From: Ferruginibacter lapsinanis
Lineage (GTDB): Bacteria > Bacteroidota > Bacteroidia > Chitinophagales > Chitinophagaceae
Direction of reading: 5' to 3'
Length of the DNA stretch: 64,000 nucleotides
Assembly: GCF_020783315.1 (NCBI RefSeq)
Contig: NZ_CP086063.1
Location: 558,001 to 622,000 of the forward strand
The first letter of the stretch is position 1. Each line of letters opens with the position of its first letter. A program made the translations under genes and the position numbers. Shown piece after piece: positions 1 to 64,000 of the stretch. The notes under the pieces are model-generated. The model did not search any database. It was not told where the DNA came from and worked only from the letters and a program-made list of their open reading frames with translations.

Positions 1-1300
1 ATCTATAAAATCTATCTAACTCATTTTTATTCCCACATCTAACTATTGTGATACCCTTGCTTATATAATCATACTCAATTTTATCAAAAAGAAAAGGTAA
101 AATTAGAGATTCGCTTTGTCCTTCAACAAGAATTATTTTTTTAGCGAAGAAAGCTTCGTTCGCTTTTTGTGTATCTCCAGTTTCTTCATAAGCATTCTTA
201 TAATGAAGTAATATATCTTCTTCTGAAGGTTGAAATCCCTTTCTTAAGTTCAAATCCTGCGCAAAATCTATGGGCTTTGAACACCTTATATACGTCCCTT
301 TATCAACACTTTTTCTTACAATAAATATTTCATTAAACCTTCCAACGTTTAAAAAATCTGGTGAATGAGTTGTAAAAAATATTTGAGTTCCACTCTCTGC
401 TAACTCAGATAAAACTTTATAAAAATTTCTTTGCGCTTGTGGATGTAAAAACAATTCAGGTTCATCAATAAAAATGGGAGTGCTATTTTTTAATTTTATT
501 TGAGAATATGCTTTTAAAATAGCTATCGAAATAGAAGCTTGAACTCCCATCCCTAAGTTCGAAGCTTGAAAAGAAAGATTTGTGTCATTCTCACAGATGA
601 TAAGCTGCAAAGTTCTAAAGAAATTCCATGGGTCATATAAATTCAAATCTATTTTTAATTCATCTTCAGGTTTATTGAGTTGCTTAGCTGTTTCTACCTG
701 TAATATTTTTATAAATTTTTTCATTACCTGCACACCATGCTGGTCTTCTACTGTGAACAATATATTGTCTCTTATTTTTTCTATTTCTGTTTTAAACAAA
801 TCTGTCTTTTTGGTTACTTCTCCTGAATCACCATCAATAATTTCTTCTTCTTTAAACATTTGGTTAATGTCCTGCAATATTCGACCCATTAAAGACCATC
901 TATTTGAAGGTGAATAATCTAATATAGACCTATCTACTCCTAAATAAGCGGAGCAATATTTTTGTCTTTCAATATCTGTTACATAATTTGAGGATAAGTT
1001 TAATCCTGACTTTTCGAACCTTTCATTATACATCCATTTTTCGGCCAACTGTAAATATTTACCGTCATCAAACATTAATGAAATTTTGATTTCATTAGAT
1101 TCCAGACCCATAAAATGGTCTTGAGGTTGAGTAGCATTAAATGAAGGATAGATTGGACCTAAACACCAATTTATTGCATTGAAAATATTGCTTTTCCCAA
1201 CGCTATTTTCTCCAATAAAAGCATTTATTTTATCCGAGCAATTCAAATCTATATGATGAATGCTTTTATAATTTCTTATAACAATTTGTTTGATTTTCAT
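1..1300 (-). CDS. OLD-family ATP-dependent nuclease (AAA ATPase + TOPRIM), 3' end outside window
   Basis: Reading the minus strand from the ATG at 1300 gives an uninterrupted 433-codon frame that runs off the left edge, so the C-terminus is missing. The N-terminus is of the SMC/RecF type, with Walker A GENSVGKSN near residues 33-41. A signature-like LGMGVQAS follows, then Walker B with D-loop IFIDEPELFLHPQAQR and an H-loop THSPDFL. Near residue 400 a TOPRIM start, KKIILVEGQSESLILP, is visible with its conserved Glu. This order (ABC-type ATPase then TOPRIM) defines OLD nucleases, which include P2 Old and Gabija GajA; such proteins cut DNA in anti-phage defence. Which subclass this is cannot be decided without the missing end and the downstream gene, which lies left of the window. 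The gene belongs to an island inserted in comM. Confidence 0.85.
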   Translation of the reverse strand, partial: MKIKQIVIRNYKSIHHIDLNCSDKINAFIGENSVGKSNIFNAINWCLGPIYPSFNATQPQDHFMGLESNEIKISLMFDDGKYLQLAEKWMYNERFEKSGLNLSSNYVTDIERQKYCSAYLGVDRSILDYSPSNRWSLMGRILQDINQMFKEEEIIDGDSGEVTKKTDLFKTEIEKIRDNILFTVEDQHGVQVMKKFIKILQVETAKQLNKPEDELKIDLNLYDPWNFFRTLQLIICENDTNLSFQASNLGMGVQASISIAILKAYSQIKLKNSTPIFIDEPELFLHPQAQRNFYKVLSELAESGTQIFFTTHSPDFLNVGRFNEIFIVRKSVDKGTYIRCSKPIDFAQDLNLRKGFQPSEEDILLHYKNAYEETGDTQKANEAFFAKKIILVEGQSESLILPFLFDKIEYDYISKGITIVRCGNKNELDRFYR

Positions 1301-1675
1301 GCTAGTTATTGATTATGGGTATAGCAATCTAAGGAAATAATACTACATGTTACTACTCATGACCTCATCATCTTTACCATTAGTTATAATTACCTTAGAC
1401 GGGTATGAGCTCTACCGTGAGTCTTATCGTCTTACTTACTCATGTGCACATCTCGTACTTGTTTTACCCCCTATCATCACCATTGCGATAAGCTTGCTTT
1501 AACAGCATTTATCCCTTATTATGCGTCTTCAAAAAGTCACATTTATTGAGCCCTCCAATTAATAAGTTTAACATCAGTAACTTTATCTACTCTAGGACTT
1601 CTGAAAAGCTAATTTCCTTTACAACAAAAAACATTTTAGGACCCTTTGAAGGTTAGCACTATTCAATGTAAGAAT
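1301..1675. other. 375-bp intergenic stretch between OLD nuclease and DprA-like gene
   Basis: No open frame of useful length and no clear tandem repeat is visible on either strand. It should contain the promoter of the minus-strand OLD gene and the 3' region of the DprA-like gene. No convincing TAnnTTTG element or terminator hairpin was identified by eye. Confidence 0.5.
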
Positions 1676-3034
1676 TTACAATGATTCGTTCGTGAATAGT
1701 TTGGGATTATTTGTAGACGAGCTTGAAGGTTTTTTCTTCTTAGTAGATTTTGTCTTTGTATCTTCTAATAATTCCTTGTATTCCTTTTCAAAAGATTTAA
1801 GAAGTTTTGTTAAGTCTTTATATTCTTGTTTGCAATCACTTAATTGTTTAGAAATAGTATCTAAAATTCCAGAAAGTTGTGACTCTCTATTTTTAATTTC
1901 AAAAATTGCAACTTTAAGTTCTTGTTTTTTGTCCGTCTTAATTAATTCTTTTTCTTCATGCCCTAAGTTCACTTCAATCTCAGTTGGTTCAGAAATAATA
2001 AGGTCTGGCTGCTGGTTGTTTACAGTCACCTCATTTTTTTCTACTATAGATTCGTTAGCTTTAACTAAGGTTGGATTCTTGAATATGTGGTCATTTAATA
2101 ATGTAGTTTCCAAATTCATTAATCTGTCCTCCATTAATTTATAGTCATCTTTTATATAAGGTATAGCTTGCTTGGTGTCTATTAAATGTCGTATACCCTG
2201 AATTTTACCAAAACTAAAACCTACAGAAATTTCGTATTGATTTCTAATTAAATCATTGTATACATTCGGAACAAAAATATATCGCTGTTGCTTGGTTGCG
2301 TACTTAACGGTATGCATAGTGCCCCCAACAATATCCGTTTCAATTGGGAATATTGCAAGAGATAGACCACTTTGTATTCTGTCACGTAATACAAAAGCGT
2401 TTTTTCCTTGAAAAGACCCTGGTCTATTCTCAGAAATTAGCAAGCCATCGTTCGATAATATCCTATTCGCTAATTCAGTATTTTCCTTAGGGTAAATTTT
2501 CGCCACATCAATTAAAACAGCAATAGTTTTCCCATTCGCATCTAGAGCAGCCTTATGACCAATGGCATCTATTCCTTTTGCCAATCCGCTTACTATAGTA
2601 TATTTATGTTCTGCAAAATACGATGCAGTATTACGAGCAATTCTACTTCCAACTTCCGAGCATTCACGAGTTCCTATTACCGCCACGTTCTTGGTGTTTT
2701 TCAGCAATTTAGTATTCCCTTTGCAAAATAGGAAAATAGGAAAATCGTCTATTAGTCTCAGTAAGGGAGGATAATCTTCACTATAATAATGTAGTACTTG
2801 TATTCCTTGTGTTTCAAAGCTCATTAAATTATCCTCGGCACTTTCTCTAGCATTTTCATATTGCTCAAGAAAACCCTCCAAAGATTTTTGATTATTAAAT
2901 ATTTGGCTTAAACTTGTATTGTCGATATTTTTTAATTCCCTTATTGAGAGATTACTCTTAATTATTCTACGCAAAGTTTGGTCTCCAATTCCAGCAATGG
3001 AACTTATAGCTAATAATTCAACTATTGAAATCAT
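1676..3034 (-). CDS. DprA/Smf-like (SLOG fold) protein with long C-terminal coiled-coil extension
   Basis: This 452-residue protein has an N-terminal helix-hairpin-like segment (SSIAGIGDQTLRRII) and then a Rossmann-type DprA core at about residues 100-300. Core motifs are VAVIGTRECSEVGSR, IVSGLAKGIDAIGHKAAL and FVLRDRIQSGLSLAIFP, matching the GS/TR, SGLARGID and RNRIxAGLS motifs of DprA. Chromosomal DprA loads RecA on incoming single-stranded DNA during transformation and is usually 280-380 aa. This one carries roughly 130 extra residues: a charged, probably coiled-coil region and a Lys/Ser-rich tail with the run KKKK. SLOG proteins in islands have been proposed to sense nucleotide-derived ligands. 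It starts 12 nt from the divergent HAD gene. Whether it is a competence protein or a defence sensor is open; the island context favours the latter. Confidence 0.85.
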   Translation of the reverse strand: MISIVELLAISSIAGIGDQTLRRIIKSNLSIRELKNIDNTSLSQIFNNQKSLEGFLEQYENARESAEDNLMSFETQGIQVLHYYSEDYPPLLRLIDDFPIFLFCKGNTKLLKNTKNVAVIGTRECSEVGSRIARNTASYFAEHKYTIVSGLAKGIDAIGHKAALDANGKTIAVLIDVAKIYPKENTELANRILSNDGLLISENRPGSFQGKNAFVLRDRIQSGLSLAIFPIETDIVGGTMHTVKYATKQQRYIFVPNVYNDLIRNQYEISVGFSFGKIQGIRHLIDTKQAIPYIKDDYKLMEDRLMNLETTLLNDHIFKNPTLVKANESIVEKNEVTVNNQQPDLIISEPTEIEVNLGHEEKELIKTDKKQELKVAIFEIKNRESQLSGILDTISKQLSDCKQEYKDLTKLLKSFEKEYKELLEDTKTKSTKKKKPSSSSTNNPKLFTNESL

Positions 3035-3046
3035 ATTTTTAAAATT

Positions 3047-3550
3047 ATGTATAAAGTTATCATTTTTGACTTAGACCAGACATTAATTGATTCCTCTGCC
3101 ATTGAAGCATTACGAGCAAATAGAAGATGGCCAAAAGTAATGCAAAGTTTAAATCTTATAAATCAACTAGAAGACTTAAAAAAACTTGTTATAAAATTAC
3201 ACAATGCAAGCATAAAAATAGGAATTGTCACCAATTCTCCAAGTACCTATGCTAAAGGGGTTTTACAACATTTTGGAATACCCTATGATGCATTAGTTGC
3301 TTTCCATGATGTTTCTTTAAGAAAACCCAATCCAGAAGCGTTTAATTTAATTATGAAAAAACTAAATGTTTCAAGCCAAGATTGTTTAAATGTAGGAGAC
3401 CATGACAATGACATTTTAGCTGGACAAAGAGCAAACATAACATCAATTGGAGTTAAGTGGCATTCAAACAATTATACTTTTTCAACAAAGCCAGAAAATA
3501 TTTTCCTTGAACCAAAAGAACTTGCAAACTTTTTAAATGTTAAAATATGA
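3047..3550 (+). CDS. HAD-superfamily phosphatase-like protein
   Basis: The 167-aa product opens with the HAD nucleophile motif IIFDLDQTLID (DxDxT/V). It continues with motif II in GIVTNSPS (Thr/Ser), a Lys in LRKPNPEAF, and motif IV GDHDNDILAG (GDxxxD). All catalytic positions of a phosphoglycolate-phosphatase-like HAD hydrolase are present, with a small helical cap. Its stop overlaps the next gene's start by four bases (ATGA), so it is translationally coupled to the phosphoribosyltransferase. Start-to-start spacing to the DprA-like gene on the other strand is 12 nt. The substrate is unknown; a phosphorylated sugar or nucleotide is plausible because of the partner. Confidence 0.85.
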   Translation: MYKVIIFDLDQTLIDSSAIEALRANRRWPKVMQSLNLINQLEDLKKLVIKLHNASIKIGIVTNSPSTYAKGVLQHFGIPYDALVAFHDVSLRKPNPEAFNLIMKKLNVSSQDCLNVGDHDNDILAGQRANITSIGVKWHSNNYTFSTKPENIFLEPKELANFLNVKI

Positions 3551-4107
3551 TTGTAGAAAAAGAACTCCATCCAATAAGTGGAACAAATATTATTACTTTT
3601 TTAAAATACTATCCTCAGAGATATATTGTAGAATTGCCTTATAGTCAAAATCGACAAACAATATATCAATTTAAAGATGGTATATACCAACCAGTATTAA
3701 AGTTGTTTACTGACTGTATCACTGGGTTAAAACAAGGCAATCCTGGCTTTGATTTCTGGGTAGGTGTTATACCTGCATCAAAGGTAAATGCCAACAAAAT
3801 AAGGTACGAAAGCCTATGTCAAAATATTTCCAATACATGTGGTGTTCACAATGGATATGAATTATTGAAACCGATAGGCGATAGAAATCAAGTTCATGTT
3901 GGAGGGCATAGAGATTATACCCAAGTGATACCTAGCATTAATTTTGGGGATGTAAAAGGAAAAGATATAATCCTACTCGATGATGTGATGACTATGGGAA
4001 AATCATTTACATTAATACATCAACATTTAAACCAATTAGGAGTTCGTTCTGTAATTGGTGTTATGCTAGGCAAAACACATTGGCCAGAGGAATCCGTTAT
4101 TTTTTAA
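3547..4107 (+). CDS. Phosphoribosyltransferase-fold protein (ComF-like)
   Basis: The 186-aa protein contains the PRPP-binding loop DIILLDDVMTMGKSF (hydrophobic strand, two Asp, then TMGKS) near residues 137-152, diagnostic of type I phosphoribosyltransferases and of ComF-type proteins. The N-terminal third, with FDFWVGVIPASK, fits the other half of such folds. No zinc-finger cysteines like those of canonical ComF are visible. It is coupled to the HAD gene by a 4-nt overlap and converges with the comM fragment, leaving only 17 nt between stop codons. It is the last gene of the island before the comM junction. Enzyme activity versus nucleotide sensing cannot be told from sequence. Confidence 0.8.
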   Translation: MIVEKELHPISGTNIITFLKYYPQRYIVELPYSQNRQTIYQFKDGIYQPVLKLFTDCITGLKQGNPGFDFWVGVIPASKVNANKIRYESLCQNISNTCGVHNGYELLKPIGDRNQVHVGGHRDYTQVIPSINFGDVKGKDIILLDDVMTMGKSFTLIHQHLNQLGVRSVIGVMLGKTHWPEESVIF

Positions 4108-4124
4108 TATTAATAATATAAATT

Positions 4125-5000
4125 TCATACCCCCGCATTAGATATAGCTACATCTGATATTGTATGATGTGGACTTCTGTAAGGACGTTTTGATATCAGT
4201 GTTGCATTCTCAGGAAGTTTTCCGGCAACAGAATGGATCTTTGTTGTTTCCAATGCTTCCTGTAAAGACAACGGTGGTAATATCGTTGGCAAACGCTTAG
4301 CCAACATCGTTTTACCTGCACCTGGCGGACCAATCAGAATAGCATTATGCCCACCAGCCGCTGCAATTTCCAAAGCCCTTTTAATATTTTCCTGACCTTT
4401 TACATCAGAAAAATCAATTTCGAAATCACTTTGAGCCTGTGCAAATTCTTCTCTCGTATTTACAATGATTGGCTCTAAAGAACTTTCATCTTCAAAAAAT
4501 CGAATCACCTCATTCAGATGCGTAACACCATAAACATGCAGATTATTTACCATAGCTGCTTCTCTTGCATTTTGCAAAGGCACAATCAGACCTTTAAAAT
4601 TTTCCTTCCCAGCTTGTATGGCAATGGGTAATGCTCCTTTGATAGATCTAACGGTTCCATCTAAACTCAATTCACCCATGATCACATATTCAGCTAATTT
4701 TTCCGGATTGTCTAATTGCTCACTAGCTCCTAATGTTCCAATAGCAATAGGCAGATCAAAAGCAGTACCGCTTTTTTTAATATCTGCCGGGGCAAGGTTG
4801 ACCACCAGTTTTGTACGTGGCATAAAAAAATGATTCGCTTTTATAGCACTTTCAACCCGCTGCATACTTTCTTTTACAGCGCTATCCGGCAAACCTACAA
4901 TTACCGCATCAGACTTTCCCTGGTTATTAATATTTACCTCTACGGCAATTGTAATTGCCTCTACGCCGTAAACAGCGCTGCCATATGTTTTTACCAACAT
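4125..5000 (-). pseudogene. comM: N-terminal fragment of comM/yifB (Mg-chelatase-like ATPase), interrupted by island
   Basis: The frame encodes the ComM N-terminal Lon-substrate-like domain (MLVKTYGSAVYGVEAITI at the start, then LVVNLAPADIKKSGTAFDLP) and Walker A IGPPGAGKTMLAKR near residue 223. It breaks off after RPYRSPHHTISDVA and is followed by only ISNAGV and a stop at residue 291. Family members are about 500 residues long and continue with VGGG and the Walker B region at this point. The missing C-terminal half would lie left of the window beyond the island. ComM is a DNA helicase promoting branch migration in natural transformation. The fragment lacks Walker B, so it is probably non-functional. 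Sequence identity stops at about 4140-4151. Confidence 0.85.
4140..4151. other. Probable island/comM junction
   Basis: ComM family homology ends at the codons for Val-Ala (4146-4151); the next codons are foreign. On the minus strand the junction reads TGTAGCTATATC. It begins with TGT, as the ends of Tn7-like elements do, but the first two codons also match normal comM, so the exact base is uncertain. No terminal inverted repeat can be confirmed without the other end. Confidence 0.5.
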
Positions 5001-5114
5001 AAAAAATTATTAAATAAAAAATGGGTGGAGTGTCACCAGGAAAGGCAATGTAAGATAAGTAATAAATAATTTTATGCATGAAGAAAAAAAACAAAAGCGA
5101 ATATAAAGAAAGTA

Positions 5115-6434
5115 CTAACTGAGTTTATCCAGCATATCTACCACTCCTTCTTTTTTAAGGATCAAATAACCCAACCTGTCATTGCTGATCCCTTTTTTTA
5201 ATTGATAACTAAAATGTAATTGTGAATCGGTAACAGCAGTTTCAAAATAGTTAAAATTGATATTCGGATATTTTTTAAGTCCTTCCCCTATTTCGTATAA
5301 ATGCGTAGATAAAATAAATAGTGAATTCTTGATCTTTAACAAGCCTTCTATCACTACTGAAGAACATTTCATTGCGTCTTCAACATTCGTACCTTTAAAT
5401 AATTCATCGATCAGTATCAACCATTTTCTTTTATCTGTTACTTTATTAATAGTAGCCTTTATCCGCTGTACTTCATTATAAAAATAACTTTCTCCTTTGA
5501 TCAGGTTGTCAACTACATTGATATTACTTAATAAGCCATCAAACAAACTCAACTCTAATTGCTGAGCCGGAACTCCCATACCAATATGTGCTAAAAATAC
5601 CGCAGAGCCAACCGATTTTATGAAAGTGCTTTTACCCGCCATGTTTGCACCCGTAAGAAAAATAAAATTTGATTCCGGACTTAATACAATATCATACGAT
5701 ACCGGTTTTTCCAATAAGAGATGATATAAGCCAGTTGCTTTTACAACGGGCTGATCGCCAGGCACAAAAACAGGAAACACAAGTCCATGTTGCTTTACAG
5801 CCATTGCCATTCCATACCAGGCATCTAATTGAAAATACATATCCAGCAATGCCAACATATTTTGCTTGTAATTATACCGGATAAAATGCGCCAGATGTAA
5901 CTGTTGTCCTAATGTAAGAATTGCAGGTTTTTCGTTTTTTTCTATGATCAAGAACTGCTGCTTATCAATGAGCTCTTTAGCCTGCATCAGTATATTCTTC
6001 AACGGAGACGGTGTGTCATCTTTAAGGAAATGCATTACCAACAACTGCATACCTTTTATAAAATCAAATGCATGCTGCACAGAATATTTCACCAGGTGAA
6101 AATCGGGACCATGAAATAATTTATATCCATATACACTCAAAGCTGACGGATCAGAGGGAATTTCATCAATCGTTGCCTGATAAAATTTCTGAACCACCAT
6201 TATTGAACCATTGCTTATTTGTGTTGGCCATAAATGTTCGCTTTTAATAATTACTTTTAAGGTATCTTGAATACTTGTAATTTCTTTAATCGATTGTAAA
6301 GGAGTATTAAAGTTTTCATACATCCTACCTCTTCCGGGTACTGTTTTACAAAAATCCAGTTTGGAGAAAATAGACATATCTTCTCCTACATTCATTATTG
6401 AAAGATCAGTAAGTGTTGTGTTGTCAATCTCCAT
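5115..6434 (-). CDS. MutS-family ATPase lacking the mismatch-recognition domain
   Basis: The 439-aa protein has a helical lever-like region followed by a MutS ATPase domain. Walker A is FLTGANMAGKSTF near residue 262, with the MutS-specific TGANMAGKST form. Walker B is KWLILIDELFKGTN, and a His switch lies in LSTHLYE. Full MutS is about 860 aa; this protein lacks domain I (mismatch recognition) and the connector. Similar short MutS-like proteins are widespread in Bacteroidota and their role is not settled. It follows pyrC by 24 nt on the same strand and probably shares its transcript. Confidence 0.85.
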   Translation of the reverse strand: MEIDNTTLTDLSIMNVGEDMSIFSKLDFCKTVPGRGRMYENFNTPLQSIKEITSIQDTLKVIIKSEHLWPTQISNGSIMVVQKFYQATIDEIPSDPSALSVYGYKLFHGPDFHLVKYSVQHAFDFIKGMQLLVMHFLKDDTPSPLKNILMQAKELIDKQQFLIIEKNEKPAILTLGQQLHLAHFIRYNYKQNMLALLDMYFQLDAWYGMAMAVKQHGLVFPVFVPGDQPVVKATGLYHLLLEKPVSYDIVLSPESNFIFLTGANMAGKSTFIKSVGSAVFLAHIGMGVPAQQLELSLFDGLLSNINVVDNLIKGESYFYNEVQRIKATINKVTDKRKWLILIDELFKGTNVEDAMKCSSVVIEGLLKIKNSLFILSTHLYEIGEGLKKYPNINFNYFETAVTDSQLHFSYQLKKGISNDRLGYLILKKEGVVDMLDKLS

Positions 6435-6458
6435 GCCCCTATCAGCTATTTTTACGTT

Positions 6459-7799
6459 TTATCTATTAAATGCTATCCGTTGTCCTTTTACAGATTCATT
6501 CCACACTCCTTTTCCATAAACCATTACACCATTTACAAAAGTATTTTCGATGCTTGCCGGAAATGTGAACCCTTCCAACGGACTCCAACCGCATTTATAT
6601 AAAATATTTTCTTTACTAACCGTTGTAGGTGTATTCATATCAACAACTACCAGATCCGCAGCATATCCTTCCCGGATATAACCTCTGTTTTTTATTTGAA
6701 AACAATCTGCAACAGCATGACTCATTTTCTCTACTATTTTTTCCAATGAAATTTTTCCCTGTTTGTAATAATGTAACATCAGCAACAGCGGATGTTGTAC
6801 TAACGGCAACCCTGCATGCGCATGTTCATAATCTCCCTGTTTCTCTTCGAATGCATGCGGGGCATGGTCTGTAGCAATTATATCCAACCTGTCATCCAGC
6901 AAGGCTTCCCATAAAGCAGCTTTGTTATTAGAAGATTTTATTGCCGGGTTACATTTTATTTTATAGCCCAGCCGTTCGTAATCATCCGCAGTAAAATGAA
7001 GGTGATGCACACAAACTTCTGTAGTAATGCGTTTCTCTTTTAAAGGAAGCATATTACTGAAAAGCTGTAATTCTTTTTCTGTACTGATATGCAAAATATG
7101 TAAACGGCTATCGTGTTTTTTTGCCAGTTGGATAGCAGACAAAGAAGATTCAAAACAAGCATTATCATCTCTCACCAAAGGATGATCAGCAGCCGACAAC
7201 GCACCTTTCTCTTTTTTTAAGCGTTCGTAATTCCGCCTTATGATCGTTTCATCTTCGCAATGAGTTGCGATCAACACATTACTCTCACTGAATATTTTTT
7301 CCAATGTCACATAATTATCTACCAGCATATTGCCTGTACTGGCTCCCATAAATATTTTTATGCCGCAAATGTTATTCTTCATGGTATTCACTTTTAATGC
7401 CTCAGTGGCATTATCGTTTGATACTCCCATAAAAAATGAATAATTCGCCAATGATGTTTTGGAAGCAATAGAATATTTATCTTCTAACAACTCAATTGAA
7501 AGTGCATTAGGAATAGTATTGGGCATCTCCATAAAACTGGTAACTCCTCCGGCAACAGCTGCTTTACTCTCTGTGTATATAGTTGCTTTGTGAGTAAGCC
7601 CCGGTTCTCTGAAATGTACCTGGTCGTCAATAACACCTGGCAGTAAAAATTTTCCTTCGCCGTTTATCTCTGTAATATTTTCCTTTATGTCTATTATTGG
7701 CGCTATTTTTTCTATCCGTTCGCCATTGGTTAGAACATCTAAAACGCTGATTTTTCCATCATTTACAACCTGTATGTTCTTAAAAAGGTATTTTTGCAT
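6459..7799 (-). CDS. pyrC: Dihydroorotase (pyrimidine biosynthesis)
   Basis: This 446-aa enzyme interconverts carbamoyl aspartate and dihydroorotate. The metal-binding DDQVHFREPG near residues 58-67 supplies the HxH-type ligands. GGVTSFMEMPNT, ATHCEDE, LHILHIST and IATDHAPHAFEEK give the remaining conserved His and Asp residues. The last motif contains the catalytic Asp of the amidohydrolase barrel. The length matches class I dihydroorotases. A TATGTTTG promoter element on the minus strand lies 26 nt before the ATG. A second pyrimidine gene, pyrD, is found far away at 50.6 kb. Confidence 0.95.
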   Translation of the reverse strand: MQKYLFKNIQVVNDGKISVLDVLTNGERIEKIAPIIDIKENITEINGEGKFLLPGVIDDQVHFREPGLTHKATIYTESKAAVAGGVTSFMEMPNTIPNALSIELLEDKYSIASKTSLANYSFFMGVSNDNATEALKVNTMKNNICGIKIFMGASTGNMLVDNYVTLEKIFSESNVLIATHCEDETIIRRNYERLKKEKGALSAADHPLVRDDNACFESSLSAIQLAKKHDSRLHILHISTEKELQLFSNMLPLKEKRITTEVCVHHLHFTADDYERLGYKIKCNPAIKSSNNKAALWEALLDDRLDIIATDHAPHAFEEKQGDYEHAHAGLPLVQHPLLLMLHYYKQGKISLEKIVEKMSHAVADCFQIKNRGYIREGYAADLVVVDMNTPTTVSKENILYKCGWSPLEGFTFPASIENTFVNGVMVYGKGVWNESVKGQRIAFNR

Positions 7800-7825
7800 A
7801 TCTTGAACAGTAATAATTAGTTAAA

Positions 7826-7833
7826 CAAACATA
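7826..7833 (-). promoter_or_regulatory. Promoter -7 element (TATGTTTG) for pyrC
   Basis: The minus strand reads TATGTTTG, fitting the Bacteroidota TAnnTTTG consensus, with 26 nt to the pyrC ATG. Confidence 0.55.
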
Positions 7834-7838
7834 ATACA

Positions 7839-9527
7839 ATGCAAATTATTAAAAGCTTTGCCAAACTTTTCGTTTTTATTTGTCCGTTTTTTGCCACGGC
7901 ACAATCTACCTATTTACCAGAGGGTAATAAAATCTATCATTTTATGGATAGAATGGAGATCAAGCATCAAACCAATACAGAATTTAATTTTTCTTCTATT
8001 AAACCGTATAGCAGAAAAAACGTTGTGAATCAGGCCGAATTCATTAATAATGGCAAAACAACATTGAGTAAAGTTGACGCATATAATTTGCAAAGCATAT
8101 ATATGAACAACAGCGAATGGTACACTGGTGACAAGAAAGCATTTTTGAGCAAGACCCCTGTCCTGAAGCATTTCTATGTAACCAAATCAAATTTATATGA
8201 AGTAGATAATAAAGATTTCTATTTATCTATTAACCCTGTCCTTGGTTTTCAGTTTGCAAAAGAACAGGATAATATTCAAAAACTTTTTGTAAGCACAAGA
8301 GGTGTTACAGTAAGAGGACTTATTGCAAAGAAGATAGGTTTTTCTACTACCATTACCGACAACCAGGAAAGGGGCCCTTCTTTTTTTGATGCCAAAGTAA
8401 ATCAGTTACGTGCTGTACCTGGCAACGGTTTTTACAAACCATTCAAAGGTACGGGTGTGGATTATTTTGATGCAAGAGGCTATATTACCGTAAATGCAGC
8501 CAAATATGTTGATATACAATTTGGCTATGATAAAAATTTTATAGGCAACGGATATCGTAGTTTATTTTTAAGTGACTGGGGAAACAGTAACCTGTTTTTA
8601 AAGCTGAATACGAAGATCTGGAAATTAAATTATCAAAATCTGTTCATGGAGTTGATGCCGCAATTTGATAAAATTACAGGTGATCAGTTATTGGACAGAA
8701 AGTACGCGGCAATGCATCACTTAAGCATTAACGTTAGTAAAGGTGTAAACATAGGCCTATTTGAAGGCATTATCTTCGGCAGAAAAAATCGTTTTGATTT
8801 CCAATACCTTAACCCGATCATATTCTTACGTCATATTGAAGGCACTATTGGTAGTCCTGATAATGCGATCGCTGGATTTGATTTTAAAGCAAATGCCTTA
8901 CACAGCTTACAATTCTACGGACAATTTTTGCTGGATGAATTTAAGTTAAGTAAAATAAGAGAAGGCAATGGATGGTGGGCTAATAAATGGGGATTACAAT
9001 TAGGCGCTAAATACATTGATGCATTCGGTATATCAAATTTAGACATTCAGGTTGAAACAAACAGAGTAAGGCCTTACACTTATTCTCATGGTGATTCTAT
9101 TTCAAATTACACCCATTACAACCAACCACTGGCCCATCCTCTGGGAGCAAATTTTCAGGAGTTCATAGGAATAGTAAAATATCAGCCTGCACCGAAATGG
9201 TATATTACTGCCAGAACAATTTATTATAAACAAGGACTGGATAGTGCCTATTATAATTCAGGTTCAAATATTTTCAGATCCAATAGTGCATCTGAAAGAA
9301 AAGACATTAACGGCAATGTTATAGATGATGGATATACCTTAGGCGGTGGCAAAAAAGCAGTATGCTTAAATGGCATTTTGCAACTTGCTTACGAACTGAG
9401 AGAAAATCTATTTTTCGACCTGTCATTACAATATAGAAACTATAAACTTGATAACGTATCTACCTCAAGCACAATAGTTTCTGCAGGTGTCAGACTAAAT
9501 ATTTTCCAAAGAGAATACAATTATTAA
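7839..9527 (+). CDS. Outer-membrane beta-barrel protein (Wzi/RemB-like capsule or surface protein)
   Basis: The 562-aa product begins with a signal peptide (MQIIKSFAKLFVFICPFFATAQ). It is rich in alternating aromatic beta strands typical of an outer-membrane barrel. The segment GNGYRSLFLSDWGNSN and the later IGSPDNAIAGFDF resemble the Wzi capsule-assembly fold and proteins annotated as RemB-like in gliding Bacteroidota. That assignment is from memory of the family and is moderate. The gene is divergent from pyrC with a 39-nt gap. Cellular location is very likely the outer membrane; the substrate or ligand is not evident. Confidence 0.65.
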   Translation: MQIIKSFAKLFVFICPFFATAQSTYLPEGNKIYHFMDRMEIKHQTNTEFNFSSIKPYSRKNVVNQAEFINNGKTTLSKVDAYNLQSIYMNNSEWYTGDKKAFLSKTPVLKHFYVTKSNLYEVDNKDFYLSINPVLGFQFAKEQDNIQKLFVSTRGVTVRGLIAKKIGFSTTITDNQERGPSFFDAKVNQLRAVPGNGFYKPFKGTGVDYFDARGYITVNAAKYVDIQFGYDKNFIGNGYRSLFLSDWGNSNLFLKLNTKIWKLNYQNLFMELMPQFDKITGDQLLDRKYAAMHHLSINVSKGVNIGLFEGIIFGRKNRFDFQYLNPIIFLRHIEGTIGSPDNAIAGFDFKANALHSLQFYGQFLLDEFKLSKIREGNGWWANKWGLQLGAKYIDAFGISNLDIQVETNRVRPYTYSHGDSISNYTHYNQPLAHPLGANFQEFIGIVKYQPAPKWYITARTIYYKQGLDSAYYNSGSNIFRSNSASERKDINGNVIDDGYTLGGGKKAVCLNGILQLAYELRENLFFDLSLQYRNYKLDNVSTSSTIVSAGVRLNIFQREYNY

Positions 9528-9537
9528 ACTAAATTTC

Positions 9538-9545
9538 TACCTTTG
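9538..9545 (+). promoter_or_regulatory. Promoter -7 element (TACCTTTG) for the S9 peptidase gene
   Basis: TACCTTTG lies just after the stop of the upstream barrel gene and 91 nt before the peptidase ATG, predicting a long 5' leader. Confidence 0.6.
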
Positions 9546-9595
9546 CAGGAATTTACAGAACCTTTCTCCTCTACATCAAGATTATTTTTAACCCA

Positions 9596-9621
9596 TCGCC
9601 GTTGGTTAACACCAGCGGTGA
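9596..9621 (+). other. Stable hairpin in the 5' leader of the S9 peptidase
   Basis: An 11-nt arm at 9596-9606 (TCGCCGTTGGT) pairs completely, counting G-U wobbles, with 9611-9621 (ACCAGCGGTGA) across a 4-nt loop TAAC. It lies between the predicted promoter and the ATG and is followed by CCTTTTATT, so it may attenuate transcription or act on translation. Confidence 0.5.
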
Positions 9622-9636
9622 ACCTTTTATTATTTA

Positions 9637-11895
9637 ATGATGAACCGGAGAATTATTATTGCCATTATCCTATTATTTTGCATTGCTGGCGCATATGCCC
9701 AACGCCAGGATAAATTAAAACTTTCGCTAGATGGTATATGGAGTGGTTATTTTGATGAACAGAAAAGACAAGTACATTTATTAAACGAGGGTAATCGATT
9801 TGCTTTTATTAAGGCCTCCAAAGAAGATAACCAAGAACTCATCCTTTCATTGGATTTTGCTACAGGCAAATTAATTGATACCGTTTTTACCAATCAATTA
9901 AAACAGGCCGGAGATTCTCTACCAACCACTTTTACTTTTTTTGAAGATTATAAATTTTCCCCTGATGACTCTAAAATTTTGATTCAAACTCAAATTGAAC
10001 CATTATTCACCAATTCAACCAAAGAATTTAATTATGTATGGGATATCAATAAAAAAGTATTAAAAGTTGTTTGTGCAGATGGCAAGCAAAGCTATGTGAG
10101 TTTTTCTCCAGACAGCAAAAAAATTGCTTATATAAGAGAAGGAAATCTTTATGTAAAAAATATGGAAACGGATGCTGTACAAGCCATCACTTACGATGGA
10201 GCATTAAAGCAAAACCTTTATGGAATGGCAGATGCACTGTATGAAAATAATTTCGGAGTAAAACAAGCATATCAATGGAGTCCTGACGGAGAAAGCATCG
10301 CATTGCTTCGTTTCAATGAAAATGCAGTAAAGAGTTTTCCTATTTCTAACTATGACAGAAGTTATCCGGATGTTGAAAAGCAGCGCTATCCGGTAGCCGG
10401 AGAAATGGTACCCGAAGTAACCGCCTACATCTACAATATCAAAAATAAAATAATGTTGCCAATAGATGCAGGGATCAATCCAAATCAATACATATTTGGT
10501 TTAAAATGGCAACCTGATGGCAGCAGAGTGTTTTTACAAAGATTGAATCGAAATCAATCTAAACTGGATGTATTAATGGCTGACGTTAAAACTGGCAATA
10601 CCATTACCATTTTTAGCGAAACAAAAAATGACTATGTAAAAGCTGATCCGGACAACATTCATTTCATCGATAGCCGCAATTCATTTTTGTGGTTAAGCGA
10701 AAGCAATGGCTACAATCATATTTTTGAAGTAAATCTTGCAACAGGACAAAAAGTACAAGTAACAAAAGGGAATTGGGAAGTATTTGAGATCAAATCTGTC
10801 AACGAAGGTACCGGCGAAGTTTTTTATACCTCCAACGAATCCAATATCAGAGAAAAGCATTTGTACAAAATAAATCTGGATGCAACAGGAAGAAAAAAAT
10901 TAACAGAAGGAAATGGCTATCATAATACGTTACTTACAAGCAACAACCGTTTCTTTTTAGATGAATATAGTGATATAAACACTCCGGCTTCTTACCAAAT
11001 GTATAATACAGATGGCAAGGCCTTATATCAAAAACTAATTGAAAATAAAGAACTTAAAAACAGAATGAAGGAATACAAAATTCCTCAGGTCGATTTTTTC
11101 AACTTTACCACTATCAATAAAGATGATATTAAAGGATGGATGATCAATCCCATTGATGCTCCACAAAAAAGATTGTCGGTATTGATCTACGTTTATGGAG
11201 GAAATACCAAACAAGAGGTTATAGATCAATGGACCGATAAATTCACCCTCACCATGCGACAAATTGCTAATGAAGGCTATTTGGTTGTTTGCATTGATCC
11301 CAGAGGTACTCCCGGCAGAGGCGAAGCATTTAGAAAAGCAACTTTTAAAAAACCGGGGGATGTTGAAATTGAAGATCTGATCGCTCTGAAAAAATATTTG
11401 CAAAACAATTATACTATTGACTCTTCAAATATTACAGTAATGGGCTGGAGTTATGGTGGTTATCTTGCTGCATTGGCAGCTACAAAATATGCAGGACAGT
11501 TCAGGTCTTCTATTGCCATAGCACCTATCACCAACTGGAGATTGTATGAAAATATTTATACGGAAAGATTATTGCAACAACCGGGAGAAAATACAGAAGG
11601 ATATAATAATGCTTCCCCAATAAATTTCGCAGCCAATTATCAAAAAGGATTATTATTAATACACGGTACTGCAGATGATAATGTTCATTTTCAAAATAGT
11701 ATGGAACTAAGCAAAGCACTGATAAAAGAACGCAAACAATTTGATCAGCAATTTTACCCCGATTACTTTCATAATATCAGTGATAATTCACCAAACTTTG
11801 CAAGAATTCATCTGTTTACAAAGATCAAAGAATTTTTACAGCAACAATATATCACACCTTTTGCAACAACAAATAAAAAGAGAAAAAATGACTAA
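9637..11895 (+). CDS. Secreted S9-family dipeptidyl peptidase (DPP4-like)
   Basis: The 752-aa protein has a signal peptide ([15 protein letters not shown]) and an N-terminal beta-propeller DPPIV_N domain ([31 protein letters not shown]). The C-terminal alpha/beta-hydrolase domain carries the nucleophile [10 protein letters not shown] near residue 605, the Asp in [10 protein letters not shown] near 678 and the His in DYFHNIS near 711. These form the prolyl-oligopeptidase-type triad. It should remove N-terminal dipeptides from peptides in the periplasm. Two adjacent ATGs are possible starts (9637 and 9640). It is expressed from its own promoter with a structured leader. Confidence 0.93.
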
Positions 11896-11904
11896 CTGCT
11901 GAGA

Positions 11905-12636
11905 TTATTCTACTGTAAGTGAAAGGGAGATCATACGTGAATTGATCTTGTCGATCACACTGGAATATTTCAATGATTGATTGCGACTGTGCAGATTACT
12001 TATTCCCCAGGCTACTTTCAGCTCCGGTGTTAACACGAAATAGGGAAAATACAGGTGGAAGCCTATGCCGGCTTCTACTCCGTAATCAAATTTTTTAAGT
12101 TTGATCACTTCTTCTGCATTTTTTTTACCTGCATTGGCGGCCAGATCCAGATCACCCTTTACCCCTACAATTGTATACACTTTAAAGTTATCGATACGAT
12201 CACTGCTGAATTGCAGCTGTACAGGAAAACTTAAAGAAATAGATTGCACTTTCTTCAGCATAACAGGAGTTTCTCCTCCCGGTACATCCGGATATTTTAT
12301 AGCATACTCAAATGCTTTTTCACTAAAAGTTAAATCCAATGGAAAAGTACGAATGGCAAAATGTTCATTGAGATTAAGATGCACCAACCAGGCCAGGTTA
12401 ATCCCGGTATTGTTAATGCTTTCTACTACCATCACACTATCTTGATTTAAAAAAATTGGATGGTGCGTAAAATTAAAATGCGATTTATTCATTCCGAGGT
12501 TAATACCAAAATGAAAGTTCTTGTCATCATAATCCGGCAGGTTCAATTGAGAACGCAATTGAGAAAATCCGGTAAACGGAATACTCAAGGCACAAATAAT
12601 GATATAGCTTATTTTTCTCCGCAATAGATGCTGCAT
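11905..12636 (-). CDS. porT: PorT family outer-membrane protein of type IX secretion
   Basis: The 243-aa product has an N-terminal membrane or signal segment (YIIICALSIPFTGFSQ) and a small beta-barrel. Hallmarks are FHFGINLGMNKSHFNF, FAIRTFPLDLTFSEKAFEY and YFVLTPELKVAWGI. PorT is needed for the type IX secretion system that exports surface proteins in Bacteroidota. The start overlaps the end of ubiE by 28 nt on the same strand, so the two are co-transcribed. A likely T9SS client, the metalloprotease at 15.0-16.6 kb, lies nearby. Confidence 0.9.
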   Translation of the reverse strand: MQHLLRRKISYIIICALSIPFTGFSQLRSQLNLPDYDDKNFHFGINLGMNKSHFNFTHHPIFLNQDSVMVVESINNTGINLAWLVHLNLNEHFAIRTFPLDLTFSEKAFEYAIKYPDVPGGETPVMLKKVQSISLSFPVQLQFSSDRIDNFKVYTIVGVKGDLDLAANAGKKNAEEVIKLKKFDYGVEAGIGFHLYFPYFVLTPELKVAWGISNLHSRNQSLKYSSVIDKINSRMISLSLTVE

Positions 12637-13352
12637 ATTCCTAAACTCAATGGTTTGTAATAAGTGTTTTTATACCCGAGGCTATCTAAGATATTAGTAA
12701 AGTTTTTTCTTTCAGGAAATTTTTTAATCGATTCATTTAAATAGGTATATGCACCTCGGTTTTTACTGAACATTTTGCCAATAGCAGGTGTTATCACATT
12801 CATATAAAATTTATAAAAACTGCTAACCCCTACTATTTTGGGTTTACTGAATTCTAACACTACTAATTTTCCTCCAGGTTTCAATACTCTTCTTATTTCA
12901 CTCAACCCCTTTTCCAGGTCTTGAAAATTTCTTACTCCGAAGGACACCATTACTGCATCGAACGTGTTATCCGGAAAATTGATCGCTTCGCTGTCTCCGT
13001 TTAAGAGTTCGATCGTTTGTTGCAAATTTAGTGCTGCAATTTTTTCTCTGCCCACATTTAACATTCCGTTGCTGATATCGATGCCTACAATTTTAGTTGG
13101 CTTCAATATAGCAGATGCCATAATTGCCAGATCTGCTGTACCGGTAGCTACATCCAGTATTATCTGCGGATTTTTTTCAGCCAATTGCTTGATGGCTTTT
13201 TTTCTCCATCTTATATCAATACCTGCACTTAAGAAACGATTCAAAAAATCATACCTGAATGCGATATCATCAAACATCTCCGCTACCTGTTCCTTCTTAG
13301 TAAGTTCAGATTCTTTAACAGGCACTACTGTATCATGGGCAAATTGTGTCAT
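12609..13352 (-). CDS. ubiE: Demethylmenaquinone methyltransferase (UbiE/MenG)
   Basis: The 247-aa SAM-dependent methyltransferase has motif I ILDVATGTADLAI and the family signatures RYDFLNRFLSAGID and VSFGVRNFQDLEKGL. It methylates demethylmenaquinone in menaquinone synthesis. The ATG at 13352 is preferred. An upstream in-frame TTG at 13361 lies inside the predicted -7 element and would not be transcribed. The mRNA should start almost at the ATG. Downstream, porT overlaps its 3' end. Confidence 0.93.
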   Translation of the reverse strand: MTQFAHDTVVPVKESELTKKEQVAEMFDDIAFRYDFLNRFLSAGIDIRWRKKAIKQLAEKNPQIILDVATGTADLAIMASAILKPTKIVGIDISNGMLNVGREKIAALNLQQTIELLNGDSEAINFPDNTFDAVMVSFGVRNFQDLEKGLSEIRRVLKPGGKLVVLEFSKPKIVGVSSFYKFYMNVITPAIGKMFSKNRGAYTYLNESIKKFPERKNFTNILDSLGYKNTYYKPLSLGICSIYCGEK

Positions 13353-13358
13353 TGGGTG

Positions 13359-13366
13359 CAAAGATA
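13359..13366 (-). promoter_or_regulatory. Promoter -7 element (TATCTTTG) for ubiE-porT
   Basis: The minus strand reads TATCTTTGCACCCAATG: the element ends only 6 nt before the ATG. It mirrors the engB promoter on the opposite strand almost base for base. Confidence 0.7.
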
Positions 13367-13381
13367 CGGTTTTGCACGCTG

Positions 13382-13493
13382 AACGTTGAACGTTTAACTC
13401 GTTTAAAGTAGATAGTTCAGGGGATTTTTAAGAACGTTAAACCATTAAACGTAAAACGTTTTAATCCCTTAAACGTTAAACGATTTAAACGTT
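13382..13493. repeat. Heptamer-type AACGTT repeats between ubiE and engB
   Basis: Six copies of AACGTT occur at 13382, 13389, 13433, 13455, 13472 and 13488. Stretches such as GAACGTTGAACGTT and AAACGTTAAACGAT are 7-nt tandem repeats. The tract fills the space between two divergent promoters where -33 regions and operators would lie. Confidence 0.8.
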
Positions 13494-13495
13494 CC

Positions 13496-13503
13496 TATCT
13501 TTG
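13496..13503 (+). promoter_or_regulatory. Promoter -7 element (TATCTTTG) for engB
   Basis: TATCTTTG is followed by CACCC and the engB ATG at 13509, leaving 5 nt, which implies a leaderless or nearly leaderless mRNA. Confidence 0.7.
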
Positions 13504-13508
13504 CACCC

Positions 13509-14111
13509 ATGGTAATCAAGTCAGCCAAATATCTAATCAGTAGTCCCGATTTTGAAAAATGCCCTAAACCGGACAGACCGGAATATGCTTTTATAGGCAG
13601 AAGTAATGTAGGCAAATCTTCATTGATCAATATGCTGTGCAATAATGAGAAGTTGGCCAAAACTTCTTCTGCCCCCGGCAAGACACAAATGATCAACCAT
13701 TTTATCATTAATAATGAATGGTATCTTGTAGATCTGCCGGGATATGGTTTTGCAAAAGTGAGTATCAGTAGCAGGCGCAGATGGGAGCAAATGATTGAAA
13801 ATTATCTCCGTAAAAGAGAAAACCTTTCGATGGTCTTTGTACTGATAGATGCCCGACACACTCCACAAAAAATAGATCTTGAATTTTTAAATCAGCTGGA
13901 TAAATGGCAGATCCCATTTTCATTGGTTTTTACCAAAGCAGATAAAGAAACACAAACTGTTGTTGCAAAAAATGTAAAACTGTTTTTAAATACCATGAGA
14001 AAGACATGGCAATTTTTACCTCAGCATTTTGTAACGAGTGCTGCAAAAAAAATGGGCAAGGATAAGATTTTGGCGTTGATCGGGGAGAAGAATGGAGAGC
14101 TTGAAATTTAA
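13509..14111 (+). CDS. engB: Ribosome-biogenesis GTPase YihA/YsxC (EngB)
   Basis: The 200-aa TRAFAC GTPase has G1 GRSNVGKSSL (residues 31-40), a G2 region around SSAPGKTQ, G3 DLPGYGFAKV, G4 TKAD and G5 TSA in the order of EngB. It is a typical single-domain EngB that acts in assembly of the 50S ribosomal subunit. The ATG at 13509 is set by the promoter placed 5 nt upstream. Confidence 0.95.
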   Translation: MVIKSAKYLISSPDFEKCPKPDRPEYAFIGRSNVGKSSLINMLCNNEKLAKTSSAPGKTQMINHFIINNEWYLVDLPGYGFAKVSISSRRRWEQMIENYLRKRENLSMVFVLIDARHTPQKIDLEFLNQLDKWQIPFSLVFTKADKETQTVVAKNVKLFLNTMRKTWQFLPQHFVTSAAKKMGKDKILALIGEKNGELEI

Positions 14112-14194
14112 TGATCAAGTTGTTTCAACTGATTTTTTTATACCCTCATTTTTGGGTTTGATAAAAGTTCCACATTGGTATGCTGATGAACTGA

Positions 14195-14227
14195 TTGCGA
14201 CGCAACGATCCCCAACTCGTAGGGGAT
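14195..14227. repeat. Small palindromic elements downstream of engB
   Basis: TTGCG-A-CGCAA (14195-14205) is followed by the hairpin ATCCCC...GGGGAT (arms 14208-14213 and 14222-14227). No long T-run follows, so a terminator role is uncertain. Confidence 0.4.
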
Positions 14228-14326
14228 GAAAAACTAAAGCTGGTATCAAAAAAATAAATAAAGAGGAGTCAGTTTTACTGTTCATGATTTTTACACCACA
14301 AACTTAACGGAGCTGATCTGCAATTT

Positions 14327-14800
14327 TTAGTTCACCACTTTGTTAGCACAACTGCTGCTGGCAAAGGCTTCCGGCTTAGCTTTAAAGGCAAAGCCCATTC
14401 CTAAAATGTAGCCCATTGCTTCACGAAGGGCTTCATTACTTTTAAATTGCGGATTGGTATTAATGTCGGCATGTACTTCCATGTCAACATTGTAATCGGT
14501 GAATAAATTGCACAATTCGTATGCAATTTCAATACTCTTGGCCACTTCAACCAGCATCCTTTCTTTAATGCTGTACTTGTACGTGGTCTTTTCATTGTGA
14601 ATGAACATAAAACCTCCGGCATGCTCTCTTAAGAAAACAATCACAGTGGCAAATTCGGTTTCTTTACCCTTTACCTGACTGTCGGTACCGATACAAACTT
14701 TTAGATGTACGCCTGCTGAAGTTTCTCTTTTGATGGCTTGTTCTACCGCATCTTTGATGGGTAGTTGAATGGGGTCTCCATTAAATTTTCTCCATAACAT
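14327..14800 (-). CDS. YkuK/DUF458 family RNase H-like protein
   Basis: This 157-aa protein has the DUF458 pattern. CIGTDSQVKG supplies an Asp in the first strand of an RNase H-like fold, ATVIVFLREHAGGF and KYSIKERMLVEV follow, and VDMEVHADINTNPQFKSN supplies further acidic residues. The B. subtilis member is YkuK; its biochemical activity is not established. It is a single gene flanked by small repeats on both sides. Confidence 0.8.
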   Translation of the reverse strand: MLWRKFNGDPIQLPIKDAVEQAIKRETSAGVHLKVCIGTDSQVKGKETEFATVIVFLREHAGGFMFIHNEKTTYKYSIKERMLVEVAKSIEIAYELCNLFTDYNVDMEVHADINTNPQFKSNEALREAMGYILGMGFAFKAKPEAFASSSCANKVVN

Positions 14801-14851
14801 AAAAAATGGGTTTTTTAAAGTTACTGAAAAATTTAATATATAACACTAAAT

Positions 14852-14956
14852 CTCCTAAAGGGGCTTTTAGAATATAATTATTTAAAATGATTTTGGATTT
14901 TGAAAAGAGCAACAAGTTATGAAATGCAAAATTCCCCCTTTAGGGGGCTAGGGGGT
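14852..14956. repeat. REP-like G-rich palindromic elements
   Basis: CTCCTAAAGGGGCTTTTAG at 14852-14870 and CCCCCTTTAGGGGGCTAGG at 14933-14951 are related palindromic sequences of the CCCTAAAGGGG type. A similar pair occurs at 58274-58379. Such elements are common between genes in this phylum. Confidence 0.6.
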
Positions 14957-14967
14957 GAGTTAGGTAC

Positions 14968-15002
14968 AAAAAAAAGAGGTCAGCCCCTTACGCTGACCCC
15001 TT
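14968..15002 (-). terminator. Rho-independent terminator of the metalloprotease gene
   Basis: On the minus strand AGGGGTCAGC pairs with GCTGACCTCT and is followed by a run of eight T. It lies 20 nt after the protease stop. Confidence 0.85.
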
Positions 15003-15021
15003 ACTTACACATGAATCTACC

Positions 15022-16596
15022 TTACTGTTTTATAATCCTTTCTATTTGTCTTTCGTTGTTGCTAATGATTTGTAATATATAAACACCATTAGAGTGAGTA
15101 TCAATACTTAGTTTATTGAAACCTTGTACACCATTTCCTTTTGCTACTACCTGACCATTCATATTGCTTAGAAGATATTGGTAGTTAGTTGACGCATTTA
15201 TTGAAATATCATTTTTTACAAGTGTTGAAACGTTAAACGCTTTAGTAGCAGTTTTTATTCCTTTTAAGAAGATAGTATTTGAGTAAACTGTTTGATTGTA
15301 TACTGATGTTACTTTTAAGCGATAATAAATATCACTCTTCTCAAACGGGGTGTATTCAAATTTATTGTTTGAAGAAGAAAAAGAATTAAGACTTTTAAAG
15401 TTTACACCATCAGTAGATGTTTCTACAACAACTGTTTTAATTGGATCATCAGAAATAATATTCCAGTTCAGATCATGTTTACTATCAGTTGCTTTACCAG
15501 TTAAGTTAACATCACGAATTGGTAATAACCCTGCCACACCTCTCATCTGATAAGAACCTAAGCTACCGTAGTCATTTGTATAAGCATTCCCTATACCATC
15601 TACTACCACATAATAATCACCAGCACTTAAGATAGTATCCATTGCAACACTCATAGAAGTTGAAGGATCATATGTTCTTATTACTGTTTTAGCTGAGTTC
15701 AATAATTGAATTCTCACATCCAGATTAGCACCGGTATTATTGCTTGATACACTATAAGGTTTTACATCTAGATGTAAGTTGGCGCTTTTAGATAAAGAAA
15801 GTTTAAATGCATCTTTATCTGAGTTAGTTGTAATGATCCCGTCGATGTTGATATTTTTATAATCAACCGGTGTAGGATCAGAAATATCGTTAAAATCATC
15901 TGCTCTGTATGTGAAACCATTTTGTGTTGTGATAATTGATAAATTATCCTGTACAAATGAACAACCATAAGGTGTAGGACCATTGTTCCAACCCGTCATA
16001 TTACGGTTATAACTGTTTCCCATAATCGGTGCCCATGCTGGTTCTCCGGTTCCAACTCCATCATTGTATAAGTTTGATAAATTACAAGATGCATCATATT
16101 TTGATTGATGAGATAAACCTACTGTATGTCCGCTTTCGTGTGAACAACATTCTGCAACAGCTTTAGTAACGTTGCTTAATCTATCACTAAAAACGAAACA
16201 TGGTGTATCATCACCCCAGGTAAAAGAACCTACGTAAGCTACTCCGCCTACATTGCCATACCAACTGCTGGTTGAGGTAACAACTACCCGTATTCTTTGC
16301 TCTAATGGAGCTGCTAAATAAACAGCTTCATCTGTAGTTATGTTTATATCAAACGGACGATAGTCTTCTGATACTCTATTAAATATTTCTGTGATCTGTG
16401 CATCGTTTAATAACGGAGCAGCACAGTTAATTGTATTGCCGGCATTCCAAACCCAACTATTCACTACCTGACCATCAAAGTCAAGATAGATAGTTGAAAC
16501 GGCTGATGGATAGCTGCTTAATTTTGGCAAGCTATATCCGCTAAGTGAAATGAATAGCGCCAAAACTAGGATAAGGGGTGTAAATGGCTTTTTCAT
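15022..16596 (-). CDS. Secreted zinc metalloprotease with type IX C-terminal sorting domain
   Basis: The 524-aa protein begins with a signal peptide (LILVLALFISLSGYS). The metzincin zinc site HESGHTVGLSH near residue 153 provides the three His ligands and the catalytic Glu. A pre-peptidase-like beta domain follows, including DAFKLSLSKSANLHLDV and GDYYVVVDGIGN. The last 80 residues, with YQYLLSNMNGQVVAKG and NGVYILQIISNNERQIERI, form a type A T9SS sorting domain. The protein should cross the outer membrane through the Por system, whose PorT is encoded nearby. It has its own terminator. Confidence 0.88.
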   Translation of the reverse strand: MKKPFTPLILVLALFISLSGYSLPKLSSYPSAVSTIYLDFDGQVVNSWVWNAGNTINCAAPLLNDAQITEIFNRVSEDYRPFDINITTDEAVYLAAPLEQRIRVVVTSTSSWYGNVGGVAYVGSFTWGDDTPCFVFSDRLSNVTKAVAECCSHESGHTVGLSHQSKYDASCNLSNLYNDGVGTGEPAWAPIMGNSYNRNMTGWNNGPTPYGCSFVQDNLSIITTQNGFTYRADDFNDISDPTPVDYKNINIDGIITTNSDKDAFKLSLSKSANLHLDVKPYSVSSNNTGANLDVRIQLLNSAKTVIRTYDPSTSMSVAMDTILSAGDYYVVVDGIGNAYTNDYGSLGSYQMRGVAGLLPIRDVNLTGKATDSKHDLNWNIISDDPIKTVVVETSTDGVNFKSLNSFSSSNNKFEYTPFEKSDIYYRLKVTSVYNQTVYSNTIFLKGIKTATKAFNVSTLVKNDISINASTNYQYLLSNMNGQVVAKGNGVQGFNKLSIDTHSNGVYILQIISNNERQIERIIKQ

Positions 16597-16678
16597 AAAA
16601 TAGATTTTAAGGGGCCCGTTTTACCGGGTAATTTTTGGATATTGTTAGGGATTCATGAACATCCTCTCTATGCTATAC

Positions 16679-17140
16679 TTATTGAGCACAGGTAGGTAAA
16701 ATAGTTTCTAAGTCAGTTTTTATAAGTTGATATTTATTTGCGTCAATCTGTTTTAGTAAATAAGCATCTGCATTAGCCTGGTTAATAATTCTTCCGGTGT
16801 AAACAACATTATTGTTTTTGTCAATTCTTTTTGACAATGAAAAAATAGCATTGTTAAACTCAGGTAATTTAATTGCAAGGCTTTGCAAATTTTTGTACTT
16901 AACCGTATTGCCTGCAACAATACCTTTTGTTTTAAAAGTATTGCTGAAAGAAACAGTGGCATCCGCTCCCTGAGCTACAGCAAAAAATTTGCTTAACTCA
17001 TCGGCTGTACAATTAATGGTTGAAGGCTGTTTGGTAAACAACGCCTGTTTAACAGGGCGTACGTTTTGTTGTGTGTAACCGGTAACTGCAATAAGGGTAA
17101 GCAGCACCGCACAGGTGATTTTTGTAAGTAAGTGTTTCAT
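16679..17140 (-). CDS. Secreted protein of unknown function
   Basis: The 153-aa product has a clear signal peptide (KITCAVLLTLIAVTGYTQ). No family was recognised. The mature part has a Cys near residue 44 (STINCTADEL) and another in the C-terminal LPTCAQ, which could form a disulfide. It lies just upstream of the metalloprotease on the same strand with an 82-nt gap. An inhibitor or accessory role would be a guess. Confidence 0.6.
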   Translation of the reverse strand: MKHLLTKITCAVLLTLIAVTGYTQQNVRPVKQALFTKQPSTINCTADELSKFFAVAQGADATVSFSNTFKTKGIVAGNTVKYKNLQSLAIKLPEFNNAIFSLSKRIDKNNNVVYTGRIINQANADAYLLKQIDANKYQLIKTDLETILPTCAQ

Positions 17141-17289
17141 GATATTGGATTTTAGTCTTTGTTTGGATATTGGATAAAAGCTAAATCTCTTACACTATAA
17201 ACGGAGACTTTTATTAATTATTTCATAAAAAATGAAATCGGTCAAAAGTACTCGGAGGTATGGTAAAAATACGTTGGGAGATTACTATA

Positions 17290-17655
17290 TCAATACTGCT
17301 TAGTGCTTAGTAAAACCAGTGTGCAAGCTTCTTGTGGTTGAATATCATGCTGTTGTGCCAGCTCAGATAACTCATCATTTTCTGCGCCGGGATTAAAGAT
17401 GATCCGTTTTGGATGTAGAGAGAGGATATAATTGTAATATTCCTTTTGAATAGTTGGATTTATATATAAAGTAACGGTATCAATATCTTCGAAAGGCTTT
17501 TTCTCCGTTTCAATAGCAACATTGTCAACCATTCCGGCCTTACTGCCTAATGCAACAACAGGATGCTGGTTGGCAACGAGTTTGCGTATTGCCAGATTGC
17601 TATATCTCTCCGGATTAACAGATGCGCCAATGACCAATGTTTTTTTCTTTATCAT
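17290..17655 (-). CDS. CoA-binding domain protein (YccU-like)
   Basis: The 121-aa protein starts with the Rossmann motif TLVIGASVNPERYSNLAIR. It continues with LYINPTIQKEYYNYIL and IIFNPGAENDEL, as in stand-alone CoA-binding proteins related to the succinyl-CoA synthetase alpha N-terminal domain. Function in the cell is unknown. It follows the DCC protein by 2 nt, so the two form an operon. Confidence 0.85.
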   Translation of the reverse strand: MIKKKTLVIGASVNPERYSNLAIRKLVANQHPVVALGSKAGMVDNVAIETEKKPFEDIDTVTLYINPTIQKEYYNYILSLHPKRIIFNPGAENDELSELAQQHDIQPQEACTLVLLSTKQY

Positions 17656-17657
17656 TT

Positions 17658-18059
17658 CTATTGTAAAAATCTAGCTCTTACTTCGGGAGTAGGTATCATA
17701 CATGATTCTCTTTGTCCGAACCACCTGTATCTGTTTTTTGCGATCCAGTTATATAATCCATCCCTTATAAATTTAGGTACAATGATAAACGCTTTACACA
17801 ACGGCCATAAACCACCCAAGTATTTACACAATTTGATCGATGCAGTTGATCGAGTATACGCAACATCACCATCAATGAATACAAATGAATTCATTTCTTC
17901 TGTTGGTAAATTATGTTGTTTCAATAACTGTTGGCCTGTAGTACTTTGTAAAGGCGCAAACTTTATAATGCCTTTTTTATCTCTTTTAATTACAAAGTTT
18001 ACTGCGCTATTGCAAAAATTACAAACACCATCAAAAAGTATGATTGGCTGAGTGTTCAT
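17658..18059 (-). CDS. DCC-family (DUF393) thiol-disulfide oxidoreductase-like protein
   Basis: The 133-aa protein has the defining motif FDGVCNFCNSAVNF (DxxCxxC) at residues 9-22 and the second hallmark RSTASIKLCKYLGGLWPL. DUF393 proteins are small thioredoxin-like proteins of unknown substrate. It is the first gene of a pair with the CoA-binding protein. Confidence 0.88.
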   Translation of the reverse strand: MNTQPIILFDGVCNFCNSAVNFVIKRDKKGIIKFAPLQSTTGQQLLKQHNLPTEEMNSFVFIDGDVAYTRSTASIKLCKYLGGLWPLCKAFIIVPKFIRDGLYNWIAKNRYRWFGQRESCMIPTPEVRARFLQ

Positions 18060-18106
18060 GGTGTAGCAAAGTTAAGACTGATTTTGATCTGTTGGCAGAA
18101 ATGCTT

Positions 18107-18544
18107 TTATTTTAGATATCCGACCAAATTTGTAACGAACAACAAAATAAAGATCAAGGCAAAAGCTATAAACATAGTATTCATTAACACTTCGCCAATC
18201 TTGAATATTTTTATTTTAGGTATATCATACATCGGATAATAGGAAAATTGGGTAATCACTTTTCCTGTCCAATACGCTGCAATAAGCCCTGTTAGCGCAA
18301 CAGCCAGACTCGTTTGATTTTTCAGGTCTTCGGTAAATAAAATTGAGATCAGTCCAAAAGAAAAATTTAGTCCTTGTATATATCTGCCGTAAGTTTTAGC
18401 AATTTCCTGGTTGAGCGGTTTCAATTTCTGTATATCGTTGTACCAATCGAATACAACGTGTCGTATATATGGGTAAATAATAGCAGTGAACATTTGACCA
18501 ATTGCTCCCAGTATTATCAGCCAATTTGGTATTATAATTTTCAT
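18107..18544 (-). CDS. Membrane protein of unknown function
   Basis: The 145-aa protein contains about four hydrophobic segments, including IPNWLIILGAIGQMFTAIIY, the stretch after FSFGLISILF, and a C-terminal AFALIFILLFVTNLVGYL. No family was recognised. It is the third gene downstream of the GbsR-type regulator and 8 nt from the preceding gene, so probably part of that operon. Confidence 0.65.
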   Translation of the reverse strand: MKIIIPNWLIILGAIGQMFTAIIYPYIRHVVFDWYNDIQKLKPLNQEIAKTYGRYIQGLNFSFGLISILFTEDLKNQTSLAVALTGLIAAYWTGKVITQFSYYPMYDIPKIKIFKIGEVLMNTMFIAFALIFILLFVTNLVGYLK

Positions 18545-18551
18545 TGTACAA

Positions 18552-18899
18552 TTATTTAAGTTGATCTAATGGCCTCACCATTTTAACATATATTTCTTTG
18601 TAGCAGATCCACGTGTAAAACACCGCCATGAATGGTGCAGTAAAAAGTAATATCCAAAAAGATCCGATCGGGATGGTGACCAGGGATATAAGAGTGATCC
18701 AGTGATAAACAAATCTTACTCCACCCTTTTGCGTAAACCATTTTTTTACCACATGCACTATCATGCTGATCACCTGCCAGGCGCCTACAACAAAATAGCC
18801 CACAAAAAAAGTACTATTTCTTTTTATCAAACTAAGTATCAGAAAAAACACTATTAATACTATGCTGATATAGATGTCTATTGTTTTAAACTTTTTCAT
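18552..18899 (-). CDS. Small membrane protein of unknown function
   Basis: The 115-aa product has three to four transmembrane segments (IDIYISIVLIVFFLILSLI; FFVGYFVVGAWQVISMIV; a C-terminal FWILLFTAPFMAVFYTW). Its ATG overlaps the stop of the GbsR gene in a TAATG arrangement, which indicates translational coupling to the regulator. No family name can be given. Confidence 0.65.
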   Translation of the reverse strand: MKKFKTIDIYISIVLIVFFLILSLIKRNSTFFVGYFVVGAWQVISMIVHVVKKWFTQKGGVRFVYHWITLISLVTIPIGSFWILLFTAPFMAVFYTWICYKEIYVKMVRPLDQLK

Positions 18900-19405
18900 T
18901 ATTTGAAGATTTTAAGTATGTTATTTAATACCCAGTTCTCATCTGATCTTATTATCAGATCAAGCATTTTATCGGCCTGGTTACCAAATTTCCTGATCCC
19001 TCCTACTGTGCTGATAAACTGTTTTACATCGGGATCTTTCTTGTCTCCGTCAATCTGTTCTAATTGCGTCAGCAGCTTCATCATCGGATCTAACTCCCGC
19101 TTTTTTCTTTCTTTGATAATTTGTGTAGCTACTTTCCAGATATCTTTTTCGGCGGTGAAATATTCTTTTCGTTCGCCCTGAATGATCACCCTGTCTACCA
19201 GCCCCCAATCGATGAGGTCTCTGATATTCATATTTACGTTACCCCGGCTGATGGTAAGTTGTTCCATGATATCATCCTGCGTAATAGGTTTGGCGCTGAT
19301 GAGTAAAAGGGCATGTATTTGCGCCATGGTTTTATTGATACCCCAATGCGTACCAAAGGCACCCCAGTTACTGATAAATTGTTGTTTGGCGTCGGAGAGT
19401 TTCAT
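18899..19405 (-). CDS. GbsR/MarR-type transcriptional regulator
   Basis: The 168-aa protein has a winged-helix DNA-binding domain: ALLLISAKPITQDDIMEQL, then ISRGNVNMNIRDLIDWGLV as recognition helix, then the wing VIIQGERKEYFTAE. The C-terminus is helical. The phrase NWGAFGTHWGINKTMAQIHALL is typical of the GbsR branch. It leads an operon with two small membrane proteins and probably autoregulates through the palindrome just upstream. Confidence 0.88.
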   Translation of the reverse strand: MKLSDAKQQFISNWGAFGTHWGINKTMAQIHALLLISAKPITQDDIMEQLTISRGNVNMNIRDLIDWGLVDRVIIQGERKEYFTAEKDIWKVATQIIKERKKRELDPMMKLLTQLEQIDGDKKDPDVKQFISTVGGIRKFGNQADKMLDLIIRSDENWVLNNILKIFK

Positions 19406-19449
19406 ACTGCTTTGTTTTTTACAGTATAAAGATAAGAATGTTTTTGAAT

Positions 19450-19467
19450 TTTCAATAATATTTGAAA
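19450..19467. promoter_or_regulatory. Candidate operator upstream of the GbsR-type regulator
   Basis: The inverted repeat TTTCAA-N6-TTGAAA lies about 45 nt before the regulator ATG in an AT-rich promoter region, a usual place for an autoregulatory MarR/GbsR site. Confidence 0.4.
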
Positions 19468-19626
19468 GTTTATTTTTAATAGAACACAGACAACGCTGAT
19501 TCGACTGATTTTCACAGAGCGTTTGTTAGTGATTATAAGAATTCTCACGATCAATAATGATATACTGTACAAGAGTGCGACGCCACTGAAGCTTAATAGT
19601 AGTACTACAGCTTAGTTCATACAAAT

Positions 19627-19655
19627 AAAAAAGCGAAGCTGTAAAACTTCGCTTT
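19627..19655 (-). terminator. Rho-independent terminator of the PDH E2 gene
   Basis: On the minus strand AAAGCGAAG pairs with CTTCGCTTT across an 8-nt loop and runs into T residues. It lies about 23 nt after the E2 stop. Confidence 0.8.
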
Positions 19656-19677
19656 GTATAAATATTTATAAAATAAA

Positions 19678-21288
19678 TTAAGCCAACATTGTAACCGGGT
19701 TCTCTAAGTATTTTTTCAATGTTTGTAAGAAGGCAGCGCCAACAGCTCCATCCACCACTCTGTGATCGCAAGCCAAGGTTACTTTCATGATATTGCCCGG
19801 AACAACCTGGTTGTTTTTTACAACAGGCACTTGCTTAATAGCCCCTACTGATAAAATACAAGCATCGGGTGTATTGATGATAGAAGTAAACTGGTCGATA
19901 CCAAACATACCTAAGTTAGATACAGTAAAAGTATTACCACTCATATCCGTTGGCGTTAGTTTTTTAGATTTTGCTTTGCCTGAGAAATCTTTAACATCTG
20001 CAGAGATCTGAGACATAGTTTTATTATCTGCAAAACGCACCACCGGTACAACCAAACCATCTTCAACCGCCATTGCAACACCTATGTGTACGTGATGGTT
20101 TACAACGATCTTATCCCCTCTCCATGATGCATTACACATTGGATGTTTTTTAAGTGCAGTAGCACATGCTTTCACCACCATATCATTGAATGATACTTTT
20201 GCCGGAGCGGCAACGTCGTTTATCCCTGCTCTTGCAGCGATGGCATTATCCATATCGATCTCAATGGTTAAGAAAATATGTAACGCATTGAACTGACTTT
20301 CGGTCAAACGTCTAACGATCGTTTTCCTGATATTAGTAATTTCTATTTCGTCGAAGCTTTCTACTCCTGCAACATAGCTTGATGCAGCACCTGCTGGGCT
20401 TGCAGCCGCTACCGGAGCAGCTGATGGCACATAACTATCAACATCTTTTTTAGTGATACGGCCATTATCACCGCTACCATTTACTTTAGACAGATCGATA
20501 CCCTTATCAGCAGCTAATTTTTTTGCTAGTGGAGAAGCTTTAACCCTGCTGTCATTGGATGTACTTGCAGCTGGGGCAGCTACAGCAGTTGTAGCAGCAG
20601 CTTCGGCCTGTGGTGCAGCAGCGGCAACAGGAGCAGCAGCATTCGCTCCTGATTTTTCAGCAGCTACATAAGCGCTTACATCTGTACCGGGTTTACCAAC
20701 GATCGCAATGATCTCATTTACTTTTGCAGCTTGACCTGCTTCAACACCTATATATAATAATGTTCCTTCTTCGTAACCAATTACCTCCATGGTAGCTTTA
20801 TCGGTTTCAACATCTGCCAACACATCATCACCTTTCACTGTATCTCCTACTTTCTTATTCCATGCTACTATTTTCCCTTCGGTCATAGTATCGCTTAATA
20901 ACGGCATTCTAATTTCTTTTGCACCTGCAGGTAACGCAACTTTAGCACCACCCGCTGCAGGAGCAGCAACAGCAGCAGCCACTTCAGCAGCAGGAGCAGC
21001 AACAGCGGCACCGCCACTTTCTGCATCTAATAATGCTTTAAAATCTTCTCCCGGCTTACCAATAATGGCAATAATACCATTTACCGGAGCTGCCTGACCA
21101 GCTTCCACACCTATATGTAATAATGTACCTTCTTCATAACCAACTACTTCCATCGTAGCTTTATCTGTCTCCACATCAGCCAATACGTCGTCACTTTTTA
21201 CAGTATCTCCTACTTTTTTATTCCATACTACTATTTTCCCTTCGGTCATAGTATCGCTCAGAAGCGGCATTCTTATCACTTTTGCCAT
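19678..21288 (-). CDS. Pyruvate dehydrogenase E2, dihydrolipoyllysine acetyltransferase, two lipoyl domains
   Basis: The 536-aa protein has two nearly identical lipoyl domains, each with MPLLSDTMTEGKIV and the lipoylated Lys in DVETDKATMEV (near residues 44 and 168). They are separated by Ala/Pro-rich linkers. A peripheral subunit-binding domain (RVKASPLAKKLAADKGIDL) follows, then the catalytic domain ending in LACDHRVVDGAVGAAF, with the catalytic His and Asp. It transfers acetyl groups to CoA in the pyruvate dehydrogenase complex. The duplicated lipoyl domains are also near-duplicates at the DNA level. E1 genes are not in the window. Confidence 0.93.
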   Translation of the reverse strand: MAKVIRMPLLSDTMTEGKIVVWNKKVGDTVKSDDVLADVETDKATMEVVGYEEGTLLHIGVEAGQAAPVNGIIAIIGKPGEDFKALLDAESGGAAVAAPAAEVAAAVAAPAAGGAKVALPAGAKEIRMPLLSDTMTEGKIVAWNKKVGDTVKGDDVLADVETDKATMEVIGYEEGTLLYIGVEAGQAAKVNEIIAIVGKPGTDVSAYVAAEKSGANAAAPVAAAAPQAEAAATTAVAAPAASTSNDSRVKASPLAKKLAADKGIDLSKVNGSGDNGRITKKDVDSYVPSAAPVAAASPAGAASSYVAGVESFDEIEITNIRKTIVRRLTESQFNALHIFLTIEIDMDNAIAARAGINDVAAPAKVSFNDMVVKACATALKKHPMCNASWRGDKIVVNHHVHIGVAMAVEDGLVVPVVRFADNKTMSQISADVKDFSGKAKSKKLTPTDMSGNTFTVSNLGMFGIDQFTSIINTPDACILSVGAIKQVPVVKNNQVVPGNIMKVTLACDHRVVDGAVGAAFLQTLKKYLENPVTMLA

Positions 21289-21365
21289 AAATAATGGTTT
21301 CTTATAGTTTGTGTAATTTTGAGGCTCGAAATTAATGCAAAAAAGGGAAATGTACCAAGCTATAT

Positions 21366-23150
21366 TTAATAATCTAACTGCAATTTCAATCTTTCCTTCA
21401 ATTCTTTTACCAACGGATACTCGTCAATGATACGTTGATATTGCTCTTTAGTGTTTAATTGCCTTTCTACCGGTTCATTATTATTAGTTGATTCAACAAC
21501 CGTTATCTGGTAGGTCAGTGCCTTGTTATTAAAATAATTTTGCAGATGTATAATCAGATCTGCTCTTTCTGCTTCAATAAATTTCTTAGCCAGCTCACCG
21601 TTTATCTTTACTTCGATGGTATTATTATCAATGATGAATACTTCGGCATTTTTAAAATTAGTAATGGCCGCAGGATTTTTCTTTGCCCTTAATTTCTCAA
21701 TGAATTCATCCCAGCATATTTTTAATTCTTCTTCTGTTATAGTCTTTGCCTGACTTCCCTGTTGACTCTCCTGAGATATTTTAGAACGTATCTTACTCAA
21801 AGACCCCATGGAGGAGGTTGGGGGTTGGACGTTGGAAGTTGGAGGTTTGGGGCTGGAGGCTGGAGGTTTCGGTGCTTCAATGATCAGTTTGGCTTCACTT
21901 GCTGGTTTTTCCTGTTGTTTGGCATCAACTGATGAAGCTGTTACTACACCTGTTTCTTTTACCTTACTGATAGGTAAAGCCCTGAATGCTACCGATCTGG
22001 CTCCTTCAATTATTTTTTTTTTACTTACCGAGCCTTCGTTATTTACCAGTTCCAATGCCTGATTCAAGTAACTCAACTTGATCAAGGTGAGCTCTACATG
22101 TAAACGTTTATTTCTTGCCTGTTTATAATTGATCCCGGCATCATTCAAAATATTCAATGCACTTACCACATAGGCCGCTGGTATTCGCTCTGCTGTCTGT
22201 AAATATTTTTGTTTGAACTCTTCTGCCACTTCCAACAACATAGCCACTTTGGCATCCTTGCTTACCAATATATTGCGTAAAAATTCTGCAAAACCTTCCA
22301 GCACTGTATCTCCTTCAAACCCTTTGCGATTGATCTCATCATACATTAATAATGCATCACTCAAATTCTGTTGTTGCAGATGATCCAGCAACTTAAAATA
22401 ATAATCTTCGTCTAGGATATTAAGATGCTCTAAAGTATTGGCGTAGGTAACTTCTCCGTTGGTAAAACTTACAATTTTATCGAGTATACTCAGCGAATCT
22501 CTCATACAACCTTCGCTCTTTTGAGCAATGATGTGCAGGGCTGTTTTTTCTGCTTTGATCTGTTCTTTCTCACAAATTTCCTGCAGGTGTTCTACCGTAT
22601 CATTATTGGTGATTCTTTTAAAATCGAATATCTGGCAACGACTTAAAATAGTTGGCAGTATCTTATGTTTTTCTGTAGTAGCTAAAATAAAAATGGCGTA
22701 AGGTGGCGGCTCCTCCAGCGTTTTCAAAAAAGCATTGAATGCCGATGAACTTAACATGTGTACCTCATCCACTATATACACTTTGTATTTACCGGCTTGT
22801 GGCGCAAACCTTACCTGCTCTACCAGGCTTCTGATATCATCTACGGAGTTATTGCTTGCCGCATCTAATTCATGAATATTCAAAGAAGTACCGGCATCAA
22901 AAGAAACACAGCTGTTGCAGGTATTACAGGCTTCTCCGTCTTTTGTCTGATTTTCGCAGTTGATCGTTTTTGCCAAGATCCTTGCACAGGTTGTTTTACC
23001 CACACCCCGGGGACCACAAAATAAAAATGCATGTGCCAGTTGGTTATTCTTAATAGCATTTTTTAATGTAGTGGTGATATGCGATTGCCCCACAACTGTA
23101 TTAAAATTCTGCGGTCTGTATTTTCGTGCTGATACGATAAATTTATCCAT
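21366..23150 (-). CDS. dnaX: DNA polymerase III subunit gamma/tau
   Basis: The 594-aa clamp-loader ATPase opens with KYRPQNFNTVVGQSHIT, followed by Walker A GPRGVGKTTCARIL near residue 45. The zinc module uses Cys residues in CNTCNSC, and Walker B is YIVDEVHMLS; a sensor region follows. The C-terminal tail (about residues 370-450) is low-complexity and Pro/Ser/Thr-rich (PKPPASSPKPPTSN). It is encoded by 7-nt tandem repeats at 21817-21872 that appear to have expanded in frame. A TAGATTTG promoter element lies 23 nt upstream. Confidence 0.95.
   Translation of the reverse strand: MDKFIVSARKYRPQNFNTVVGQSHITTTLKNAIKNNQLAHAFLFCGPRGVGKTTCARILAKTINCENQTKDGEACNTCNSCVSFDAGTSLNIHELDAASNNSVDDIRSLVEQVRFAPQAGKYKVYIVDEVHMLSSSAFNAFLKTLEEPPPYAIFILATTEKHKILPTILSRCQIFDFKRITNNDTVEHLQEICEKEQIKAEKTALHIIAQKSEGCMRDSLSILDKIVSFTNGEVTYANTLEHLNILDEDYYFKLLDHLQQQNLSDALLMYDEINRKGFEGDTVLEGFAEFLRNILVSKDAKVAMLLEVAEEFKQKYLQTAERIPAAYVVSALNILNDAGINYKQARNKRLHVELTLIKLSYLNQALELVNNEGSVSKKKIIEGARSVAFRALPISKVKETGVVTASSVDAKQQEKPASEAKLIIEAPKPPASSPKPPTSNVQPPTSSMGSLSKIRSKISQESQQGSQAKTITEEELKICWDEFIEKLRAKKNPAAITNFKNAEVFIIDNNTIEVKINGELAKKFIEAERADLIIHLQNYFNNKALTYQITVVESTNNNEPVERQLNTKEQYQRIIDEYPLVKELKERLKLQLDY
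21817..21872. repeat. Eight-unit 7-nt tandem repeat inside dnaX
   Basis: Plus-strand units from 21817 are GTTGGGG, GTTGGAC, GTTGGAA, GTTGGAG, GTTTGGG, GCTGGAG, GCTGGAG and GTTTCGG, with exact 7-nt spacing. They encode the Pro/Ser-rich linker of DnaX on the minus strand. Confidence 0.9.
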
Positions 23151-23173
23151 GTAAGATATACTGCGCTTTTACG

Positions 23174-23181
23174 CAAATCTA
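23174..23181 (-). promoter_or_regulatory. Promoter -7 element (TAGATTTG) for dnaX
   Basis: The minus strand reads TAGATTTGCG, 23 nt before the dnaX ATG; it fits TAnnTTTG. Confidence 0.5.
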
Positions 23182-23205
23182 ATTGTAAAATTACAAAGAT
23201 TGCTG

Positions 23206-23300
23206 TTACTTTTTTTGCAGAAAAAAAGTAAGGCAAAAAAGACACCCGAAACTGATATTAGCCATTCCCTATTTACTTTTTTCCTTGTCCAAAAAAGTAA
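23206..23300. repeat. Pair of REP-like palindromes (TTACTTTTTT...AAAAAAGTAA)
   Basis: Two hairpins of the same design lie in tandem. The first is at 23206-23231 with arms TTACTTTTTTT and AAAAAAAGTAA. The second is at 23273-23300 with arms TTACTTTTTT and AAAAAAGTAA. Each is followed by an A-rich stretch and GAC. They separate dnaX from the accessory cluster and look like intergenic palindromic repeats; a bidirectional terminator function is possible. Confidence 0.7.
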
Positions 23301-23675
23301 CAAAAAAAGACCCTGGACAATGCAATTCACCCACTTTATTTATTTGTACCTTGATCTGGCTTTTGTACTACTGCAAACTACGCTAAGGTAATGCTGTATT
23401 ATAGCAAATGGGGCTTATAAAAAACGAAGGTTTATTTTGCTATGGCATTGAATTTAGGTAAGTGCAGATACTTGTGCAAGGAACTTTCAATCAGAAAGCC
23501 TCAGTCAATTAGTGAAAAAAGTCTGTTTCAATTTTGTAGGGTTCATGTGTATACAAATCTGTATAATAATACTTATGGTATTATAAAGCACTAGTGAATT
23601 AATAAACAGATATAATAAATAGAAAGTATGCTCCCTGAGGTGGGCTGATCCAATTTTTTGAATATATTGCATTTT
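23301..23675. other. Intergenic region upstream of the Crp/Fnr gene
   Basis: No gene is visible. One inverted repeat with 7-nt arms, ATAATAC at 23566-23572 and GTATTAT at 23578-23584, could be an operator for the downstream Crp/Fnr regulator. Nothing else was recognised. Confidence 0.4.
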
Positions 23676-24260
23676 ATGTCATTTGATCTGATTCTAAAAA
23701 ATATTGCCAAACACATCAATTTATCATCTAAAGAAGAAACATGCTTCATCGATTTGCTGCAACAAAAAAAATTAAAAAAAAGACAGTTCCTTTTACAAGA
23801 AGATCAGGTGTGCCGTTATTCTGCATTTGTTACGAAAGGATGTCTGCGAGGATATACCATAGATCAGAATGGCTTTGAGCATATTTTACAATTTGCGCCA
23901 CGTGACTGGTGGATTGCAGATATGTACAGCCTAATCACAGAACAACCCGGGAACCTCAATATTGATGCATTGGATCATACTGAAGTATTGTTGCTTGCAA
24001 AAAAAGACCAGGAAAGACTCTTTTCAGAAATACCAAAATTTGAACGCTTCTTTCGTATTATTACTGAAAATTCTTTGATTAACAGCCGCTTGAGGCTAAT
24101 GGACAATCTAAGTAAGTCTGCCCAGGAACGTTACTTAACTTTCTGTAAACGCTATCCTTCCCTTATAGAATGGTTGCCGCAAAAACAAATCGCTGCCTAC
24201 ATTGGTGTTACACCAGAATTTCTCAGTAAAATGCGTACTGATTTTCTCCGCAAAAAATAA
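23676..24260 (+). CDS. Crp/Fnr-family transcriptional regulator
   Basis: The protein of about 194 aa has a cyclic-nucleotide-binding-like beta-roll: KKRQFLLQEDQVCRYSAFVTKGCLRGY, broken here at QVCRY, is the usual opening, followed by HILQFAPRDWWIADMYSL. The C-terminal helix-turn-helix is QKQIAAYIGVTPEFLSKMR. No cluster of Fe-S cysteines is present, so it is not an Fnr-type oxygen sensor. The ATG at 23676 is preferred to the TTG at 23658. This type of regulator commonly sits beside pirin, DoxX and FMN-reductase genes in Bacteroidota, as here, and likely controls them. Confidence 0.88.
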   Translation: MSFDLILKNIAKHINLSSKEETCFIDLLQQKKLKKRQFLLQEDQVCRYSAFVTKGCLRGYTIDQNGFEHILQFAPRDWWIADMYSLITEQPGNLNIDALDHTEVLLLAKKDQERLFSEIPKFERFFRIITENSLINSRLRLMDNLSKSAQERYLTFCKRYPSLIEWLPQKQIAAYIGVTPEFLSKMRTDFLRKK

Positions 24261-24353
24261 TTTTCCTTAATCTACATTAAGTCAATTTCTTAATCTTCCT
24301 TATTGGATGCGGGGCATTTCTATACGCATTTTTGCATAGTAAATGTTTAAGGT

Positions 24354-25232
24354 ATGCAACGTATAGATTTTATCAAAAAAGGTTTATTAGGAACCGGAAT
24401 TTTCGCCGTATCAAATTCGTTCGCATCTCTAATAGAAAATGATGTGGATGAATTGCATCCGCTTAATATCCTTGGCTTCAATCATCTTCCTAATACAGAA
24501 TCTAAAATTATGTCGAATACAGTTCTGCACAAATCAAATTCAAGAGGTAATGCCAATCATGGCTGGTTACAAAGTTATCATACGTTCAGCTTTGCCAATT
24601 ATTATAATCCTGAAAGAATGCATTTTGGTGTACTCCGTGTGTTAAATGATGACACCGTTGCACCGGGTATGGGCTTTGGCACCCACCCACATGATAATAT
24701 GGAAATTATTTCCATTCCGTTGGAAGGAGATTTAGAACATAGGGACAGTATGGGTAACGTGGCTGTTATTAAAAACGGCGATATACAGATACTAAGCGCA
24801 GGTACTGGAATCACTCATAGTGAATACAATAAGAACGAGGATAAGACTGTAAAATTTTTACAGATATGGGTATTCCCTAATAAGAAAAATATACAGCCCA
24901 GTTATGACCAGTTAACGTTGAAAACAGAAGACCGTTTAAATAAACTGCAACAAATAGTTTCACCGAGTAAAGCTGATGATGGCGTATTCATTCAACAAGA
25001 TGCCTGGTTTCATTTGGGCAAACTCGATAAAGATATTTCCCTTACATATCAACTTAAGAAGAAAGGAAACGGAGTATATGCTTTTATTCTGAACGGAGAG
25101 GTTAGCATTAATGAACAAGAACTGTATACAAGGGACGGTTTTGGTGTTTGGGACACCGATAGTTTGCAAATTAAGGCTAATACAAATGCAGAAATATTAT
25201 TGATGGATGTGCCAATGGGGCCTGAAGTGTAA
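24354..25232 (+). CDS. Pirin-family protein with N-terminal leader
   Basis: From Met53 on, the product is a normal pirin (bicupin). The metal site lies in FGTHPHDNMEIISIPLEGD with two His, and HRDSMGNVAVIKNGDIQ and LSAGTGITHSE follow. Ahead of it are about 52 extra residues, including a hydrophobic segment KKGLLGTGIFAVSNSFASL that resembles a secretion leader. A second possible start is therefore the Met at residue 53. Pirins act as metal-dependent quercetinase-like enzymes or regulators. It lies directly after the Crp/Fnr gene. Confidence 0.85.
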   Translation: MQRIDFIKKGLLGTGIFAVSNSFASLIENDVDELHPLNILGFNHLPNTESKIMSNTVLHKSNSRGNANHGWLQSYHTFSFANYYNPERMHFGVLRVLNDDTVAPGMGFGTHPHDNMEIISIPLEGDLEHRDSMGNVAVIKNGDIQILSAGTGITHSEYNKNEDKTVKFLQIWVFPNKKNIQPSYDQLTLKTEDRLNKLQQIVSPSKADDGVFIQQDAWFHLGKLDKDISLTYQLKKKGNGVYAFILNGEVSINEQELYTRDGFGVWDTDSLQIKANTNAEILLMDVPMGPEV

Positions 25233-25341
25233 GAGTTTAACCGACTGCAATTTTTAGCAGTGCTTAGTTAATAAAAGCAGTATTAAAAATATTATTTAAA
25301 TAAAATTCAATCCTTTTTAAAAAACAAAAAAATACAACAAA

Positions 25342-26031
25342 ATGAAAAAGACAATTTTAACAGCATTCATTGCTACAGTATCATTCGCAGCTACTGCGCA
25401 AAAACCTTCTCCTGAATTATTAAATCCAACCAACCATACGCTTGTATTGATTGATCATGAAAGCCAGATGGCATTTGCCACTAAAAGCATTACTGCTGAT
25501 GAACTAAGAAACAATGTGGGAATTGTTGCAGGTGCCTCCCAAATATTCAATGTACCAACAGTGGTAACTACAGTTGCCGAAAAAAAATTCAGCGGCCCGG
25601 TATTCAGAGAAATTGAAGAGTTTTATCCGCAGGCTACCAGCAACTATATTGACCGTACCACTATGAACACATGGGAAGATGTAAATGCTTATAAAGCCAT
25701 TACTGCTAAAAGTAAAAAGAAAATCGTTTTTGCAGGTTTGTGGACTAGCGTATGTATCGTAGGACCTGCCTTATCTGCCAAAGCTGAAGGATACGATGTT
25801 TATGTAATTACCGACGCTTGTGGTGATGTAAGCAAAGAAGCACATGATGTAGCCATTCAAAGGTTGATTCAGCAGGGTATTAAACCAATAACATCTATTC
25901 AATACCTTTTGGAGCTGCAAAGAGATTGGGCAAGAGGTGCAACTTACAAACCCGTTACAGACCTTGTTAAAAAATATGGCGGTGCTTACGGTATAGGTAT
26001 TCAGTATGCTCATGAAATGCTGAAACACTAA
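25342..26031 (+). CDS. Secreted isochorismatase-family cysteine hydrolase
   Basis: The 229-aa product has a signal peptide (TILTAFIATVSFAATAQ) and an isochorismatase fold like YcaC. The catalytic Asp is in LVLIDHES near residue 38, and the nucleophile Cys is in GLWTSVCIVGPAL near residue 138. A Lys near residue 80 may complete the triad. The preferred substrate is unknown. Family members are mostly cytoplasmic, so the signal peptide is unusual. A terminator-like hairpin follows before the amidohydrolase gene. Confidence 0.88.
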   Translation: MKKTILTAFIATVSFAATAQKPSPELLNPTNHTLVLIDHESQMAFATKSITADELRNNVGIVAGASQIFNVPTVVTTVAEKKFSGPVFREIEEFYPQATSNYIDRTTMNTWEDVNAYKAITAKSKKKIVFAGLWTSVCIVGPALSAKAEGYDVYVITDACGDVSKEAHDVAIQRLIQQGIKPITSIQYLLELQRDWARGATYKPVTDLVKKYGGAYGIGIQYAHEMLKH

Positions 26032-26060
26032 TTCGACGATCATTTTTAAAATTCCTAAAT

Positions 26061-26089
26061 AAGGGCAGGTAGCAATGCTTGCCCTTTTA
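26061..26089 (+). terminator. Terminator-like hairpin between isochorismatase and amidohydrolase genes
   Basis: AAGGGCA and TGCCCTT form the base of a stem with GTAGCAATGC inside, followed by TTTAAATTTTT. It lies 12 nt before the next ATG, so partial read-through is likely. Confidence 0.65.
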
Positions 26090-26101
26090 AATTTTTAGAT
26101 T

Positions 26102-27874
26102 ATGAAACACATTTTTAGCTTTCTTCTTTCAGTAACATTTGCCATCATTGGTAATGCACATGCACAAAAAGCTGACATTATTATCATAAATGGTAAAATA
26201 ACAACGCTTGATGTTAATAACAGCGAGGTAGAAGCAGTGGCCATTGCAGGCAATAAAGTGATACAAACAGGTAGCAATGCACAGGCATTAAAACTGAAAG
26301 GGAAACAAACAAAAATCATTGACGCCAAAGGCAGCAGGGTAATTCCAGGTTTATTCGACAGCCACTTGCATGTTATTCGTGGTGGACGATTTTATAATAC
26401 CGAATTGAGATGGGATGGAGTTAGTTCTTTAAAAAAAGCATTACAGATGCTAAAAGAGCAAGCACAGCGTACTCCAGAAGGCCAATGGGTTCGTGTGGTA
26501 GGCGGCTGGAACGAATACCAGTTTAAAGAAAAACGCTTACCAACATTAGAAGAAATCAATGAAGCTACCGGTAATGTACCCACGTTTATTTTGTATCTCT
26601 ATGGTAAAGCCTGGCTGAACAAAGCAGGCATAAAAAAATTAAACATCAATGCAGATACGCCTAATCCACCTGCCGGATTAATTGAGAAAGATAACGACGG
26701 AAACCCAACAGGTTTATTGGTTGCAGAACCAAACGCATTTATTTTATATTCTACACTATCAAAACTTCCTGAACTTACCATCGATGAAAAAATAAATTCT
26801 ACCCTGCAATACATGACGGAATTAAACCGCCTGGGTGTAACAGCTGTTATGGACGCAGGTGGCGGCTTCCAGAATTTCCCTGATGATTATAAGATCACAG
26901 ATTCATTGAATAACCTTGGCAAAATAACTGTTCGTCTTCCGTATTTTTTATTTGCACAAAAAAAAGGAACAGAGTTGATCGATTATACCAAATGGACAAG
27001 CATGGTGGAAATAGATGACCACGGACATAATGGGAAAAATGATATTGATTATCATGTAGAAGGCGGTGGCGAAAACTTAGTGGCGGATGCAGCAGACTTT
27101 GAAAACTTTTTATTTCCCCGGCCTGAATTGCCTGCTACAATGGAGAGCAGTTTAAAATCCGTATTGCAATTGCTGGTTAAAAACCGTTGGCCTTTCCGCA
27201 TACATGCCACATACAACGAAAGTATAACAAGAGATCTGGATGTGATTGAAGCAGTGAATAAAGAAACGCCTTTGAACGGATTAGTTTGGTTTTTTGACCA
27301 TGCCGAAACAATAACAGAGGCTAACCTGCTACGTATTAAAACATTGGGTGGCGGAATAGCTGTGCAACATCGTATGGCTTACCAAGGAGAAAGCTTTATT
27401 CATCGTTATGGGAAAAAAGCGGCACTGGCTGTGCCTCCTATAAAAAGAATGCTAGAGCTTGGTTTACCTGTTAGCCTCGGTACAGACGGAACAAGGGTGG
27501 CAAGTTACAATCCATGGATTGCACTATATTGGGTAACTACTGGTAAAACAATTGGTGGCGCACAGGTAATGGCAAAAGAAAATACATTAGACAGGAAAAC
27601 CGCTCTGCAATTATTTTCTTACTGTGGCTATAACTTGATAAAAGAAAAATTGAAAGGTAAAATCGAAAAAGGTTACTATGCTGACCTAGTGATTTTAGAC
27701 AAAGATTATTTTTCTGTGGATGAAGAATTGATAAAATCAATTACCTCAAAACTAACTATTGTAGATGGTAAAGTGGTATATGGAAATGAAGAATATAAAA
27801 ATGTGGCTCCCATTGCATTACCTGTAATTCCTGCATGGAGTCCTGTAAAATATTATGGTGGGTATCAAAAATAA
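26102..27874 (+). CDS. Secreted YtcJ-like amidohydrolase
   Basis: The 590-aa protein has a signal peptide (FSFLLSVTFAIIGNAHAQ) and the amidohydrolase-3 fold: IIIINGKITTLD, then RVIPGLFDSHLHVIRGG with the HxH metal ligands near residue 90. The C-terminal part has GLPVSLGTDGTRVASYNPW, with the catalytic Asp, and KGYYADLVILDKDY. YtcJ-type enzymes hydrolyse amide or ester bonds; the substrate here is unknown. It follows the secreted isochorismatase-like hydrolase, suggesting a periplasmic degradation pathway. Confidence 0.88.
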   Translation: MKHIFSFLLSVTFAIIGNAHAQKADIIIINGKITTLDVNNSEVEAVAIAGNKVIQTGSNAQALKLKGKQTKIIDAKGSRVIPGLFDSHLHVIRGGRFYNTELRWDGVSSLKKALQMLKEQAQRTPEGQWVRVVGGWNEYQFKEKRLPTLEEINEATGNVPTFILYLYGKAWLNKAGIKKLNINADTPNPPAGLIEKDNDGNPTGLLVAEPNAFILYSTLSKLPELTIDEKINSTLQYMTELNRLGVTAVMDAGGGFQNFPDDYKITDSLNNLGKITVRLPYFLFAQKKGTELIDYTKWTSMVEIDDHGHNGKNDIDYHVEGGGENLVADAADFENFLFPRPELPATMESSLKSVLQLLVKNRWPFRIHATYNESITRDLDVIEAVNKETPLNGLVWFFDHAETITEANLLRIKTLGGGIAVQHRMAYQGESFIHRYGKKAALAVPPIKRMLELGLPVSLGTDGTRVASYNPWIALYWVTTGKTIGGAQVMAKENTLDRKTALQLFSYCGYNLIKEKLKGKIEKGYYADLVILDKDYFSVDEELIKSITSKLTIVDGKVVYGNEEYKNVAPIALPVIPAWSPVKYYGGYQK

Positions 27875-27889
27875 AACCATTGCATTGTG

Positions 27890-28078
27890 GGTTTATTTAC
27901 ACAGTTGGCTTTTTCGCCCATACTTGCCGTAACGTTAACCGGCTATTTCATGGTACACTTTCATGATGCAGCATTCGTAAAAACCACGCTTTACATGTAT
28001 AGCTTGTAGTATTTACTAATCTTGTTTTTGGGTGCAGGGAAATATTCTTTCTACAATTTAATTTATAAAAATTTAATT
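27890..28078 (+). pseudogene. DoxX-family remnant with internal stop
   Basis: In the frame starting at 27890 the sequence reads GLFTQLAFSPILAVTLTG, then YFMVHFHDAAFVKTTLYMYS. A TAG at 28007-28009 interrupts it, and it resumes with YLLILFLGAGKYSFYNLIY. This matches the C-terminal half of DoxX membrane proteins. The N-terminal half is absent and one stop is present, so the gene is dead. DoxX genes often accompany Crp/Fnr, pirin and FMN-reductase genes. Confidence 0.65.
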
Positions 28079-28079
28079 A

Positions 28080-28625
28080 ATGAAAATAATAGCATTTGGA
28101 GCTTCATACAGCAAAGACTCTATCAACAAAAAACTGGCAGCTTTTGCCGCATCTTATTTCCCTAATGAAAAAACGGAAATAATAGATTTAAATAATTATC
28201 CTCTACCATTGTTTACAGTAGATGCAGAAAAAGAAATAGGACAACCACAGGCGGCAAAAGATTTTTTAAATAAAATTTCAACGGCAGGTATATTGATTAT
28301 TTCAGTAGCCGAACATAACGGCTCTTATACAACTGCGTTTAAAAATTTATTTGACTGGGCTTCGAGAATTAATCTAAAGATGTTTGAAGGCAAAAAACTT
28401 TTGTTGCTGGCAACTGCCCCCGGCCCAAGGGGAGGGATATCTGCATTAGAAGCAGCCGTAGCTCGTTTCCCTATTCATGGAGCGGAAATAATTGGCTCTT
28501 TTTCCTTGCCAAAGTTTGCGGAAAATTTCTCCGAAAAAAAAGGAATTATTAATGAAGGGCTAAAAGCATCTTTTGATGAACTGATGAATAAAGTATTATT
28601 ACTTCAAACGCCGATAAACGCATAA
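28080..28625 (+). CDS. NADPH-dependent FMN reductase family protein
   Basis: The 181-aa flavodoxin-like protein starts MKIIAFGASYSKDSINKKLA, the FMN phosphate-binding loop. It contains LIISVAEHNGSYTTAFKNLFDW, broken here at EHNGS, which corresponds to the family motif PEYNGSxPGxLKNxIDW, and LLLLATAPGPRGG. It reduces FMN, quinones or azo compounds with NAD(P)H. The ATG follows directly on the DoxX remnant. It is followed after 6 nt by the porin gene. Confidence 0.88.
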   Translation: MKIIAFGASYSKDSINKKLAAFAASYFPNEKTEIIDLNNYPLPLFTVDAEKEIGQPQAAKDFLNKISTAGILIISVAEHNGSYTTAFKNLFDWASRINLKMFEGKKLLLLATAPGPRGGISALEAAVARFPIHGAEIIGSFSLPKFAENFSEKKGIINEGLKASFDELMNKVLLLQTPINA

Positions 28626-28631
28626 AGCCTG

Positions 28632-30005
28632 ATGAAAAGATTATTGTTATTACTTCTGCCTATTTTAATAAAAACAACAGCAATGGCGCAGAAGCTTCCT
28701 GCATTCAAACTATTGCGGTATGATGAAGATTATTCTTTTTTAAAGAACGATTCCTCAAAAAACATTTATACCAAACTAAAATTTGTGCCTTTGTCTGTAA
28801 GCAAAAAAAACTATATCAGTTTTGGAGGTGAAATTCGTTATCAATATTTCTATGCCAAAAATGAAACTTGGGGTGATGACCCAGAGGATCATGACGGCTA
28901 TGTACTAACAAGATGGCTGACAAATGCTGATATTCATTCAGGAAAATATTTCAGGACGTTTGTACAACTGCAAAGCAGCCTCGCCAATAGCAAAACAGGA
29001 GCAAGCCCGGTTGAAAATAATCCTTTAGATTTGCACCAGGCTTTTATTGACATTAATCCACTTGTTTCAGAAAAATCAAAACTCACATTCAGGATTGGAA
29101 GGCAGGAATTATTGTATGGCTCACAAAGAATTGTTGCTGTAAGGGACGGACCAAATAACCGGCAGTCGTTTGATGCACTCCGTTCCATTTTTACCTCAGG
29201 CAATTACAGGGTTGATGTTTTTTTCAGCCATTATGTAGCAGCAAAACCAAAAATATTTGATGATGGCTTCAATAAAAATACTGAATTGTGGGGAGTATAT
29301 CTTGTAAGGAGTAAATTACCAGTTATAAAAAACATTGACCTGTATTATCTTGGCTTATGGAAAAAAAATACTGCATTCAATATTGGTAAAGGAAAAGAAT
29401 TAAGACATTCCATCGGCACAAGGATATGGAGCAGCAAAAATAATTGGAAGTATGATGTAGAAACATTGTACCAGTTTGGAAAATTTACTGATAAAAATAT
29501 TACTGCATGGACCGCATCTGTGAGTACTTCGTATCTATTCTGTGCTGCAAAATTTAAACCTGAGCTTGGCTTAAAAACAGAACTCATCAGTGGCGATAAA
29601 AACAAAACCGACAACAAACTGCAAACGTTCAACCCCATCTATCCCCGTGGTGCTTATTTTGGATTAGCTGCATTGATCGGTGCCGCAAACCTTATTGATG
29701 TGCATCCGTCCATATCATTTGAATTATCAGAAAAACTAAGGTTAGATATTGATAATGATATTTTTTGGAGATATACACACAATGATGGTTTGTATGCCGT
29801 GAATATGACTTTGATCTACCCCGATGCTAATACCATCGAAACAAAAATTGGCAACCAACTTACGAGCGGATTGATTTATACGCCTAATGGCTTTTTATAT
29901 TTACGTGGGGAATTTACATGGTTTAAAGCTGGCCGTTATTTAAAAACCGTGGGTGCAGGAAAAGACATTTTGTTTACAGGCTTTACAGTGCAATTGAAAT
30001 TTTAA
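28632..30005 (+). CDS. Alginate-export-type outer-membrane porin
   Basis: The 457-aa product has a signal peptide (LLLLLPILIKTTAMAQ) and a C-terminal aromatic residue (QLKF) as in outer-membrane barrels. The patterns SFGGEIRYQYFYAKNE, FRIGRQELLYGSQRIVA and NNRQSFDALRSI are those of the alginate export (AlgE-like) family. In Bacteroidota this family covers porins of unknown substrate. It forms an operon with the FMN reductase gene. Confidence 0.85.
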   Translation: MKRLLLLLLPILIKTTAMAQKLPAFKLLRYDEDYSFLKNDSSKNIYTKLKFVPLSVSKKNYISFGGEIRYQYFYAKNETWGDDPEDHDGYVLTRWLTNADIHSGKYFRTFVQLQSSLANSKTGASPVENNPLDLHQAFIDINPLVSEKSKLTFRIGRQELLYGSQRIVAVRDGPNNRQSFDALRSIFTSGNYRVDVFFSHYVAAKPKIFDDGFNKNTELWGVYLVRSKLPVIKNIDLYYLGLWKKNTAFNIGKGKELRHSIGTRIWSSKNNWKYDVETLYQFGKFTDKNITAWTASVSTSYLFCAAKFKPELGLKTELISGDKNKTDNKLQTFNPIYPRGAYFGLAALIGAANLIDVHPSISFELSEKLRLDIDNDIFWRYTHNDGLYAVNMTLIYPDANTIETKIGNQLTSGLIYTPNGFLYLRGEFTWFKAGRYLKTVGAGKDILFTGFTVQLKF

Positions 30006-30251
30006 AAAACTAGAAACACAAAAAAATATCGGCCTGTTCACATTTTTGCTGACAGTTGTAGCCCACTTTGTGCATCCCGAACCGCAGTTGATTAAAAATA
30101 TTAAAGAACAAGATAACAAACAAAAGCCCAGTGATGTTTGTTACGTAGAGATAATGCACAATAGGAAGTTATTATCTATTTTGTATTGTTTATAGTGCCA
30201 ATGACAGTTTACTATTTTTGTTTTATTCCTCATTAATTTAATGCTAAGATC
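30006..30251. other. Non-coding region after the porin gene
   Basis: A short open stretch directly after the porin stop reads GLFTFLLTVVAHFVHPEPQ and may be a decayed membrane-protein remnant, possibly DoxX-like; this is weak. It ends in stops near 30195. Nothing else was recognised before the repeat array. Confidence 0.3.
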
Positions 30252-30372
30252 GGAAATTACCATTTGGTCTTCTGTCAGTTCCAGATGCTATCTGAAAACA
30301 TCCAACCACCATCCCGAAACTTCCAGATTACACATGGAAACTTCCAACCGCTATTGTGAAACTTCCGGGTAA
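30252..30372. repeat. 21-nt period repeat array upstream of small gene
   Basis: Six units are spaced exactly 21 nt apart when aligned on the core TTCC (variants TACC and ATCC) at 30258, 30279, 30300, 30321, 30342 and 30363. The best units read GAAACTTCCA plus 11-12 variable bases. The core GGAAACTTCC is a near-palindrome. The array lies 139 nt before the ATG of a 112-aa gene. The variable parts differ between units, but unlike CRISPR the conserved part is only about 9 nt. Confidence 0.8.
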
Positions 30373-30510
30373 GGTTTCTGTAAGTAGATATACCAAACCG
30401 TTAGTTCTAAATAACTTCCGAAAAAATTTATTACTCCTTCAACCTTTTATAAACCATTTTTCAACTTACTTGCTTATAAAACACTCATCGCACTTTTAAA
30501 TTCTTCAATT

Positions 30511-30849
30511 ATGGCAAGGGCTATTAAAATTAGAGTTCCAATTCCTGAAAATGTGGGGGCGATCATCAAACTGTCTGAAAACATTTACACTAAACATACG
30601 GCGATGGGAGCTGATAGTCCGCAAAAAGCAATGGAAGATCATGATTGGATTGTATCCTATCCGAATGCTGTAAAATCTGCACAATTACATAAGAAAGCTG
30701 AAGAAGCAAAAAAAGAAATGGGAAAAGATTATCCCGACAGAGATCTATTGATCGGTGAATTAGACTCTATCAATAAAGCAAGCAGAAATGTACTGACCGG
30801 TATCTATAGTAAAAATGAAACGTGTAGAAGATTGGGGTTTTACAACTGA
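30511..30849 (+). CDS. Small conserved-looking protein of unknown function next to repeat array
   Basis: The 112-aa protein starts MARAIKIRVPIPENVGAI and is highly charged and helical, with a Lys/Glu-rich middle (HKKAEEAKKEMGKDYPD). The C-terminus is ASRNVLTGIYSKNETCRRLG. There is no signal peptide and no membrane segment. From memory, Bacteroidota genomes carry many similar small proteins with an N-terminal RVPIP-like and a C-terminal LLGIYKGxE...LGxWGF pattern. That recollection could not be checked. The upstream 21-nt array may be linked to it. A terminator follows at 30895. Confidence 0.7.
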   Translation: MARAIKIRVPIPENVGAIIKLSENIYTKHTAMGADSPQKAMEDHDWIVSYPNAVKSAQLHKKAEEAKKEMGKDYPDRDLLIGELDSINKASRNVLTGIYSKNETCRRLGFYN

Positions 30850-30894
30850 TGATATACCGAAACAAAAAAAGAAAACTAAACAACCATAATTTGT

Positions 30895-30929
30895 AAAGGA
30901 CTATAGTTTTATTAACTACAGTCCTTTTT
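30895..30929. terminator. Rho-independent terminator between the small gene and the GNAT-like gene
   Basis: AAAGGACTATAGTT pairs with AACTACAGTCCTTT and continues into a T-run on the plus strand. Genes converge here, so it may serve both. Confidence 0.8.
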
Positions 30930-30937
30930 CGTAATAC

Positions 30938-32107
30938 TTACAATACCGGATGCCTTTTAAACTCCTTCGTTCTGTCAAACAAATACCGATAGGTAGTGAG
31001 GTTGCGGCTGCGGTAAGTCTCTCCCAGGCTTTCGGCAATATTGATCATTTTAGGATTAAAATCTCCGATCCACTGCATTTCATATTGTGTATAGGTACAG
31101 GCATCTGTTTGTAAATGCTTTGTAGCAGATTCTCCGATAATAAAAGCATCAATACCCTTTCCATGCCATTCCGGAACCACACCAAATACGATCCCGGTAA
31201 ATTTTTTATTGGGCTTGAATGTCTTAACCCACAAGAATTTCAGTTTTTGCAGTAGTCCGAATTTACCTCCCAAATATTTGAACCATTGGTTCAGGTCGGG
31301 CAAATTTACAAACATGGCAATCGGCTCATTTTTGTGATACGCAAACCAAATGATCTTTTCATCCATCACCGGTTTCATTTGCCTGAATAAAATTACAGCC
31401 TGCTCTTTCGACATTTGTTTTAAACCGCCATGCCCTGCCCATGCCTTGTTATATACAGTAACAAAATCTTCGGCAAATTTTTCTAACTGATCTTTTTTGA
31501 TGTGTTGAGAACTGAAGTTTGGATCGCTTGCATATACCGCATGACGATCGTGAATTTTTTTTAGCAACGGACTTTTAGGATCCATGCCAAAACATATCTG
31601 ATTAAAGAAAACCTGAAAACCATAATTTTCAAACAACTCCACGTAATAAGGTGGATTGTAATTCATGCAATACAACGGTTCTTCAAAACCTTTGGTTACC
31701 ATTCCCCACCACCTGTCTCTTTCTCCAAAATTGATAGGACCATCCATCGCTTCCATACCATGTTGTATCAGCCAGTGTTTGGCGTTATCTAATAAAAGAT
31801 CTGCCGCATCCTGATCATTGATGCATTCAAAAAAACCAATGCCGCCTACCGGCACATCATCTCCTTTAGTTTTATATTTTTTATTGACAAATGCGGCGAT
31901 TCTGCCGATCAATTTCCCTTCATCATCTTTCAGTATCCAGCGCTCGATCTCTCCCGAACGAAAAGCTTTGTTCTTATTTTTATCAAAAACCTGGTTAATG
32001 TCTTTATCTAAAGGACGTATCCATTTAGGATCGTTTTTGTACAACTCTACAGCCACCTGCAAAAACTCTTTTTGTCCTTTCGTATCGTTTACGGGAATCA
32101 ATTGCAT
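30938..32107 (-). CDS. GNAT-fold protein (YghO-like)
   Basis: The 389-aa protein belongs to large GNAT-related proteins like E. coli YghO. Recognisable stretches are ELYKNDPKWIRPLDKDI, GRIAAFVNKKY, GPINFGERDRWWGMVTKGF and GVVPEWHGKGIDAFII; the last resembles the acyl-CoA-binding RxxGxG/A loop of GNAT enzymes. The substrate is unknown. It is a single gene, upstream of which the NfnA/GltD-like operon ends. Confidence 0.7.
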   Translation of the reverse strand: MQLIPVNDTKGQKEFLQVAVELYKNDPKWIRPLDKDINQVFDKNKNKAFRSGEIERWILKDDEGKLIGRIAAFVNKKYKTKGDDVPVGGIGFFECINDQDAADLLLDNAKHWLIQHGMEAMDGPINFGERDRWWGMVTKGFEEPLYCMNYNPPYYVELFENYGFQVFFNQICFGMDPKSPLLKKIHDRHAVYASDPNFSSQHIKKDQLEKFAEDFVTVYNKAWAGHGGLKQMSKEQAVILFRQMKPVMDEKIIWFAYHKNEPIAMFVNLPDLNQWFKYLGGKFGLLQKLKFLWVKTFKPNKKFTGIVFGVVPEWHGKGIDAFIIGESATKHLQTDACTYTQYEMQWIGDFNPKMINIAESLGETYRSRNLTTYRYLFDRTKEFKRHPVL

Positions 32108-32193
32108 GCAGCAAATTTAAGGATATTGGGAAAAGCGGGGTAATGAGAAAATGTAAGATCTTCAAAAACAGTCAGGCCCTCAATACAAATTGT

Positions 32194-33687
32194 TTACACT
32201 TCCTCTGCCAGCATTGCATTAATAGAAGCCGCACTTCTTCTGCCTTCACCCATTGCCAATATAACAGTAGCAGCACCCAATACAATATCGCCGCCGGCAA
32301 AAATTCTTTTCATAGAGGTTTGCTGTGTTTCGTCTACAGTAATATTGCCTCTTTTATTAACTGCCAGTTGTGGTGTAGTTTGACTGATGAGTGGATTGCT
32401 GCCATTGCCTACCGCTACAATTACCGTATCAACATCCAGTATAAATTCGCTGCCAGGTATTTGCACCGGTGATCTCCTTCCGGATGCATCGGGTTCTCCC
32501 AATTCGTATTGCACACATTCAATGCCATTCACACGGCCGCTTTCATCACCCAATATTTTCTTTGCATTCTTAAGTAACAAAAATTCCACGCCTTCTTCTC
32601 TTGCATGCAACACTTCTTCTTTTCTTGCAGGCATTTCGGCTTCACCTCTGCGGTATACTACAAATACTTTTTCTGCTCCCAAACGTTTAGCCATTCTTGC
32701 AGCATCCATCGCCACATTACCACCACCTAATACTGCCACATTTTTTGATGGATAAATAGGCGTGTCTGCCTTTCTATCAAAAGCCTTCATCAGGTTGATA
32801 CGGGTAAGATATTCGTTGGCCGCAAAAACACCGATCAGGTTCTCTCCTTCAATACCCATAAAAACAGGAAGCCCTGCACCTGTACCAATGAACACCGCAT
32901 CATAGCCATCTTTATCTATCAGGTCAGTTAATTTCCTGGTACGACCTACCACAAAATTTGCTTTTATTTCTACCCCCATTGCTGCAAGGGTTTCTATTTC
33001 TTTATCAATGATATCGTTAGGCAATCTAAATTCGGGTATGCCATACCGTAATACACCACCCAATTTATGAAATGCTTCAAAAATTGTAACATGATGTCCT
33101 TCTCTTCTGCAATCTGCCGCTACTACCAACCCTGCAGGGCCACTACCCACTACCGCCACTTTTTTTCCGGTGGCCGGTTTTACAGAAGGGATCACAATTT
33201 TATCGTTAATGCGTTCCCAGTCTGCAACAAAACGTTCTAGTCGACCGATAGCTACTGAACTGTCAATATCCTTCAATGATTTACCAAGCGTACAATGCAG
33301 CTGGCATTGTTTTTCCTGCGGACAAACACGACCACAAACAGCAGGCAACAGCGTTGTTTGTTTTACCACCGCAATCGCTTGTTCTATTTCGCCTTTGGCG
33401 ATATGATCTATAAAACGAGGTATATCTATTTTAACCGGGCAGCCTTCCATGCAATTCTTTTTGGCGCATTGCAAACAGCGATAGGCTTCTACCTGCGCCT
33501 GCTCAAAACTATAGCCGAGTGCTACCTCTTCCATATTATGCGAACGCAATTCGGGATCCTGCACGGGCATATCCTGCGATGGTATCTTTTGTCTTTCTTT
33601 TACTTTTAAGGTGGCGGCTCTGGCCGAATATTCATTTAACAATGATTCAGCTTCTTCCTGTAATTCTTTGGCAGTTCTGTAACTCAT
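32194..33687 (-). CDS. GltD/NfnB-type NADPH-dependent flavoprotein (glutamate synthase small-subunit family)
   Basis: The 497-aa protein has N-terminal Fe-S cysteines (CLQCAKKNCMEGCPVKIDIP and CGRVCPQEKQCQLHC). An FAD Rossmann motif follows, VAVVGSGPAGLVVAADCRR, then a second nucleotide-binding motif, VAVLGGGNVAMDAARMAKRL. It overlaps the partner gene by 4 nt (ATGA). Paired with the SudB/NfnA-like protein it likely forms an NAD(P)H:ferredoxin or sulfide-type oxidoreductase rather than a true glutamate synthase, because no large GltB subunit is adjacent. Confidence 0.88.
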   Translation of the reverse strand: MSYRTAKELQEEAESLLNEYSARAATLKVKERQKIPSQDMPVQDPELRSHNMEEVALGYSFEQAQVEAYRCLQCAKKNCMEGCPVKIDIPRFIDHIAKGEIEQAIAVVKQTTLLPAVCGRVCPQEKQCQLHCTLGKSLKDIDSSVAIGRLERFVADWERINDKIVIPSVKPATGKKVAVVGSGPAGLVVAADCRREGHHVTIFEAFHKLGGVLRYGIPEFRLPNDIIDKEIETLAAMGVEIKANFVVGRTRKLTDLIDKDGYDAVFIGTGAGLPVFMGIEGENLIGVFAANEYLTRINLMKAFDRKADTPIYPSKNVAVLGGGNVAMDAARMAKRLGAEKVFVVYRRGEAEMPARKEEVLHAREEGVEFLLLKNAKKILGDESGRVNGIECVQYELGEPDASGRRSPVQIPGSEFILDVDTVIVAVGNGSNPLISQTTPQLAVNKRGNITVDETQQTSMKRIFAGGDIVLGAATVILAMGEGRRSAASINAMLAEEV

Positions 33688-34544
33688 AATGCTTCCTCTT
33701 TTAAACTGTTGTTATATGCTTTTTCAACAAAACATTTATAATGGGTTCTTTCAATGTCTTTGTAAGCACTCAGTCTTGCCATCATATTATCGAAGTCAAC
33801 CAAATGCCCATCAAACTCAGGGCCATCTACACAAACAAATTTTACTTCCTTGCCTACGTTCACTCTGCAACCGCCGCACATACCCGTGCCATCTACCATG
33901 ATAGTGTTTAAAGACACTTGTGTAAATACATTGTACGGCCTGGTTGTTTCTGAACAGAATTTCATCATCACCGGCGGACCGATAGCAATAACGATATCCG
34001 GTTTTGTTTCTCTTTCGCACAACTCTTTTAAAGGTGCTGTAACCAATGCTTTTATTCCGGCTGATCCATCATCGGTACAAATAATCAATTCATCGGCAAT
34101 AACCCTCATTTGTTCTTCCAGAATAACGAGTTCTTTTGTTCTTGCACCAATGATGATGGTAACATGATTGCCTGCTTTTTTTAATGCCTGCGCTATAGGA
34201 TGCATAGGTGCTACACCAATGCCACCACATACACAAACAGCACGACCAAAATTTTCAATATGTGTAGGCTTACCTAACGGACCAAGCAGCGCCGGTAACT
34301 CATCACCTACGTTAAAGGTGGCTAAATGTTTGGTGGTCTTTCCTACTACCTGGAAGATGATAGTGATAGAACCTTCTACCGTATCGGCATCTGCAATGGT
34401 AAGCGGAATACGTTCGCCATAATCATCATCGGTTTGTAAAATAATAAATTGCCCTGCCTGTCTTTCTTCGGCTATTAGTGGCGCATGAATACGCATTAGA
34501 AATACATCCTGCGAAAGCTGTTGCTTAAAAAGTATGTTGTTCAT
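33684..34544 (-). CDS. NfnA/SudB-type FAD/NAD-binding ferredoxin reductase subunit
   Basis: The 286-aa protein has an FAD-binding domain (ERIPLTIADAD), an NAD-binding domain (CVCGGIGVAPMHPIAQALKK), and a C-terminal [2Fe-2S] site, CGGCRVNVG plus CVDGPEFDGHLVDFD. This is the layout of dihydroorotate dehydrogenase electron-transfer subunits, SudB and NfnA. It is the first gene of a two-gene operon with the GltD-like subunit. Together they probably transfer electrons between NADH, NADPH and ferredoxin in the cytoplasm. Confidence 0.88.
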   Translation of the reverse strand: MNNILFKQQLSQDVFLMRIHAPLIAEERQAGQFIILQTDDDYGERIPLTIADADTVEGSITIIFQVVGKTTKHLATFNVGDELPALLGPLGKPTHIENFGRAVCVCGGIGVAPMHPIAQALKKAGNHVTIIIGARTKELVILEEQMRVIADELIICTDDGSAGIKALVTAPLKELCERETKPDIVIAIGPPVMMKFCSETTRPYNVFTQVSLNTIMVDGTGMCGGCRVNVGKEVKFVCVDGPEFDGHLVDFDNMMARLSAYKDIERTHYKCFVEKAYNNSLKEEAL

Positions 34545-34703
34545 GTTTTTGATAGGTTGTCGGGCACAAACCTATTTTATTAAACACTTAAATAATATGA
34601 CGAATGTTTGTCAAAAAGCAGAAAAAAATCATGATTTTAAAATGGCAACGTTGCCGGAAGTGGATGGAGGAAAAAAGTTTTCTTGATTAGCCTAAAAGGT
34701 CAT

Positions 34704-34835
34704 GCAAGCGCCAGACTTTTTTTGTGTCTATCTGTTATCACATCAACAGTATACATTAATAATTTGTTGGCTGCAGAATAGACTGATGCGCTACCTATTG
34801 GCCGTTGATGGTGGCTTACCAACAATGGCGGAAGT
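34704..34835 (+). repeat. Dispersed intergenic repeat, copy 1
   Basis: This copy shares with two others (36752-36866 and 37279-37392) an ordered set of blocks at constant spacing. The blocks are GTGTC, 15 nt, CAACA(A/G)TA(A/T)A(C/T)ATT, then AGACTGAT, CTATTGG and ACCAACAA(C/T)GGCG. It occupies most of the 430-bp gap between the NfnA-like gene and the DUF4190 gene. No open frame is conserved across the copies. Confidence 0.65.
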
Positions 34836-34975
34836 AATAATATTTCTAACAGTAACGGATGGGTAATATTCAGAGAATAATATTATACTATCCAATAATT
34901 TTTAACGCACTATTTGATACTCTCCAATTTTTTATATACCATTGTATTCTTAACTAACCTTATAATAAAAAAAAC

Positions 34976-35395
34976 ATGGAACAACAAAATGTTCAGGCAT
35001 CATCGAATGCTTACAAAACTTTTGGTATCATCAGTTTAATTCTGGGTATCATCGCATTTATTTTTTCTTTTATCCCTTGCCTGGGAACCTTCGCCGTAAT
35101 TCCCGGTATTTTAGGAATTATACTTGGAATTGTTGGCTTTGTGATGGCTAACAAAGTTAACGGCGGCAAGGGTATGGTTATTGCCGGCATCATTCTATCC
35201 ATATTGGGTACATCTGTTGCTTCATGGCAAGCAAAAAAAATGAGTGATCTAAGTAAAGTATTACAAGATTCTACTCAAATGAATCAACTTAAAAATTCCA
35301 TGGATTCAATAAAAAATGCAATGGAATCACTTACCCCGGTAGATTCAGTGGGAACAGTTGACTCTGTTAATGTACAAGATTCAGTAGCTCAATAA
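34976..35395 (+). CDS. DUF4190-type small membrane protein
   Basis: The 139-aa protein has two Gly-rich transmembrane segments (GIISLILGIIAFIFSFIPCL; FAVIPGILGIILGIVGFVM) and a third at MVIAGIILSILGTSV, typical of DUF4190. A hydrophilic C-terminal tail follows with Ser/Asp/Val repeats (VDSVGTVDSV). The next gene starts 7 nt later, so the pair is co-transcribed. Function is unknown. Confidence 0.8.
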   Translation: MEQQNVQASSNAYKTFGIISLILGIIAFIFSFIPCLGTFAVIPGILGIILGIVGFVMANKVNGGKGMVIAGIILSILGTSVASWQAKKMSDLSKVLQDSTQMNQLKNSMDSIKNAMESLTPVDSVGTVDSVNVQDSVAQ

Positions 35396-35402
35396 ATTAT
35401 TA

Positions 35403-35792
35403 TTGAATAACAAAACCTATTTTTTATTCAATTGCATTTGGGCCGGCATAATAATATTGATATTATTTTATGCCGGCTTTTTTGCTTACAGTAATCATGC
35501 TGTGCAGTGTGTGTATAAACAAACTACCGGCATGGACTGTACTACCTGTGGCCTCACAAGAGCATTTCATCATATCCTGATTGGTAATTTTAAAGAAGCA
35601 ACCAGACTCAATGGTTTATCACTGCAATTGTTTGCTTTCTTCGGCATACAATTAATGGCAAGGATTTTTTTATTTTTCTATTTTAAGAAACAACAATTCT
35701 ATCCCCGATATTTTCTCGCTGTAGATATTACATTCTCGATCTTTTTATTCATCGGCTGTTTTTTCCCTCTTATTGCTGCAATTTTTAATTAA
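35403..35792 (+). CDS. DUF2752 membrane protein (TTG start)
   Basis: The 129-aa product carries the DUF2752 signature MDCTTCGLTRAFHHILIGNF, a CxxCGLTRA-like box, between transmembrane segments. No ATG is available in the first 40 codons. Initiation at TTG 35403, 7 nt after the DUF4190 stop, is the best choice and suggests translational coupling. The two proteins with DUF4190 and DUF2752 often occur together in Bacteroidota. Confidence 0.8.
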   Translation: MNNKTYFLFNCIWAGIIILILFYAGFFAYSNHAVQCVYKQTTGMDCTTCGLTRAFHHILIGNFKEATRLNGLSLQLFAFFGIQLMARIFLFFYFKKQQFYPRYFLAVDITFSIFLFIGCFFPLIAAIFN

Positions 35793-35923
35793 GCATAGAG
35801 AAAGCGATAGACGGCAGACACATTCTTCTGCAGGCGTAATCGAAGGCACAGATACGCCAGGCTGCTTAGCTGTGCTGCATATCTGCGCTAGTGAGGGAGT
35901 AAGACTCAATCTTGTTGATGAAA

Positions 35924-36700
35924 TTACTCATTTGCTCCATTAGGCTGTATAAACGATATCACATCTGATTGGATGGAAACATTGCCGGTTTCATCAACAA
36001 GATTAAATCTTACCTCATATTCATCATTATCATTTTTGCTCTCTTTTGTAAACTCAAATTCACCCCAACACATATTATGACCTAATTCAAATAGGCCATT
36101 ACTACTCTGTAAATAGCATGTTTTTTCAATACCGGTTCGTTTATTTTTAACTATAGTTTTGATCAGCTGTTCAATAGGTTCAATAGGTTCAAAACTAAAA
36201 ATTGTTTTTACTTCCGGCCCACAACCATACCCTATATATATTTTCCTGATCAATGTTGGTTGCTTCTGCCAAACGGGAGCATTACCAGATCTATTAACCG
36301 CTTTCCATTTAATGGCAACATCTTTTTGCTGTTCAAAGTCCCTGCCGGTGAATTTTGTAATTTTCTTTGCTCTATCTACTTCTATCAACTCATATTCTTC
36401 ACCTTCAATTAACTTAGAGGAAGGTGTTAAGACGATCTGCATAAAATTTAATCCGCCATTACAAACCTGTGTAACCAATAATAGAATTCTATTTTTTGTC
36501 TTTGTTGACTGCAAATAAATTTTATATTTTGAACCAATAGCATTTCCATAGCTTGAATCACCGGTATTAATTATTACAATTGAATGATTACTTATTAATT
36601 TCCCACAAGGCCATACACAGCTGGTTTGATAACCTAAACAATCTGCTTTGGCAATGGTGATAAAAAAAGACAGAACAGTGATGATGAAAATTTTTTTCAT
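35924..36700 (-). CDS. Secreted cysteine-containing protein of unknown function
   Basis: Starting at the ATG at 36700 gives 258 aa with a clean signal peptide (KKIFIITVLSFFITIAKA). An in-frame ATG at 36748 would add 16 residues and is less likely. The mature part has paired cysteines (CLGYQTSCVWPCG) and a beta-rich composition that could be Ig-like. No family was recognised. Both ends of the gene are near a short sequence of the type AAGACTCA..CTTGT (35888 and 36758). It sits in a patch of poorly conserved secreted proteins. Confidence 0.65.
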   Translation of the reverse strand: MKKIFIITVLSFFITIAKADCLGYQTSCVWPCGKLISNHSIVIINTGDSSYGNAIGSKYKIYLQSTKTKNRILLLVTQVCNGGLNFMQIVLTPSSKLIEGEEYELIEVDRAKKITKFTGRDFEQQKDVAIKWKAVNRSGNAPVWQKQPTLIRKIYIGYGCGPEVKTIFSFEPIEPIEQLIKTIVKNKRTGIEKTCYLQSSNGLFELGHNMCWGEFEFTKESKNDNDEYEVRFNLVDETGNVSIQSDVISFIQPNGANE

Positions 36701-36751
36701 AAAACGAAAGCAATAAAATATTGACAACAAAAATACATTTAATTTCATGCA

Positions 36752-36866
36752 GGAGCAAGACTCAGCCTTGTGTCCTCATATTTCTGAGTCAACAATAAAC
36801 ATTGGTAACTCCCATGCAGTATGACAGAGTCCTATACATCTGGAAGAGGGTTAAACAACAACACAG
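36752..36866 (+). repeat. Dispersed intergenic repeat, copy 2
   Basis: Contains GTGTC, then after 15 nt CAACAATAAACATT, then GGTAACTCCCATGCAG, GACAGAG and TCTGGAAG. It aligns with copies 1 and 3 and ends 6 nt before the ATG of the next gene. Confidence 0.65.
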
Positions 36867-36872
36867 TAAATC

Positions 36873-37277
36873 ATGGAAACTAAGTATAAATTAGTATTAA
36901 GTATTTTTTTGATTTTGAATGCTAACGCTTTTTCTCAGTCTGAAAAAACTGATTGGTCTTTGATTATAAAGACTAATAGCACATGTAAAGTGTTAACAGA
37001 ATATGAAATGGGGCATCACCAAGACAGAGACGATGGATTGCATTTAAGGTTTTTTGATTCTGCTAGAACAAAGATTTATAAGAGTTTCTATATGCGAAAT
37101 AGATATTTGAATGGATTATCTTCAACATATAATAAAGAGGGAATTTTAATTAAACTGGAAAATTATAAAGATAGTTTAGAAGATGGCTTTTTTTATTATT
37201 GGAATAACAAGGGAATATTAGTAAAAAAAGAATTTTGGGAACAAGGAACTTTAAAAAAACATTGGACATATAAATAA
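36873..37277 (+). CDS. Secreted MORN-variant (YwqK-like) repeat protein
   Basis: The 134-aa product has a signal peptide (LVLSIFLILNANAFSQ). The C-terminal half has MORN-variant-like repeats: NGLSSTYNKEGILIKLENYK, then EDGFFYYWNNKGILVKKEF. Proteins with such repeats are sometimes annotated as YwqK-type antitoxins, but without a recognisable toxin neighbour that role is unsupported. It lies between copies 2 and 3 of the dispersed repeat. Confidence 0.65.
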   Translation: METKYKLVLSIFLILNANAFSQSEKTDWSLIIKTNSTCKVLTEYEMGHHQDRDDGLHLRFFDSARTKIYKSFYMRNRYLNGLSSTYNKEGILIKLENYKDSLEDGFFYYWNNKGILVKKEFWEQGTLKKHWTYK

Positions 37278-37278
37278 A

Positions 37279-37392
37279 CTGTCAATACGTTACTAAACTA
37301 ACAATAAATATTAATAACTCGACGACAGCAAGACAGACTGATATGTCTATTGGAAGTTATTGGCGGCGACCAACAACGGCGAAGTGCGGAAG
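37279..37392 (+). repeat. Dispersed intergenic repeat, copy 3
   Basis: Contains CTGTC, then after 15 nt TAACAATAAATATT, AATAACTCGACGACAGCAAG, AGACTGAT, CTATTGG and ACCAACAACGGCG, in the same order and spacing as the other two copies. Confidence 0.65.
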
Positions 37393-37401
37393 CATTTGTC
37401 T

Positions 37402-37926
37402 TTAAATGAATAAATTACTATGAAGTCCAAATTCTGATTTTCTCTTTTTTTCTATGTGTTTAATAACTTCATTCTTTGATTTAAATTCTGGAAAACCATA
37501 GCCAGTCCATATGTCTATGATTTTATCACCTTGTAATTTGAGAAGAAGTATTGTTGTTGATTCTCCAAGACCACCCGTTAAATATGTAATAAGAAAAATG
37601 TCTTTGCTTTGAGAAAAGAACAGCAATTTCCTTCGAGGCAATTTTTTAGATGATGTACAGCAACATCTATATTCTTCGTTCGGATTTGCTATAGAAAAAC
37701 TGTCTTTTGTCAAACAGTCAAGTTGTTGTTTAATTGCCTGAGGAATTTGTTTTTTATTCGTAAATGTTTGAAAAGTCTGTAATTGCAAATCTGAAAGAAA
37801 GCTGTCTAAATTTTCGTCTAAAAATATTTTGGTTGTGTCAACAGTAATACCACAATCGTTTTGTCCGAAAGAGCTATAGGGGAGCACCAAAAAAAGGAAA
37901 AAGATAAAATAATTAGTCTTTGTCAT
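37402..37926 (-). CDS. Secreted protein of unknown function
   Basis: The ATG at 37926 gives 174 aa with a signal peptide (TNYFIFFLFLVLPYSSFG); the upstream ATG at 37962 would add 12 polar residues before it and is less likely. The mature protein has a YRCCCTSSKKLPRRK stretch and a C-terminal domain with LTGGLGESTTILLLKLQGD and WTGYGFPEFK. No family was recognised. Confidence 0.6.
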   Translation of the reverse strand: MTKTNYFIFFLFLVLPYSSFGQNDCGITVDTTKIFLDENLDSFLSDLQLQTFQTFTNKKQIPQAIKQQLDCLTKDSFSIANPNEEYRCCCTSSKKLPRRKLLFFSQSKDIFLITYLTGGLGESTTILLLKLQGDKIIDIWTGYGFPEFKSKNEVIKHIEKKRKSEFGLHSNLFI

Positions 37927-38000
37927 ATTTACTAAATTGGAAGAGAATTTAGGATCTATCACCTAAATTACCTAAAGCTACAGGATGGTTCCATCTTTTT

Positions 38001-38471
38001 TCATGTATTAAATTCAAGCCATTGGGATGAGCAGTCATTTATTTTATTATATTTTGAAGAATGAAAAATAAGCATGATCCTATACCTATTTTTTATTTTT
38101 AAAGGGCAAAATATATTCTTTTGTCCGATTTTCTTTTGCCCTTTATTTAAGTAATCAAATAATATCTCTCGATATGGGTCCAATGAAAGTGCACAAATTT
38201 GCGTAACAAACTCTCTCTTCTGTTCATCAAAAACTTGTACGACATACTGAATATCTGAAGTAACACTTTCTGATACAAAAAGGCAAGCAGGAATTCTTGT
38301 TTTTTTTCTGGAAAAGGACCTAATCTCATAACTGAATGATATCTGATTGTTTTGAACATCCTTTGCTATTGAATCTATTGAAATAGTCAAGGATGAATGA
38401 TGTTCATTATGTTGAGCAGTTAAGTTTACGGAGTAAATTAAAGCTATACATATTAATAATTTAGTCTTCAT
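38001..38471 (-). CDS. Secreted protein of unknown function
   Basis: The 156-aa product has a signal peptide (LLICIALIYSVNLTAQ). The rest is beta-rich, with ISFSYEIRSFSRKKTRIPAC near residue 50. No family recognised. It is the last of the small secreted genes before the repeat array that precedes atpD. Confidence 0.6.
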   Translation of the reverse strand: MKTKLLICIALIYSVNLTAQHNEHHSSLTISIDSIAKDVQNNQISFSYEIRSFSRKKTRIPACLFVSESVTSDIQYVVQVFDEQKREFVTQICALSLDPYREILFDYLNKGQKKIGQKNIFCPLKIKNRYRIMLIFHSSKYNKINDCSSQWLEFNT

Positions 38472-38542
38472 TTTTCATTCTTCTTTCAAATTTAATACAA
38501 TATCCTATCAGAACAACCCAATCTGGTCACCAGCACCCCTTA

Positions 38543-38790
38543 ACCCTTCCTGAACTATCCGCTTACCCCTTGGGTAACTGGTAACAACCCCTTAATGAAG
38601 GGGGTGCTAACCCGTTGGGTAACGGGTACATTACCCCTTTGGAACGACCTGGTTTACCGTTGAGTAACGGGTAAGTTTGCCTTAAGTTAAGGGTAACTTA
38701 CCCGTTGGGTATGGGGTAAGCGACCCCTTCTGAACTAGTCGCTTACCGGTATAATAACGGGTAATCAACGCTTACACTAAGGGTTAACGA
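38543..38790. repeat. 22-23-nt period array of palindromic units upstream of atpD
   Basis: Eleven units begin at 38543, 38565, 38587, 38610, 38633, 38656, 38679, 38700, 38723, 38745 and 38768, so spacing is 21-23 nt. Typical units read ACCC(C/G)TTGGGTAACGGGTA and are imperfect palindromes (TTACCC...GGGTAA). Units 1 and 9 are nearly identical over 20 nt (TGAACTA..CGCTTACC), 180 nt apart, indicating a larger-scale duplication. The array fills the gap between the last secreted-protein gene and the atpD promoter and has no open frame. Confidence 0.88.
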
Positions 38791-38966
38791 ATAGGTTTGA
38801 ACGGGCAGGCACCCCCTACTCCACAATTAACGCTCAATAGTAGTTCCATAGTTGAACGGAGCCTTTCGTAACCTCATGATAAACTCCGCCATCGCAGCCC
38901 AATCGGGGCTCAAAAGCCTATTACAAAAAAATCGATATTGTATTTCAAAATCCCGATTTCAACCCT

Positions 38967-38974
38967 TACCTTTG
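38967..38974 (+). promoter_or_regulatory. Promoter -7 element (TACCTTTG) for atpDC
   Basis: TACCTTTGCGG lies 63 nt before the atpD ATG and matches TAnnTTTG. Confidence 0.65.
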
Positions 38975-39000
38975 CGGCCTGAAACGAAGCGGCACATGCC

Positions 39001-39032
39001 AAATCGTAAATCGTAAATCTAAATTCGTAAAT
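39001..39032 (+). repeat. 7-nt tandem repeat in the atpD leader
   Basis: Units AAATCGT, AAATCGT, AAATCTA and AATTCGT follow one another at 7-nt spacing directly before the atpD ATG at 39038, inside the predicted 5' leader. Confidence 0.8.
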
Positions 39033-39034
39033 AG

Positions 39035-40543
<1,509 letters not shown>

Positions 40544-40555
40544 TTATAATTTGAA

Positions 40556-40602
40556 GATTTGGAAATTTTGAGATTTGAAAAACTCTCAATCATTTCCAAA
40601 TC
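40556..40602 (+). other. Long hairpin between atpD and atpC
   Basis: Arm GATTTGGAAAT (40556-40566) pairs perfectly with ATTTCCAAATC (40592-40602). Inside it TTGAGA (40568-40573) pairs with TCTCAA (40584-40589). It is followed by further CCAAATCT repeats up to 40618. It lies between the two cistrons and could act on RNA processing or on atpC translation. Confidence 0.75.
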
Positions 40603-40624
40603 TCCAAATCTCCAAATCAGTATT

Positions 40625-40876
40625 ATGACTTTAGAAATATTAACTCCAGAGCGTAAAATTTTCAGCGGCGAAGTATACGGCGTTCAATTGCCGGGTATCA
40701 GCGGTTCATTCGAAGTATTGGACAAACATGCTCCGATGGTGAGTGCTTTAAAAGCAGGTAGCCTGAAAATTTTAAAAGATAAGACTGCTACTTCTTCTTT
40801 CAAGATACAAAGCGGATTTGTAGAAGTGTTGAATAACAAGACCACTGTGTTAATTGAAGGTGCTGAAGAGAATTGA
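40625..40876 (+). CDS. atpC: F0F1 ATP synthase subunit epsilon (short form)
   Basis: The product starts MTLEILTPERKIFSGEVYGV, typical of epsilon, and is 83 aa. That covers the N-terminal beta-sandwich only and lacks the C-terminal helical domain of longer homologues, as in other Bacteroidota. The ATG at 40625 is chosen; a TTG at 40559 would translate the inter-cistronic hairpin. The gene ends shortly before a strong terminator. Confidence 0.93.
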   Translation: MTLEILTPERKIFSGEVYGVQLPGISGSFEVLDKHAPMVSALKAGSLKILKDKTATSSFKIQSGFVEVLNNKTTVLIEGAEEN

Positions 40877-40901
40877 TAATTTATAATTGATAAAGATAAT
40901 G

Positions 40902-40930
40902 AGCCCATACATATTGTATGGGCTTTTTTT
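40902..40930 (+). terminator. Rho-independent terminator of atpDC
   Basis: AGCCCATAC pairs with GTATGGGCT across ATATT and runs into seven T. Confidence 0.92.
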
Positions 40931-40960
40931 ATTGACATGAATCACCTCATTGTGCTGAAC

Positions 40961-42079
40961 TTATTTTTTACAATTCCTTCTTCTACCCCGCCAAAGTATG
41001 AAGCCCGTAATAGGTAATGAAGCCGCTATTACGCTTGCGAAAAACATCAATATCTTTCCGGGCAACCCCAATGCAGCTCCGGTATGCAGATCGTAATTAA
41101 TACGCATTATTTTATCGGCCGCAGTGGTGTTTTTATATCGGCCATACAAATGCTTTACTTCTATCTCTTTCAAGGAGTATTGATCAAAATAACGATAATC
41201 GCTTTTCCAATAGGTATCTGCATCCGGGTTAGCCACACCTCCAATAGATACTGAATCATTTTCAGGAAAATGCACTTCAAAATTTTGTGCATCGGGATGT
41301 GCTGCGATCATCTTTTGCCACACAATATCTACTGCAGGTTGTATTGAATGAGCCGTATCTTTTTGTAATTTCTTAGAAAATGTTTCTTCGTACTGGTTAA
41401 GCTTTTTCCCTCCCGAGGCAGTATAATAAACAGATCTTGCAAACCATTGAAACCCCATCACCATCCCCGTTAGTGCAATCACCATTCCAACAGTAAGCAT
41501 ATAAAAACCTAATACATTGTGCAGGTCATAATTCTTTCTTTTAAACCCCGCATTCCATTTAATACTGAATCGTTGTTTACGTGCAGCCTTATTCCGTGGC
41601 CACCAAAGTACAAGCCCTGTTATCATCATCACCACAAAAATGAGTGTGGCCGATGCAACGATAGGCTGCCCGATAGCTGGTGGCAACCACAAATAATAAT
41701 GGCCCATTATCATCACTCTGAAAAAATCAGTACTCATATCTGTTACCTGCTGCACTTTGCCCGTATACGGATCTACATACACAATAAAAAAATAATCATC
41801 CCCGTAAAAAATAACCTGCACCGCTCTATGCCTTTTACTATATGTAATACTATGAGCCAGCTTTCCGGGCAATGACGCTTCTGCAATTTTTTGTAATACA
41901 GACGGAGGCTTTGCAACAGCATTTGCATCAGCTACAATAAACTGATACGGTTTTGATACTGATTCGATTTCTCTTTGAAACGCCAATATACACCCGGTAA
42001 TACCCAGGAACACAATGATCACTCCACTCGATAATCCGAGTATTAAATGAAGCTTACCAATTATTTTTCTTATCCGCAT
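40961..42079 (-). CDS. PepSY-associated transmembrane protein (iron-related)
   Basis: About 372 aa from the ATG at 42079 (the ATG at 42106 is less likely). It has an N-terminal transmembrane segment (LHLILGLSSGVIIVFLGITG), PepSY-type domains (YIVYVDPYTGKVQQVTDM resembles VYVDPYTGxV) and three more membrane segments. The Bacteroidota phrase YDLHNVLGFYMLTVG with a membrane His is present. Such proteins accompany siderophore receptors and may reduce or release iron at the inner membrane. It follows the TonB receptor on the same strand. Confidence 0.88.
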   Translation of the reverse strand: MRIRKIIGKLHLILGLSSGVIIVFLGITGCILAFQREIESVSKPYQFIVADANAVAKPPSVLQKIAEASLPGKLAHSITYSKRHRAVQVIFYGDDYFFIVYVDPYTGKVQQVTDMSTDFFRVMIMGHYYLWLPPAIGQPIVASATLIFVVMMITGLVLWWPRNKAARKQRFSIKWNAGFKRKNYDLHNVLGFYMLTVGMVIALTGMVMGFQWFARSVYYTASGGKKLNQYEETFSKKLQKDTAHSIQPAVDIVWQKMIAAHPDAQNFEVHFPENDSVSIGGVANPDADTYWKSDYRYFDQYSLKEIEVKHLYGRYKNTTAADKIMRINYDLHTGAALGLPGKILMFFASVIAASLPITGFILWRGRRRNCKK

Positions 42080-42156
42080 TCTAACTATTTGTTTGAAATA
42101 ATACAATCCCTGTAGAAACAGGGATTGTCAAAGTAACATCTACACTATCAAAAAAA

Positions 42157-44535
42157 CTAAAACTTATATCCTACAGTAAACCGCACATTCGTTCCCGGTT
42201 CGGCCTGCCAATAATAATAAGGGCCCCAATTGTAAAAAGCTCCGGAGTATAAATATTTATTCAAGATATTATTTACCACCACATTAAAAGATAATTTTTC
42301 TTTTGTGTAAGATACGCCGCCATCCACTCTGAAATAATCGGGTAAGCTTTGTACGGAATTATCAAACACATACCATGGAGCCCTCTTTACCTGATATTGA
42401 TATCCTAAAGAAAAACCCAGCCCATTTACTATTCCTTTATCTACTCTATAATTCAGCCAGGCATTTTGTACATGCTTTGATGACCCCGGCAATTGATTAC
42501 CGATCACTTTTGGATCTGTATCTTCTGTAATCTTTGCTTCAGTGAATGCATAGTTTACGATCACGTCAAGATTACGGATGAGCTGCCCTTTGATATCTAC
42601 TTCTACACCCCGTGTTTGTTGCTCTCCTGTCTGACGATTGTATGGCAGTCCCAGGCTATTCAAGTGATCAGGGTCTGCAGTCTGCACGTTTGTTCTGGTA
42701 ATCTGATAGGCAGATATAGTAGAGTTCCATTTTCCATTATACCAATCCTTTTTAATTCCTGCTTCTACATTAGTTCCAATAATAGGATCAAAACTTTTCT
42801 GCTGCCAATCACTCCCAAAATTTTCCAGCATTGCTTTATCATATACAGCATATACAGCAGTATTCTTATCGATTGAATAACTTACCCCTACTCTTGGTGT
42901 AATTTTTTTATGGTCTACTGCCCCCGAATAAGGATCTGAAGTTTTAAAGGCAGTATATCTACCTGCAAGGGTTAAACGAAGTTTATTATCCATAAAACTT
43001 AATTCATCCTGAGCATATAATCCGCTATAGGCATTATAGTATCTTACTCCTCTTTCTCTTACAGATAACGTTCTGTCAAAAGCGACGATGGGTGTTGATT
43101 GGCCATGCACCGGAGCATAAATATTTATAGGTGTGCCGATCGCTCTCGATTGACTCCAGTCGTGATAATAATCTTTACTGCTCAAATCTATACCTGCAAG
43201 AATTGTATGTCCAATGTTTCCTGTCGTTGCTTCGCCGTTCACAAACATTTGCCCCGCCTTGGTAAGTCCCAACACATCCCAATTGCCTGCTCCTCTTTGC
43301 ATCAAACTATCATTACTTGCATCAAACCCTTGAGGCCAAAGAGATATTCCCTCCTGATCATACCTGATATAAGATGTTTGTGCTGTGAATTTCCAATCGT
43401 TGTTGATCTTGTGCTCAAAGATCGCTGACACATTTTTTTCGATCATATCTGTTTTAGGCAAATTGGCTTCTGCTGTAGTAAATGTAATTGGCAGATCAGC
43501 TAATCCTCTTTTTGAAAATGAATAGTTAGAACCGATTGGACTGGTTTGCACTTTTTGATAAGCATATTCTAGTGTTATTGAACTTTTATCATCCACCCAA
43601 TATTTTAATACCGGTACAATTCCTACACGATCATTAAAATCATATTGACGATGTGAACCTTTGGTTTGTCCTACCACATTTAAGCGATATAATAACTTTC
43701 CATTTTTAGAGAGCTTTCCATCCAGATCTAATGCAGCTCTATACAGATCAAAACTGCCAACAGATACATTTAGTTCTCCTTTATTTCTGCCACTCGGCTT
43801 TTTAGTAACTACATTGTAAAAGCCACTCGGATCGGTATTTGACAGCATGAATCCTGCCGGACCCTTTACAAATTCAATCCGTTCCACCATACTCATATCT
43901 TCAACAAGCGGCCCCCATGCTGTGGATACGTTTAATCCATTCCTAAATGCGGCCACATTGCTCCCACGCATGGTTATACGGGCATAGTTATCCCAATGCT
44001 CTACCCTGGTTGCACCACTTACATTACGTGTTACGCCTTCAAGCATATCAAATATTTGCTGATCATTCATTGTTTTAGAAGTTACTACCTGTATGTTCTG
44101 TGGAATTTCTAATATAGGTGTTTGCAAACGCAATGAATTAGAGGTGCGATTTGTTTTAAAACTATTTTTATTTGCCACTACTACCACCTGACTTAACTCT
44201 TTATTGCTAAGACTTAGTTTAATATCTACAACGGTTATTTTTCCGGATATCACATCCGTGATTTTCTCTACATCATCATATCCAACCAAACTAACTATTA
44301 CAGTTTGTTTGCCCGCCGGTACGTTTTTAATTTTAAAATTTCCTGCATTATCTGCAATTGTATTTTTATTATTATCCTTTAATAAGATGGTCACACCTTC
44401 TGCCGGTTTACCATCTGCTGTGGATATCACTCCAGTGATCGTCCCTGTATTTTCTTGCGAAAATGCAGTGCTGATGCTAATTACAGCTATCAGTAAAAAA
44501 AGTATTTTAATTTTTGGGTACGTGATCTTTATCAT
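42157..44535 (-). CDS. TonB-dependent siderophore receptor
   Basis: The 792-aa protein has a signal peptide (ILFLLIAVISISTAFS). A carboxypeptidase-like regulatory domain (TITGVISTADGKPAEGVTI) follows, then a plug with LEIPQNIQVVTSKTMNDQQ and MLEGVTRNVSGATR, the FhuA/FoxA-type plug signature. A 22-strand barrel ends in VRFTVGYKF. It imports a ferric siderophore with TonB energy. It is paired with the PepSY protein downstream (77-nt gap), making an iron-uptake operon. Confidence 0.92.
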   Translation of the reverse strand: MIKITYPKIKILFLLIAVISISTAFSQENTGTITGVISTADGKPAEGVTILLKDNNKNTIADNAGNFKIKNVPAGKQTVIVSLVGYDDVEKITDVISGKITVVDIKLSLSNKELSQVVVVANKNSFKTNRTSNSLRLQTPILEIPQNIQVVTSKTMNDQQIFDMLEGVTRNVSGATRVEHWDNYARITMRGSNVAAFRNGLNVSTAWGPLVEDMSMVERIEFVKGPAGFMLSNTDPSGFYNVVTKKPSGRNKGELNVSVGSFDLYRAALDLDGKLSKNGKLLYRLNVVGQTKGSHRQYDFNDRVGIVPVLKYWVDDKSSITLEYAYQKVQTSPIGSNYSFSKRGLADLPITFTTAEANLPKTDMIEKNVSAIFEHKINNDWKFTAQTSYIRYDQEGISLWPQGFDASNDSLMQRGAGNWDVLGLTKAGQMFVNGEATTGNIGHTILAGIDLSSKDYYHDWSQSRAIGTPINIYAPVHGQSTPIVAFDRTLSVRERGVRYYNAYSGLYAQDELSFMDNKLRLTLAGRYTAFKTSDPYSGAVDHKKITPRVGVSYSIDKNTAVYAVYDKAMLENFGSDWQQKSFDPIIGTNVEAGIKKDWYNGKWNSTISAYQITRTNVQTADPDHLNSLGLPYNRQTGEQQTRGVEVDIKGQLIRNLDVIVNYAFTEAKITEDTDPKVIGNQLPGSSKHVQNAWLNYRVDKGIVNGLGFSLGYQYQVKRAPWYVFDNSVQSLPDYFRVDGGVSYTKEKLSFNVVVNNILNKYLYSGAFYNWGPYYYWQAEPGTNVRFTVGYKF

Positions 44536-44684
44536 TAGTAATTAATTTTTGAGATGCAAAAGTGTCTGTAAAAAAAATGTTGTGGTGTAGCAATCGGGAA
44601 ATATCTTTACGCAAAAAGGAAAGAAGCATTTCGAAGATGCGTTGCTTTATAAAACACGAAAATTAGATACCGCTATCTTTTAAG

Positions 44685-44692
44685 TATCTTTG
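44685..44692 (+). promoter_or_regulatory. Promoter -7 element (TATCTTTG) for the DUF983 gene
   Basis: TATCTTTGCAAACC precedes ATG 44699, leaving 6 nt between element and start. Confidence 0.7.
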
Positions 44693-44698
44693 CAAACC

Positions 44699-45142
44699 AT
44701 GGATAATAAGAAACCCACTCCCAATTATTTTTTGAGCATATTCAAAATGAAGTGTCCACGTTGTCGCCGTGGCCCAATGTTCAAAGATGCTAACCCATAT
44801 AAAAAACTGAAGCTTTCGCATATTTTTGATATGCCCGACAGATGCCCTACCTGTAATCAGAAGTATGACCTGGAAACAGGTTTTTGGTATGGCACTGGCT
44901 ATGTGAGTTATGCGTTGGCAGTAGCGGTTTCTATTACTACATTCATTGCATCATTGGTGTTGTTTGGTGTAAATTTCAATGACAACAGTATCTTCTGGTG
45001 GCTGGCAGCTAATTGTGTATTGCTGGTATTGATACAACCCTGGTTGATGAGATTAAGCAGAGTTATTTATTTGTATTTCTTTGTAAAATATGATCCGGAT
45101 TATGAGCAACATAAACCTGTGGAGTTCGATCATCATCAATAG
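44699..45142 (+). CDS. DUF983 family protein
   Basis: The 147-aa protein has two zinc-ribbon-like pairs (MKCPRCRRGPMF and DRCPTCNQKYD) followed by two transmembrane segments (YALAVAVSITTFIASLVLF; WWLAANCVLLVLIQPWLM), as in DUF983. An upstream TTG at 44690 overlaps the promoter element and cannot be the start. Function is unknown. Confidence 0.85.
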   Translation: MDNKKPTPNYFLSIFKMKCPRCRRGPMFKDANPYKKLKLSHIFDMPDRCPTCNQKYDLETGFWYGTGYVSYALAVAVSITTFIASLVLFGVNFNDNSIFWWLAANCVLLVLIQPWLMRLSRVIYLYFFVKYDPDYEQHKPVEFDHHQ

Positions 45143-45147
45143 CAACC

Positions 45148-45591
45148 TTATTCTTCTGCCTTAAAAATATCAGTAAAAATATTTGCTTTAGATAATTCTT
45201 CCACATCGCTTAATTCAAGATCAATTGCATGAGTGCTTTTATTTATTTCAACCAATGAAAGAGAAATAGAAATAAATAATAAAATAAGGCTTGTTGCAAA
45301 AATGAAATGCGCTGCTTCTATCCAATTCCTGAAAATGGTGTACATGCATAATACACATAACAAAAAACTGATCACACTCAGCATCTGCATGTAACGGATC
45401 AGATTTAAACGGCTTCTTAAATTTTTGATCTGTCCCAGTATATTTCTTTCATTAGGTTTACCACTTACATATTCTTCATGCAACTTTCTTACTCGTCCGG
45501 CTACAGCCAAAAAACGATTGGTATATGCCAGCATCAATAAAGTAATTGCCGGAAAAAGTAATGCAGGTGTATTGATCGAAATTTCTAACAT
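45148..45591 (-). CDS. DUF2721 family membrane protein
   Basis: The 147-aa protein has three hydrophobic segments. The family pattern NTPALLFPAITLLMLAYTNR occurs at the N-terminus, and LNLIRYMQMLSVISFLLCVL and LVEINKSTHAIDLELSDVEE later. Role unknown. It lies 16 nt downstream of the GNAT gene and is probably co-transcribed with it. Confidence 0.82.
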   Translation of the reverse strand: MLEISINTPALLFPAITLLMLAYTNRFLAVAGRVRKLHEEYVSGKPNERNILGQIKNLRSRLNLIRYMQMLSVISFLLCVLCMYTIFRNWIEAAHFIFATSLILLFISISLSLVEINKSTHAIDLELSDVEELSKANIFTDIFKAEE

Positions 45592-45607
45592 ACATTAAAA
45601 ATAAGTT

Positions 45608-46060
45608 TTATTTCGGTACATCCCAATAGTAATAATTATGATCTTGATCCAAACTAAAACCCGTTTTGGGATATAACTTATTGCCAATACTATTTGTTTT
45701 TGCTGTTTCCAAAGAAAGGCCACAAGCATTAGTTTGCAAACATAATTTTTTGGCTTCTTCTATCAAGGCAATAGACACACCTTGGCCTCTATGATTCGGC
45801 TGCACAAACAAGTCATTCAATAACCATAATTTTTTCATTCGGGTAGATGAAAAAAGAGGATAGAGCTGAACGAATCCCGCCATTTTATTTTCCTCAGTAA
45901 AATATATAAATATCACCGACTCCTTATTCTGAATTCTTTGTTGCAGAAATTGTTTAGCGCCATCAATGTCCGATTCTTTTTCATAAAAGATCCTGTAGTT
46001 ATCAAATAGAACTGATAACTCATTCACATCTGCCACTATAGCCTGCCTGATCTTTCCCAT
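45608..46060 (-). CDS. GNAT family N-acetyltransferase
   Basis: The 150-aa protein has the GNAT core: IFIYFTEENKMAGFVQLYP, then LNDLFVQPNHRGQGVSIALI with the acetyl-CoA-binding R/QxxGxG/A loop near residue 95, then SLETAKTNSIGNKLYPKTGF. The substrate is unknown. Its start abuts the stop of the PAP2 gene upstream. Confidence 0.9.
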   Translation of the reverse strand: MGKIRQAIVADVNELSVLFDNYRIFYEKESDIDGAKQFLQQRIQNKESVIFIYFTEENKMAGFVQLYPLFSSTRMKKLWLLNDLFVQPNHRGQGVSIALIEEAKKLCLQTNACGLSLETAKTNSIGNKLYPKTGFSLDQDHNYYYWDVPK

Positions 46061-46699
46061 TTATAATGTTGCTTTATTTATTGCGCTCTTTTTTTTAGCC
46101 AGATTTTTTTTATCGATGTGCTGGTGTACCTTGTATGACAGCCAGGCGCTACCTGCACCCACTATAGCTCCACCCAACACATCGGTAGGATAATGCACTC
46201 CTTGGTACATACGTGCCCAGCCAACACTTGCAGCATACAGATATGCCGGTGCAATCACATACCATTTAGGATAATACAAACTTAAAGAAGTAGCTGTACT
46301 AAATGCGGCAGAAGTATGCCCTGAAGGAAATGACATACCCCCACTTTCATCATCTCTCTTTACAATAAATGCATAATCCTGAAATGGTCTGTTTCGATCG
46401 AAGATCCTTTTAGTGCCTTGTGTAATTATCGCAGATGTGAGATAAGCTCCCATCATATATGCTGCATTGATCTGTAATTTTTTATCGTGTTTGATGAGGC
46501 CTGCCGCAAAGACTCCTACAGGCAAAGCCATACTTGTTGCAGTAACAGAAGAAGCACAAAGCTCCAGGTATTTATTTTTAAAATCTGTTTCGTGTTTGTT
46601 GATCGGCTTTAACAGATCAATATCTATATTTTGAGCATTTGTATTTATTGCACAAAATAATAGTGAAACAATGACTATGATCTTCTCTTTAAAATACAT
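46061..46699 (-). CDS. PAP2-family membrane phosphatase
   Basis: The 212-aa protein has a signal-like N-terminus and the tripartite phosphatase signature: KRIFDRNRPF (KxxxxxxRP type), then SFPSGHTSAAFS (PSGH), then SVGWARMYQGVHYPTDVLGGA (SRxxxxxHxxxD type), broken here at YQGVH. These motifs give the catalytic His residues. It likely dephosphorylates lipid phosphates such as undecaprenyl pyrophosphate or phosphatidic acid. Confidence 0.92.
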   Translation of the reverse strand: MYFKEKIIVIVSLLFCAINTNAQNIDIDLLKPINKHETDFKNKYLELCASSVTATSMALPVGVFAAGLIKHDKKLQINAAYMMGAYLTSAIITQGTKRIFDRNRPFQDYAFIVKRDDESGGMSFPSGHTSAAFSTATSLSLYYPKWYVIAPAYLYAASVGWARMYQGVHYPTDVLGGAIVGAGSAWLSYKVHQHIDKKNLAKKKSAINKATL

Positions 46700-46789
46700 A
46701 TTGATGTATTGTTTAGTTATGCAAAATAAGCATATCCTATTATAAATATTTCTTTGTTCATCGCAATACCTGTGGCATCGATTTCTTTA

Positions 46790-49210
46790 TTAAAGGTTCC
46801 AATTCAATGGCACATTAAATTTAACACTAAAATTCCGGCCCATATTAAAGACACCGTTTCTACCTGTAGCCATATTTTCTGCAGCATATTTTAATCTGCT
46901 TAAATGATTTTGATAAGCTACATCTGCCAAATTAGTTCCTACAAAATGTAAACTGAATAAAGTAACTCCCTTTTTTGAAACAATATCTGCACCAACTCCT
47001 GCATTCAGTAAAGTATAGCCGGATGTTCTCGTTTCTGTATTGTAGGCAGTAAAAATATTGTTTTGAGTAAATGTATTATCTATTTCAAATTTCACATAAG
47101 CATTGTGGATATTGTTTTTGATCTTTTTAATATTTCCCCTGAACTCTGTGATCAACCTGGGTGCCGGAATAAAAGGCAAATTATTACTTCCCTCTATTGC
47201 TTCTTTTAATTTGCCTGTTACCAATGAAAAAGTATTTTCAATATGCAACCAATCCAACGGATGCGGATGAATGTCAACCTCCATTTCTATTCCACTTAAT
47301 GCAGCCTTGGTTTGTTCAAATTTAAATGCAGTGAGTTCTTGCCCATCAATATTAATGGTTGAATCTCCACCGTTACCAGCTTGTAATTTTCTATATAAAA
47401 TAAAATTGCTGAAGCTATTATAGAATCCGGAAATATCAAATGAAACATGCTCAGTATTGAATTCAAAACCTCCATCTAATTGTGTACTCAGTTCACTTTT
47501 TAAGTTTTGTTGACCGTATTCATATCGGATGGTTCCTTCATGTGCTCCGTTAGATGAAAGTTCCGGAATACTCGGGGCCCTGAATCCCCTGGCTATATTT
47601 ACTTTCAAATTAAGGTTCTTTGTAACTTGTACAGTTGCACCAATACTTCCCGAAAAATTTGAAAATGATCTTTTAAATGCAGCTGCTTTTATGTTGTTCC
47701 CATCCAATAAATTACTTACAGCTATATTACGGGTATCATACCTGGCACCACCACTCAGCGTAATTTTATTAATTGTTTTTTGAGTGAATGCATAACCGCC
47801 AATATCAAACAAAGTATAATCAGGAATTAACTGTTCTATGCCTTTATTTACATTATGCTGTTGCATTCCATTGACACCAACAGCTGTTTTCCAGCCACCC
47901 ATTTCTTTCAGGTGAAGATGCGCTGCATAAGTAATGGTTTTGAGATCAAAAAACAATGCTCTTTCATTTACATCATCAGGATTACTGAATTCCTCTCTTT
48001 GGTTATGTTGATAGCCAACATTAAGGGACAACCGATTTTCACCCAACTTAAAACTATTATCCGTTGCGATTTTAAAATGCTGAATATTTTGATATGGAAT
48101 TAAAGGAATGGTACTATTGAAATCTGTATTTGTTGCAACAATCTCACCACCTCCTGCAATTGGTTTAATAAAATAACCATTGATATCTCTTTCTCCTTCT
48201 ACCAAACCAGCTTTTAAATTAAACTTACTAAACAACAAATGACTGTAACCCCAGTTGCCATTGTATCCTGCATAGCCACCGAAATTTTGCTCATTGAATT
48301 TTGAATTAAAAACTTTCCCATCATATCTATTGCTGTAATCGGAAGCAGCCAACGCAGAGCCATATACATTCCAATTTATTCCATTTTTATTTCCTCCCAG
48401 ATTTGCATTCAATGTTCTGGCATGATTGTTAGTTTGATAATTAGAAAAAACATTTGCCTTCATTGTATTATTTGCAACAGGCACATTCGTAATTATATTG
48501 ATCACGCCTGCTGTAGCATCACTCCCATAGATCAAAGAAGCCGGTCCTTTCAAAATTTCTACTTTGTTTACACTGGCTTCATCTATTTCAATGCCATGCT
48601 CATCTCCCCATTGTTGCCCTTCTTGCCTAACGCCATCATTGATTGTTAACACACGATTGTAACTCAAGCCTCTTATTACGGGTTTTGAGATTGCAGGCCC
48701 GGTTGATAAAGTTGAAACCCCGGGTTTCTTCGCCAATGCTTCTATAATATTTGTTGAGGCATTCTGTAACAGATCTTCTTTCTTCAATACAGAAACCTGA
48801 AAAGGGACTTTCTTTAACTGTGTTGCACCAGTGGTACCCGTAACGATCACCGCATTATTTTCTACTACAGTACGACTTAAAACATACACTTTTTTTGTGT
48901 CCCCAATAATGTCTACATACTCAGAAATAGTATTATATCCTATATGCGATATTTCTATGAGATGTTTTCCTTCTGGTATATTCTCCAGTTTAACTACTCC
49001 TTTGGAATTACTGCTACCACCCACTTTCACATCCGAAAAGTATACAGAAACTCCTTCGATAGGATCACCAGTTACAGCATCATTTATTGTTACAGTAAAT
49101 GAACCCTTCAAAACATCACCTACGCCAGAATTGGCTTTGGTGTTAAAAGCAAAAAAAAGAAAAACTGTTATACTAAGTAGGAAAGGTTTGAATTGAATCA
49201 TCATAATCAA
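46790..49210 (-). CDS. TonB-dependent receptor
   Basis: The 806-aa outer-membrane receptor has a signal peptide (FLLSITVFLFFAFNTKA). A carboxypeptidase-like domain (FTVTINDAVTGDPIEGVSVY) follows, then a plug (AIVTGTTGATQLKKVPFQV; RVLTINDGVRQEGQQWGDEH) and a barrel. The plug wording with GDEHGIEID is of the type seen in receptors for metal or vitamin complexes. The ligand cannot be named. No co-operonic partner is visible; the PAP2 gene lies 90 nt downstream. Confidence 0.9.
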   Translation of the reverse strand: MIMMIQFKPFLLSITVFLFFAFNTKANSGVGDVLKGSFTVTINDAVTGDPIEGVSVYFSDVKVGGSSNSKGVVKLENIPEGKHLIEISHIGYNTISEYVDIIGDTKKVYVLSRTVVENNAVIVTGTTGATQLKKVPFQVSVLKKEDLLQNASTNIIEALAKKPGVSTLSTGPAISKPVIRGLSYNRVLTINDGVRQEGQQWGDEHGIEIDEASVNKVEILKGPASLIYGSDATAGVINIITNVPVANNTMKANVFSNYQTNNHARTLNANLGGNKNGINWNVYGSALAASDYSNRYDGKVFNSKFNEQNFGGYAGYNGNWGYSHLLFSKFNLKAGLVEGERDINGYFIKPIAGGGEIVATNTDFNSTIPLIPYQNIQHFKIATDNSFKLGENRLSLNVGYQHNQREEFSNPDDVNERALFFDLKTITYAAHLHLKEMGGWKTAVGVNGMQQHNVNKGIEQLIPDYTLFDIGGYAFTQKTINKITLSGGARYDTRNIAVSNLLDGNNIKAAAFKRSFSNFSGSIGATVQVTKNLNLKVNIARGFRAPSIPELSSNGAHEGTIRYEYGQQNLKSELSTQLDGGFEFNTEHVSFDISGFYNSFSNFILYRKLQAGNGGDSTINIDGQELTAFKFEQTKAALSGIEMEVDIHPHPLDWLHIENTFSLVTGKLKEAIEGSNNLPFIPAPRLITEFRGNIKKIKNNIHNAYVKFEIDNTFTQNNIFTAYNTETRTSGYTLLNAGVGADIVSKKGVTLFSLHFVGTNLADVAYQNHLSRLKYAAENMATGRNGVFNMGRNFSVKFNVPLNWNL

Positions 49211-49288
49211 TCATTGCATTTGTAACAATGTTGCAAATATAGCGATTGCCAAAAGATTGAATGTTTTTAATATGTTAAACGGCAATAT

Positions 49289-50464
49289 CTATAAATTCTC
49301 AATGATGCCGGCGATACCCTGACCTCCGCCAACACAAGCGGTAACAATACCATACTTTTTATTGAGGCGTTTCATATCATTGAGCAATTGAATGGTCAAC
49401 TTGCTACCGGTACACCCCAAAGGATGACCCAGTGCAATTGCACCTCCGTTTATATTTACAATATCAGGATTCAAATTTAATGCACGGATTACCGCTAATG
49501 ATTGTGATGCAAATGCTTCATTTAACTCAATCAGATCTATATCAGCTATATTCATTCCGGCCTGTTTCAACACTTTAGGAACTGCTTCAATTGGCCCTAC
49601 TCCCATGATACGTGGATGCACCCCTGCACTGGCGCAATTTATCAAACGGCCTATGGGATGAAGCCCCAGGCTATTCATCATCTTTTCACCCATTACTATT
49701 ACAAAAGCAGCGCCATCACTGGTTTGTGAAGAGTTCCCTGCTGTAATGCTTCCACCCATGGCAAAAGCCGGTTTTAATTTTGATAACCCTTCGATACTTG
49801 TATCAGCTCTTACACCTTCATCTGTATCAACAGTAAAATTTCTTTTTTGCTTTTTCCCCTTTTCGTCCAGATAAACTTCTTCTACATTGATGGGTAAAAT
49901 ACCGCTTTTAAAATACCCTTCTTTGATCGCATTACCTGCTTTTACATGACTGTTATAACTAAATACATCCTGATCTTCTCTGCTCACATTAAATTCTTTG
50001 GCAACAGCTTCTGCCGTTAATCCCATGCTTAAATAAAAATCAGGTTCGTCTTTGGCAATAGCATAAGATGGGGATGTTTTCCAACCTGCCGTTGGTACCA
50101 TGCTCATACTTTCCACTCCACCCGCTATAATACATTCAGCCATACCTGTTCTTATTTTGGCTGTTGCCATAGCGATACTTTCCAAACCGCTTGCACAATA
50201 CCGATTGATGGTAATTCCGGGGGCATGAATGCCGACTGCTTTTGCAGAGATCATCCTGCCCACCTGCAACCCTTGCTCTGCTTCCGGCACTGCATTACCA
50301 ACAATAACATCATCCACTGATTTTACATCCAGTTGCGGAACACTTGCCAGTAATCCTTTGATCACCTCTATGGCGAGGTCATCGGGTCTTGTAAACCTGA
50401 ACCCTCCCTTTTTGCTTTTTGTTACGGCTGTTCTGTATCCTGCTATGATATACGCTTCTTGCAT
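49289..50464 (-). CDS. Acetyl-CoA C-acyltransferase (thiolase)
   Basis: The 391-aa protein begins MQEAYIIAGYRTAVTKSKKG. The acylated Cys is in INRYCASGLESIAMA near residue 88. The C-terminal GGAIALGHPLGCTGSK and CVGGGQGIAG bring the catalytic His and second Cys. It cleaves or forms 3-ketoacyl-CoA in fatty-acid oxidation. An in-frame ATG at 50494 would add ten residues. The shorter start fits the family better, although the predicted TAACTTTG element sits only 10 nt before the longer start. Confidence 0.92.
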   Translation of the reverse strand: MQEAYIIAGYRTAVTKSKKGGFRFTRPDDLAIEVIKGLLASVPQLDVKSVDDVIVGNAVPEAEQGLQVGRMISAKAVGIHAPGITINRYCASGLESIAMATAKIRTGMAECIIAGGVESMSMVPTAGWKTSPSYAIAKDEPDFYLSMGLTAEAVAKEFNVSREDQDVFSYNSHVKAGNAIKEGYFKSGILPINVEEVYLDEKGKKQKRNFTVDTDEGVRADTSIEGLSKLKPAFAMGGSITAGNSSQTSDGAAFVIVMGEKMMNSLGLHPIGRLINCASAGVHPRIMGVGPIEAVPKVLKQAGMNIADIDLIELNEAFASQSLAVIRALNLNPDIVNINGGAIALGHPLGCTGSKLTIQLLNDMKRLNKKYGIVTACVGGGQGIAGIIENL

Positions 50465-50504
50465 GGCAATAAATTTATTTAGTTGTTTATGCAACTTTCT
50501 ATAT

Positions 50505-50512
50505 CAAAGTTA
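50505..50512 (-). promoter_or_regulatory. Promoter -7 element (TAACTTTG) for the thiolase gene
   Basis: The minus strand reads TAACTTTG, 40 nt before the preferred ATG at 50464. Confidence 0.5.
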
Positions 50513-50551
50513 TAATTTCTGCATGAAAACAAAAAACTGAAAACTCTGACT

Positions 50552-50559
50552 TAATTTTG
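50552..50559 (+). promoter_or_regulatory. Promoter -7 element (TAATTTTG) for pyrD
   Basis: TAATTTTG ends 7 nt before the pyrD ATG at 50567, again implying an almost leaderless mRNA. Confidence 0.6.
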
Positions 50560-50566
50560 TGGCAGC

Positions 50567-51604
50567 ATGTACAATTTAATACGTTCTTTCCTATTTAAAT
50601 TTGACCCCGAAAAGGTCCATTATTTCTCCATGAACATCCTTAGGGTTATCTGTAAGATCCCTTTTGGAAAACGATTGTTATCCTCTATCTACAAGCCCAA
50701 GGGAAATCATCAATATTCAATATTCAACATTCAATTCTCTAACAGAGTTGGCTTAGGTGCCGGCTTTGATAAAAATGCTACCTATTTGAATGAGTTAGAA
50801 GCTTTGGGATTTGGATTTGTGGAAATTGGAACAGTTACACCACTGCCTCAAGATGGTAACCCGAAGCCAAGATTATTCCGTTTGCCAAAAGACAAAGCCA
50901 TTATTAACCGCATGGGATTTAATAATGATGGAATGGAGGTTGTAGCAGAAAGATTGAAAAAATGGAAGCATAGACAACAGACCACGAACAACAAACGGCT
51001 GGTCATTGGGGGAAATATTGGTAAAAACAAGATCACACCAAATGAAGATGCCTGGCTGGATTACGAAAAATGCTTTTTAACCTTACATGAATATGTTGAT
51101 TATTTTGTGGTGAATGTTAGCAGTCCAAATACTCCGGGCCTGAGAGAATTACAGGAAAAAGATTCGTTAAGAAAAATTTTAACTAATCTGCAAAGCCTGA
51201 ACACTAAGCTTCGACATCCTAAACCTATCTTATTAAAAATAGCACCGGATCTTACACAAACACAAATCGACGATGTGATTGATCTGGCCACCGAAATAAA
51301 ATTAGACGGATTGGTTGCTACTAACACAACTATAAGCAGAGAAGGACTAAGTGAGGACTACGCAGTGGTAAGCCGTGAAGCCGGAGGATTAAGCGGAGCA
51401 CCGGTAAAACAAAGAAGCACCGAAATTGTACAATACATTCATCAAAAAACCAACGGTCAGTTATCTATTATCGGAAGCGGAGGAATACTTACTGCTGAAG
51501 ATGCAAAAGAAAAAATAGATGCAGGTGCTTCACTTGTACAGGTATGGACCGGATTCATATATACCGGGCCTGCTATTGTAAAAAATATTTGCAAAAAACT
51601 TTGA
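50567..51604 (+). CDS. pyrD: Dihydroorotate dehydrogenase (quinone), class 2
   Basis: The 345-aa membrane-associated enzyme oxidises dihydroorotate to orotate with a quinone. Class 2 features are the N-terminal helical region (FDPEKVHYFSMNILR) and NRVGLGAGFDKNATYLNEL. GFGFVEIGTVTPLPQDGNPK, NRMGFNNDGMEVV and VNVSSPNTPGLRELQ (catalytic Ser region) follow, and FMN-phosphate binding is at IIGSGGILTAEDA. Two stretches, about residues 49-58 and 136-144, are encoded by 7-nt tandem repeats (50711-50738 and 50972-50998) and look like recent in-frame insertions. Confidence 0.95.
   Translation: MYNLIRSFLFKFDPEKVHYFSMNILRVICKIPFGKRLLSSIYKPKGNHQYSIFNIQFSNRVGLGAGFDKNATYLNELEALGFGFVEIGTVTPLPQDGNPKPRLFRLPKDKAIINRMGFNNDGMEVVAERLKKWKHRQQTTNNKRLVIGGNIGKNKITPNEDAWLDYEKCFLTLHEYVDYFVVNVSSPNTPGLRELQEKDSLRKILTNLQSLNTKLRHPKPILLKIAPDLTQTQIDDVIDLATEIKLDGLVATNTTISREGLSEDYAVVSREAGGLSGAPVKQRSTEIVQYIHQKTNGQLSIIGSGGILTAEDAKEKIDAGASLVQVWTGFIYTGPAIVKNICKKL
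50711..50738 (+). repeat. 7-nt tandem repeat inside pyrD (first tract)
   Basis: Units CAATATT, CAATATT, CAACATT and CAATTCT run at exact 7-nt spacing and encode QYSIFNIQFS just before the conserved NRVGLGAG motif. Confidence 0.88.
50972..50998 (+). repeat. 7-nt tandem repeat inside pyrD (second tract)
   Basis: Units AGACAAC, AGACCAC, GAACAAC and AAACGG encode RQQTTNNKR just before VIGGNIGKNK. Confidence 0.75.
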
Positions 51605-51677
51605 TCATTTGCAACCATTTTGACTGATTTTTTATCTTCTTCTTATACAGATTTTTTTAATTAAAAAATATTCAATC

Positions 51678-52037
51678 ATGAGTGAAGAAGTAAAAAAAGA
51701 AGAAGGCTTTTTAGATAAGCTAAAAAACAAATTTGAAGACCTGAAAGATAAAACCGAAGATTCATTGGAAAAGTTTGAAGAAAAAGCCGGCTCATTTTGG
51801 GAAAACCTGGAGGACAAAGTAGAAGATGCCTGGGATTCTACCAAAGAAAAAGCAGCAGAACTAAGGAATACAATAAGCGACAAATTAGATGATCTTACCG
51901 GTGACGAGAAAGAAAAAAAGTTAATTAAGCGATCACAATTTTATTCATTCAAGAGCGACAGTATTGCCTGTCGCTTTTTTATGGGATATAAACTTGGTTT
52001 TTTATATAATATATTTGCACAAATCTATTCTGCATAA
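51678..52037 (+). CDS. Small charged helical protein; C-terminus probably altered by frameshift
   Basis: The first 82 codons encode a highly charged amphipathic helical protein (EEVKKEEGFLDKLKNKFEDL) resembling apolipoprotein-like or stress-related small proteins. The frame then continues through a strong Rho-independent terminator (51954-51980) and the terC promoter, ending at the first base of the terC ATG. The tail is non-helical and unlike the rest. One base added to or removed from the A7 run at 51913-51919 would give a stop (TAA) at 51922-51928, before the terminator. The true protein is therefore probably about 82-84 aa. Confidence 0.65.
   Translation: MSEEVKKEEGFLDKLKNKFEDLKDKTEDSLEKFEEKAGSFWENLEDKVEDAWDSTKEKAAELRNTISDKLDDLTGDEKEKKLIKRSQFYSFKSDSIACRFFMGYKLGFLYNIFAQIYSA
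51954..51980 (+). terminator. Rho-independent terminator inside the annotated 3' end of the small charged gene
   Basis: AGCGACAG pairs with CTGTCGCT across TATTGC and is followed by a T-run to 51980. Confidence 0.9.
52010..52017 (+). promoter_or_regulatory. Promoter -7 element (TATATTTG) for terC
   Basis: TATATTTGCAC lies 19 nt before the terC ATG. Confidence 0.6.
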
Positions 52038-52831
52038 TGGAAAGTTTATTTACGTCTGAGTCTATCATTAGTTTTTTTATATTGGTTATCCTGGAAATTG
52101 TTTTGGGTATTGACAATGTGATTTTTGTAAGCATCATTATCAATAGATTACCTAATGAAAAAGAGAAAGCTGCAAGAAGAGTTTGGATGGTCACTGGTAT
52201 AATTGTACGCTCTTTACTATTAATGGGGTTAGGCTGGTTGCTGAAACAAAAAGGGAAAGCCGTTTTTACTCTGTTTGATAAAGGCTTTGATCTGGCAAGC
52301 CTGGTAATGTTGGCCGGAGGTTTATTTCTTATATATAAGACCGTACGTGAAATACATCAGAAATTAGAGGGTGAACTTGATGAGAATACCGGAAACAAAC
52401 CTCCATTATCTTTTGCCAAAGCAATTGTTCAAATTGTGATGATCGATATGGTATTTTCTTTTGACAGTATCATTACTGCAGGTGGTACAGCACAACATGT
52501 TGAGATCATGATAGCTGCTGTTGTAATTGCAATGATCATTATGTTTTTATTCAGTCCGAAAATTTCTTCATTCATACATAAGCATCCTTCATTAAAAATG
52601 TTAGCCTTATCTTTTTTAGTAATGATAGGTATTAGTTTAGTTATTGAAGGTTGGGATAGTAAACAAGCACATGAACTTCATCTAAAAAATTACATTTACT
52701 TTGGTATGGCATTTTCTTTTGCAGTAGAACTTTTGAATATGACAATATTGAAAAGACAAAGAAAAAGAAGAGTAGTAGAATTAAACGAACCTGTTTGGGA
52801 AGAAGAAAAAGATACTGACCAGGCTTCTTAA
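52037..52831 (+). CDS. TerC-family integral membrane protein
   Basis: The 264-aa protein has seven or so transmembrane segments. The TerC signature acidic residues lie in membrane helices: ILEIVLGIDNVIFVSIIIN near the N-terminus and MIDMVFSFDSIITAGGTAQH in the middle. The C-terminus is charged. TerC proteins are implicated in metal (Mn) export or tellurite resistance. The gene has its own promoter and follows the terminator of the small charged gene. Confidence 0.9.
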   Translation: MESLFTSESIISFFILVILEIVLGIDNVIFVSIIINRLPNEKEKAARRVWMVTGIIVRSLLLMGLGWLLKQKGKAVFTLFDKGFDLASLVMLAGGLFLIYKTVREIHQKLEGELDENTGNKPPLSFAKAIVQIVMIDMVFSFDSIITAGGTAQHVEIMIAAVVIAMIIMFLFSPKISSFIHKHPSLKMLALSFLVMIGISLVIEGWDSKQAHELHLKNYIYFGMAFSFAVELLNMTILKRQRKRRVVELNEPVWEEEKDTDQAS

Positions 52832-52848
52832 TAATTATCGGTTTAGTA

Positions 52849-53556
52849 TCATTTAGTAAGCAATGTAGCGGCTACAATACCCGCTGTTTCTGTTCTCAAT
52901 CTTGTATTACCCAGTGCAACAGGAATAAAATCTTTTTGCAAAGCAGACGCTATTTCTTCTTTAGTAAAATCGCCTTCAGGACCAATTAAAATTAACGTAG
53001 ATACTAATGAACTTGAAGGCAGAACACTTAACTGTACTTTATCTTCTTCGTTTTCGCAATGTGCAATAAATTTTTGTTGATGAGATGATTGGTTAACCAA
53101 TGAATGATATTTGATCGGCTCGTGTAAAATGGGCAACCAAACCTGTTGTGATTGCAGCATCGCACTTATCAGAATGGTTTTCATTCTGTCAGATCGAAAA
53201 TGTTGCTTCTCTGTTCGCTGACAGATAAGCGGATAGATCTCAGTTATTCCTATCTCTGTGGCTTTTTCTAAAAACCACTCAAAGCGATGACTATTTTTTA
53301 CCAGCGATATACCAATTGCCTTGCTTGACGCAGGTGTCGGAACACTAGATATATTTGTTATTTTAACCGTACACTTCTTTCTGTTATTATCAGTTATCTC
53401 GGCTGTAAATAAATTCCCTTTGCCATCTGTTAATTGTAATTGCTCTCCGTTTTGCATTCGCAATACCTGCACGATATGTTTGGATGTTTCTTCATTTAAC
53501 ACCACCATATCAGCAGCAATTGTAATCTCTTCGTTATAAAAAAAAGGTAAAGCCAT
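52849..53556 (-). CDS. rsmE: 16S rRNA (uracil-1498-N3)-methyltransferase
   Basis: The 235-aa SPOUT methyltransferase has an N-terminal PUA-like domain (HIVQVLRMQNGEQLQLTDGK). The knotted SAM-binding site consists of LILIGPEGDFTKEEI and VALGNTRLRTETAGIVA. ITEIYPLICQRTEKQ is the typical linker. It converges with terC, leaving 17 nt. Confidence 0.93.
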   Translation of the reverse strand: MALPFFYNEEITIAADMVVLNEETSKHIVQVLRMQNGEQLQLTDGKGNLFTAEITDNNRKKCTVKITNISSVPTPASSKAIGISLVKNSHRFEWFLEKATEIGITEIYPLICQRTEKQHFRSDRMKTILISAMLQSQQVWLPILHEPIKYHSLVNQSSHQQKFIAHCENEEDKVQLSVLPSSSLVSTLILIGPEGDFTKEEIASALQKDFIPVALGNTRLRTETAGIVAATLLTK

Positions 53557-53580
53557 TGTACTACTAAAGATGAACTAATC

Positions 53581-53775
53581 TTATTTATTCAAGAAGCTAT
53601 TATTTTTCGTGGTCAGAATTTTTATTATTGCCAGTATAACTGCTGTGATCATTGTAGCAACAGCAACAATGATGATCGTATTAGCATGCGGTGCATGTGT
53701 AATTTTAAAAACTACACCAATCAAATAAACGATCACACCTACTAAAAAAAGTGATAAAATATGTTTGTATTTCAT
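53581..53775 (-). CDS. Short two-helix membrane protein (GldL-like)
   Basis: The 64-aa protein has two transmembrane helices (SLFLVGVIVYLIGVVFKITH and IIIVAVATMITAVILAIIKI). The pattern VVFKITHAPHA resembles the N-terminal VxFKIMHWPGA of GldL-like proteins in this phylum. It lies 15 nt downstream of dnaB on the same strand and precedes rsmE. Function is not known. Confidence 0.65.
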   Translation of the reverse strand: MKYKHILSLFLVGVIVYLIGVVFKITHAPHANTIIIVAVATMITAVILAIIKILTTKNNSFLNK

Positions 53776-53790
53776 ACAAAATATCCTTGA

Positions 53791-55368
53791 TTAAAATGGA
53801 GCCTCGTCATCAAAAGAGCCATCATTCATTTTACTGCCCTTTTGAATATATAGTTTAGAACCACCACCATCTTCATCAGGTTTTACCGGTCTGAAATTTC
53901 CGCCGGGATGACCTCCACCACTTCTGAAATCATTTCCACCGCTACCATCATCTTCGTCTTCAATAAATTTTTGTATGTGTAATAAGGCTTTCAACTTGAT
54001 CGTATCCAAACTACCGTTACGATGTTTAGCGATCTTAACATAGGTCTCGCCTTTTGTGCTCTCACCCATTTCGTTTTGCCCGATATCATAATAATCAGGA
54101 CGGTACAGGAACATTACCATATCAGCATCCTGCTCGATGGCACCCGACTCACGCAGATCACTCAACTGAGGGATTTTTGCGCCTTCTTTTCTTTTCTCCA
54201 CCTCACGACTTAACTGTGACAGTGCAATGATCGGCACCTGTAATTCTTTGGCCAACCCTTTCAGATCTCTTGATATACGACTGATCTCTTGTTCCCTGTT
54301 GCCATTTCTGTTTTCTCCTGCGCCACTCATCAACTGCAGGTAATCGATAATGATCAAACCAACATTGTGTTTATTTTTCAACCGACGACACTTTGCTCTT
54401 AATTCAAAAATATTCAGTGCTGCTGTATCATCAATAAAAATGGGAGCATTACTCAATCGCTCAATCCCTTTTTTATACAACTGCTTCATCTCGTGTTCTT
54501 CCAGTTTACCTCGGCTTATCTTCTCTAACCATATCTCACTTTCAGCACTCAGGATACGTGTCACCAATTGCCCGGCACTCATCTCCAGACTAAAGAAAGC
54601 CACTGGTGTTGGTTTGGTAGGATGTAATGCTGCACTACGGGCAAGGTTAAGCGCAAATGCCGTTTTACCTACCGATGGTCTTGCCGCTAACACGATCAGA
54701 TCGGTTGGTTGCCATCCATAAGTCAGTTTATCTAATTTTTCAAAGCCCGATGGCACTCCGGTGATATCTTCATCACGGTTACGCATATCTTCAATACGCT
54801 GGATCGTTTTTACCAATACCGTATTGATATCATCAAAATTTTTACGTAAGTGATTATTAGTGATCTCAAATAATTTGCTTTCTGCATCATCTAACAGATC
54901 AAACACATCAGTCGCATCTTCATACGCATCTCCAATGATCTCTCCGCTGATACGTATCAGTTCTCTTTGTATGAATTTTTGCAGAATGATTCTTGAGTGA
55001 GCATCGATATTAGCAGAAGATACTACCGCGTTGGTCAATTTCGATACATAGTAAGGTCCCCCCACCAGATCCAACTCTTCTTTGATCTTTAGTTCTTCAA
55101 CAACAGTCAATAAATCGATCGGCAAACTCTTTTGCGCCAATGAGATCATTGCTCTGAAAATACGCTGATGAGCTTCACCATAAAAACATTCTGCCTTCAA
55201 AATTTCTATCACCGTATCAAAAGCACTCTTCTCCAGCATTATTGCTCCAAGCACCGCTTCTTCCAATTCTTTTGACTGAGGAGGTACTTTACCAAATACC
55301 ATATTTCCCAAGTCAAGGTTTGGTTTGCGTCTTGTTTTTCTATCTTTATTAAGATTAGTAAATTCCAT
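53791..55368 (-). CDS. dnaB: Replicative DNA helicase DnaB
   Basis: The 525-aa protein has the DnaB N-terminal domain (PPQSKELEEAVLGAIMLEKS) and the RecA-like helicase core. Walker A is LAARPSVGKTAFALNLAR, followed by FFSLEMSAGQLVTRIL, IIIDYLQLMSG and SDLRESGAIEQDADMVMFLYRP. The C-terminus carries a glycine-rich tail (GGGHPGGNFRP). It unwinds DNA at the replication fork. The DnaA-box-like cluster lies in its upstream region. Confidence 0.96.
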   Translation of the reverse strand: MEFTNLNKDRKTRRKPNLDLGNMVFGKVPPQSKELEEAVLGAIMLEKSAFDTVIEILKAECFYGEAHQRIFRAMISLAQKSLPIDLLTVVEELKIKEELDLVGGPYYVSKLTNAVVSSANIDAHSRIILQKFIQRELIRISGEIIGDAYEDATDVFDLLDDAESKLFEITNNHLRKNFDDINTVLVKTIQRIEDMRNRDEDITGVPSGFEKLDKLTYGWQPTDLIVLAARPSVGKTAFALNLARSAALHPTKPTPVAFFSLEMSAGQLVTRILSAESEIWLEKISRGKLEEHEMKQLYKKGIERLSNAPIFIDDTAALNIFELRAKCRRLKNKHNVGLIIIDYLQLMSGAGENRNGNREQEISRISRDLKGLAKELQVPIIALSQLSREVEKRKEGAKIPQLSDLRESGAIEQDADMVMFLYRPDYYDIGQNEMGESTKGETYVKIAKHRNGSLDTIKLKALLHIQKFIEDEDDGSGGNDFRSGGGHPGGNFRPVKPDEDGGGSKLYIQKGSKMNDGSFDDEAPF

Positions 55369-55537
55369 TTTTAGTCAGGTTTGTAAGTTTATCGTTAAGG
55401 TTTGTAAGGTTCTGCATGAACAAACGCCGAATCGGTAAATTTCGTTTAAACCCTATTGTTAGCATAGTAACAAATCACTAAATATTACCTATCAGATTGC
55501 TGCAGAGCGACTAAGGTAAAAGCAAAAAAGTTCAAGT

Positions 55538-55626
55538 TTATACACAGTCTCCTGTTATCAACTTTTTATACTGATTTTCCACCCTTAACTCACATGTAAA
55601 AGTAGGTTATTCACGGGTAATCCACA
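55538..55626. promoter_or_regulatory. Cluster of DnaA-box-like sequences between dnaB and pheT
   Basis: TTATACACA at 55538 matches TTATNCACA exactly; TTATTCACG at 55607 and TAATCCACA at 55618 have one mismatch each, and TTTTCCACC at 55575 two. The 470-bp intergenic region is AT-rich downstream, between divergent genes. It may bind DnaA as a regulatory region for dnaB or as part of an origin. No other gene is visible in the interval 55369-55839. Confidence 0.55.
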
Positions 55627-55804
55627 TGATTGTTAACAGATACTATACAGATAAATCGGTCATACGCCATCTTTTATCAACAGGATCACTGCTGTCGATT
55701 TCTTTTTCTTCACCAAATGCATTTTTTTTTCACTTGTTTTTCTCAAAATGAATGATTATTTGCCTTCATTTTTATTGATTTTTTACTGCTTATTTAGCAA
55801 TAGT

Positions 55805-55812
55805 TATCTTTG
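55805..55812 (+). promoter_or_regulatory. Promoter -7 element (TATCTTTG) for pheT
   Basis: TATCTTTGCTGAC lies 27 nt before the pheT ATG. Confidence 0.65.
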
Positions 55813-55839
55813 CTGACTATAAATTCTAATATTTAATAA

Positions 55840-58269
55840 ATGACAATAAGTTATAATTGGTTGAGCGAATACCTTCCTGAGAAAATTGAGCCAGAAAAAC
55901 TGAGTAAGATTTTAACCTCAATTGGTCTGGAAGTGGAGAGCATGGAGAAATACGAAGAGATGAAAGGTGGGCTGGAGGGGCTGGTAATTGGTGAAGTATT
56001 GACTTGTGAAAAACATCCTGATGCAGATAAACTATCTATCACAACTGTTTCAATTGGTGGAGATGCACCGTTGCAAATTGTTTGCGGTGCACCTAATGTA
56101 GCTGCCGGGCAAAAGGTAGTGGTAGCAACGGTTGGCGCAACGATTTATCCGTTAACTGGTGATCCAATGACGATGAAGAAAGCCAAGATACGTGGTGTGG
56201 AAAGCTTTGGAATGATCTGTGCTGAAGATGAGATCGGTTTAAGTGAAAGTCATGCCGGCATTATGGTACTTCCAGCAGCAACCAAAACAGGGACTCCTGC
56301 GGCAGAATATTTCAAACCATACAATGACGTAGTTTTTGAAATTGGCCTTACTCCTAATCGTATGGATGCTATGAGTCATTTGGGTGTTGCTAAAGATGTA
56401 TGTGCTTATTTATGGCATCACAACAAAAAAGAAGTTTCAGTAAAATCACCTTATAAAAATAGTTTTAAGGCTGATAATCAATTATTACCAATTGAAGTAA
56501 AAATTGATAACGCAACAGCTTGTCTTCGTTATGCCGGTATTAGCATACAAGGCGTTACTATTGCCGAAAGCCCTAAATGGCTTCAACAAAAAATAAAAAC
56601 CATCGGATTAAGGCCAATCAACAATATTGTAGATATTACCAATTTTATTCTGCATGAAACAGGGCAACCTTTACATGCATTTGATGCTGATCAGATAATT
56701 GGAAACAAGATCATTGTAAAGAATCTTCCTGAAGGAACTTCTTTTCTAACGCTGGATGATAAAGAAAGAAAATTATCTGCCGAAGACCTGATGATCTGTA
56801 ATGCCGAAGAACCGATGTGTATTGGCGGTGTATATGGTGGTGCAAAAAGCGGTGTTACTGCTATTACAAAAAATATTTTTCTGGAAAGCGCCTGGTTCAA
56901 TCCGATCACTATTCGTAAAACATCGTTCAGGCATGGATTACGGACTGATGCCGCAACAAGATTTGAAAAAGGCGTAGACATTGGTAACACGGTAAATGTA
57001 TTGAAACGTGCTGCAGAAATGATAAAAGAAATAGCAGGCGGACAATTTGCAAGCAATATCATTGATGTATATCCTGCGCCAAAACAGAAAACTGAAGTTG
57101 CTATCAAATACCATTACCTGAAAAAATTAAGTGGTAAAAATTATCATGGAGATACCATTAAAAACATTTTAACAGCATTAGGTTTTGAAATATTGAAAGA
57201 GGGGCAAGACGACATTCGCATTGCCGTACCATTCAACAAACCTGATGTAAGTATTCCGGCTGATATAGTAGAAGAGATCATGCGGATAGACGGACTGGAC
57301 AATGTTGAAATTCCAACTGCCATTACCATCAGCCCTTCTGTTGAAACACTTGCGCATGAAGCATCCTACAAAGAAAAGACTGCTAATTATTTAATCGGCT
57401 TAGGCTTTAATGAGATCTTCACTAACAGTATCACCAATGCTGCTTATTACTCAGAGGAAGTATTACAAACTACGGTAAAAATGATCAATAGTTTGAGTGC
57501 CGAATTAAATGTGATGCGTCCATCAATGATGGAGACCGGCTTAGAAAGTGTTGCTTATAATTTGAACAGAAGAAATACTGATCTGCAATTTTTTGAGTTT
57601 GGCAAAACTTATACTACTTCTGCCACAGGAAAATATTTTGAACAGCAGCATTTGAGTATTTATATCACCGGCAAGAAAACTGCTGATAGCTGGAAAGGCA
57701 AAGGCGATAAAGCTGATATTTATTTCGCAAAAGCAGTAGTTGAAAAAACAATACAGTTACTTGGATTAACTATCAGCTCATATAACAATGCTGAGTCAAA
57801 CACTAGTTTAGATAGTTCATTGCAGGTTAAAGTAAAAAACGAGATCGTTGCAACAATAGGTATTGTAAATAAAAAAACCGCCGATCGTTTTGATATCAAA
57901 CAACCGGTATTATATGCGGATATTGATTGGGATAAACTCATCGCTCTAAACAAAAAAGTAAAAATAGAATATACAGAAATAGCAAAATACCCGCTTGTAC
58001 AAAGAGACCTGGCTATTGTGGTAAATAAATCTGTAAAATATGAAGATGTAGAAAAAGCTACCTATGGCGCAAGAGTGAACAAATTAAGATCAGTTAACTT
58101 GTTTGATATTTTTGAAAGTGATAAATTAGGTGCGGATAAAAAATCTTTGGCAGTAAGCTTTACTTTTTTAGATGAAGAAAAAACTTTAACAGATAAAGAG
58201 ATCGATGCAATGATGGGAAAAATAATTGTATCTTACGAAAAAGAGTTAAGTGCGGAAATAAGGAAATAA
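55840..58269 (+). CDS. pheT: Phenylalanyl-tRNA synthetase beta subunit
   Basis: The 809-aa subunit starts MTISYNWLSEYLPEKIEPEK. A tRNA-binding EMAP-like domain (IGEVLTCEKHPDADKLSI) follows, then the B3/4 editing region, B5 and the core (TALGFEILKEGQDDIRIAVP; NSITNAAYYSEEV). The C-terminal FDX-ACB anticodon-binding domain contains YPLVQRDLAIVVNKSVKYED. Length is normal. The alpha subunit gene is not adjacent. It heads a run of three genes ending in zapA. Confidence 0.96.
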   Translation: MTISYNWLSEYLPEKIEPEKLSKILTSIGLEVESMEKYEEMKGGLEGLVIGEVLTCEKHPDADKLSITTVSIGGDAPLQIVCGAPNVAAGQKVVVATVGATIYPLTGDPMTMKKAKIRGVESFGMICAEDEIGLSESHAGIMVLPAATKTGTPAAEYFKPYNDVVFEIGLTPNRMDAMSHLGVAKDVCAYLWHHNKKEVSVKSPYKNSFKADNQLLPIEVKIDNATACLRYAGISIQGVTIAESPKWLQQKIKTIGLRPINNIVDITNFILHETGQPLHAFDADQIIGNKIIVKNLPEGTSFLTLDDKERKLSAEDLMICNAEEPMCIGGVYGGAKSGVTAITKNIFLESAWFNPITIRKTSFRHGLRTDAATRFEKGVDIGNTVNVLKRAAEMIKEIAGGQFASNIIDVYPAPKQKTEVAIKYHYLKKLSGKNYHGDTIKNILTALGFEILKEGQDDIRIAVPFNKPDVSIPADIVEEIMRIDGLDNVEIPTAITISPSVETLAHEASYKEKTANYLIGLGFNEIFTNSITNAAYYSEEVLQTTVKMINSLSAELNVMRPSMMETGLESVAYNLNRRNTDLQFFEFGKTYTTSATGKYFEQQHLSIYITGKKTADSWKGKGDKADIYFAKAVVEKTIQLLGLTISSYNNAESNTSLDSSLQVKVKNEIVATIGIVNKKTADRFDIKQPVLYADIDWDKLIALNKKVKIEYTEIAKYPLVQRDLAIVVNKSVKYEDVEKATYGARVNKLRSVNLFDIFESDKLGADKKSLAVSFTFLDEEKTLTDKEIDAMMGKIIVSYEKELSAEIRK

Positions 58270-58273
58270 GAAC

Positions 58274-58379
58274 ACCCCTAGCCCCCTAAAGGGGAACATG
58301 GGAAGAGTATACTAGATTCAGGGATCAATTTAAAAAATCAAATAATTATAGTCTAAAGTTCCCTTCAGGGGATTTAAGG
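58274..58379. repeat. REP-like pair between pheT and the coiled-coil gene
   Basis: ACCCCTAGCCCCCTAAAGGG at 58274-58293 and TTCCCTTCAGGGGATTTAAG at 58359-58378 are similar to the elements at 14852-14956. They flank a 65-nt AT-rich stretch. Confidence 0.6.
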
Positions 58380-58383
58380 ATAA

Positions 58384-58671
58384 ATGACGCCATTAGAAGA
58401 AAATATAACCCGGATCAATGCTAAACTTCAGCAATTGCTGAAGCAACATATTGCGTTAAAAAAAGAAAATGAACAATTAAAGACTGCTTTCAACAATAGT
58501 AAAACACAAAACGAAAAAGATACAGAGCAGATACAACAATTACAGCAACAGGTAGCTTTGTTAAAATCTGCTGCCGGACAGATGAACGAAACGGATAAAA
58601 AAGTTTTCGAAAAAAACATCAATCGGTATATAAAAGAAATAGATAAGTGTATTGGTTTATTAAGTGAATAA
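58384..58671 (+). CDS. Coiled-coil protein upstream of zapA
   Basis: The 95-aa protein is almost entirely coiled coil: LEENITRINAKLQQLLKQH, then a Lys/Glu/Gln-rich middle and TDKKVFEKNINRYIKEIDKC. No membrane segment. The order pheT, coiled-coil protein, zapA is common in Bacteroidota, suggesting a role in cell division with ZapA, but the function is not established. Confidence 0.8.
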   Translation: MTPLEENITRINAKLQQLLKQHIALKKENEQLKTAFNNSKTQNEKDTEQIQQLQQQVALLKSAAGQMNETDKKVFEKNINRYIKEIDKCIGLLSE

Positions 58672-58674
58672 AAA

Positions 58675-58956
58675 ATGTCAGAATTAATTCCAGTAAATAT
58701 CTTAATTGGCGATAGAACTTATCGTATCAAAACCAATCCCGAAGATGAGGAGATCATTCGTCGTACATTAAAAACCATCAACGATAAAATAATAGAATTC
58801 AAGACCCAGTTCTCCGGTAAAGATATGCAAGACTATATTGCCATGGTAATGATCTGGTATGCAACACAAGCCAATGCTGGCCATAACCCATCTGTAGAAA
58901 AAGAAATGCAGGAAGCATTACAAAAAATAGAACAGAAGATCAACGAGGTGTTATAA
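58675..58956 (+). CDS. zapA: Cell division protein ZapA
   Basis: The 93-aa protein begins SELIPVNILIGDRTYRIKT, followed by NPEDEEIIRRTLKTINDKI and the helical YIAMVMIWYATQAN. These are typical of ZapA, which binds and bundles FtsZ at midcell. It starts 3 nt after the stop of the coiled-coil gene. Confidence 0.9.
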   Translation: MSELIPVNILIGDRTYRIKTNPEDEEIIRRTLKTINDKIIEFKTQFSGKDMQDYIAMVMIWYATQANAGHNPSVEKEMQEALQKIEQKINEVL

Positions 58957-58992
58957 GCAACACTTTGGGGTTTCTATTCGTCTACCTTTTAC

Positions 58993-60705
58993 ATGACTAA
59001 AAACATCTTACTTCTTTTTTGTTTTTTCTTCATTACACATTTTGTAAATGCACAGAGTATATCTCTTAATGGTAAGTTTACAGACTGGACAGGCACAACT
59101 ATCACTACTGATGCAACTGCGGATGGGAACGGCATTGACCTGAAAGGATTCTCTGTTACCAATGATGATGAGAATTTATATATCCGCTTAATTACAAATG
59201 CAGCATTCAATCTTGCAGACAGTAATAGTTTATATGTAAACATAGATGCTGACAACAATGCATCAACCGGATTTTCCACGTATGGGATTGGTTCGGAACT
59301 AGGATGGAGATTTGGCAGCAAGTATGGATTCTATTATCATGGCGCCTCATTAAAAGATACTGTATTTGCCAGTAACATCAAATTTGTAGCATTACCTACT
59401 TTCAAAAGTGACACATTTGAAATTGCCATTAGTCGTGCTGCGGTTGTAGGTACCCCTGCGATCAGTTTATTTTCATCTAATACGATCAAACTGAATTTTG
59501 TAAATGGTATAACCGGCGGTGATGCCATGCCTAATAGTGGATCGACCTACACCTATACTTTTACCAATACACACCATTCAGATTTTGGTGCCATAGATAT
59601 TAGTAAATGTAACAGTAACTATATCCGATTGATGGAATACAATGTACTGAATGACGGGCTGAAAGACAATGCAAGACTGGGTAGTTTTGAACGCATATTC
59701 AAAGCCATTAATCCTGATGTGATTGTTTTGTGTGAATGTTGGAACACAACAGCAACCCAGGCAAAAACACTATTAAATACATGGCTCCCACTAGGTGGTT
59801 CGGCTAGCTGGAATTGTTACAAAGAAACAACTGCCGGGATTATTATTGCTTCCCGATCTTCCATTCAAGGCGCTAGTAAAATAACATTCGGAAGAACCAC
59901 CGCTGCTTATATAAATCTTCCTTCGAATTATTTGACAGATCTATTAGTTATCGGTACACATTTAGCCGCAGGCAATGATGCCGATTCGTTACGACAAAGC
60001 GAAGCGGACAACATGATCCAATATATCACCAAAATGAAAGCAGGTACTACCTCTGTTCCTGTACTTGTACCTGCTAACACTCCATTTGTTATTGCGGGTG
60101 ATTTTAATATGGTAAATTATTCTTCTCCGCTTAATACAATATTAACAGGCAATATTGCCAACACGGCCGTTTTTGGTACGGCACCTCCACCAGATTGGGA
60201 CAATAAACCGCTTACAAGTATTAATGCTTTGGTTGCTGATAGAAATATGACATATACCTGGCGTAATCAAAGTGAAACTGCTAAATGGTGGCCAGGCAAA
60301 TTGGATTATATCATTCACACGAACACTAATATAAAAGTGAAAAAATCTTTTGTGTTACAAACAGAAATGATGAGTGTCGGTCGTCTTACTCAATATGGCC
60401 TGCAGGCAAATGATAATTTAATTGCCAGTGATCACCTGCCATCTGTAACAGATCTGGAAATACCGATGACCACCATCATCACACCTACTCTACAATGGAA
60501 CGGCAGTATTAATACCGCCTGGGAAAATCCTGCTAACTGGAATTGCAGTATGGTACCAGATCAAAACAGCAATGTGGTTATACCTTCCGTAGCTCCCAAT
60601 TTCCCGGTAATAAATAATAGCACAGAAGTTAGAAGTATTCAATCTAACAGTAATAGCAGCATATCTGTACAACCAGGAATCAATGTAAAATTAAACGGGC
60701 AGTAG
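58993..60705 (+). CDS. Secreted endonuclease/exonuclease/phosphatase-family protein
   Basis: The 570-aa product has a signal peptide (LLLFCFFFITHFVNAQ) and an N-terminal beta-sandwich domain. The EEP catalytic domain has YIRLMEYNVLNDGLKD, VIVLCECWNTTATQAK, FVIAGDFNMVNYSSPL, WPGKLDYIIHT and ASDHLPSVTDLEI, which cover the Glu, Asp, Asn and His of DNase I-like enzymes. The C-terminal 80 residues (NTAWENPANWNCSMVPDQNS) form one repeat-like domain. Unlike the metalloprotease, no type IX sorting domain follows; the frame ends at LNGQ, 2 nt before the next convergent gene. Confidence 0.85.
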   Translation: MTKNILLLFCFFFITHFVNAQSISLNGKFTDWTGTTITTDATADGNGIDLKGFSVTNDDENLYIRLITNAAFNLADSNSLYVNIDADNNASTGFSTYGIGSELGWRFGSKYGFYYHGASLKDTVFASNIKFVALPTFKSDTFEIAISRAAVVGTPAISLFSSNTIKLNFVNGITGGDAMPNSGSTYTYTFTNTHHSDFGAIDISKCNSNYIRLMEYNVLNDGLKDNARLGSFERIFKAINPDVIVLCECWNTTATQAKTLLNTWLPLGGSASWNCYKETTAGIIIASRSSIQGASKITFGRTTAAYINLPSNYLTDLLVIGTHLAAGNDADSLRQSEADNMIQYITKMKAGTTSVPVLVPANTPFVIAGDFNMVNYSSPLNTILTGNIANTAVFGTAPPPDWDNKPLTSINALVADRNMTYTWRNQSETAKWWPGKLDYIIHTNTNIKVKKSFVLQTEMMSVGRLTQYGLQANDNLIASDHLPSVTDLEIPMTTIITPTLQWNGSINTAWENPANWNCSMVPDQNSNVVIPSVAPNFPVINNSTEVRSIQSNSNSSISVQPGINVKLNGQ

Positions 60706-60707
60706 CA

Positions 60708-61271
60708 CTATTTTTTGCAATACATATCCGATTCTTCCACCGGATATTTTTTATCGAGGTCGATATTATTAAAACTTTCTTCTTTACCCCAAAAGAATAA
60801 TTTTTGAAAAAAGGGCAGCATTTTTTTGTCTTTGATCTGCTCCAGAAAATACACCTCGTGTTCTTTTTCCTTCATCCCCATCTCATATAAGAGCTTGTCG
60901 TGTTCTCTTATACCCAAACTATTGAAGTACTGTTTCATTCTGAAATACTCACAAACGTTTCCGCTCTCTAACCTTCCAGCAAAATAAAATGGCATAAACC
61001 AGCCAATCACATAACAACTTGCAGCTATCACCTTTCCTATGACCCAGAATTTGACCTCATAAAAATTTGAGACGGACACATTATACTGCCGCATTATTGC
61101 AAGTACTTCGGCACGATGATTCCATTCATCTAACTCAATTTGGCGGATAGCCATTTTTTCTTCCTGATTTTTTACTGCTCCGGCATGCCCCTGGTAGGCA
61201 AAAGAAGCAGCTTTTTCGGCAGAGTATGCCCGTTTCAGTAAATCGACCAGTTGCGGATGTTGAAGCAGCAT
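60708..61271 (-). CDS. COQ7-like ferritin-fold protein (demethoxyubiquinone hydroxylase family)
   Basis: About 187 aa from ATG 61271; an upstream frame to 61322 is excluded because the predicted promoter lies inside it. Di-iron ligands appear in AYSAEKAASFAYQGH, QIELDEWNHRAEVLAIM and EMGMKEKEHEVYFLEQ, two ExxH-type pairs. A membrane-associated stretch, ASCYVIGWFMPFYFAG, resembles COQ7. Since the organism appears to make menaquinone, the substrate may differ from ubiquinone. Confidence 0.75.
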   Translation of the reverse strand: MLLQHPQLVDLLKRAYSAEKAASFAYQGHAGAVKNQEEKMAIRQIELDEWNHRAEVLAIMRQYNVSVSNFYEVKFWVIGKVIAASCYVIGWFMPFYFAGRLESGNVCEYFRMKQYFNSLGIREHDKLLYEMGMKEKEHEVYFLEQIKDKKMLPFFQKLFFWGKEESFNNIDLDKKYPVEESDMYCKK

Positions 61272-61286
61272 TTTTATGATTGTTTG

Positions 61287-61294
61287 CAAATTTA
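61287..61294 (-). promoter_or_regulatory. Promoter -7 element (TAAATTTG) for the COQ7-like gene
   Basis: The minus strand reads TAAATTTGCAAAC, 15 nt before ATG 61271. A weaker plus-strand TATCTTCG for rny lies at 61311-61318. Confidence 0.5.
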
Positions 61295-61402
61295 CTCCAA
61301 ACAAATTTCTTATCTTCGCCAACTAACTATATTTAGCTCAATAATTTATGGGTATAGTGAGATCATACAAGATTGTGAACCGATTTAAAACAAAAAATTT
61401 CA

Positions 61403-62968
61403 ATGGAACCGAATATACTTTCCATCATCATTGGTGCAATAGCCCTCGTATTGGGTATTGTGCTGGGTAAATTGCTTTTTGCCAAAAACACCAAAAATCA
61501 AGTAGAAGAAGCTGAAAAACAAGCACAAACGATTATCAGAGAAGCCGAATTAAGGGCTGAAAATCTTAAAAAAGAGAAAGAATTAGAGGCTAAAGAAAAG
61601 TTTGTGCAAATGAAAGCGACGCATGACAAAGAGGTTATGCAACGCAATCAAAAGCTGATCGAAGGTGAGAACAGGATCAAACAAAAAGAGCAAAGTCTTA
61701 ACCAAAAAGAAGGCAATGTAGAAAAGCAGGTTAAAGAAAACGAAGCTATCAAAGAAACCCTTAATCGCCAGATCGAAGTGGTAAATTTGAAGCGTACAGA
61801 ACTTGAAAAACATCAGGAAGAACATATCCGCAGACTGGAAAAAGTAGCTAACCTGAGTGCAGAAGATGCTCGTAATCAATTAATTGAAAGCTTAAGACAA
61901 GAAGCTCAAAGCAAGGCGGTAGCTATTCAACAGGAAATTATTGAAGACGCTAAACAAAAGGCCGGCAAAGAAGCCCGTAAAATTGTTATCCAAACAATAC
62001 AACGTACTGCTGCTGAGGCTGCTATAGAAAATTCCATTACTGTATTCAATCTCGAAAGTGATGAAATAAAAGGTTCTATCATTGGTAGAGAAGGCCGTAA
62101 TATCAGGGCTATTGAAGCTGCAACAGGTGTTGACCTGGTGGTTGATGATACTCCGGAAGCAATCGTCCTATCTTCCTTTGATCCATTACGTAGAGAAATT
62201 GCCCGTTTATCATTACAACGTTTAGTAGCGGATGGCCGTATTCACCCTGCCCGTATTGAAGAAGTGGTGGAAAAAACCAAACGTCAGTTAGACGATCAAG
62301 TAATGGAAATCGGTGAACGTACTGCAATGGAATTAGGTGTACACGGATTACACAAAGAATTGATCAGAATGGTTGGCCGGATGCGTTTCCGTTCTTCATA
62401 TGGTCAAAACTTATTGATGCACAGTCGTGAGACTGCCAATCTTTGTGCTATCATGGCTGCCGAATTAGGCATGAACCCTAAATTGGCAAAACGTGCCGGA
62501 TTATTGCATGATATTGGTAAAGTGCCGGATGAAGAAACAGAATTAAGCCATGCGCTATTGGGTGCTAAACTGGCTGAAAAATATGGCGAAAACCCTGCAG
62601 TAGTCAATGCTATAGGTGCTCACCATGATGAAATGGAAATGCAATATGTGATCTCTCCTATCATTCAGGCCTGCGATGCGATCAGTGGTGCAAGACCTGG
62701 TGCTAGACGTGAGATCATGCAGCAATACATCCAACGTATCAAAGACCTTGAAAGCATGGCTCAAGCCTATCAGGGTGTTGAAAAGGCCTATGCAATTCAG
62801 GCCGGTCGTGAGTTAAGGGTAATTGTTGAGGCTGATAAGGTTAGCGATGCTGACAGTGATAAATTAAGCTTTGAGATAGCTCAAAAAATACAAACTGAAA
62901 TGACTTTCCCGGGTCAGATCAAAGTTACAGTTATCAGAGAGAAAAGGGCTGTGAATATAGCCAGATAG
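61403..62968 (+). CDS. rny: Ribonuclease Y
   Basis: The 521-aa protein has an N-terminal transmembrane helix ([20 protein letters not shown]) and a long coiled coil up to about residue 200. A KH domain ([20 protein letters not shown]) follows, then an HD domain with [16 protein letters not shown] and [13 protein letters not shown]. It is a membrane-bound endoribonuclease that initiates mRNA decay. Gene order pheT-zapA...rny is typical for the group, with two inserted genes between. Confidence 0.96.
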
Positions 62969-63026
62969 CCGTTTTAAGTAACACGTTTTAAGTAGTAAGT
63001 CCAAAAAGTCTGATTTTTTTGAAAAA

Positions 63027-63051
63027 AACTTATAACTTATAACTTATAACT
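63027..63051 (+). repeat. 7-nt tandem repeat in the rplS promoter
   Basis: AACTTAT is repeated three times exactly (63027, 63034, 63041) and a fourth degenerate unit follows. The tract covers the expected -33 position relative to the -7 element at 63065. Confidence 0.88.
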
Positions 63052-63064
63052 CAGAACTTTTCTC

Positions 63065-63072
63065 TACCTTTG
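63065..63072 (+). promoter_or_regulatory. Promoter -7 element (TACCTTTG) for rplS
   Basis: TACCTTTGCCG lies 22 nt before the rplS ATG. Confidence 0.7.
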
Positions 63073-63094
63073 CCGTCCGTTAAAAATAAAGATC

Positions 63095-63463
63095 ATGAAC
63101 GCAGTAGCATTTGTACACGAACAATTAACAGCAAAACCAGCTTTACCAAGTTTTAAAGCAGGTGACAACATAACTGTAAACTACAAAATTGTAGAAGGAA
63201 ACAAAGAACGTATCCAAAGCTTTAAAGGCGATGTGATCAAACGTCAGGGTACCGGGGCTACCGCTACTTTTACAGTACGTAAAATGAGTGATGGTGTAGG
63301 TGTTGAACGTTTATTCCCTTTCTATTCTCCTAATATTGAGAGTGTTGTGTTAAACAAAGTAGGTAAAGTACGCAGAGCTAAATTGTTCTACTTACGTGAA
63401 AGAAGCGGTAAAAGTGCACGTATCCAGGAAAAAAGAATGGCAGTTGCTCTTAAAAAGAAGTAA
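63095..63463 (+). CDS. rplS: 50S ribosomal protein L19
   Basis: The 122-aa product has the L19 pattern: [55 protein letters not shown] and [20 protein letters not shown]. It bridges the ribosomal subunits. It has its own promoter and terminator. Confidence 0.96.
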
Positions 63464-63483
63464 TTTCCTTATGAAATATATAG

Positions 63484-63513
63484 AAGCGAAAACCAATTGG
63501 TTTTCGCTTTTTT
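63484..63513 (+). terminator. Rho-independent terminator of rplS
   Basis: The perfect palindrome AAGCGAAAACC-AATT-GGTTTTCGCTT is followed by T residues up to 63513. Confidence 0.93.
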
Positions 63514-63649
63514 GTTTATGTTAAACTCAGCCTAAAAGAGCCGTATGCATTGCAAGGGCCGGGGAAATAAATTAGCTTTACATCGTAATATCCAATTCCG
63601 GTGACAACATTTGTATTCTTTTTTAATTTTCACCCGAAAACGAATTAGT

Positions 63650-63775
63650 ATGAAAAAGATCGCCATTTCTGTCCTGTTTGTATCAGTTGTACTAATGTTT
63701 ACAGCTTGTGCAAGAGGTATCTCTCCGTATGAAGCAGCCAATGGAAAAGCAAAATGTGGCAGATACCTGAGATAA
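63650..63775 (+). CDS. Short lipoprotein of 41 aa
   Basis: ATG 63650 starts MKKIAISVLFVSVVLMFTAC, a signal sequence with a lipobox ending at Cys20, followed by 21 residues ending KCGRYLR. Very short secreted lipoproteins of this kind are frequent and often unannotated in Bacteroidota. No partner is visible; it lies between rplS and tatA. The function is unknown. Confidence 0.7.
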   Translation: MKKIAISVLFVSVVLMFTACARGISPYEAANGKAKCGRYLR

Positions 63776-63821
63776 TCAGTATTATTAACAATCAAAAAAC
63801 AGGTAAAGGGAATATTTCTTT

Positions 63822-63829
63822 TATCTTTG
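63822..63829 (+). promoter_or_regulatory. Promoter -7 element (TATCTTTG) for tatA
   Basis: TATCTTTGCGC lies 18 nt before ATG 63848. Confidence 0.65.
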
Positions 63830-63847
63830 CGCTATAAAATCTTAATC

Positions 63848-64000
63848 ATGTTATTATCAATTTTGAATGCAGTTTTCTTGATCGGAATGCCGGGTGGTTC
63901 TGAATGGATCTTTATCCTTATCGCAGTTATCTTATTATTTGGTGGCAAAAAAATTCCTGAGTTAATGAAAGGAATAGGCAAAGGTGTTCGTGAATTCAAA
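63848..64000 (+). CDS. tatA: TatA/E twin-arginine translocase subunit, 3' end outside window
   Basis: The 51 visible codons encode a short hydrophobic helix ([20 protein letters not shown]) followed by the amphipathic [12 protein letters not shown]. This is the TatA/MttA signature including the FGxKxIPEL hinge. The gene runs off the right end. It belongs to the folded-protein export system of the inner membrane. Confidence 0.92.

Follow-up and report, generated by a model that had tools for sequence, protein, structure and literature searches.

A recombinase-encoding island with predicted defence genes interrupts comM in Ferruginibacter lapsinanis

Results

The comM gene, which helps other bacteria to incorporate DNA that they have taken up, is interrupted by an island in Ferruginibacter lapsinanis. 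The window analysed is a stretch of 64,000 nucleotides (NZ_CP086063.1, positions 558,001 to 622,000), and the features described here are listed in Table 1. On the minus strand of the window, the match of comM to its family ends after ...RSPHHTISDVA, and the frame then reads ISNAGV and stops. The C-terminal half, which an earlier sequence-only reading had proposed to seek by extending leftwards, lies at a distance of 10.5 kb; the genome is complete, a single contig of 3,455,339 bp. The interruption of comM by an island, at the codons named in that reading, is confirmed. The two crossover points are 10,543 bp apart and, when the flanks are joined, comM becomes an open frame of 515 codons with 88% identity to an intact relative. 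Walker A and Walker B are found on separate fragments, and for this reason both fragments would be inactive.

Table 1 Features of the interrupted comM locus. Positions are those of the window unless a locus or contig is named.
Feature	Position	Strand	Remarks
Old-type AAA ATPase/TOPRIM nuclease gene, 551 aa	2..1300	-	3' end outside window; whole gene at L003:11645-13300
ShosA-like antitoxin gene, 452 aa, DprA family	1676..3034	-	Pfam DNA_processg_A 1.1e-55; PADLOC ShosA 3.3e-69
HAD-family hydrolase gene, 167 aa	3047..3550	+	Pfam HAD_2 5.9e-25; weak PADLOC ShosT 3.9e-4
PRTase gene, 186 aa, ShosT-like toxin candidate	3547..4107	+	PADLOC ShosT 3.2e-11, residues 120-180 only
comM N-terminal fragment	4125..5000	-	291 codons; native to GATGT core, element sequence from there to stop
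Element-side att arm TATATCTAATGCGGGGGTA	4128..4146	-	mirror arm at opposite element end, outside window
Shared crossover core GATGT	4150..4154	-	second copy at L003:5607-5611, outside window
HTH-HUH protein	L003:7597-8103
comM C-terminal half	G000:C1:550913-551599	-	open, stop-free

A comM match was found in 31 of 35 genomes of the same genus, the four without a match being G010, G015, G017 and G020. The open frame has at least 514 codons in 28 of these matches. Two others, those of G001 and G014, are at the ends of contigs and have open frames of 476 and 437 codons, both of which continue past the insertion site, while in G006 the frame is broken elsewhere and the insertion site is spanned. 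Thus, none of the 31 is split at this codon, and the possibility, raised in the sequence-only reading, that comM is equally short in the relatives does not hold.

The gene of a large serine recombinase (LSR) adjoins the distal comM half, which answers the search for a transposase or integrase beyond the window. Its domains are in the order Resolvase, Recombinase and Zn ribbon (Pfam Resolvase 1.5e-18, Recombinase 6.3e-15 and Zn_ribbon_recom 1.3e-15, all above cut-off), and the catalytic Ser10 and the four zinc-ribbon cysteines are the same in all 22 sequences of the alignment, its own among them. Where a target duplication was sought earlier, a shared 5-bp core, GATGT, lies at both ends of the element. 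Terminal repeats are present as inverted arms around GA, but those of the Tn7 type, TGT...ACA, are absent; on the comM strand the element starts with AGC and ends with ACT. The ends compose a symmetric predicted attP centred on GA, in which 18 of 23 mirrored positions pair, a value reached by 0 of 2000 shuffles. The GC content of the element is 0.326, compared with 0.355 and 0.365 in the flanks. GATGT at both junctions, inverted attP arms and an uninterrupted site in relatives are the features by which an LSR element is recognised. We conclude, with high confidence, that an LSR-encoding element of 10,543 bp splits comM at the SDV codons, and that it was probably inserted by its own LSR, from attP into an attB of comM. 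The LSR would join the attP of the element to the attB inside comM, with GA within GATGT as the probable crossover dinucleotide, and excision would restore comM exactly.

The segment 1-4151 of the window contains, as previously noted, an Old-type AAA/TOPRIM gene that runs over the edge of the window, together with DprA-like, HAD and PRTase genes. The Old-type protein matches Pfam AAA_15 (1.6e-35) and OLD-like_TOPRIM (2.9e-21) and PADLOC Old (5.9e-52). The supposed DprA paralogue does belong to the DprA family, but it is a relative of the ShosA-type antitoxin and scores below the NCBIfam dprA equivalog cut-off (161.2 versus 191.15 bits); a separate 377-codon DprA-family gene is located elsewhere in the genome. 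The match of the PRTase to Pfam Pribosyltran (1.9e-4) is below cut-off. A ShosA-type DprA protein and a ShosT-type PRTase are thus encoded within 2.4 kb, which is the gene content of ShosTA. The HAD gene possibly belongs to the toxin side of this ShosTA-like set, and relatives of the HAD, ShosA-like and PRTase genes are clustered in another locus, L015. Furthermore, a HindVP endonuclease gene (RE_HindVP 6.6e-150) adjoins that of a C5 methyltransferase (DNA_methylase 5e-66) at L003:9538-11568, the arrangement of a type II restriction-modification system of the HindVP family. Together, the restriction-modification system, the Old nuclease and the ShosTA-like set would shield the host from phages. 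The 20 cargo proteins taken from seven other elements are a hand-picked sample.

The island is part of a wider comM-targeting phenomenon. Of 20 Bacteroidota loci in which a related LSR is present, 16 have a comM half broken at the same point (16 of 40 among all loci returned), and this half lies less than 1 kb from the LSR in 15 of those 16 and 4 kb from it in L012. Among the 395 genomes of the class, 10, including that of F. lapsinanis, have this type of LSR, and in six of the nine others a comM half with the same break lies beside it. Overall, the Bacteroidota have three LSR groups that use three comM sites. Moreover, comM is interrupted at nearly the same point in two genomes by elements of other kinds. 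G322, of the same class, has a Tn7-like element with TnsA, TniB and TniQ, whose TGT...ACA ends and TGGAG repeat were read by eye from the sequences, while G407 has a 40-kb insert, a prophage, that encodes a tape-measure protein as well as an LSR. In G037 and G051, candidates for elements by which the gene is restored, a full comM is accompanied by a displaced tail.

The HTH-HUH protein of the island has a predicted structure with a pLDDT of 90.8, and its best matches in the PDB and in the viral library are mostly CRESS Rep domains. The HUH histidines are invariant across 53 aligned rows. This protein would nick a circular form of the element for replication or mobilisation. The predicted HUH-nuclease module is also found with a tyrosine integrase beside tRNA-Arg. 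Tentatively, the island could belong to a Bacteroidota family of defence islands that integrate, are of the rolling-circle type and share one exchangeable module as their basis, although we consider this doubtful. The module, as proposed jointly with that reading and with the same reserve, might consist of the HTH-HUH nuclease, an ORF of about 68 codons, a small serine recombinase facing both, and an adjoining integrase. The same vehicle would dock in comM by means of an LSR or beside tRNA-Arg by means of a tyrosine integrase, and host transformation would therefore be switched off or left on, reversibly.

Alternatively, the island may be an integrative mobilisable element that borrows a conjugation machine and in which the HTH-HUH protein is the relaxase, a plausible reading to which we nevertheless give less than even weight. 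The invariant histidines agree with a relaxase, as does the homologue in G496, which has a weak match to Pfam Relaxase (E 1.7e-4, 22.3 bits versus a cut-off of 24.6). However, the proteins most similar in fold are replication initiators, the ten scanned proteins of the element include none for coupling or transfer, and the HUH family has no match in plasmids. Such an element is compatible with integration by the LSR, as the relaxase reading concerns only the movement of the circle.

An origin of the island as a decayed prophage, or as a phage satellite, that brought its own defence genes is very unlikely. The scan with the LSR did return seven viral loci, with identities of 22-36%, and the LSR of the G407 insert at comM has its first 70 residues in common with that of a viral contig, L130. 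None of the seven viral loci has a comM half, however, and the HUH family has no confirmed locus in viral contigs (a family's absence from the VIA list excludes nothing). Capsid, tail, terminase and packaging genes are absent from the ten scanned proteins of the element, and no phage structural gene was found in ten Pfam-scanned proteins of other elements at this comM site.

That the island is a Tn7-like transposon of the AbaR/Tn6022 type is scarcely credible: the target gene, the 5-bp repeat on either side, similar to that left by Tn7 transposition, and the genuine Tn7-like element in G322 all recall one, but none of TnsA, TnsB, TniB and TniQ, nor any other Tns protein, was detected among the ten scanned proteins with a library that detects TnsA, TniB and TniQ in G322, the ends differ from TGT...ACA, an LSR is present, the arms mirror each other around the 5-bp core, and relatives with the identical break carry LSRs. 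The sequence-only reading is thus partly supported; it was right about a foreign, defence-type island in comM and wrong about its Tn7-like vehicle. A Bacteroidota element does use comM as the AbaR elements of Acinetobacter do, and a Tn7-like case is found in G322.

Discussion

LSRs that target Mg-chelatase/comM genes are already known. In the passages on integration targets of Durrant et al. 2022 (PMC10083194), Mg-chelatase/ATP-dependent protease genes are the target of 12.4% of the predicted site-specific integrases, DNA competence genes are enriched among LSR targets, and target genes are not enriched within or near anti-phage genes, a result that concerns targets and not cargo. The island resembles those elements in that an LSR is predicted to have inserted it into a gene of this family. 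The word 'Bacteroid' is absent from the main text of that paper, and the three comM sites, the HUH backbone and the defence cargo find no place in those passages. Our analysis adds the Bacteroidota loci with a broken comM (16 of 20), the sites of the three LSR groups, the Tn7-like and prophage cases, and the HUH module at tRNA-Arg. A search of titles and abstracts, with most subscription papers outside its reach, returned none on the HUH module or on a Tn7-like element in Bacteroidota comM.

In Acinetobacter baumannii, comM is disrupted by elements, some of which carry CBASS and Zorya defence systems, and its interruption is commoner in non-transformable strains, according to the relevant parts of PMC11472951. 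The island is similar in that comM is disrupted and defence genes are, by prediction, carried. However, the host group, recombinases and cargo are different, and transformation was measured in that study, while the island is read from its sequence alone. As described in part of PMC9122126, the ShosTA and DprA-PRTase anti-phage systems pair a DprA-like protein with a PRTase. The island encodes both, as a candidate system, but here the PRTase gene is accompanied by a HAD gene, the pair running divergently from the ShosA-like gene.

These observations raise the question of why comM is broken so often by mobile elements that are not related to one another. In the Bacteroidota, it has been entered by LSRs of three groups, by a prophage and by a Tn7-like element, mostly at three short conserved stretches. 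Elements may land in comM simply because its sequence is unusually conserved, or they may be protected from replacement by transformation once the gene is disabled. We suggest that comM serves the island as a docking site whose sequence is conserved; reduced transformation of the host would then be a by-product or an added benefit, making the island harder to cure. If the shared module is real, it provides a natural control, with the same kind of vehicle in comM and beside tRNA-Arg, and cargo, persistence and transformation could be compared between both settings. In addition, this island is small and intact and has a predicted attP/attB pair, and it could serve as a tool for integration in Bacteroidota.

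Tn6022/AbaR-type Tn7-like transposons with TnsF, as well as Tsy, insert into comM, as set out in the corresponding passages of Faure et al. 2023 (PMC10293859), according to which the region bound by TnsF overlaps Walker B and disruption of comM could limit transformation. In those elements a transposase is combined with TniQ-TnsF, or TnsF with a tyrosine recombinase, whereas the island has an LSR and short inverted arms, and its insertion site is upstream of Walker B. A candidate for TnsF in G322, the 548-aa neighbour of TniQ, was considered. No Pfam family matches it and, apart from one partial 'ApeA N-terminal' label, its homologues are annotated as hypothetical or are unnamed, so this protein is more likely cargo of the Tn7-like element.

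Results

In the complete genome of F. lapsinanis (3,455,339 bp), comM is split by an element of 10.5 kb. The sequence-only reading had described a loss of family homology after the codons for DVA, which is borne out, and a search to the left, which it had proposed, located the C-terminal half intact. The two crossovers, each at a copy of the core GATGT, are 10,543 bp apart. When the flanks are joined, comM has a frame of 515 open codons with 88% identity to ComM of a relative. The GC content of the island is 0.326, that of its flanks 0.355 and 0.365.

Features of the split comM locus. L003 is the excised locus G000:C1:546001-564000 (G000:C1, contig of this genome); an L003 coordinate minus 12000 is the coordinate in the window, G000:C1:558001-622000.
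Feature	Position	Strand	Remark
comM C-terminal half	G000:C1:550913-551599	minus (comM strand)	
GATGT core, two copies	window 4150-4154; L003:5607-5611		
Large serine recombinase (LSR)	L003:5646-7364	minus	first gene counted from distal comM half
HTH + HUH-type protein	L003:7597-8103	plus	
69-codon ORF	L003:8142-8351	plus	
Small serine resolvase	L003:8827-9423	minus	
C5 methyltransferase + HindVP endonuclease	L003:9538-11568	minus	
Old nuclease	L003:11645-13300	minus	window begins within this gene
ShosA-like DprA-family protein	L003:13676-15034	minus	
HAD + PRTase genes	L003:15047-16107	plus	
att arm, then N-terminal comM fragment	after HAD/PRTase genes		
comM N-terminal fragment	window 4125-5000	minus	

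The protein scan of the island comprised these ten proteins, with smaller ORFs left out. Since a second DprA-family gene (377 codons) and a ComEC-family gene (709 codons) are found elsewhere in the genome, the DprA-like protein of the island does not look like the housekeeping copy. In four other comM elements (L010, L011, L012, L024), the LSR is likewise accompanied by a small serine recombinase, which has 47-58% identity to the resolvase of the island.

A comM match was found in 31 of 35 same-genus genomes, with an open frame of at least 514 codons in 28. None of the 31 is split at this site, a call based on open-frame length for G001 and G014, where comM lies at contig edges; the comparison with relatives agrees with an insertion model. 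Strong conservation of the attB region, RSPHHTISDVALVGGG, is seen in the relatives compared there.

A search with 22 aligned LSRs gave 40 loci, 20 of them from Bacteroidota. A comM half is present at 16 of these 20 (16/40 of all loci): L005-L008, L010-L012, L014-L020, L023 and L024. ComM homology starts at residues 278-282 or stops at 281-289, except in L012, where the alignment extends to 305, yet the DNA has the same core. At 15 loci, at most 1 kb separates the LSR from the comM half; in L012, two genes (4 kb) intervene. The core is GATGT in ten loci and AATGT in three, while L005, L006 and L016 deviate. In a class survey, this LSR type occurs in 10 of 395 genomes, including F. lapsinanis. 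Six of the other nine have a broken comM beside the LSR; none was seen within the 20 kb around the LSR in the remaining three. The two sets overlap and their counts are not summed. In L008 (7472-9877), a single 801-codon open frame spans the LSR and continues in frame into the ComM C-terminal half, a potential fusion. In L013 (9313-11939), a related LSR apparently lies within another gene, fasciclin-like as read by eye, which is likely a change of target.

For cargo, 20 hand-picked proteins were scanned, drawn from seven further elements that occupy this site. Six of these elements yielded one or more hits to the defence library at 1e-5: a type IIG enzyme (L006), AbiH (L011), a GmrSD/NsnA type (L012), a reverse transcriptase UG39 with a primase (L008), ShosTA with RmrA (L015), and a UvrD-type helicase matching GajB models, a generic match (L024). 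The single protein scanned from L019 gave none. These matches denote presence and not enrichment, the scan having covered comM elements only.

In an evenly drawn phylum sample of 392 genomes, 381 have a comM match (F. lapsinanis included). We re-searched 33 genomes chosen by eye for weak or multiple matches and three from the same-genus survey; this took in part of the multiple-match genomes, and split counts are lower bounds. Three sites emerge: residues ~217-222 in at least three genomes (G134, G284, G375), ~283-288, the site of the island, in at least four others (G156, on two contigs; G281; G322; G407), and ~351-359 in at least five or six (G183; G429; G229; G104, on two contigs; G177, N-terminal side only, LSR adjoining; G417, whose contig just stops at that codon). 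The total is at least 12 or 13 of 380 other matching genomes; in the other flagged genomes the pattern resembles a frameshift, the end of a contig or a divergent family, and they are excluded.

A tree was built from 33 serine recombinases; its deep order is unsure given flagged long branches. The three first-site enzymes (Pfam check for L093 only) and the six third-site enzymes (five listed genomes and G058) make up two groups in it, one per site, both with full support. The 20 enzymes of the island's site cluster, with five label changes required and four non-comM enzymes interspersed. G058 (L087, L088; G058:C18) has a comM N-terminal half and two tails of ~160 codons, which suggests stacked elements at residue ~354. 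A displaced copy of the last ~160 comM codons accompanies a full comM in G037 (L089, G037:C3) and G051 (L090, G051:C99:3-494).

Other vehicles occur near the same point. G322, of the same class, has a 45-kb Tn7-like element in comM (G322:C1; L097:1352 and L098:11752-16316) with TnsA (PF08722), TniB (PF05621), TniQ (PF06527) and a large HTH protein at the TnsB position; no TnsF was recognised in it. Read by eye, its junctions have TGT...ACA termini and, within the VGGG codons and 17 bases beyond the start of the LSR core, a repeat of TGGAG; the automatic repeat search gave only an unrelated weak pair. In G407, of the same phylum, comM contains a 40-kb insert, taken as a prophage, that encodes an LSR and a tape-measure protein. 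Over its first 70 residues, this LSR (L099:1050-2744) is identical to one encoded by a viral contig of IMG/VR (L130:7983-9677).

Discussion

Most likely, LSR recombination brought the island into a coding sequence that is conserved among relatives. With the Walker A and Walker B motifs parted by the island, ComM is expected to lack activity for as long as the island stays, and to be restored by a clean excision.

Interruption of comM is reported to be commoner in non-transformable A. baumannii strains (PMC11472951). Mg-chelatase genes are among the known targets of LSRs (PMC10083194), and Tn6022 and Tsy are known to insert into comM (PMC10293859). To these reports, the present analysis adds the resolved case of F. 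lapsinanis, three LSR sites in one gene, a Tn7-like element and a putative prophage at nearly the same comM point in this phylum, and a candidate module of HTH-HUH protein, small ORF and small serine recombinase. An HUH protein, small ORF and resolvase are also found with a tyrosine integrase, adjoining tRNA-Arg (CCT), at L135:6846-11994 (G496:C4).
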